From: Candidatus Bipolaricaulota bacterium | GTDB taxonomy: Bacteria > Bipolaricaulota > Bipolaricaulia > UBA7950 > UBA9294 | Assembly (NCBI GenBank): GCA_018817505.1 | Contig: JAHITR010000037.1 | Coordinates: 1 to 33,861 of the forward strand | DNA: 33,861 bases | Direction: 5' to 3' | In this document: one piece after another, positions 1 to 33,861 of the stretch | Position numbering within the stretch: position 1 is the stretch's first letter | Layout of the letters: every line of letters begins with the position of its first letter | The notes under the pieces: generated by a model | The model's input: only the letters and a program-made list of their open reading frames with translations | Database searches by the model: none | Told to the model about the DNA's origin: nothing | Program-made: the position numbers and the translations under genes

Positions 1-408
1 AACTCGATGGCATCGAGTTCTTTCGAGTTTGGCAAAGCCAAACTCTGGTTGGACAAACTGGGAACTCGATGGCATCGAGTTCTTTCGAGTTTGGCAAAGC
101 CAAACTCTGGTTGGACAAACTGGAAACTCGATGGCATCGAGTCCTTTCGGGTTTGGCAAAGCCAAACTCTGCTCGGATAGGCTGAGAACTCGATGGCATC
201 GAGTTCTTTCGAGTTTGGCAAGCCAGACTCTGGTTGGACAAACTGGGAACTCAATGGCATCGAGTCCTTTCAAGTTTGGCAAAGCCAAACTCTGCTCGGA
301 TCGGCTGAGAACTCAATGGCATCGAGTTCTTTCGAGTTTGGTAAAGCCAAACTCTGGTTGGACAAACTGGGAACTCGATGGCATCGAGTTCTTTCGGGTT
401 TGGCAACT
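1..408. repeat. Tandem array of ~62-bp units (6 full units plus a partial 7th), truncated at left window edge
   Basis: Units start at 1, 63, 125, 187, 248, 310 and 372. Consensus: AACTCGATGGCATCGAGTTCTTTCGAGTTTGGCAAAGCCAAACTCTGGTTGGACAAACTGGG. Each unit contains AACTCGATG-G-CATCGAGTT and GAGTTTGGC-AAA-GCCAAACTC inverted repeats. U3 and U5 share a variant tail (GCTCGGATxGGCTGAG). Confidence 0.95.
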
Positions 409-423
409 GGCCAAGGCCAAGGT

Positions 424-461
424 GCTTTGAGTTTCGCTTTGAGTTTCGCTTTGGGAAACTC
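424..461. repeat. Degenerate end of the array: 12-bp tandem repeat (GCTTTGAGTTTC x2) plus GAGTTTC/GAAACTC hairpin
   Basis: gctttgagtttcgctttgagtttcgctttgggaaactc; arms GAGTTTC 441-447 and GAAACTC 455-461. Confidence 0.75.
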
Positions 462-582
462 TGGCACGCTGACATAGCCGTCTGTTGACAGGGAAGGCTT
501 GACTGTGTCAGGCCCGTCCATTGTGAAGGCGTCCGGCAACACTCTACTTGCTCAGAGTTATCTGTCTTGACAAAATGAAGCC

Positions 583-1779
583 ATGAACGCGATGGATCAT
601 GTGCGGTATTTGGCGGAACACATCGGAGCGAGAGGGTCAACGACCCTCGAGGAGAAGGAAGCGGCCACTTATGTGGAGAAGCGCCTCACGAGCTTCGGAG
701 CGCCACCAACGACTGAGACGTTCCGCAGTGCACGCTCGGCCTGGCTTCCTGCTGCGCTATTCTGGAGCATCACTCTCGCTTCAGGTTTCGTGTTTCTCGC
801 AGGCGGACGTCTTCGCGCGATCATCGCACTCGCGCTGGCCGTTTTTGGACTCGTCTCCATCTTGTTGGAGTTGCTTTTTCGCCCCAACCCACTTCGGTGG
901 ATTCTGCCGAAAGGCGACAGCCAGAACGTTTGGGCTCGGATTGAGGCAGAAGAGGAAGCCCGGGAGCACGTCGCGCTGGTCGCTCACATGGACACCCATC
1001 GTACGCCTTTGGTGTTCTCATCAAGAACATGGGTACGTTTATTTGAGCGACTTGTCCCCATCGGGATGGGATTCGCTATCTTGCTGATCGTCATCTTTGC
1101 CGTGGGCATTGTACTGCCGATGCCCATACTCGGCGCTGTGGCCCTTGGCCCCATGTTCGTGGCAACAATCATGCTGATACTCATGCTCCAGGCCGATTTT
1201 ACATCCTACGCGGCTGGCGCCAACGACAACGCATCTGGAGTTGGTGTCGCTCTCAGTTTGGCGGAAAAACTGGCCAAGAGCCCGCTCAAGCATACGAAGG
1301 TGTGGATCGTGCTCACCGGATGTGAAGAAGTGGGCTGTTATGGTGCGGATGACTTCATCTGCAAACACAAGCGCGACCTAGGGAATGCCGCGTGGATCTC
1401 GCTGGACACCATCGGCAGCTTCCGCGGCTCGCCTGTCTTTCTTTCTCAGGAGACGTTCTTGGCCACTTCCAAGAGCGATGAGGGGCTTCTAGATGTCATG
1501 CGTTCTGTGGCCACCGCGCATCCTGAATTGGGAGCTCGTGAGATTCGCATGAAGGGTTCATACACAGACGGTGCCATGGGGTTCAAGCACGGGTTACGTG
1601 CGCTCACCCTCGAAAGCCATCAACAGGATGGGACACTCTCCAACTGGCATCAGCCCACAGATACGATCAATGCCGTGTTCCCTGAATGCATTCAGGCCAC
1701 GGAGTCTCTTGTCTTTGAGTTCCTACAGCAACTAGATCGCAACGTACGTCCCGATCCAACACAGTCATCAACGGGTTAA
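583..1779 (+). CDS. M28 family zinc metallopeptidase with integral membrane segments
   Basis: Motifs AHMDTH, GANDNASGVG, GCEEVG, SLDTIG and NWHQPTD match M28 metal ligands; four hydrophobic segments in the N-terminal half. Confidence 0.85.
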   Translation: MNAMDHVRYLAEHIGARGSTTLEEKEAATYVEKRLTSFGAPPTTETFRSARSAWLPAALFWSITLASGFVFLAGGRLRAIIALALAVFGLVSILLELLFRPNPLRWILPKGDSQNVWARIEAEEEAREHVALVAHMDTHRTPLVFSSRTWVRLFERLVPIGMGFAILLIVIFAVGIVLPMPILGAVALGPMFVATIMLILMLQADFTSYAAGANDNASGVGVALSLAEKLAKSPLKHTKVWIVLTGCEEVGCYGADDFICKHKRDLGNAAWISLDTIGSFRGSPVFLSQETFLATSKSDEGLLDVMRSVATAHPELGAREIRMKGSYTDGAMGFKHGLRALTLESHQQDGTLSNWHQPTDTINAVFPECIQATESLVFEFLQQLDRNVRPDPTQSSTG

Positions 1780-1836
1780 TGGTTGGCGTCAGTAAGTCCA
1801 ATAGCTAGCATAGATTTGTGTGAAAAGGAGGGAGTC

Positions 1837-2295
1837 ATGCGTGCAGTCCACAAAAAACGTATCGTTCTGATCGCCGCGATCATCGCAATCCTCGCGATGC
1901 CCGTTTTTACCGCATCTGCAGGCCGGTCAGAGTTCGGAATCGCCGTTCCCATAAGTACATCATTCAGCTTCACCTCGTTCGGATACGGGTTGGAGGCCTA
2001 CTATCGACTCACAGGAGCGGTTCTCGCCTGGGAAACCGCGCTGAGGACCGGTACAAGCTTCAGCAGCCTTTATCTGCGCAACACCCTGGCCACAGTCGCC
2101 GCACTGCACTTGTGCTTTGGTCATGTCACCAATCTGCTGCCCTATTTCGGGTCGACGTACTTCACTGCCGGTCTCGGATGGACGGTCGGACAGGCCATTG
2201 TTGTTCGGATGGCGTTTAATATCGGCATGTCATTGGGCGGCGGTAGCGTCTATTTCTTCCCAGAAATCCGGTTTCAGGTCGGATTGGATCCCTAG
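1837..2295 (+). CDS. Exported protein of unknown function (signal peptide, possible outer-membrane beta-barrel)
   Basis: SD aaaaggaggg before ATG 1837; MRAVHKKRIVLIAAIIAILAMPVFTASAG signal peptide; alternating Gly/aromatic pattern. ORF track begins upstream at 1783. Confidence 0.6.
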   Translation: MRAVHKKRIVLIAAIIAILAMPVFTASAGRSEFGIAVPISTSFSFTSFGYGLEAYYRLTGAVLAWETALRTGTSFSSLYLRNTLATVAALHLCFGHVTNLLPYFGSTYFTAGLGWTVGQAIVVRMAFNIGMSLGGGSVYFFPEIRFQVGLDP

Positions 2296-2346
2296 AGGAG
2301 CCAGGCAAAGCGAACGCCCCTATTGGATGTCCCAAATCCAAACGCC

Positions 2347-2392
2347 GGACCGTTTGGCGTTCTGACATGCTGACGGAGAACGCCAACGGTCC
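2347..2392. other. Intergenic stem-loop (16 bp with one bulged T)
   Basis: ggaccgtttggcgttct / agaacgccaacggtcc with a 13-nt loop; no following T-tract. Confidence 0.6.
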
Positions 2393-2452
2393 CCAGACCC
2401 GCGGGTCGCGAATGCCTCCCTTGCTTTGTATGCTATGACGTGGGGAGGCCTG

Positions 2453-3400
2453 ATGAATCATCCGTTGAACGTGTTGGTTTATCTGCGTGAATCCAATGCG
2501 CGTTATCGGCAACGCCTAACGGATTCAGATGATGTTCGATACATGTTCTGCGAATCGGAGGATGCCGTTCGCCAACTGATTGAACAAGCAGACGTCATCT
2601 TGGGGTCGATCAGTTTTCCAGCACATCTGCTGTCATTGGCCAGCCAATTACGCTGGATCCAAGTTACCGGCGCTGGGGTCGACGCGTTTCTGGCGAAGAA
2701 AGCGTTGCCAGAAGGAGTTCTACTCACGCGTGCGGATGTCGCCTTCGGAGATCAAATCGCAGAGTATGTGTTGGGGCATCTTCTCGCAATCACTCAGCGC
2801 TTGCGTGATGTGCATCACCTTCAGCGGGGCCACACGTGGCAGCCGTTGACAGTCGAATTCCTAAATGGTAGAACGATGGGCATCGCAGGAACAGGATCGA
2901 TTGGTAGCGCCATTGCCAACTGCGCACGCAGCATGGGGATGCGAGTTGTGGGACTGGCAAGCAAACGGGGTAGGCAATCCGAATTTGAGATCGTTTATGG
3001 ACCTGACGATTGGGGCACGTTTCTTCCTCAACTGGACGTACTCGTCATTTCCCTGCCACTGACGGATGCGACGCGCGGGCTGATCGGCGCACAACAGCTT
3101 TCATGGCTCAAACCATCGTCCATTCTTGTGAACGTCGCGCGCGGAGCCATTGTGGATGAACGGGCACTCGTTGACGCGCTGCGACATCGTCGCATACGCG
3201 CCGCGATTCTCGATGTGTTTGCGTGCGAGCCACTGCCCGCAGACAGTCCTCTTTGGGCCATGGATCACGTCACCGTCACGTCGCATCATGCCGGTCTCAA
3301 CATCCCCGACACCATCATCGATTTCTTCTTGGAGAATCTGACGCGATTCCGGTTCAACCAGACATTGAACGGCCTCGTCGACGTCGCCAGAGGATACTAG
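2453..3400 (+). CDS. D-isomer-specific 2-hydroxyacid dehydrogenase (NAD-binding)
   Basis: GIAGTGSIGSAIA Rossmann motif, NVARGAIVDERALVDAL, DVFACEPLPADSPLW, VTSHHAG; SD ggggagg before ATG 2453. Confidence 0.9.
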   Translation: MNHPLNVLVYLRESNARYRQRLTDSDDVRYMFCESEDAVRQLIEQADVILGSISFPAHLLSLASQLRWIQVTGAGVDAFLAKKALPEGVLLTRADVAFGDQIAEYVLGHLLAITQRLRDVHHLQRGHTWQPLTVEFLNGRTMGIAGTGSIGSAIANCARSMGMRVVGLASKRGRQSEFEIVYGPDDWGTFLPQLDVLVISLPLTDATRGLIGAQQLSWLKPSSILVNVARGAIVDERALVDALRHRRIRAAILDVFACEPLPADSPLWAMDHVTVTSHHAGLNIPDTIIDFFLENLTRFRFNQTLNGLVDVARGY

Positions 3401-3607
3401 ACTCGCGACAACTTCTACTCGTCACTCGGAGAGTTACCGGCAACCAGCGGCTCGTAACCCTCCTTCCTCTGTGGCTTGGCGGCAATCCGATGTGACGGAG
3501 CGAGCGGGCATCGTGATCCATCTCGATGGGCATTCGCGAATCAGATAGAATTGTGTTGATGGCGCCAATCTTCTACAGTTCTATCGACCATCGTGAAGGG
3601 GGAAATC

Positions 3608-4366
3608 ATGGGTCGAACCATTTTGTATATTCTGATCGGAATCTCTGTTGTCGGGGCCTTGGCCGTAATGCTCCTCATCACGCCGATCGATGACGTCAAC
3701 ACGGCCATACAAACAACTCAGAATGCGGCCATCGCCGCTCCGGAAACGGTCGCTCCCGGTGAAACTGCAGCTCGGGTGACCGATGAGCCATCAGAGGCTG
3801 CCGCTGTCGAGCCCATGGCGTCTGAGCCTGAAGACGAAGCGGCACCCATCGTCGAACCGCCCATTGTGGTCGGTCTCAACTATTCCATTGACGGCACGAT
3901 TGTGGCCGGAGAATATCCTCACCAAATGGCAGTTGCAGGCGTCGATGTCTATTGGGGAAACGATGCCCAGCAGCTTCGCGTGGGCCTTGTCTCGCCAGGC
4001 ACTGGATACGTCGCCATTGGATTCGATCCTGATCGCCAAATGGAGGGCGCGAACTTCATCCTCGCTTCCATGCATGAGGGTGAACTCACCATCCGCGATG
4101 ACTACGGTCACGAAACACTTGCGCACATGGAAGACACGGCGCGCGGCGGGCAGGATAATATCCTCGCAGCGGCAGGCAATGAGTGGCCAGATCAGACGGT
4201 GATCGAGTTTATCATTCCGTTGGACTCGGGCGACGTGATGGACAAACCTCTCTTGCCTGGGCACGAATACACAGTTCTTCTCTCCTATCACAGCATGGCG
4301 GACAGCTTCTCCAATCCCCACACTCGACGCGGTTCGGGGAAAATGCAGCTCGATCTGCCCAATTAG
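3608..4366 (+). CDS. Membrane-anchored DOMON-like domain protein (copy 1)
   Basis: N-terminal TM, E/A/P-rich linker, then DG.I..GEY..., VYWGND, GYVAIGFDPDRQMEGANF, FIIPLDSGD, HTRRGSG. SD aaggggg before ATG 3608. Confidence 0.75.
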   Translation: MGRTILYILIGISVVGALAVMLLITPIDDVNTAIQTTQNAAIAAPETVAPGETAARVTDEPSEAAAVEPMASEPEDEAAPIVEPPIVVGLNYSIDGTIVAGEYPHQMAVAGVDVYWGNDAQQLRVGLVSPGTGYVAIGFDPDRQMEGANFILASMHEGELTIRDDYGHETLAHMEDTARGGQDNILAAAGNEWPDQTVIEFIIPLDSGDVMDKPLLPGHEYTVLLSYHSMADSFSNPHTRRGSGKMQLDLPN

Positions 4367-4377
4367 CTCGAACATCG

Positions 4378-4410
4378 AAGGGTGCGGAGTTTTGGAAACC
4401 CCGCATCCTT
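4378..4410 (+). terminator. Stem-loop terminator after DOMON copy 1
   Basis: aagggtgcgg...ccgcatcctt stem (one G.U), inner GTTT/AAAC, followed by tgttct. Confidence 0.65.
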
Positions 4411-4526
4411 TGTTCTAGCAGATGCGCATCACCGTTCGGCATGACGGTCCGCACCCATTCGGCTTGGCGCAACAATCGGTTTGCTCTACAGTCTTCGTAG
4501 GGAACCAGTGAGGAGGAGGGCAAGCC

Positions 4527-5261
4527 ATGTGGGCTATTGATCGATCGGACTTGGTACTTCTAGGGATCGCAGTTGGTATCGTCGCACTGTTGGGGCTCAC
4601 TTTGCTGTTGGGGAGTCCCCGTCAACCGGAGCCCGTCACCTTACCCAGTCCCAGCCAGGAAGTTGCTCAAATAGCGCCAACTGCCGCTACACCCGATCCG
4701 GTCATGGTTGTTGTTCAACCTGAACCGCAGCCCGCTCCTCAGCCAATGCCTGCATCTCCAGTTCAAGACGTGCCTTCTACACCCATCGTAGACGGCATCA
4801 TTCAGACGGGGGAGTATGCCCACTCCATGGAGGCAGGTGGTTTCCGTGTCTACTGGACCAATGACGATGTGTTGCTGCGCATGGGCTTGTTTAGTCCGGG
4901 CGCAGGTTACGTCGCGATTGGACTGGATCCCGATCGCCGGATGCAGGGAGCCAACTTCATCATCGGTGCTGTCCGGAATGGGCGGGCGGAGATTCGCGAT
5001 GACTACGGAATCGCATCGCTCACTCACGGATCGGACATTGATCAGGGCGGTACGTACGATATTCTCGCCTTTGCCGGTAGAGAGCTCAATGGCCAAACGA
5101 CGCTTGAGTTCATTATTCCTCTGGATTCCGGAGACGCCTTCGACAAGCCACTTGAGCCAGGAGGAACGTACAACGTTCTGGTCGCTTTTCATAACACAAA
5201 CGACAGTTTCTCGGCCCGCCACTCGCAACGGGGCTCAGGAGAAATGAGGCTGGACGACTGA
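4527..5261 (+). CDS. Membrane-anchored DOMON-like domain protein (copy 2)
   Basis: Paralog of 3608-4366: GYVAIGLDPDRRMQGANF, IRDDYG, LEFIIPLDSGDAFDKPL, HSQRGSGEM; SD gaggaggag. Confidence 0.75.
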   Translation: MWAIDRSDLVLLGIAVGIVALLGLTLLLGSPRQPEPVTLPSPSQEVAQIAPTAATPDPVMVVVQPEPQPAPQPMPASPVQDVPSTPIVDGIIQTGEYAHSMEAGGFRVYWTNDDVLLRMGLFSPGAGYVAIGLDPDRRMQGANFIIGAVRNGRAEIRDDYGIASLTHGSDIDQGGTYDILAFAGRELNGQTTLEFIIPLDSGDAFDKPLEPGGTYNVLVAFHNTNDSFSARHSQRGSGEMRLDD

Positions 5262-5310
5262 ACGTTGTAGCGATCCTGTACTCAGCGGTCATCACCGCTT
5301 GCGCGGTAGT

Positions 5311-5334
5311 CCTGCTGAGACACCATCTCGCAGG
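5311..5334 (+). terminator. Possible stem-loop terminator after DOMON copy 2
   Basis: cctgctgaga-cacca-tctcgcagg, 9 bp with one bulge; no strong T-tract. Confidence 0.35.
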
Positions 5335-5336
5335 AA

Positions 5337-5364
5337 TTGCATCTCGCTGTAACATTGTTACAAT
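5337..5364 (+). promoter_or_regulatory. Putative promoter TTGCAT-N16-TACAAT with overlapping palindrome TGTAAC-ATT-GTTACA
   Basis: -35-like 5337-5342, -10-like 5359-5364, perfect palindrome 5348-5362; ATG 7 nt after the -10. Confidence 0.5.
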
Positions 5365-5370
5365 AGCCGC

Positions 5371-5517
5371 ATGCGTAGACTAATCGGAATCCTCTTCAGC
5401 GTCGTTGTGGCTGCATTCGTGCTCGTCGGTATCGTCTGGCTCATCTGGTGGCTGTTTGTCGTGGCCGCCATCGTTGCCGTAGCCGGTCTTGTTTGGCGAA
5501 CAGTGACGCAGCGATAG
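5371..5517 (+). CDS. Small (48 aa) hydrophobic membrane protein, not in supplied ORF track
   Basis: MRRLIGILFSVVVAAFVLVGIVWLIWWLFVVAAIVAVAGLVWRTVTQR*; positively charged ends, TM core; putative promoter immediately upstream and hairpin downstream. Confidence 0.6.
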   Translation: MRRLIGILFSVVVAAFVLVGIVWLIWWLFVVAAIVAVAGLVWRTVTQR

Positions 5518-5527
5518 GCTAGCGGTC

Positions 5528-5554
5528 GAGGCCTCAACTGGTCGTTGAGGCCTC
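5528..5554 (+). terminator. Stem-loop downstream of the 48-aa ORF
   Basis: GAGGCCTCAAC-TGGTC-GTTGAGGCCTC, perfect 11-bp stem; a second hairpin TGAGCAC/GTGCTCA follows at 5577-5598. Confidence 0.5.
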
Positions 5555-5727
5555 AACTCATCGAACCGTCAGCCGTTGAGCACTGTCCTGTGTGCTCAGG
5601 AAGCCTTTCGATTCGACACACTGTTTTTTCCGAACCGTGATTCCGATCTATCCAGCATGTCACCTTATGTATTGGTTGACTTGCCCCGCTGCTGGATTGT
5701 GACTCATTGTGTGGGAGGTCATGAGGC

Positions 5728-7026
5728 GTGAGAATGATCGGATGGCATGTTGATCGATGGAAATCCCGTTTCTTCACGATTTGGAGCGGGCAGGCATTGT
5801 CATTGTTCGGCTCCCAGATCCTTCAATTCGCTCTCATTTGGTGGCTGACTGAGACCAGTGGATCAGCGACCGTACTGGCCATATCAACGCTCGTCGCCCT
5901 GGTTCCCCAGATCGTCATCACGCCGCTTGCCGGCGCCTTGGTCGATCGATGGGATCGCCGCAAGGTCATGATTGTTGCAGACGGCGCAATCGCGTTGGCT
6001 GCACTCGGACTAGCACTCCTGTTCGGATTCAATGCCATCAAGATTTGGCACATCTATGCCGTGATCTTCGTGCGATCGATCGGCGGGGCCTTCCATTGGA
6101 CAGCCATGTTTGCCGCCACGGCGATGATGGTGCCCAACGAGAGTCTATCGAGAATCGCTGGGCTGAACTCGGCAATGCAGGGTGCCGCCACTCTTGCCGC
6201 CCCGCTGATTGGAGCCGTCTTGTACGCAACGGTCTCTATGCAGGCCATCATTGCCATCGACATCCTGACTGCGGCACTCGCCATCCTACCCTTGTTGCTC
6301 ATTGCCATTCCCAAACTCGTCGCGGCACAGGCAGAGGCAACGGCGGGTTCGTTCACGCTATTTCGAGACATTCGAGAAGGGATTCGCTACGTCTGGAGAC
6401 AAACCGGAATACTGTCGATCATTTTCATCGCCATGGTTCTCAATTTCGTTGCGTTCCCGGCGTTCACGCTCCTTCCGATTCTGGTAACCAAACACTTCGG
6501 GCGAGAGGCGATCGATTTCGCCACACTCCAATCTGTCATGGGCGCAGGAATGATCGCTGGGGGTCTTCTCCTGGCGGCATGGAAGGGACTCAAGCGTCGC
6601 ATGGTCGCCGCAATGCTGGGACTGATGCTGCAGGGAGCCGGTATTCTCCTGCTCGGATTAGCTCCTGTGGGCATGTTCTGGCTGGCCATCGTCACCGTTG
6701 TTGTATTCAGCACCATCAATCCAATTTCCAACGGTCTTCTCACATCTACGATCCAAGTGATCGTCCCTCCTGACAAGATCGGTCGTGTGTTTTCGTTGCT
6801 CTCCAGCGGGTGCCAGTTGATGTCTCCGCTTGGCTTGGCGATCGCAGGTCCGGTTGCCGAAGCGTTCGGTGTCACCATGTGGTTCATCCTGGCTGGCGGA
6901 GCCTCCATTATGCTCGGCTTGGTCGCCTTGTTCATTCCCGCTATCACGAGATTGGACACTCTGGCAGCCAAACAGAGCCGAACATCGATAGATGCTGTGG
7001 GCACTGAGCAACCACCTTTCAACTAG
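5728..7026 (+). CDS. MFS transporter (exporter-like)
   Basis: 12 TM-like segments; GQALSLFGSQILQFALIWWLTE, LAGALVDRWDRRKVMI. Confidence 0.88.
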   Translation: MRMIGWHVDRWKSRFFTIWSGQALSLFGSQILQFALIWWLTETSGSATVLAISTLVALVPQIVITPLAGALVDRWDRRKVMIVADGAIALAALGLALLFGFNAIKIWHIYAVIFVRSIGGAFHWTAMFAATAMMVPNESLSRIAGLNSAMQGAATLAAPLIGAVLYATVSMQAIIAIDILTAALAILPLLLIAIPKLVAAQAEATAGSFTLFRDIREGIRYVWRQTGILSIIFIAMVLNFVAFPAFTLLPILVTKHFGREAIDFATLQSVMGAGMIAGGLLLAAWKGLKRRMVAAMLGLMLQGAGILLLGLAPVGMFWLAIVTVVVFSTINPISNGLLTSTIQVIVPPDKIGRVFSLLSSGCQLMSPLGLAIAGPVAEAFGVTMWFILAGGASIMLGLVALFIPAITRLDTLAAKQSRTSIDAVGTEQPPFN

Positions 7027-7190
7027 GAAATCCCCAGGCCGAATCACTCGGCGGGCTTCCGACAGACAATCGCTCCGCCTCTCACAACGCCGATTCATAT
7101 CTTCATCATGGTTCACCCATCGAGAGTTCACATGGGAAGTGTGAAATGTACTTGGTGGTCGATCGCAACGCGATCATCCAAAGGAGCACC

Positions 7191-8276
7191 ATGACTCAAT
7201 CCCTACGAAGAAGTGTGGGAGCTTTACTGCTTGCGCTGTTTATTGGATGGAGCGTACACGGACAAGTCATCGAACTGCAGGAGCAGCTGGTTTCAGTCTT
7301 CCAATTGGCCTCGCCCGCAGTCGTGTATATCACCGTCAAGGGAACGACCGAGGATCGATTCATGCGGCGTGTCCCATTTAGCGCATCCGGAACTGGATTC
7401 TTGATTGATACGGAAGGCAATATTGTCACCAACTACCACGTCATTGAGAATGCGGACGAAATTATCGTCGCGTTCAATCATGTCGAATGCTGTAGCGCAG
7501 AAGTCATCGGAACCGATCCGTCAACAGATTTGGCAGTCATTCGTGTGAACAAGACCGATCTGCCGCCTCCGCTGGAACTGGCTGATTCCGATCAGTTGCG
7601 TGTCGGGGAGTTTGTGGTATCAATTGGGAATCCGTTCGGGCTCAACCAGACGATGACACTCGGCATCGTCAGCGCGCTGGAAAGAACGATCCAGAGTCCA
7701 GATGGGCGCTTTGTTGGCGAAGCCATTCAGACGGATGCGTCGATCAATCCAGGCAACTCTGGCGGACCTCTGTTGAACCTAGATGGACACGTGGTCGGGG
7801 TGACCTCACAGATTATCAGCCCTGTTGCGGCATCCGTGGGGATTGCTTTTGCCATTTCATCGAATACCGTCGCACGCGTGGTTCCTGAATTAATCGAAAA
7901 CGGAAGCTATCCCCATTCCTACTTGGGTATCTCAGGCTTCGCGCTGACACCTGACATCTTGCAGCTGTTTCGCGACGACGGAATTACCGTCCCAGCCGAC
8001 GGAGGCATTCTCGTCACGTCAGTCGTTGGTGACGGCCCGGCTGATCTTGCTGGAATCCGGATAGGCACTGAGTTGATTCAAGTCGGCGGCGCCTATGTAT
8101 ACCTCGGCGGGGATGTCCTTGTCGCGATCGATGATCACCCCATCCATTCCATCGCTGATTTAGTCACGTTTCTCGACATCGAGACGCGGGTCGGGGACGT
8201 GGTCCACATGACCATCGTTCGGGATGGAAGTGAGTTGACGTTGGCTGCTGTGCTGCAGCAGCGGCCAAGCGATTAG
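7191..8276 (+). CDS. HtrA/DegP-type periplasmic serine protease with PDZ domain
   Basis: Signal peptide; NYHVIENAD (His), DPSTDLAVI (Asp), GNSGGPLLN (Ser); C-terminal PDZ. SD aaaggag before ATG 7191. Confidence 0.92.
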   Translation: MTQSLRRSVGALLLALFIGWSVHGQVIELQEQLVSVFQLASPAVVYITVKGTTEDRFMRRVPFSASGTGFLIDTEGNIVTNYHVIENADEIIVAFNHVECCSAEVIGTDPSTDLAVIRVNKTDLPPPLELADSDQLRVGEFVVSIGNPFGLNQTMTLGIVSALERTIQSPDGRFVGEAIQTDASINPGNSGGPLLNLDGHVVGVTSQIISPVAASVGIAFAISSNTVARVVPELIENGSYPHSYLGISGFALTPDILQLFRDDGITVPADGGILVTSVVGDGPADLAGIRIGTELIQVGGAYVYLGGDVLVAIDDHPIHSIADLVTFLDIETRVGDVVHMTIVRDGSELTLAAVLQQRPSD

Positions 8277-8296
8277 ACGCGATGTTCTGATACTGG

Positions 8297-8346
8297 GAAG
8301 CAGAAGGACTGACCGAAGAGATCGCTCCTTCTGCTTCTGTTGTTTT
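8297..8346 (+). terminator. Rho-independent terminator after htrA-like gene
   Basis: GAAGCAGAAGGA...TCCTTCTGCTTC perfect 12-bp stem, then tgttgtttt. Confidence 0.75.
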
Positions 8347-8361
8347 CCCTTGACTCGACAC

Positions 8362-8862
8362 CTAGAGGATGGGAAATTCGCCTGTGCAGTGATGCTCAGC
8401 GTCCAATGCGCCGAGGCAAAGGGGATAATTGGCAGCCAACCACTGCGAAATCCCGCCACCCATATCGAACACTTTCTCAAATCCCAGCTCTTGCATGATC
8501 TGATACGCTTGCCCTGTCCGATTGCCGGTACGGCAGTAGATGAGAATCGTCAATTCACGATCTAGCTTGGCCAGATCGTCTCGGAATGAGCTGCTGTAAT
8601 AGTCGAGCGTCGTGGCCCCAGAAATGTGTCCCGCTTCAACTTCCGCAGGCGTTCGAATGTCGAGTAGCACAAACTCGGCGTCGTCCTGCAAGGCTACAAT
8701 CACACTCGCTGCCTGCTGTGTGGTAATGACGCCATACGGCGGCAGCTGGAAGGTTGAGTCATCAGCCTCGCTTCCTGGCTGTGTCGCCCAACATCCGCTA
8801 AGTGCAAGGCTCATCAGGACTGTCAAAGCCAGCAATCCCGCACCTTTTAATTGTGATTGCAT
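8362..8862 (-). CDS. Rhodanese-like domain lipoprotein
   Basis: Lipobox LALSGC; LLDIRTPAEVEAGHISGA; active-site CRTGNRTG; GGGISQW. Confidence 0.85.
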   Translation of the reverse strand: MQSQLKGAGLLALTVLMSLALSGCWATQPGSEADDSTFQLPPYGVITTQQAASVIVALQDDAEFVLLDIRTPAEVEAGHISGATTLDYYSSSFRDDLAKLDRELTILIYCRTGNRTGQAYQIMQELGFEKVFDMGGGISQWLAANYPLCLGALDAEHHCTGEFPIL

Positions 8863-8999
8863 CTAGTCCTCCTTCATGACCTGTTCGTAATCGTCAAGTT
8901 TGAACTGTCGTTGTGAAGTCGAATCCAAGAGCATGTGAGCGTTTGATGAGTTCGCAAGGACCAGCCAGCCCATGTCCTACCCAATGCCTATGATCGTCT

Positions 9000-9015
9000 C
9001 CTCGCCCTCGCGAGG
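9000..9015 (-). terminator. Short hairpin downstream of NfeD-like gene
   Basis: CCTCGC-CCTC-GCGAGG; no T-tract. Confidence 0.3.
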
Positions 9016-9040
9016 CGTGAGGAACCCTGCGGGCGTCAAT

Positions 9041-9460
9041 TCAAAGCTCATCTGTTGATTCCACGAGCAACAATCTGTCTTGAACATCGCGGATGATCAC
9101 GTATTGATCCGACGGGATGGTGTCTCCATTCCGTGTGCGTGCAGACCAAATCTCCCCATCGACCTTGACTTGCCCGGAAGGATTGAGGGTGACAAGCGTG
9201 CGAGCCTTCCTCCCAATCATCGACCATGGACCGTGTCGTGGAGGTTGCTTGAAAACCCGCTTGACGAACAAAAAGAAGAACAGGATTGAGACAAGCAGCT
9301 TGGCACTAGGCAGCGCGATCCACAGCCACAGCGGGACATGCGTCAGGATGTCAGCAACGGTCAATCCTGCAAGTACAAGACAGACCTCGATCGCTTCCCT
9401 GAAGAAATAGGCCTTGGCACTCGTGTCGCCCGTCTTGGGTATCTTTGTTCCCTCGGTCAT
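9041..9460 (-). CDS. NfeD-like membrane protein with C-terminal OB-fold domain
   Basis: Two TM segments then MIGRKARTLVTLNPSGQVKVDGEIWSARTRNGDTIPSDQYVIIRDVQDRLLLVE. Confidence 0.75.
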   Translation of the reverse strand: MTEGTKIPKTGDTSAKAYFFREAIEVCLVLAGLTVADILTHVPLWLWIALPSAKLLVSILFFFLFVKRVFKQPPRHGPWSMIGRKARTLVTLNPSGQVKVDGEIWSARTRNGDTIPSDQYVIIRDVQDRLLLVESTDEL

Positions 9461-10119
9461 TGCCCGGCTGCTTCCAAGTATCGCAGGAAGACGGACCCCA
9501 TCGAGAGAATTAGAAGATCGTCAGATATCCTGCCGAATGGCTTGTTGAGCACAGTTGTGTCCGTGATCACCGGCTGAAGTGTGATCCGTGGCTGCAAACT
9601 GGCTTTATCCACAAGTCGTATGTCCGCAGCCAGGTACAACGTAGGGAGTTCGGCAACTGGCAGCAGATCCCACCCATCCAATTGATGGGCAAGCGTAAGC
9701 AGTGGGAACGACACGGCAGCTTCTGCCCAAAACTCTGGATAGAAGTACGTCCGCCCCGAGGCGTGGGCATAGGATCCCAGGATGGGCCACTGCAGTCCAA
9801 GTTCTGCTGAGAACGGCCACAGAAAGGTAAATCCGAGTCCAGCACTCAGATGATCTGTAACTTGGTGGTCGAATTGAGCACTCGTCCCCAAACTGGTGAG
9901 GCCAGAGTCCATCATCGCCATCAGTTCGATACTGTTTTCTGAATCCAGGCGAATGGTGCCACCAAAAGACAGTGTTAGATCCAGCAACCTGCGATCCTCG
10001 ATTCGTTCTACGGAAGGGATCAAATGAAATCCCAAAGAGAGCGATTCCAATTCGACTGCCGACACAACCCAAGAACACAAGACCAAACAAGCCAATGCAG
10101 TGATTCCGGCGGTTTTCAT
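9457..10119 (-). CDS. Exported protein of unknown function (beta-rich, possible outer membrane protein)
   Basis: Signal peptide MKTAGITALACLVLCSWVVSA; SD gaaggggg; overlaps NfeD-like start by 4 nt (ATGA). Confidence 0.6.
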   Translation of the reverse strand: MKTAGITALACLVLCSWVVSAVELESLSLGFHLIPSVERIEDRRLLDLTLSFGGTIRLDSENSIELMAMMDSGLTSLGTSAQFDHQVTDHLSAGLGFTFLWPFSAELGLQWPILGSYAHASGRTYFYPEFWAEAAVSFPLLTLAHQLDGWDLLPVAELPTLYLAADIRLVDKASLQPRITLQPVITDTTVLNKPFGRISDDLLILSMGSVFLRYLEAAGQ

Positions 10120-10373
10120 GAATCCCCCTTCATCTGTACTCTTCAGCCGATGGACGACTCACACCGTGCCATCGCTTGCATCATGTATCGTACAGCTTTT
10201 CCCCAAACAAAAGCAGCCAACATGTCCGCATCGAATCAGTCGTCGTCTTCCTGGGCGACGCAACCAACCATCGTGGGAATGGCCTCGTTGGCCTGAGCAG
10301 ACAGCGGCTTGCCTTCTTTCTGTTCCACGGCAATCTGCAGTAGAATGGGCCCGTATCACAAAAGGGGGTAGCT

Positions 10374-11042
10374 TTGTCTGGAACGACGATTCTCGCCTTT
10401 CTAGCCATCGGCGCGTTGCTCGTGGCTGCAATGTGGTTTGGCGCGAAACGCAAGAAGGAGCTTGCCGCATGGGCCACGCAGGCTGGACTCTCTTTTGATC
10501 CTGCTCCTGATCGCAGCTACGACAATCGCTATCCCAGTTTCGGATGCCTTCGCCGTGGGCACAGCCGCTATGCCTATAACATCGCTTCTGGAGAATGGAA
10601 CAAGCGTCGGCTGGAATCGTTCGATTACCACTATGTCACTGGAGAGGGGAAGAATCGTTCGGTGCACACGTTCTCGGCAATCATCATTCGAACCGAGCTT
10701 CCCTTGAAGCCGCTCCATATTCGCGCTGAAAATGCATTCGATAAACTCACTGAATTCTTCGGAGCTGACGACATCGACTTCGAGTCAAGCCAATTCAGTC
10801 GCGAATACCACGTCAAGAGTCCAGACAAGAAATGGGCGTTCGATGTGCTCCATCAGCGAACGATAGAATTTTTACTGACTCAACCGAAGTACTCGATTGA
10901 GTTCGATACCCGTAGTGTCATCTGCTGGCGTAATCGCCGATTCGATGCGCCCACGAGAGAGAGCGCCATTCGCGTCGTCGAAGGAATTCTGGACCGTTTG
11001 CCCGAGTATTTGATTCGGGAACAGAAGAAAGGAGTCACATGA
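10374..11042 (+). CDS. Membrane-anchored protein of unknown function coupled to lemA (DUF3137-like arrangement)
   Basis: TTG start with SD aaaaggggg; N-terminal TM; 4-nt overlap with the LemA ORF. Confidence 0.65.
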   Translation: MSGTTILAFLAIGALLVAAMWFGAKRKKELAAWATQAGLSFDPAPDRSYDNRYPSFGCLRRGHSRYAYNIASGEWNKRRLESFDYHYVTGEGKNRSVHTFSAIIIRTELPLKPLHIRAENAFDKLTEFFGADDIDFESSQFSREYHVKSPDKKWAFDVLHQRTIEFLLTQPKYSIEFDTRSVICWRNRRFDAPTRESAIRVVEGILDRLPEYLIREQKKGVT

Positions 11043-11602
11043 TCCCACTTTATGTCATCCTCGCAATCGTTGCCGTCGTCATCTTCTGGGTGATCGGCAT
11101 GTACAACTCGCTGATTCGCACGCGCCTGCATGTTAAGGAAAGCTGGTCAGCTATCGACACAGAGCTCAAACGTCGATATGACCTGATCCCAAACCTCGTG
11201 GAAACAGTGAAGGGATACGCGAAGCACGAGTCAGCAACCCTGGAAGCCGTCATCCGTGCCCGTAACAATGCCGTCGCATCGACAGGCGGCCCTCAGCAAC
11301 AGGCTCAGGACGAGAACATGTTGGTGGGGGCTCTTCGCCAACTCTTTGCCGTCGTCGAGGCCTATCCTGATCTTAAGGCCAATGAGGGCTTCTTGAAGAT
11401 GCAGCAGGAGCTCACAGTCACTGAAGATCGCATCCAGGCATCCAGGCGCTTCTACAATGCCAATGTGCGTGAACTCAACACGAAGGTTGAGGTGTTCCCG
11501 TCCAACATCATCGCCTCGATGTTTGGCATCAGTCAGGCTGAGTTCTTCGAAATCGAGGATGCAGCACAGCGCGAGGCACCCAAAGTCAGTTTTACGGCCT
11601 AG
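11039..11602 (+). CDS. lemA: LemA family protein
   Basis: MYNSLIRTRLHVKESWSAIDTELKRRYDLIPNLVETVKGYAKHE...AVIRARN...YPDLKANEGFLKMQQEL...ENRI-like TEDRIQASRRFYNANVRELNTKVEVFPSNIIA. Confidence 0.95.
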   Translation: MIPLYVILAIVAVVIFWVIGMYNSLIRTRLHVKESWSAIDTELKRRYDLIPNLVETVKGYAKHESATLEAVIRARNNAVASTGGPQQQAQDENMLVGALRQLFAVVEAYPDLKANEGFLKMQQELTVTEDRIQASRRFYNANVRELNTKVEVFPSNIIASMFGISQAEFFEIEDAAQREAPKVSFTA

Positions 11603-11626
11603 GCAACGAATTAATTGGATTCACTG

Positions 11627-11658
11627 CACAGCACCAGGCATTCGTGCCTGGTGCTGTG
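11627..11658. terminator. Bidirectional terminator-like hairpin with TTCG loop between convergent genes
   Basis: CACAGCACCAGGCA-TTCG-TGCCTGGTGCTGTG, perfect 14-bp stem. Confidence 0.65.
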
Positions 11659-11667
11659 ATTGCCCAG

Positions 11668-12351
11668 CTAGTTACCAAATTTGGGGCCGTCCTCATCGCC
11701 GTTGTTGTTGTAGCCGCGCGTTTCCCAAAATCCTTTGTAGTCGGGATCATTCGAAAGTTCGATGCGCGTGAGCCAGCGAATCCACTTGTATCCCCACTTG
11801 TCTTCTGCGACGAGCTGAAAGGGGAACCCGTTGGCGGGTGGGAGCACCATGCCGTTGATGTGATCGGCAATGATCAAGTTCCTCTCCAGCACGTACTCAA
11901 GGGGCAGCGATGTGGTGTAACCATCGGCTGCGTGGAAGATGACCGTGTTGGCTTCATCGGTCGGCCCGGCGAGGGCGAGAAGCTCGGACAACGCTATGCC
12001 TTCCCACAGCGCCTTCACTGACCATCCCTCGACGCAGTGAATCGTCACCAGCTTGGATGTATGTGGCATGCTCTGCAAGGCTGCATAGTCGTAGCTTGAA
12101 GCCTCAGCAACCAATCCGTCAATGAGCAACTGATAGGCCTCGACATCGATATGCTGGACACCTCGAATCGAGTTCTCTCGAAAATTGTCAACAGATCCCA
12201 ATTTCTCACCCTGGTATTCTCTGACCTCGACGCTCTCAACATCGGGCTCAGCTTGCGCCATCGACAAGAATGTCAGGAATGCGCCCACAGCAATCAGCGT
12301 AGCGATTGCGGCGATCCAGAGACCCACCTTCCGTTGGATAAATTTCATCAT
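11668..12351 (-). CDS. Molybdopterin-dependent oxidoreductase, sulfite-oxidase fold (MsrP/YedY-like)
   Basis: LVTIHCVEGWSVKALWEGI (Mo-ligating Cys), HAADGYTTSLPLEY, NGFPFQLVAEDKWGYKWIRWLTRIEL; SD ggagg before ATGATG at 12351. Confidence 0.85.
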   Translation of the reverse strand: MMKFIQRKVGLWIAAIATLIAVGAFLTFLSMAQAEPDVESVEVREYQGEKLGSVDNFRENSIRGVQHIDVEAYQLLIDGLVAEASSYDYAALQSMPHTSKLVTIHCVEGWSVKALWEGIALSELLALAGPTDEANTVIFHAADGYTTSLPLEYVLERNLIIADHINGMVLPPANGFPFQLVAEDKWGYKWIRWLTRIELSNDPDYKGFWETRGYNNNGDEDGPKFGN

Positions 12352-12479
12352 CGAACCTCCCATAGGGCTGCTTACCAATCTAGTCTTTTCATGTGAGCTA
12401 GCGATGGGGGTTGCGTCGGATCCTGATGAAGACATGCCTTCGGCAAGATTATCGCCTACACTCAGGTGCGGAGGTCCCC

Positions 12480-13181
12480 ATGACACGCGATGCCTATCAA
12501 CTGATCGTCGACCCATCACTGGATCCGTGCCCGGCTTCCTTTGCCCTCATCTGGGCAGAGGGGATCCTTCCTCCTGAGACGCCATGCGTTGCACCTGCCT
12601 TCCTGGCGCAAGTTCTTTCCGCCGTTGTTGCCACTGGCGAGGAATCTGTTCCAGCACCCGTTCGACAGCGCGTCCGCAACATCCTGCGCCATGGCAAGTA
12701 CAAGCCGACTGGGCGGGGCAAACCAGCAAGCGAGTTCTTGCTGCGAGCTGCGCTGAGCGAATCCTTCCCGCTGGTCAATGCCCCCGTCGACGTGAACAAT
12801 GCCATCAGCCTGCAGTCAGGCTTTCCAGGCTCCATATTCGACACTGCTCTTTCAGGGAAGCAGCTGCTCATTCGTCGAGGATTTCCAAGTGAAGCGTATG
12901 TGTTCAATCCTTCAGGCCAGACAATCGACCTTGAAGACCTATTGCTCGTATGTCGCAAGACGCAGGACGGCTGGGAACCCTGTGGAAATCCTGTCAAGGA
13001 CGCCATGATCACCAAAACGTCGTCAAACACAGAGAATGTCATCGCCGTGGTCTACATCCCCGCGGATGAGCCTGCGGCCTCTATTGAAATCTGGGCCCAC
13101 CGATACGCGATGCTCCTTGTCGAGCAGTGTGGAGCGGCAGCATCCGGCTATCTCGTGGTCCCAGCGGCAACAGCCTTGTAG
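12480..13181 (+). CDS. B3/B4 (PheRS beta-like) domain-containing protein
   Basis: FPLVNAPVDVNNAISLQSGFPGSIFDTALSGKQLLIRRG; SD gcggagg before ATG 12480. Confidence 0.75.
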   Translation: MTRDAYQLIVDPSLDPCPASFALIWAEGILPPETPCVAPAFLAQVLSAVVATGEESVPAPVRQRVRNILRHGKYKPTGRGKPASEFLLRAALSESFPLVNAPVDVNNAISLQSGFPGSIFDTALSGKQLLIRRGFPSEAYVFNPSGQTIDLEDLLLVCRKTQDGWEPCGNPVKDAMITKTSSNTENVIAVVYIPADEPAASIEIWAHRYAMLLVEQCGAAASGYLVVPAATAL

Positions 13182-13345
13182 CTTGATGAACACCGGCTGG
13201 GGGTGGTCACAGCCGTTCGAGTGCCGTTGCGTTGTGATCCCTTCCGTGCGAATGCGCAGAAACGATTGTTCCTCTTTCTACATGAGGACAACGTCCCTTG
13301 TAATCCGTCTTTGCCTGGCTATACTCCGGCAGCTTTTCGGATTCG

Positions 13346-13370
13346 GTCCCAGCTTCTGTTAGGCTGGGAC
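13346..13370 (+). terminator. Hairpin upstream of MFS gene
   Basis: GTCCCAGC-ttctgttag-GCTGGGAC followed by tgttgcttt. Confidence 0.45.
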
Positions 13371-13392
13371 TGTTGCTTTATGGGAGCCGGAG

Positions 13393-14766
13393 ATGGTCAA
13401 AGCATTGCGATCTTGGTGGGAGGAGTCCGAACGATGGTACTTCGTCGTTGGGCTCGCCAACCTGGTGCTTGGAACCTCCTCTGTGCTCATCCCTCTCAGT
13501 ATCGACAAGGTGTTCAAACTGTCTGTCGCCTCGATTGGCCTGCTCGCAAGTCTAGCGAGCCTGGTTGGCGTCCTGGGAAGCCTCCTATGGGGACGCCTCG
13601 CAGATGCTGCCCATCGTCGCAAACCATTTATCGTCTTGGGATACACTGCCGCGGGCCTTTGCTTCCTGGGCATCTCCATGGCGACATCGTTTCACCAACT
13701 CGCGCTGTTCAATATGCTCCTCAATTTCTTTTGGGTGGCGAATGCCTCGGTAACCGTTCTGCTCGTGATTGAAAACAGCCAAGAAGGATTGTGGGAACGA
13801 AAGATCGGTCACCTCAACCAAATCGGAGCCCTTGGTTGGGTGCTCGGACTGGCCATCGGTGCCCTATGGATGTATTGGATGCCTTCCATACTCGGTGAGA
13901 CCGCGGCCATTCGCGTTCTGTTTTGGGGCATTGGCCTGTCAGGCTTGGTGGCGTCCATGCTGGCCATCTTGTCTATCCCTCGCACAGTTCCCAGATTCAC
14001 TCAGCGGAAATTCCGCGGGTTACTCCTTGAGATGGGCAGCTTCATTAGTGAGCGAGCTCGCTTCGCTCCTCTTCACCTTTACCATCGCCTGCATCCCAAG
14101 CGCATCATCGCACAATGGCGAAGTCCTGAAGGATTCCGTCTGGGGACCAAACGATTTCTGCTGTCGACCGTGTTTTCCTTCGTGGCCATGGGGTTCTTTG
14201 GTATCCCCCTTCCCATGCTCCTGTCTCAGCGATTTGGGCTGTCCTCATCGACCGTGTTCTTGTTCTTCGTCATTCAGCACCTGGGCATTGTGTTGGCTTA
14301 TCCACTCGCGAGTCGACGTATTCGAAGACTCGGGAATCGGTATGTACAAATGGGCGCGCTGGGCGCCAGGACCCTATTATTTGCGTCATTTGCTCTGTAT
14401 CTCGCCTTCTTCAACGACTCGCCACATGCGGTCATCCTGGCGGCGGCATTCGTCGTCTACGGCATATCCTGGTCTTATTTCCAGCTTTCGGGAACCGCCC
14501 TCACATCGCGGCTCGCCAGCGAAGAGAACCGCGGTTTGGCTCTGGGGTTGTACAATGCGATTGCCGGGACCGGCTGGATCATCGCTGGCATCGGCAGTGG
14601 TCAAATCGCGGCTAGATTCGGATACTCTGTTACGTTTGCCATCGCCAGCGGGCTATTGGTCATCAGCGTACTCATCCTGCTAACCGTTCCAGATCCATCC
14701 ACCATCGACCCTGCGGCAAGTCTCCTCGATACTCCGCAGGATGAGTCGCCGCTGGAGCTGGGCTGA
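13393..14766 (+). CDS. MFS transporter
   Basis: 12 TM-like segments; GVLGSLLWGRLADAAHRRKPFIVLG loop 2-3 motif. Confidence 0.88.
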   Translation: MVKALRSWWEESERWYFVVGLANLVLGTSSVLIPLSIDKVFKLSVASIGLLASLASLVGVLGSLLWGRLADAAHRRKPFIVLGYTAAGLCFLGISMATSFHQLALFNMLLNFFWVANASVTVLLVIENSQEGLWERKIGHLNQIGALGWVLGLAIGALWMYWMPSILGETAAIRVLFWGIGLSGLVASMLAILSIPRTVPRFTQRKFRGLLLEMGSFISERARFAPLHLYHRLHPKRIIAQWRSPEGFRLGTKRFLLSTVFSFVAMGFFGIPLPMLLSQRFGLSSSTVFLFFVIQHLGIVLAYPLASRRIRRLGNRYVQMGALGARTLLFASFALYLAFFNDSPHAVILAAAFVVYGISWSYFQLSGTALTSRLASEENRGLALGLYNAIAGTGWIIAGIGSGQIAARFGYSVTFAIASGLLVISVLILLTVPDPSTIDPAASLLDTPQDESPLELG

Positions 14767-14799
14767 TGCGTGCCCCTAGGTCGGGGGCTCAAATCCTAC

Positions 14800-15729
14800 T
14801 TAGGCTCTCCCCGTGACCAGTGCCAGCAGCGCCATGCGAACGGGCACTCCATTGGCGGCCTGTCGAAAATAAGCGGCGCCACTGTAGTCGTCCATTTCCT
14901 CGGCGATTTCGTTGACTCGAGGCAATGGATGCATCACAGTGAGCCCTTCTTTGGCTTGATCCAGATGCTTTCGCGTGAGCACGAAGCTGTCCTTCAGTCG
15001 TTCGTACTCTGCTGGATCCTCGAACCGTTCTTTCTGAATCCTCGTCATGTACAGCACATCGCCGGTCCTGAGTCCGTCAGCAAGGTCCTCTGTTTCCTGA
15101 ACGTCGATTCGGGCTGCTTTAAGTCGATCAATGATCTCTCGCGGCATCTGCAGCGCTTTCGGAGCGACAAAAATGAACTTCACATGGTAGCTGGCTAGCA
15201 GCAGGGCAAGAGAATGTGCCGTTCGCCCGTTCTTCAAATCTCCAGCCAGTACGATGGTTTGGTCCTCAACTGTGCCCTTCTCTTTCTGAATGGTATAGAA
15301 GTCCAGAAGAGATTGGGTCGGGTGCTGACCTGCCCCATCCCCTGCATTGACGACCGGCTTGTCTGTGGCCTTGGCTGCTTCCTCGGCAGATCCAATTTGA
15401 GGATGCCGAAGCACGATCACATCAGCGTACCCTTCCACAGTCTTGATTGTGTCATGAAGTGACTCGCCCTTGGATGCAGAGCTGGATTTGGCCTCAGCAA
15501 CGCTAACCACTGTGCCGCCCAAACGCAGCATGGCCGCCTCGAAAGACAAGCGTGTTCGTGTGCTTGGCTCATAGAACAACGTAGACAGAATCTTGCCTTC
15601 CATCACGTTAAGTCTCTTCCCTTGAAGAAGGGCAGCCTCATACTCGCCAGCCAGTTTCATGATTAACGCGACTTCGTCCTTCGAAAACTGATCGGCCCTC
15701 AACACGTCCTTGTGCGCCAGTCCCGCCAT
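14800..15729 (-). CDS. pyrB: Aspartate carbamoyltransferase catalytic subunit
   Basis: YEPSTRTRLSFEAAMLRLGG, HPTQSLLDFYTI, GDLKNGRTAHSL, HPLPRVNEI, YFRQAANGVPVRMALL. Confidence 0.95.
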   Translation of the reverse strand: MAGLAHKDVLRADQFSKDEVALIMKLAGEYEAALLQGKRLNVMEGKILSTLFYEPSTRTRLSFEAAMLRLGGTVVSVAEAKSSSASKGESLHDTIKTVEGYADVIVLRHPQIGSAEEAAKATDKPVVNAGDGAGQHPTQSLLDFYTIQKEKGTVEDQTIVLAGDLKNGRTAHSLALLLASYHVKFIFVAPKALQMPREIIDRLKAARIDVQETEDLADGLRTGDVLYMTRIQKERFEDPAEYERLKDSFVLTRKHLDQAKEGLTVMHPLPRVNEIAEEMDDYSGAAYFRQAANGVPVRMALLALVTGRA

Positions 15730-15749
15730 CGGTTTGCCTCCTGGGTTAA

Positions 15750-16832
15750 TTAGCTCAGACTGCGAACGGCTCTAGCTATGCCTGTGATCGCAGTGTCCAT
15801 ATCACGTTCGTTGACGCCGCAGAATGGAATTCGAACAAATCTGGATCCATCGCCGTCCGGGTAGAAATCTTCACCATCACTGAGTATGACGCCTTCCATC
15901 CGTGCACGTTGTTGAACGTCGCCCGCGTCGACGCCTTCGGGGAGGGTGACCCCCAAGAAGAATCCACCTTCAGGCTTCACCCACTGGGCCTCGGGCAAGT
16001 GACGATTCAATGCTTCAAGACACGCGCGCAGTCTGGGGCCATAGAGTGCCTTGAGCTCGACAAGTGCAGGTTCCATCAATCCTTGACGCAAGAACTCAAA
16101 TACCATGCCTTCTGGAACCATACTCGGGCAAATATACGCTGAGCCAGCCAATGTGCTCATGTCATCAATGAAGGATTCGGGCGCAACCATCCATCCAACA
16201 CGCAACCCTGGGCTGATCAGCTTGGAGAATGATGACATTCGAATGAGGGTCGCGTCGCCGCAATCGTCGAGGGAAGGTTCATCCTCTCCCCAGTACCGGA
16301 GCGGGCGATAGGGCAGGTCGGCGATGACGATCGTCCTGTAGGAGGCAGCAAGCGCCATCACGGCTTCGCGCTTGATCGCACTCATCGTGGCCCCCGTTGG
16401 ATTCTGAAAATCCGGAATGACATAAAGCATGCGAGGCTGGTGGCGTTTGAGCGCTTTCTCCAATTCATGGAGATTCGGACCATCCTGTTCCATGGCGATT
16501 CCGTGAACCTGGCACCCAGCATTTCGGAATGTCCTGATCGTTCGATCATAGGTTGGCCGCTCAACCAGAACAGCATCTCCTGGATGAAGTGTCGTTCGAA
16601 TCAATAGATCCAATAGCTGAATCGATCCATTGCCTAGCATCACCTGCTCGACGGGAACGTTCTCTTGCGAGGCGATCGCTTCTCGAAGCGGCATAAATCC
16701 GCGCGGCGGATGGTACTGCAGGATCGTCGTTCCATAGCGTTTCAGAGCTTGCTCGGCGCAGCCGATCAACGCGTCAATCGCAAAGGACTCGCTGGCAGGA
16801 ACGCCGCGTGTCAGGGCAATCAAATTCGTCAT
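15750..16832 (-). CDS. PLP-dependent aminotransferase, class I/II (MocR-type catalytic domain, no HTH)
   Basis: YHPPRGFMPLREAIA, PDFQNPTG, SSFSKLISPGLRVGW (PLP Lys). Confidence 0.9.
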   Translation of the reverse strand: MTNLIALTRGVPASESFAIDALIGCAEQALKRYGTTILQYHPPRGFMPLREAIASQENVPVEQVMLGNGSIQLLDLLIRTTLHPGDAVLVERPTYDRTIRTFRNAGCQVHGIAMEQDGPNLHELEKALKRHQPRMLYVIPDFQNPTGATMSAIKREAVMALAASYRTIVIADLPYRPLRYWGEDEPSLDDCGDATLIRMSSFSKLISPGLRVGWMVAPESFIDDMSTLAGSAYICPSMVPEGMVFEFLRQGLMEPALVELKALYGPRLRACLEALNRHLPEAQWVKPEGGFFLGVTLPEGVDAGDVQQRARMEGVILSDGEDFYPDGDGSRFVRIPFCGVNERDMDTAITGIARAVRSLS

Positions 16833-18208
16833 CCCTCGTCTCCGTTTCCCGAGAATCGCAATTCGGCGAGCGTGGCGTGGCCGCTTCGCGTTGGCAGGAA
16901 TTGGCCGTGCCCCGCAGATGCATGCAAAGTGCCCTGTTCAAGCAAGATGTCTCCCCTCTGCATGGACATCACCGGGCTTCCAAGAATGTCCATCCCTTCA
17001 TAAGCCGTATACGAAGCATTGGAGTGCTGGGTTGCGTATGTGATGTGAGTTCTGCGCTGGGGATCAAACAGCACAAGGTCGGCATCACTTCCTGGCTGGA
17101 TAACTCCCTTCTGAGGGAAAAGCCCAAAGATGCGAGCCGGATTCTCGCACATGACTTGTGCAAGACGAGACAAGGAGATCCACCCACCATTCACGCCGCC
17201 ATGAAACGCCAACGGCAACATCGTCTCCACTTGCGGCGATCCGTAGGGGGCAGCGAAGAAATCGTCTTCTGGCGTCTTGGCCTTGGCGGCGTGGTCGCTG
17301 GCAATGGTGTCGATCGTCCCATCCGCGAGCGCTTGCCACAGGGCCGTGCGGTCGCTTTCGGATCGTAGAGGCGGACCGATCTTGACCAATGGTCCCTGCT
17401 CGATGAGCGCCTGCTCCGTCAAGGTTAGGTACTGGGGGCATGTCTCTGCATACACTCGATACCCCAGCGCCTTGGCTCGAGCGATCTCCAAAACGCCGAG
17501 AAGGGCGGTCATATGAGGGATGTAAAGCGGACACCCTCCAACTTGAGCCATTGCAATGGCACGGTGCAAGGCTTCAGCTTCAAGAATCGCCGGACGTGTC
17601 TGGACAAAGACATCCCGAGCATTCGCTCCAGCTTCATTGGTCTTGTCCTGCAAATAGTCAGTCGCAAGACCATTCTCGGCATGGACCATGGCCATGCCGC
17701 CCGCAGCACCGAGAATATCCATCGTGCGCATCAACTGGTAATCGTCAGTCATCCACCCCAGTTTGGCGTAGGTCATGAACATCTTGTGTGACGTTACACC
17801 CGCCTCGATCGCTTGAGGAATCTCGTGCGATTGGTGAGCTGGGTCGAACAACCCACCATGGAGTGCGAAATCGAGCACCGATCCGGCCTCACCCTCCTCA
17901 CGGAAGCGGTGGATCGTGTCCATCAATCCTTCGCCTGGCTTGGCATAGGCGAAATGAATCACCGTGGTCACGCCGCCATAGGCGGCAGTGATCGGCAAAC
18001 TCACCAAATCGTCCAGATAGACTGGATGGGTATGCGCATCAATAATGCCTGGGAACACCAGAAGTCCGGTCGCATCCACCGTGCGTTCTGCATTAACAGC
18101 CAGATCACGACCTACGGCAACGATGCGCCCCTGTTCGATGGCCACATCGGCGGCACGAACACCACGCGCCGTGACAATCCTTCCTCCACGAACGATCAGC
18201 TCAGCCAT
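16829..18208 (-). CDS. Dihydropyrimidinase/hydantoinase-type cyclic amidohydrolase
   Basis: FPGIIDAHTHP, HKMFMTYAK (carboxylysine), HAENG, CPQYLTLTEQAL, IASDHAA, C-terminal SNASYTAYEGMDILGSPVMSMQRGDILLEQG. Confidence 0.88.
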   Translation of the reverse strand: MAELIVRGGRIVTARGVRAADVAIEQGRIVAVGRDLAVNAERTVDATGLLVFPGIIDAHTHPVYLDDLVSLPITAAYGGVTTVIHFAYAKPGEGLMDTIHRFREEGEAGSVLDFALHGGLFDPAHQSHEIPQAIEAGVTSHKMFMTYAKLGWMTDDYQLMRTMDILGAAGGMAMVHAENGLATDYLQDKTNEAGANARDVFVQTRPAILEAEALHRAIAMAQVGGCPLYIPHMTALLGVLEIARAKALGYRVYAETCPQYLTLTEQALIEQGPLVKIGPPLRSESDRTALWQALADGTIDTIASDHAAKAKTPEDDFFAAPYGSPQVETMLPLAFHGGVNGGWISLSRLAQVMCENPARIFGLFPQKGVIQPGSDADLVLFDPQRRTHITYATQHSNASYTAYEGMDILGSPVMSMQRGDILLEQGTLHASAGHGQFLPTRSGHATLAELRFSGNGDEG

Positions 18209-18485
18209 CCTACAACCTCCCCCGCAGTTGGTTGCGTCTGAAGCATCACACGGTTTGACAGGATAAAACTTCTAGCCTTGCCTCGCCCAGAGTTTGCCCG
18301 ATCATTGGCCGTTTTGCATCGGATCCTGAACGCAGTAGCCAGCATTGATCCAGACCAGAGAACAAGCTGAGGCCAGATCGGCAATTCGGCGTCGCCCGTC
18401 TGTGCCGTGCAACAATCGAGTAGGATCGAGCTCATCGATGTCTCAAGACGTGGTGGTTGGGTACAATGAGCGGCCGGAGGTTGCC

Positions 18486-19670
18486 ATGTATAGCTACAGA
18501 GAACTGGATGTCCCACAGCAGGTCCTTCCAATCGCCAAATCGGCTTTTGCACTCAGGGTTTCAGAGCAAGGCTCAATTGAGGAATGGCTCTCATCCGCCA
18601 TCGAACATGGCCGACGACTTTATGGCGTCTATGACGGAGACTCGCTCATGTCAGCGTTCATGCTGTACGACTTTGACATGCGCCTGCGAAACTCGGTCGT
18701 TCCCATGGGGGGGATTGGGCTTCTGTGCTCGCGTTTGGATGCACGGGGCAAGGGCGCTGTGCGCACCATGTTGGCCAACGCATTACAGACCATGAGAACA
18801 CAAGGCCATGTGGTTTCAGTGCTTGACCCGTTCAACGAGTCCTTCTATCGCAACTACGGATGGGAGAAATTCTCACGACGCCAAAACATCGAGATAGCTC
18901 CAGGCAATCTGGAGATCCCCGAAGCGGCCGATGCCCACCTCATGGCAACGGATTTGCCTTTCCCAGACGAAGAATCGATGGCGTTCTACAACCACTATGC
19001 AAGCAACCATTACACGCTTGTGCAACGAGGGCACCGCGAGTGGGAAGGGCGCATGACCGTGCGCGAGTGGAGCGAAGACGTGGCAGCTCGTGGCGTCGTG
19101 CGTTTTTCCATGAGCGATCAAACGGTCGGGCTTCTGGAATATGAGCTGTCGCGCAAAGCCTCTGAATATCGCTCGATGTTCACTGTCAATTTGCTGGCAG
19201 CCTCCGACGAGTCAGTCTTGCACGAAATGCTCCGCTATCTCAAGCGATTGTCCCATCAGATCTCAACCCTTCGACTCAACCTCCCATTGGACATTCAGCT
19301 GTGGCCCTACTTCTCGGACCGGCCAGAAAAGCATTCAGTGAGAGACGAATTCATGATCCGCATCCTGTCGATGGAAGCACTCAATGGACTATCCATCGCG
19401 CTGCCTGACATGTCCGTATCCGTGGATGTGCAAGATCCTCAGGCCGCATGGAACCAAGGTGTGTGGGCAGTAAGCATTGAGTCAGGAATCCTTCGAGTGA
19501 AGAAAGGGGAGCGTGCCGATATTCGTTGCGGAATTGGGGCGCTATCGAGTGTGATCTCAGGGTTCTCAACCTTCGCTGAGCTGCTGGCTGCACGGCGCGC
19601 CGAGGCTCTTGAGAGCTATCGTGGGCAGGATTTTCCCAAAACCGTCCCCTTCCTTGCCGACCACTTCTAG
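18486..19670 (+). CDS. Eis-like GNAT N-acetyltransferase with C-terminal SCP2-like domain
   Basis: GGIGLLCSRLDARGKGAVRTMLANALQTMRTQGHVVSVLDPFNESFYRNYGWEKF; SD ggagg before ATG 18486. Confidence 0.85.
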   Translation: MYSYRELDVPQQVLPIAKSAFALRVSEQGSIEEWLSSAIEHGRRLYGVYDGDSLMSAFMLYDFDMRLRNSVVPMGGIGLLCSRLDARGKGAVRTMLANALQTMRTQGHVVSVLDPFNESFYRNYGWEKFSRRQNIEIAPGNLEIPEAADAHLMATDLPFPDEESMAFYNHYASNHYTLVQRGHREWEGRMTVREWSEDVAARGVVRFSMSDQTVGLLEYELSRKASEYRSMFTVNLLAASDESVLHEMLRYLKRLSHQISTLRLNLPLDIQLWPYFSDRPEKHSVRDEFMIRILSMEALNGLSIALPDMSVSVDVQDPQAAWNQGVWAVSIESGILRVKKGERADIRCGIGALSSVISGFSTFAELLAARRAEALESYRGQDFPKTVPFLADHF

Positions 19671-19744
19671 GGATCACAAGCCTAGCAAAGACCGTAGATC
19701 GATGCGAATCTGTATACTTGGCCGAAAGCAGAGCAGGAGGCGAG

Positions 19745-20209
19745 ATGGATGCGCAACGGGCTGCCCGATATGAGCGGCTGACAGAACAGTTACGTGGCTT
19801 AATTGAGGGCAAATCGCCGTCGCTTCAAGCAGCGATGGCCACGATCTGCGCCGTAATGCATGCCAAGATGCAGCATCATTCTTGGACGGGATTCTATTTT
19901 GTGGCGGAAGAAGACGAACTCCATGTCGGCCCCTATCAAGGTCCCGTCGCATGCCAAATTCTCAAAGGCCAAGGTGTCTGCCTCCATGCTGCGTCGACCC
20001 AAACGCCTGTCGTCGTGCCCGATGTCCACGCCTTTCCGGGCCACATCGCTTGTGATGCTCGATCGCAAAGCGAGATCGTTCTTCCTCTCGTCAAGGAAGG
20101 CCGCGTCGTTGCAGTGTTTGATGTCGATTCGACAGAACTGAATCAATTCAGTGCATCCGACATCGCCCCCCTGGCCAAAATCCTGGAGCTCCTGACTCCC
20201 TATCTGTAG
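19745..20209 (+). CDS. GAF-domain free methionine-(R)-sulfoxide reductase (fRMsr)
   Basis: WTGFYFV, VGPYQGPVACQILKGQGVC, VPDVHAFPGHIACDARSQSEIVLPL; all three fRMsr cysteines present; SD aggagg. Confidence 0.93.
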   Translation: MDAQRAARYERLTEQLRGLIEGKSPSLQAAMATICAVMHAKMQHHSWTGFYFVAEEDELHVGPYQGPVACQILKGQGVCLHAASTQTPVVVPDVHAFPGHIACDARSQSEIVLPLVKEGRVVAVFDVDSTELNQFSASDIAPLAKILELLTPYL

Positions 20210-20394
20210 TTCATTCGTTGCTGCCATGGATAGGAAGGATTAGATCTAGGTCCACAGAAAAGGCAAACTGAACGAATCTCACCACCATTCGTGTCACTTG
20301 ACGTGTGTCAAGCGGTGGGGCATGAAGCGCACGGTACAGGGATCATGTTCAACGACTCCCAGCGTTTCGCGGCTGCGACATGCCTCTCGACGCT

Positions 20395-21711
20395 CTAGGA
20401 CCTTCTGCCGTAGCGAGCGACCACCTGGAACATCGCGTCCGCTCCAAATTGAACGGCCTCAATTGGGATACGCTCGTCGGCTGCGTGAATGGTCTCGAAG
20501 AAATTGAGCCCTGCAGGCAGGTTCATCGGAGTGAACCCGTAGGTCTGTATTCCCAACCTGTCGAAAAATCGCGCGTCTGAGCTACCGGGCAGCAGATACG
20601 GAACCTGATGCGAACCTGGATGGGCCTCTGCAAGAACGTCGGCAAGAAGAGGAAACAGACTTAAATCTACGTTCGTCTTGCCCTCGTCATAAAACACGAT
20701 CTCAAATTCCAGCTTCTCTCCTAGCGATCTCTCCATCTCAACAAACAAGTCGTGGGGCGTGAATCCAGGTAACAAACGAGCGTCCAATCCAAGAACAATC
20801 TCCGATGGAATGACATTGGGCTTTTCGCCACCACGCACAATCGTCGCGTTCACGGTGTTGCGAAACAGCGGCTCAAGATTGCGTCCCGTTTCTCCCAGCC
20901 GGTCCAGGACCCGATCCGTCCACTGTGCGTTGAGCAGCAGCCGGAAAAGGAACCGCTTCGGCCATGTTAGGGCTTCGGCCATGGCGTGCACCATGTGTTC
21001 TGTGACGGGCGTGATGTGAATCGGCAAACGAAGACGATTGAGTCTCGTCAGCACACGTCCCAGTTGAGCCATGCTCCCATCGCGCATGGGGCGAGCGCCG
21101 TGGCCACCCGGCCCGCGAATCGTCGCTTCGATCCAACAAGGCTGCTTCTCGCCAGATTGAATCATGTAGATCGGCGTGTCCCCGATGTACAGCGGGAACC
21201 CGCCAAACTCGCCCAATGCATAGCGAACTCCCTCGAAAAGTGAGGGATGGGCTTCCACCAAATACCTGGCTCCTAGCGTACCTCCAGCTTCTTCGTCACA
21301 CAGAGCGGCAAACAAGATATCGCCTTGCGGTTGCCGATCATGGGATGCCGTCCGAAGCAGAGCGTCCACCATCATGGCAATGCCAGCCTTCATGTCCAGC
21401 GCACCGCGCCCCCAAACGCAGCCATCCTGTATCCGCCCCTCGAACGGTGGAACCGACCACAACTGATGGGCAGTGGTGACCACATCGACATGACCAAACA
21501 GGAGCAGTGCTGGCGCCTCTCCCGAACCAGGGAATCGGGCGACCAAATTCGGGCGTGCAACATCCTTGGACACAATGGACGTCTCGATGCCCGCTGAGCT
21601 TAGCAAGTCGTTCAGATAGTCGATGCACGCGGCTTCGTTGCCAGGAGGATTGGTCGTATCAAATCGGATCAGGTTCTGCAGAATCGTCACTGCGGTTTGC
21701 TGCGCCATCAC
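20395..21711 (-). CDS. M20/M25/M40 family metallopeptidase
   Basis: RFDTTNPPGNE, LLFGHVDVV, WGRGALDMKAGIAMMV, CDEEAGGTLGARYLVE. Confidence 0.93.
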   Translation of the reverse strand: MMAQQTAVTILQNLIRFDTTNPPGNEAACIDYLNDLLSSAGIETSIVSKDVARPNLVARFPGSGEAPALLLFGHVDVVTTAHQLWSVPPFEGRIQDGCVWGRGALDMKAGIAMMVDALLRTASHDRQPQGDILFAALCDEEAGGTLGARYLVEAHPSLFEGVRYALGEFGGFPLYIGDTPIYMIQSGEKQPCWIEATIRGPGGHGARPMRDGSMAQLGRVLTRLNRLRLPIHITPVTEHMVHAMAEALTWPKRFLFRLLLNAQWTDRVLDRLGETGRNLEPLFRNTVNATIVRGGEKPNVIPSEIVLGLDARLLPGFTPHDLFVEMERSLGEKLEFEIVFYDEGKTNVDLSLFPLLADVLAEAHPGSHQVPYLLPGSSDARFFDRLGIQTYGFTPMNLPAGLNFFETIHAADERIPIEAVQFGADAMFQVVARYGRRS

Positions 21712-21900
21712 TTCTCCCTTTCATCCATGCCCATGCACCATACAGGGTGAGATCGGAAGTCACAAATCAAACAACCCCGCTTCAGACTTTCTGCCAATGG
21801 ATGCGGCTTTCTTGCCACCCTAATGAGCAGTTCTGCGCAACGTCTTCAGAGTGCTTGTCGCCTGAACACAGTTTTGATCTAATAGCGCGAGGTGATTGGC

Positions 21901-22668
21901 ATGAGAAGACTCGTCTTGTCCATTCTTGTCATCGGCAGCATCGCACTGGCAGGAGCATCAGAACCCGTGAGTGTGGGCTATCTCGGACATTCCTGTTTCA
22001 CCATTCAGGCCAGCGAGGGGCCTATCATCATGATCGACCCCTACGCATCCTATGTCCCCTTCCCCGCATTGCCACAGCCGGCCGACGTCGTGCTCATGAC
22101 ACATGCTCACATCGACCATTGTCCGGCGTGTCACGGAGAAGCCAACCGCTATACAGGAGATCCAATCGTTGTCGCTCCCTGGGACAGTCAAGGACGAATT
22201 CGCGAAGGCAACTGGCGCATCACTGACGATGTGCTGGTTCGATTCACAGAAGCAAGTCACGTGACAGCAGGAGGCGGTGGCCAAGGCTACGTGTGTCTAT
22301 TCAGCTTTGAAGTCGGTGGCATTCGGTTTGCCCATCTTGGAGACGTAGGAAAATTGCTGACTGGATCTCAGATGGCTGCGCTCGCAGGGGTCGAGGTGTT
22401 GTTCCTTCCCGTTGGCGGTGCCTACACCATCAATGCCGCAGAAGCCATGACCGTTATTGCTCAGTTACCCTCTGTGAAGGTCGTGCTGCCGATGCACTAT
22501 CGTGTCGATGGCATCACGCCTTGGCCAGACATGGCGCCACTGACTGACTTCACGGTGCTAGCCGATACGCTGTATCCCGTGCTCACGAAAGACGCGGATC
22601 AGGTGATCGTCGATTCCGAATCGTTGCCTGAATCAGTCGAGATTTGGGTTCTCGATTTCAAGAAATAG
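21901..22668 (+). CDS. Exported MBL-fold metallohydrolase (UlaG-like)
   Basis: Signal peptide MRRLVLSILVIGSIALAGA; GHSCFTI, DPYAS, THAHIDHCPAC, AHLGDVGKLL, LPMHYRVDG. Alternative GTG start at 21892. Confidence 0.85.
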   Translation: MRRLVLSILVIGSIALAGASEPVSVGYLGHSCFTIQASEGPIIMIDPYASYVPFPALPQPADVVLMTHAHIDHCPACHGEANRYTGDPIVVAPWDSQGRIREGNWRITDDVLVRFTEASHVTAGGGGQGYVCLFSFEVGGIRFAHLGDVGKLLTGSQMAALAGVEVLFLPVGGAYTINAAEAMTVIAQLPSVKVVLPMHYRVDGITPWPDMAPLTDFTVLADTLYPVLTKDADQVIVDSESLPESVEIWVLDFKK

Positions 22669-22670
22669 CC

Positions 22671-23114
22671 TCATCTGTCCTGGTCGGGGGAATTGATGGC
22701 AGCGGACTCAAATTGAGTCAATAGCTTCTGATACTCCATTCGTAACAGCGTTTCCTCAGATCCGATCCGTGAAGACAGCAGCTGGCCTAGAATAGCACGC
22801 AGGACGAGCATCAGCGGATAGGTGGCCGCGAATATCGCAAGCACGATCTTTGATCGAGTGCCCACGAACATCAATCCAGGCAGAATGAACACCAGGTTCA
22901 GCGGCAAGGTTTTGCGCACCCATACTTTGCAACGAACGGCGCGCGCTGCTCGCAGCAATAGAGCCTCATTGGCCCTGGCTGGAGCATCGGGATGTCGAGG
23001 AGCGTTGGCCAATTCGTCACGCATCCGGCAGCAGGCATCCTGATGGATGCCTGCAAGGGAATTTGGGCGTGCCGGTCGTCTTGAGGTTCGTTGATTCTGT
23101 CGCACCATGCTCAT
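22671..23114 (-). CDS. Small membrane protein of unknown function (paralog of 27063-27569)
   Basis: Central hydrophobic hairpin; alignable with 27063-27569 over ~70 residues; ggag upstream of ATG. Confidence 0.6.
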   Translation of the reverse strand: MSMVRQNQRTSRRPARPNSLAGIHQDACCRMRDELANAPRHPDAPARANEALLLRAARAVRCKVWVRKTLPLNLVFILPGLMFVGTRSKIVLAIFAATYPLMLVLRAILGQLLSSRIGSEETLLRMEYQKLLTQFESAAINSPDQDR

Positions 23115-23179
23115 GACTCCACACTTGATCATGTTTATGAAGATTTCGTGTGTAAATCAGAGCAACAGCTCCCGACGCT

Positions 23180-24985
23180 TCAGTCCGGCGACGGCGCCCG
23201 CAGGGCCTCCTCAGACACGAATCCGTCTTTATCCCACCCAAGCTCTTCGTAGGCGCCTACGAGCATGGAGGCCAAATGGGGCACAGTCCCCAAGGTGCCG
23301 CCATCCTCAAGCGGCATTCTCAGCAACGGCGGCAGACAATCGTCGATCGCCGTCGACCCACGTTGCTGGTTCATCCATCGCTTCAATGCAAGGATTCGCT
23401 TGCCTTGATGCATCAACTCATCCAAGGAGACGTCCCACCCCGTTACTGCATTGACAGCACCCACAACGAGGTCGCTTCCAGGATTTTGAAACTGACACCA
23501 ATCGAGCGCATTGTACAACGCCCGCCAGATCATTTGCCGCGCTGCAATTCGCCCCTTCTCAGCGCTCGACTCCAATCGGTCACCTGGTGAGATTCCCAGC
23601 GAGCTCAATTCAATCTGCCCCGTGTCGACGGAATACATGTCGCCTTGCATATGACAGGCTCCTCTGGCTGAAAGCGCATAGGCAACGGCTTGGCCGTGAA
23701 AGGCTCGCGGATCGTGCATCGGCACTTCCATGCCACGGACAGTCACCGCGAGTTCTGGAACTCCGGCGTCGCGAGCCATGCGCTGACTTCCCTGGGCCAT
23801 CTGCTCCCCGAATCCCCTCGTGCGAGCGATCGCTTCAATCGCAGGAGCAAGCATCTCCGCGTTCCCATATCGGATCTCGATGCCATCGATATGCGTTGGA
23901 TCAAGAATGCCGCGCTCGGACAGCTCGCAGACAAGGGCGAGAGTTCCGCCTGTCGAGATGGTGTCCATTCCGAAAACATTGCACAGATGCCCAGCATGGA
24001 TCACGGACTCCAAGTCGTCGATTTGGAGCATGGAGCCAAGCGCACCCAAGGTCTCATACTCAGGCCCATCGGCATGATCGAGCCCGTACTTGGGAGCCCG
24101 CGTCTCCCTGCCACAGGCAATTGGACACTTGTAGCAGGCTCGGCCTCGAACAAGGAACTCCTCCGTCATGCGAACTCCAGATAGGCTCCCAGCTCCATCC
24201 CATTCACCCATCTGAAAATTGCGGATGGGAAGATCGCCATACATCGCTGCCATGTCCAAGTACCCAGCCGTGCCTGCCATCCGAATAGCACCGGCTGCCA
24301 TGTCCTCAGAGGTATGCTCGTAGATGGCAGCCACAATCCCAGCCAGCTTCTCTGGATACGCAACAGGAAGCTCCCCGCTGCCTCGCACGGCAATCGCCTT
24401 GAGGTTCTTGGATCCCATCACTGCACCGAGACCACAACGTCCGGCAGCGCGGCCGTGATCGTTGATGATGGACGCATACTTCACGCCGTTTTCTCCGGCA
24501 ACGCCAATGCAGGCCACACGGACCTTGGAATCGCCCAGTTGTTCGCGAATCGCAGCCTGGGTCTGGTAGGTGTTCAGTCCCATCAGATCCCCTGCGTCTC
24601 GCAGTTCGGCCACACCGTCACGGACGAGCAGCCACACAGGCGTCTCTGATCGGCCCACGATCTCCACACCGTCGAAGCCAGCAAAACGCAACTCCGGCCC
24701 AAAGAAGCCTCCGCTATTCGACTCTCCCCACAATTCTGTGAGCGGAGAAATGGCGCAGACACTGAATCGTCCTGCTGACGGCAAATCCGTGCCGACAATC
24801 GGGCTCGTCGTCCAAATGAGCGGATTCCCCGGTCCCAGAGGATCAATGTCAGCCACAGCTGTGTTGGCGATGATTGCCGCGGACCATCCGCTCCCCCCCA
24901 GTAGCGAGCGCGCTGTTTTCGAATCTGCGGAAGTCTTGATAAATTGGCCAGTGCCTAAATCGACGTGCAGCATGCGCAACTTCAT
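23180..24985 (-). CDS. aor: Tungsten-dependent aldehyde:ferredoxin oxidoreductase family protein
   Basis: HVDLGTGQ, GGSGWSAAI, SNSGGFFGPELRFAGFDGVEIVG, CIGVAGENGVKYASIINDHGRAAGRCGLGAVMGSKNLKAIAVRG, CYKCPIACGR. Confidence 0.95.
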   Translation of the reverse strand: MKLRMLHVDLGTGQFIKTSADSKTARSLLGGSGWSAAIIANTAVADIDPLGPGNPLIWTTSPIVGTDLPSAGRFSVCAISPLTELWGESNSGGFFGPELRFAGFDGVEIVGRSETPVWLLVRDGVAELRDAGDLMGLNTYQTQAAIREQLGDSKVRVACIGVAGENGVKYASIINDHGRAAGRCGLGAVMGSKNLKAIAVRGSGELPVAYPEKLAGIVAAIYEHTSEDMAAGAIRMAGTAGYLDMAAMYGDLPIRNFQMGEWDGAGSLSGVRMTEEFLVRGRACYKCPIACGRETRAPKYGLDHADGPEYETLGALGSMLQIDDLESVIHAGHLCNVFGMDTISTGGTLALVCELSERGILDPTHIDGIEIRYGNAEMLAPAIEAIARTRGFGEQMAQGSQRMARDAGVPELAVTVRGMEVPMHDPRAFHGQAVAYALSARGACHMQGDMYSVDTGQIELSSLGISPGDRLESSAEKGRIAARQMIWRALYNALDWCQFQNPGSDLVVGAVNAVTGWDVSLDELMHQGKRILALKRWMNQQRGSTAIDDCLPPLLRMPLEDGGTLGTVPHLASMLVGAYEELGWDKDGFVSEEALRAPSPD

Positions 24986-24986
24986 T

Positions 24987-26150
24987 TCAGAAGCCAATAG
25001 CGTGTCCTTTGTAGACAGCCTCGAACAACCGCCGCAGTTCAGCCGACGTCGCCGACCGGCCAGATGTGATCATTTGCGTATCGTTCTCGGCGTCAGCCAC
25101 CATCTTGTCCAATACGCTCTCGAAATCAGCTTGACTGATCCCTGCATCCTCAAGCGACAGCGGATTGCCGACTTGACTTGCCAAATGGCGCACTGCCTGC
25201 GCCAAGGTGCGTGCGCCCTGTTCTCCACCTGCAGACGAGATGCCAATCCTAGCTGCCAGCAAGGCAGCCCTGTCAGGAGCTTCGCGGGAAATGAATTCGA
25301 GGGTATAAGGCAAGCACAAACTGACCGCTCGACCGTGCGGAAGCTCCAACATCGCTCCAAGCGTATGGCCCATGGCGTGCGCCATGGACGCCATGGAGTT
25401 GCCGAACCCTAAACCAGCACTCGTCGCTGCATGATGCAGATGTGTTCGCGCTTCCATGTCCGTTCCATCCTCGACAGCTCGGACGAGGAAGTCGAACACA
25501 TCGGCCGCTGCGTGTGCACACAGTCCGTCCGTCATGTCGGTATGCCAGGTGCTTGTGTAGCCCTCGATGGCGTGCGTCAATGCGTCCAGACCCGTATCTG
25601 CGGTGAGCTGCCTGGGCATAGCGGCTGCCATGGCTGGATCCACCAGTGCCAGATCAGGGGTATTCTCCCAGTTGCCCAATCCCATCTTGCGTCGCTCGAT
25701 CGGATCCGTCAGCACGATGGCCCAAGTCACGTCGGCACCCGTCCCACTCGTTGTGGGGATGGTCAGCAGACGCGCCTTGTTGCGCAATCCCAGATCTATG
25801 AAGGGATTGATCTGTGCTGGTTGAAGATCTGGACGCTCATACAGAACCCAAATCGCCTTGGCAGCATCCAGTGGAGACCCTCCTCCCACCGCCACAATCC
25901 AGTCAGGCTCGAATTCCCTGGCGATGTCGGCCCCACGCTGAACCGTCGGAATCTCGGGATTGGCCTCAACCTCTGAAAAGACGTGAATCTGGAATCCTTC
26001 CGCAGCAAGCCGGTCCACGACCCGTTCTGCAAGCCCCGCTTTCACGATTCCCGGATCCGATACGACGAGAGCTCGATTCCCCCGGATCGTAGAGATCGAA
26101 TCAAGGGCATCTTCACCAAACACAATGCGCGGAGATACGAAGGTCCACAT
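24987..26150 (-). CDS. Iron-containing alcohol dehydrogenase
   Basis: VAVGGGSPLDAAKAIWVL, TIPTTSGTGADVT, TGLDALTHAIEGY, AMGHTLGAMLELPHGRAVSLCLP. Confidence 0.95.
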   Translation of the reverse strand: MWTFVSPRIVFGEDALDSISTIRGNRALVVSDPGIVKAGLAERVVDRLAAEGFQIHVFSEVEANPEIPTVQRGADIAREFEPDWIVAVGGGSPLDAAKAIWVLYERPDLQPAQINPFIDLGLRNKARLLTIPTTSGTGADVTWAIVLTDPIERRKMGLGNWENTPDLALVDPAMAAAMPRQLTADTGLDALTHAIEGYTSTWHTDMTDGLCAHAAADVFDFLVRAVEDGTDMEARTHLHHAATSAGLGFGNSMASMAHAMGHTLGAMLELPHGRAVSLCLPYTLEFISREAPDRAALLAARIGISSAGGEQGARTLAQAVRHLASQVGNPLSLEDAGISQADFESVLDKMVADAENDTQMITSGRSATSAELRRLFEAVYKGHAIGF

Positions 26151-26159
26151 GACGTCCTC

Positions 26160-26573
26160 CTAGGCTTCAGGCCATTGCGTGGGAACCAAGGCACAGCAAG
26201 ACACAATCTCCTTAGCAGCCTTGGGATAACGCATCACCTTCATCAGATCTCCCTGCAGCTTGAGCTTGCGCATCATCATCCCTTGAATGGGATCTAGCGC
26301 TCCATCAATCACCTTGCGCCATGTTCCGTAGGGTGCGCTCACGCGAAACGCGGCGGGCTTCTCATCAGAGGCGTTGAGTATGGAAGCCTCGGGACTCTTG
26401 CCGTGATGGAGGCCTAGAAACAAGTAGGCCGTATCTGGGAATGCTTCGTCTGGCTGAATCTCGAACACAAAATCGCCTTCCCAGTTCTTGGCCGAGCTTT
26501 CGTAGGACTCGGACTCGTTCAGCAATCGGGACAGTTCCTTGATCCATTCGTCGGACGGAAATCGATAAGACAT
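26160..26573 (-). CDS. SCP2 sterol-binding-domain-like small protein
   Basis: FVFEIQPDEAFPDTAYLFLGLHHGK...FRVSAPYGTWRKVIDGALDPIQGMMMRKLKLQGDLMKVMRY matches the SCP2 pattern; SD aaggag. Confidence 0.8.
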   Translation of the reverse strand: MSYRFPSDEWIKELSRLLNESESYESSAKNWEGDFVFEIQPDEAFPDTAYLFLGLHHGKSPEASILNASDEKPAAFRVSAPYGTWRKVIDGALDPIQGMMMRKLKLQGDLMKVMRYPKAAKEIVSCCALVPTQWPEA

Positions 26574-26689
26574 ATGGGTCTCCTTGCCATACTTCAGGTT
26601 CGTCGATGATCAACATCTTGGCCGACGAAGGCAAGACGCTCTTTCAAAGGGCGTTCGCTGCGACTACACTTTCGCGGGTCGGAGGAACG

Positions 26690-26965
26690 ATGAGAAGACG
26701 GCTAGAGGCACGGGTGCACGGATTGGTTCAGGGCGTCTTCTTTCGGCACTTCACTCGAAGTACGGCGCAAGAATTGGGGCTTTCTGGGACCGTGGCCAAC
26801 TGCCCCGACGGTACGGTGTTTGTCGTCGCTGAGGGTCCGCAAGAAAGCTTGGACAGGCTTCTTGATTGGTTAAAACGCGGGCCCGAGCTGGCGCGCGTAG
26901 AGCGTGTGGACGTCCAATGGAGCCAACCTTCGGGCCCTCAATCCGGTTTTGCCATTCTCAGATAG
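26690..26965 (+). CDS. acyP: Acylphosphatase
   Basis: RRLEARVHGLVQGVFFRHFTRSTAQELGLSGTVANCPDGTVFVVAEGP; SD ggagg before ATG 26690. Confidence 0.95.
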   Translation: MRRRLEARVHGLVQGVFFRHFTRSTAQELGLSGTVANCPDGTVFVVAEGPQESLDRLLDWLKRGPELARVERVDVQWSQPSGPQSGFAILR

Positions 26966-27062
26966 GGCATGACACACTTCCACAGCCTGGACCTCGGTTC
27001 TACATGCGGATCGGGGGTAACATGCGCTACGCAGTACAGGAACTGCAGGCGGCGATCTCCGA

Positions 27063-27569
27063 TCAACGCGCGTACTTCGGCCGTCCTGTTCGCAGGTCAG
27101 GCACTTCAAACTTCCCTGCCCAACGGGATCGGCGTTCGAACGCTCTGTCTGCAATGCTCAGTCTGTACGACTTGGCGTTCGCGAGGATCCTACCTTCATT
27201 CCGCGCCTGAACTAAGCGCGAGTACTCACGCCGCATGTTCACATGGTGTGATTCCGCCTTGATGGTAACATAGACCCCAAGCAGGCTAATCAGTGGTGTA
27301 TAGATGGTCAACGCCACCAACAACATGATCATCAACACGGCCTTGTTCTCTGAGAAGATAAAGATACCCAGCGGTACGAGCATGAGAATACGCATGGGGA
27401 GTCTTTGGATGAAAATCAATCTTCGATGCGTACGCGCGTCAGCCTCTGCCAGCAAAGCTTCGTCTCCAGAGAGCGTACTCGACCGCGCGAGCTCGAATTC
27501 CATTCGTAACCGTTTCTTAATTGCCACAATTCGGTCGACCCCGTTGTTGTAGTCACGCATCTCCGTCAT
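27063..27569 (-). CDS. Membrane protein of unknown function (paralog of 22671-23114)
   Basis: RRLIFIQRLPMRILMLVPLGIFIF... two TM segments; SD ggagggagg before ATG 27569. Confidence 0.7.
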   Translation of the reverse strand: MTEMRDYNNGVDRIVAIKKRLRMEFELARSSTLSGDEALLAEADARTHRRLIFIQRLPMRILMLVPLGIFIFSENKAVLMIMLLVALTIYTPLISLLGVYVTIKAESHHVNMRREYSRLVQARNEGRILANAKSYRLSIADRAFERRSRWAGKFEVPDLRTGRPKYAR

Positions 27570-27740
27570 GATAGATCCTCCCTCCGCATGTTGTATTGTA
27601 ATGCTCAACTGTGGAGGATTTGTGGAGAGCCCATCCTAGGCAAGCCCCTACCGATGGCCATTCTGAAGATTGCCCCTCGAAAGAAGGGTGCCGTTGTCCG
27701 TTGATCGGCTCTGGCCACCCCAGTAGACTTCTACACTAGC

Positions 27741-29735
27741 ATGAGTCTCCCAAAAGCTGGCGAGCGCGCCGGGTTCCAACTATCAACTAGACTCTCACCT
27801 TGTGGCGATCAGCCCAACGCGATCGCCTCAGTGGTAGAGGGATTGAATGCCAATTTGCGGTTCCAGACGCTATTGGGCGCGACAGGCACTGGCAAGACAT
27901 TCACCATCGCCAACGTCATCCAGCAGGTGCAGCGACCCACACTCATTATCGCTCACAACAAGACGCTGACTGCACAACTGTGCAGTGAGTTGCGCGAGTT
28001 GTTTCCCGATAACGCGGTGCACTATTTCGTGTCGTACTACGACTACTATCAACCTGAGGCCTACATGCCGCAGACGGATACGTTCATCGAGAAGGATTCT
28101 TCAATCAACGACGAAATCGATCGCCTGCGTCACGCAGCCACGTCCTCCTTGTTTGAGCGTCGCGATGTCATCATCGTGGCGTCCGTGTCGTGCATCTACG
28201 GACTCGGATCGCCAGACAGCTACCAGAACATGTCCCTATCTCTGCGCCGAGGTGAATCCAGAGACCGCGATGACATCATGCGATCCATGATTCAGCTTCA
28301 GTACACGCGCAATGACATCGGATTCGACAGAGGCACGTTCCGAGCCCGTGGCGACACCCTGGAGATCATCCCTGCCTACGAAGAGAAGATCATTCGTCTG
28401 GAGTTCTTCGGCGATGTGATCGATCGCATCGCCATTCTCGATCCGATCACCGGACATCCGATCCGGGAAATCGAAGACATTCACATCTACCCTGCATCGC
28501 ACTTCATCACGCCAACAGAACGATTGGAGCTTGCAGTCGATGCAATCAGCGCCGAGCTGGAGGAACGGCTCAAGCAATTCAAAGACACGGGAAGGCTTCT
28601 TGAGGCGCAACGTCTTGAGCAGCGGACCCGATACGACATCGAGATGATCCAGGAAATGGGCTACTGCTCAGGCATCGAGAATTACTCGCGCCACCTCGAC
28701 GGTCGGCGAGAGGGCCAGCCGCCGTCTGTGCTCATCGACTACTTCCCGTCGGACTTCCTGTTGGTCATCGACGAGTCCCACCAAACCGTGCCGCAGATTC
28801 GCGGGATGTACCATGGTGATCGCTCTCGGAAGACAACGCTGGTCGACTACGGATTCCGGATGCCATCGGCTTTGGACAATCGCCCGCTGATGTTTACTGA
28901 GTTTGAGGAACGAATACACCACGTGGTGTTCATGTCAGCAACACCAGGCCCCTACGAATACGAGCACTCTCAGAAGATCACGGAACAGCTGATTCGCCCC
29001 ACGGGATTGATTGATCCAGAAGTGAGTATCCATCCTGTCAAGGGGCAAGTCGATCACCTCGTGGGCGAGATCCGTGCCGTCATCGAACGATCCGAGCGCG
29101 TGCTGATCACCACATTGACCAAGCGAATGGCCGAGGATCTAACGGAGTACTTGGTGGAACTAGGGATCCATGCGCGCTATCTGCATTCCGAAGTCGAAAC
29201 ACTCGATCGCATCGATATTCTTCGCGATCTTCGTCTAGGAACGTTCGATGTGTTGGTAGGCATCAACCTGCTACGAGAGGGACTGGATCTGCCGGAGGTC
29301 TCACTTGTGGCCGTGTTGGACGCAGATAAGGAAGGATTCCTGCGCTCAGGAACATCTCTGGTCCAGACGATTGGACGAGCCGCTCGAAATGTTCATGGGC
29401 GGGTCCTCCTCTATGCAGACAAACAAACGGACTCCATTCGCTACGCGGTCAATGAAACCAACCGTCGCCGAGCGACTCAGATCGCGTACAACGCAGAACA
29501 CGGAATCACTCCAAAGACTGTGGAAAGGGAAATCACAGACATTGTGCAGGTTCTGCGCGGTGTGCATGCGCAGGCTCAAGAGGTCCATGAACGACCGCGC
29601 CCTCAATCCAAGGAGGAAATCGTCGATCTCATCCGAGATCTCGAAGACAAGATGCATACAGCCGCCGATCGATTGGAGTTTGAATTGGCCGCCACGCTGC
29701 GCGACGAAATCCGGAAACTGAAGAAGGACTTATGA
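27741..29735 (+). CDS. uvrB: Excinuclease ABC subunit B
   Basis: [77 protein letters not shown]-terminal UVR motif. Confidence 0.98.
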
Positions 29736-32566
29736 GCGTCATCCACATCAAGGGAGCACGAGAACACAATCTGAAGAATATCGATGTCGAGCTGCCGCGA
29801 GACAAATTGGTGGTCATCACAGGCATCTCTGGCTCAGGCAAGAGCTCACTAGCGTTCGATACGATTTATGCTGAGGGTCAGCGCCGATACGTCGAATCAT
29901 TGTCTGCTTATGCACGCCAATTCCTCGGTCAGATGGAGAAGCCCGATGTGGATCTCATCGAAGGCCTCTCTCCAGCCATCTCGATTGATCAGAAGACACG
30001 TTCGCACAATCCGCGATCTACGGTAGGCACAGTCACCGAGATCTACGACTATCTGCGCTTGCTGTATGCGCGAATCGGTCACCCGCATTGCCCTCAATGC
30101 GGTGACCCCATCTCCCAGCAATCTGCGGAACAGATCATCAACATGGTGATGAACATGAAGCCGGGAACGAAGATCCAAATCATGGCTCCTATCGTCCGAG
30201 GTAGAAAAGGAGAGTACAAGAAGACATTTGATGAGATTCGACAGGAGGGATTCAGCCGCGTTCGCGTGGATGGCGTTGTTCGCACGTTGTACGAAGAGAT
30301 TGAGCTCGCCAAGCAGCAGAAGCATACCATCGATATTGTCGTAGACAGAATGGTCGTCGAACCCGCCAAACGATCCCGCATTGCCGAATCGATCGAGACG
30401 GCACTCAAGCACGGTGGCGGATTGGTCAATATCGTCTCCGATGAGGGCGAGCATCTGTATTCTGAGCACTACGCCTGCATCAACTGCAGCATTAGCTACG
30501 AAGAGCTGTCGCCGCGTATGTTCTCATTCAACAGCCCGTTCGGCGCCTGCCCTGTTTGCAGTGGATTGGGATACCGCAAAGAGATCGATCCCGAATCGAT
30601 TATCGACTTACGCCTTGGCGTGATGAATGGCGGCATCGTTCCCTTTGCCAACACAACAAGCGCATGGTACAAGTCGCAGATGGTTGCCCTCGCCGACATG
30701 TTGGGAATCGGGTTGGAGCAACCCCTGGGCAAGATTACAAAGAAACAGCTCGACGTCATTCTCTATGGCTCTGGAGAGAAGACACTCAGCTTCCACTACA
30801 AGTCGCCATCCGGATACGAACGAACCGTTGAACGTCCATTCCGAGGGATGGTTCCTACCATGGAGCGCTGGTATCGTGACACATCGTCCGAGCACTGGCG
30901 CACGGAACTGGAGCAATACCTGTCCACGCTGCCGTGTCCCGAATGTGGTGGAGCACGACTCAAGCCAGAAATCCTGGCTGTGACTGTGGATGGGCTGAAC
31001 ATCCATCAAGCAACCACGTTGTCAATCCGCGCGGCACTTACGTTCTTCGAGAACCTCTCCCTGTCCACGCGTGAAGAAATGATCGCCAGTCAAATCCTCA
31101 AGGAGATCAACGCTCGATTGGGATTCATGGTTTCAGTGGGTCTTGATTACCTGACGCTGGATCGGCAAGCAGGAACGTTGGCCGGGGGTGAAGCCCAACG
31201 CATTCGCTTGGCCACACAGATTGGTAGTCAGCTGACGGGCGTTCTCTATGTTTTGGACGAGCCTTCGATTGGCCTTCACCAACGGGATAATCGACGTCTG
31301 CTGAAGACGCTGAAACGATTGCGGGATTTGGGGAACACAGTCATCGTCGTCGAGCATGACGAAGAAACGATGCGAGAGTCGGACTTCATCCTCGATCTGG
31401 GACCCGGAGCCGGCATTCACGGAGGCCGAGTCGTCGCCTCAGGCACGCCTGAGGACATCGAATCCTGTCCTCAATCCATTACCGGACAGTACCTGTCGGG
31501 CAAGCTGGCCGTGTCTGTGCCTCAGATTCGGCGCAAGGGCAACGGTCACAGTCTCAAGGTTCTCGGGGCGTCCGAGCACAACCTGCGCGGCATTGATGTC
31601 AGTTTCCCATTAGGAAAATTCGTCTGCGTCACCGGTGTTTCGGGATCAGGCAAGAGCACGCTCGTTGAAGACATTCTCTATCGCGGCGTCGCCCATGAGC
31701 TTCAGTTGGCGACGCGCCGGGCTGGCGAGCACGAAAAGATCACCGGCATCCAACACATAGACAAGATTATTGAGATCGATCAGTCCCCCATCGGGCGGAC
31801 GCCGCGATCCAATCCGGCTACATACACCAAGGTCTTCGATGACATCCGCTCTTTGTTCGCCAAGACGCCAGATGCGCGACTTCGCGGGTACTCATCCGGC
31901 CGATTCAGCTTCAATGTGAAGGGAGGACGATGCGAGTCCTGTCAGGGACAGGGACGTGAGAAGATTGAGATGCATTTTCTCCCTGACATTTATGTCCCAT
32001 GCGAGGTTTGCAGAGGCACTCGTTACAATCGCGAGAGCCTTCAAGTTCGCTACAAGGGAAAGTCCATCGCGGACGTGCTGGCAATGTCTGTCGAAGAGGC
32101 GCTGAAGTTCTTCGAAAACGTGCCACGCATCAACAACCGTCTGCAGACCCTTTACGACGTTGGCTTGACCTACATCACCCTCGGCCAACCAGCCACAGAG
32201 CTGTCTGGCGGAGAAGCCCAGCGGATCAAGCTTGCCAAGGAATTGTCCAGACGCTCGACAGGCAAGACGCTGTACATCCTCGACGAGCCCACAACGGGAT
32301 TGCATGCGGCCGACGTTCACAAGCTGCTTGAGGTCCTGCACAGATTGGTGGATACCGGGAATACGGCCATCGTCATCGAGCACAACCTCGATGTGATTAA
32401 GACAGCGGATTGGATTATCGACCTGGGGCCAGAGGGAGGAGACGGAGGTGGCACAGTCATCGCAGTCGGAACACCCGAGGATATCCTAGAGGTCGCGGGC
32501 TCATACACAGGAGAGTTTCTCGGACGCGTTCTCAAAGCTCCAACCTACGATAGAACCGCAACCTAG
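29732..32566 (+). CDS. uvrA: Excinuclease ABC subunit A
   Basis: [60 protein letters not shown]; CxxC zinc motifs; second ABC domain; ATGA overlap with uvrB. Confidence 0.98.
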
Positions 32567-32603
32567 TGCACCACCCCGGACTCGCGCTACAGAGGAGCAA
32601 TTG

Positions 32604-33368
32604 ATGCATACACGATGGACCCGCTGGCTCGTCGGCTTTATTCTCATCCTGATCGTATCAGTCGCTGTGACAGGGCGGACCTACAAATCCTACTACACCT
32701 GTCTCCCCGGCAGCGTCACAGCCGTCGTCATCACCAATGCCTCGGCTTATGAGCACGAAGAGGCGTTCAGTCTCACGCTCTACGATGCCGAAGGGAGCAC
32801 TCTCTACACGACGGTTGCTGGCCTTAAGTCCTTTGAATCCACTGTCTACTTTCTGAATGATCTTGTCGAGCAGCCGGGCGAACTGTCCTGGGGAGCGCTG
32901 GTTGTCGAATCCAATGTCTTGCTGTTGACGGGTGTGTGGATCGGAACGGAGACTGAGTGGGTGTCCATCAGCAATGTTCAGGCCCAGACTCTGTCTACTG
33001 AAGGATTGGATATTGCCTACTACTGGTATGGCGCCAATTACGCCAATACGGAGAATCGCCGCACGGGCATTGCCGTGATCAACCACGGCGAAAACGCGCT
33101 CACTGGGACAGCATTTGTCTACGATTCAAAAGGCGTTCTGCAGAATTACACTGACTTCGTGCTCGTAGCTCATGGATCCGCCTTCTTTAGACCTGAATCC
33201 GTCTTTCCAGTCGGGGAAGATTCATGGGGATTGATCGACATCCGCACGACGGATCCGATCGTGGTCGCAAGTGAGTACTACGATGCAGCCGGGACACTGC
33301 TTGATATCGATCTCATCGATACGGTCTACTACTTGCAGACCCAACAAAGCGACAGCGGGGACTCATAG
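32604..33368 (+). CDS. Exported protein of unknown function with internally duplicated beta-rich domain
   Basis: N-terminal signal/TM; two alignable halves (see findings); SD gagga before ATG 32604. Confidence 0.65.
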   Translation: MHTRWTRWLVGFILILIVSVAVTGRTYKSYYTCLPGSVTAVVITNASAYEHEEAFSLTLYDAEGSTLYTTVAGLKSFESTVYFLNDLVEQPGELSWGALVVESNVLLLTGVWIGTETEWVSISNVQAQTLSTEGLDIAYYWYGANYANTENRRTGIAVINHGENALTGTAFVYDSKGVLQNYTDFVLVAHGSAFFRPESVFPVGEDSWGLIDIRTTDPIVVASEYYDAAGTLLDIDLIDTVYYLQTQQSDSGDS

Positions 33369-33382
33369 AAGAATCCCCGCTG
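33353..33382 (+). terminator. Hairpin overlapping the stop codon of the preceding CDS
   Basis: CAGCGGGGA...TCCCCGCTG 9-bp stem, followed by cacattattt. Confidence 0.55.
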
Positions 33383-33407
33383 CACATTATTTCAATCGAA
33401 TGTCTGC

Positions 33408-33861
33408 CTAGTAGCAGGCGACGTTGCCAATGGAGATCGCACCTTTTGCCGTGCCAACTCCGCCGCCTTCATCCACGACCGTTAGCGTGATAACGTAGGT
33501 ATTCGGTACAGAGTACACGTGCGAAACAGCGGCTCCGACTTCCGTGCTCCCATCCCCGAAATCCCAATGATAGGAAACCATCTTGCCAACTCCGGGACGT
33601 GAGGCAGAACCGTCCATGGTGATTGCCTGCCCCACTTGACCATTGGATGTGCACGAGAAGTACTTGCTCGTAATGATGGCCAGCGGATTGATGTTGCCAT
33701 CGCCGCAGGAGCCGGTGCTACCGCTGCAGCTACCCCCATTTGAGTGGCCAGGCAGTACGTTCACTCCCAGATGGGTCTGTGCCTTGAGGCCTGATTCGTC
33801 CGTCACAGTCAGCGTCACCACGTAGTACCCACCGTCGGTAAACGTGTGCTGGACGATTTCG
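33408..33861 (-). CDS. PKD-domain surface protein, C-terminal fragment (runs off right edge)
   Basis: ITMDGSASRPGVGKMVSYHWDFGDGSTEVGAAVSHVYSVPNTYVITLTVVDEGG; the frame stays open to the edge with a second PKD end (TFTDGGYYVVTLTVTDESG). Confidence 0.8.
   Translation of the reverse strand, partial: EIVQHTFTDGGYYVVTLTVTDESGLKAQTHLGVNVLPGHSNGGSCSGSTGSCGDGNINPLAIITSKYFSCTSNGQVGQAITMDGSASRPGVGKMVSYHWDFGDGSTEVGAAVSHVYSVPNTYVITLTVVDEGGGVGTAKGAISIGNVACY

Follow-up and report, generated by a model that had tools for sequence, protein, structure and literature searches.

The tandem array at the left end of the 33,861-bp window, the whole stretch of DNA analysed here and one entire contig (C74), is one expanded copy of a double-hairpin element that is dispersed through a single genus, and its 62-mer version is private to the intergenic region between a PKD-domain lipoprotein gene and an M28 peptidase gene. 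We consider the array to be probably, though by no means certainly, a tandem-amplified copy of a non-autonomous, structure-recognised, REP/BIME-like mobile double hairpin. A preliminary description of this DNA had offered three guesses about the array. Among these, the REP-like expanded element fits best, given the degenerate single copies dispersed in the genus, and the protein-binding array and the structured RNA fit less well.

Tandem Repeats Finder placed the array at window positions 1-406 with a period of 62 bp, 86% matches and 6.6 copies, a copy number that covers the window part alone, since the assembly breaks inside the array and the array continues on contig C99. The period agrees with the preliminary description; its extent of 1-465 does not, as the array degenerates over positions 407-465 into a tail that includes 2.5 copies of GCTTTGAGTTTC. 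On the plus strand, each unit reads hairpin B (AACTCGATGGCATCGAGTT), CTTTC, hairpin A (GAGTTTGGCAAAGCCAAACTC) and a spacer; the order is thus A then B on the minus strand. The arms of 9 bp with a 1-nt loop noted earlier are correct for the DNA palindrome, but the folded strand needs a larger loop and pairs over approximately 7 bp around TGGCA. Nine of the array hairpins pair without a mismatch over arms of 8 bp or more, and the remaining ones carry one or a few mismatches. Both hairpins are present in units 1-6 and only the first in unit 7; the total of ~13 serial stem-loops is in line with the more than 12 expected. The spacers between units belong to two recurring types, TGGTTGGACAAACTGGG or TGCTCGGATnGGCTGAG, none of them unique, and a Pfam scan of nine window proteins returned no Cas family. 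A CRISPR array, already disfavoured in the preliminary description, was rejected on these two grounds.

Six array copies of the double hairpin (hereafter AB) match our covariance model R1 at E ≤ 0.001, all of them in minus-strand orientation. Unit 1 (1-45, 37.1 bits) is composed of hairpin B at 1-19, the linker at 20-24 and hairpin A at 25-45, and its left end is cut by the contig. The top-scoring array copy is unit 2 (60-107, 47.5 bits), with B at about 62-82 and A at 87-107. Units 3 (122-169) and 5 (245-292) are each followed by the second spacer type, GCTCGGATAGGCTGAG after unit 3. Unit 4 (184-230) measured 61 bp, as had been stated, and unit 6 (307-354) scores 39.1 bits. In unit 7 (369-465), hairpin B is intact (371-391) and the A part is degenerate and expanded, the 2.5 copies of the 12-mer lying at 424-453. 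Elsewhere in the window, positions 11627-11658 form a perfect hairpin of 14 bp around a 4-base loop (CACAGCACCAGGCA-ttcg-TGCCTGGTGCTGTG), which has no relation to the array.

A search of its own genome with the 62-mer returned this site and nothing convincing elsewhere, and a search of the relatives returned weak partial matches, which led to the dispersed family. The element is ~45 bp long and consists, on the minus strand, of hairpin A, a linker close to TC-CAA and hairpin B. Hairpin A has the foot GTT...AAC, mostly followed by TC, with CAA as the most frequent linker; hairpin B has the foot SSAAC...GTTSS, followed by C. Genomes of the same genus share this two-hairpin layout with different stems: what is fixed is the two-hairpin shape, the feet and the linker, while the stem sequence changes from copy to copy.

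R1 was built from 21 hand-picked seeds with masked loops and scored 69-150 candidates per genome, so that all copy counts are lower bounds. At E ≤ 0.01 the five genus genomes contain at least 28, 10, 26, 18 and 7 copies, the lowest number belonging to G004, and the genome of the array contains at least 38 at E ≤ 0.05. Among the other 55 relatives, the E ≤ 0.01 threshold yielded one copy in G028, one weak copy in G005 (sister genus) and none in the remaining 53; at E ≤ 0.001, 6 of 100 phylum genomes match, namely the five genus genomes and G028. In 40 random stretches of the genus genomes, picked regardless of hairpins, no AB copy was found at E ≤ 0.001 and the hairpins were ordinary, which indicates that the element is scattered rather than everywhere. 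Most copies (69 of 81) lie outside ORFs of 200 aa or more. Viral contigs searched with one exact AB pattern gave no match, and none of the papers searched joins Bipolaricaulota with hairpin repeats. Two further hairpin-rich regions were seen in G002: contig C17 (L025:1-600) is very dense in varied perfect hairpins, ten per 600 bases with several AB doubles, and contig C100 (L064:12981-13181) carries a 74-bp tandem array of 2.7 perfect copies whose hairpins are of unrelated sequence.

Pairing is kept while the stems change. Across 86 R1 matches, in an alignment fitted to the structure and grown from seeds picked for pairing, 98.7% of the modelled cells pair, and in 12 of 14 pairs both partners have changed; none of 500 shuffles paired as well, and the value is far above slid controls. 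For inner pairs that R1 does not include, the Watson-Crick share is 59-88% at 7 of 8 positions against ~25% by chance; at the fourth inner pair of hairpin A, likewise not part of R1, it is 3/8. We also compared orthologous sites (before tRNA-Arg(gcg), before Arg(ccg), after tRNA-Ser(tga) and in the linker of an Fe-S protein), where, with hairpin boundaries chosen by hand, 34 stem positions had changed on both sides and were still paired; a one-sided change was seen at 10 and another kind of change at 1. If copies had repeatedly replaced one another at these orthologous sites, the stems would differ in the same way.

Copies inside genes bear on mobility most directly. In G002 (contig C157) a Y1 transposase gene carries the element as an in-frame insert of 45 bp near its N-terminal end, and five homologues, from G000, G001, G002, G004 and G012, are without it; these empty homologues are other members of the gene family from the same and related species rather than the same gene in a sister strain, and this is the one insertion for which they are clear. 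Hairpins of this kind are present in G003 and G004 in the linker of an Fe-S/BFD protein, which in G005 is short and has none. The linker of a molybdopterin enzyme has hairpin A in G000, A and B in G002 and an unrelated hairpin in G005. Because of the one clean insertion and the genus-restricted copies in genes, we favour a reading in which the element moves, or has moved.

The B end of the element is biased toward gene ends. A crude ORF caller supplied the gene ends; by this measure 17 of 51 B ends and 1 of 47 A ends fall no more than 20 nt from such an end. Eleven B ends sit no more than 4 nt from a tRNA gene, next to its 5' end in the case of Arg and Asn and next to its 3' end in that of Ser and His. 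In G004 the spacer from tRNA-Ser to tRNA-Arg is bounded by two inverted copies with B outermost. No target duplication was resolved at the copies. Some tRNA-Gln and tRNA-Arg genes are followed by tandem units of ~130-150 bp, each of which repeats the 3' tail of the tRNA together with a terminator-like hairpin and AB, the stems differing between units (G000:C188, L124; G000:C89, L125; G002:C191, L148; G004:C21, L154; G004:C8, L161). Several contigs (C135, C19, C77, C235 and C48 of G002, and C39 of G004 at its end) stop at or a few bases from a tRNA 3' end, as expected if tRNA-tail repeats break the assembly.

The alternative that the hairpins act in transcripts as structured RNA (for example by shielding the 3' ends of mRNAs, by adjusting expression or by directing the processing of tRNA ends), with the array multiplying the effect, seems to us unlikely, although it has points in its favour. 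As RNA, the array region folds at -224.7 kcal/mol compared to -147 kcal/mol for dinucleotide shuffles (z -11.3; 0 of 100 shuffles as good), the stems covary, copies sit near gene 3' ends and tRNA ends, and transcription and action as RNA are assumed for many known REPs (PMC3733652). Against it, the orientation of the copies to the neighbouring gene is not constant, being sense ahead of tRNA-Arg and antisense behind tRNA-Ser, and copies also occur within coding linkers. A strand-specific RNA should moreover show a bias among its stem mismatches; with 17 G.T versus 11 A.C there is no strong one, and thus nothing that clearly points to selection acting on one RNA strand. A scan with Rfam 15 recovered tRNAs only, all other matches falling far below gathering scores, and a known structured RNA was rejected for that reason. 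The strand evidence does not support a purely RNA-level role, and individual copies may have roles at the RNA level.

Kept pairing might instead come from a mutational process, such as template switching between arms, that keeps palindromes perfect irrespective of mobility or function. The intergenic DNA of the genus is indeed rich in varied perfect hairpins, stems change yet remain paired, and 82 adjacent hairpin pairs were counted versus 15 in one shuffled control run, an excess due in part to the choice of loci for their hairpins. We regard this explanation as improbable, since it leaves unexplained the GTT/AAC feet and linker common to the copies, the occurrence of the two-hairpin layout in one genus alone and the 45-bp insertion.

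The two remaining alternatives turn on the PKD-M28 site itself. The terminal 86 bp of contig C99 are identical to window positions 1-86, and on C99 the array starts at the stop codon of the PKD-domain lipoprotein gene. The right flank is the M28-family peptidase gene (583-1779, plus strand; Pfam PF04389, E 1e-22), which has orthologues in G002, G003, G004 and G005. Since the PKD and M28 genes are contiguous neighbours in G002 and G004, two other genomes of the genus, the junction of C99 with the window is supported, and the array is the intergenic region between them. In G002 this region is short, with one clear hairpin and a second weak one, its best B-A-like unit reaching 12.5 bits (E 0.19); in G004 no double-hairpin unit is recognisable.

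If the array were a set of sites bound by a protein that regulates the M28 gene, repeated palindromes ~180 bp ahead of the start codon would be accounted for. Such a sequence-specific regulator would need conserved stems, but the same layout occurs with unrelated stems genome-wide, at tRNA ends and inside genes, and at the PKD-M28 site the relatives offer a single weak unit in G002 and none in G004, so we give this explanation very little credence. An assembly artefact or a low-complexity coding repeat is scarcely credible: the contig ends inside the array and a 142-aa frame is open across it, but the units are not identical and show a pattern of two types of spacer, relatives share the synteny of the site, the same element is found in independent assemblies, the array begins where the PKD gene stops and the unit length of 62 bp is not divisible by 3. 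A long coding frame is thus excluded; the open frame is a by-product of a stop-poor repeat, and the earlier judgement that coding is implausible holds.

Y1 transposase genes are present in the genus. As the source of the element, Y1/RAYT genes were rejected: none of ten examined Y1 loci contains an AB copy, and most of the genes carry other terminal inverted repeats. These repeats read GGGGTCAGGCCTT, GGGGTCAG-type and similar, and are unrelated to AB. Loci L178-L184, from the genus and the family, hold TIRYT-like Y1 genes of ~220-290 aa between inverted repeats such as GGGTCAGGCCTTTATTTTTGAAT or TTCGGGGGACACATACC.

Among known systems, AB behaves like REP/BIME sequences of the GTAG and CGTC superfamilies (PMC3733652). 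Both are short intergenic palindromes in tens of copies, often in close heterodimers or clusters, often adjoining gene 3' ends and sometimes inside genes; the copy numbers of AB are at the low end, with only 7 in G004. In 80 left flanks, GTAG occurs 4 times and GTGG 2 times, below the 11.6 expected for each. REP copies of one family share their stem sequence and flank a RAYT (Y1) gene, whereas in AB the stems vary with the foot triplets and linker fixed, and the examined Y1 loci are free of copies. Having tested for the GTAG foot, the Y1 association and shared stems and found none of them, we do not class AB as REP. CGTC was found 27 times in the same flanks versus 11.6 expected, with 13 of 80 at -14 to -12 and not at the stem foot. 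In CGTC-type REPs the motif is a terminal tag next to an 8-9 bp stem, whereas the enrichment in AB lies 12-14 nt beyond hairpin A and concerns a minority of copies. This enrichment leaves the link to CGTC REPs open; these are likewise described in the literature without association to a Y1 gene.

Double-hairpin and repetitive hairpin elements of mitochondria (PMC2800124), likened to AB by layout, also join adjacent hairpins into one dispersed, potentially mobile spacer unit. They are recognised by insertion differences between close relatives, for which AB offers one insertion with empty homologues; AB differs in residing on a bacterial chromosome and in keeping its pairing while orthologous stems change. 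Rickettsia palindromic elements, grouped with CGTC REPs (PMC3733652), resemble AB by description as palindromic insertions inside genes, and AB is distinguished by its two-hairpin layout, AAC/GTT feet and lineage. Some TIR repeats of TIRYTs are double palindromes occurring as repeats (PMC3733652), and TIRYT-type Y1 genes are present in the genus. The TIRs seen in these genomes are unrelated to AB in sequence, no inverted AB copies flank the Y1 genes examined, the TIRs there being GGGGTCAG-type and similar, and an AB copy interrupts one of the Y1 genes. Integron attC sites have RYYYAAC/GTTRRRY cores, one nested hairpin and an integrase gene; the AAC/GTT feet of AB are reminiscent of them, the two successive hairpins are not.

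We hypothesize that AB would be recognised in trans by a putative endonuclease or transposase through its two-hairpin shape, foot triplets and linker. Recognition by shape would leave the stems free to drift provided that pairing stays. Copies are seen flush with gene ends, those of tRNA genes above all, as well as between genes and, in frame, within protein linkers. At the PKD-M28 site, one copy may then have been multiplied head to tail through slippage or unequal recombination. More tentatively, and with somewhat more doubt than confidence, we propose that AB might represent a new class of bacterial mobile palindromes recognised by shape, with two successive hairpins, fixed foot triplets and linker, freely evolving stems, insertion that abuts the ends of tRNA and other genes or falls in frame within protein linkers, and a putative enzyme acting on it.

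If the favoured reading is right, AB would be a REP-like element identified by its fold and a few foot letters, not by its stem sequence. Ordinary repeat finders would miss such elements, much as the 62-mer search of its own genome did, and the element would help to explain assembly breaks at tRNA genes. The copying and upkeep of hairpins would become testable, as the same orthologous sites hold different, still paired stems, and palindromic mobile repeats would extend to a lineage known from metagenomes alone.
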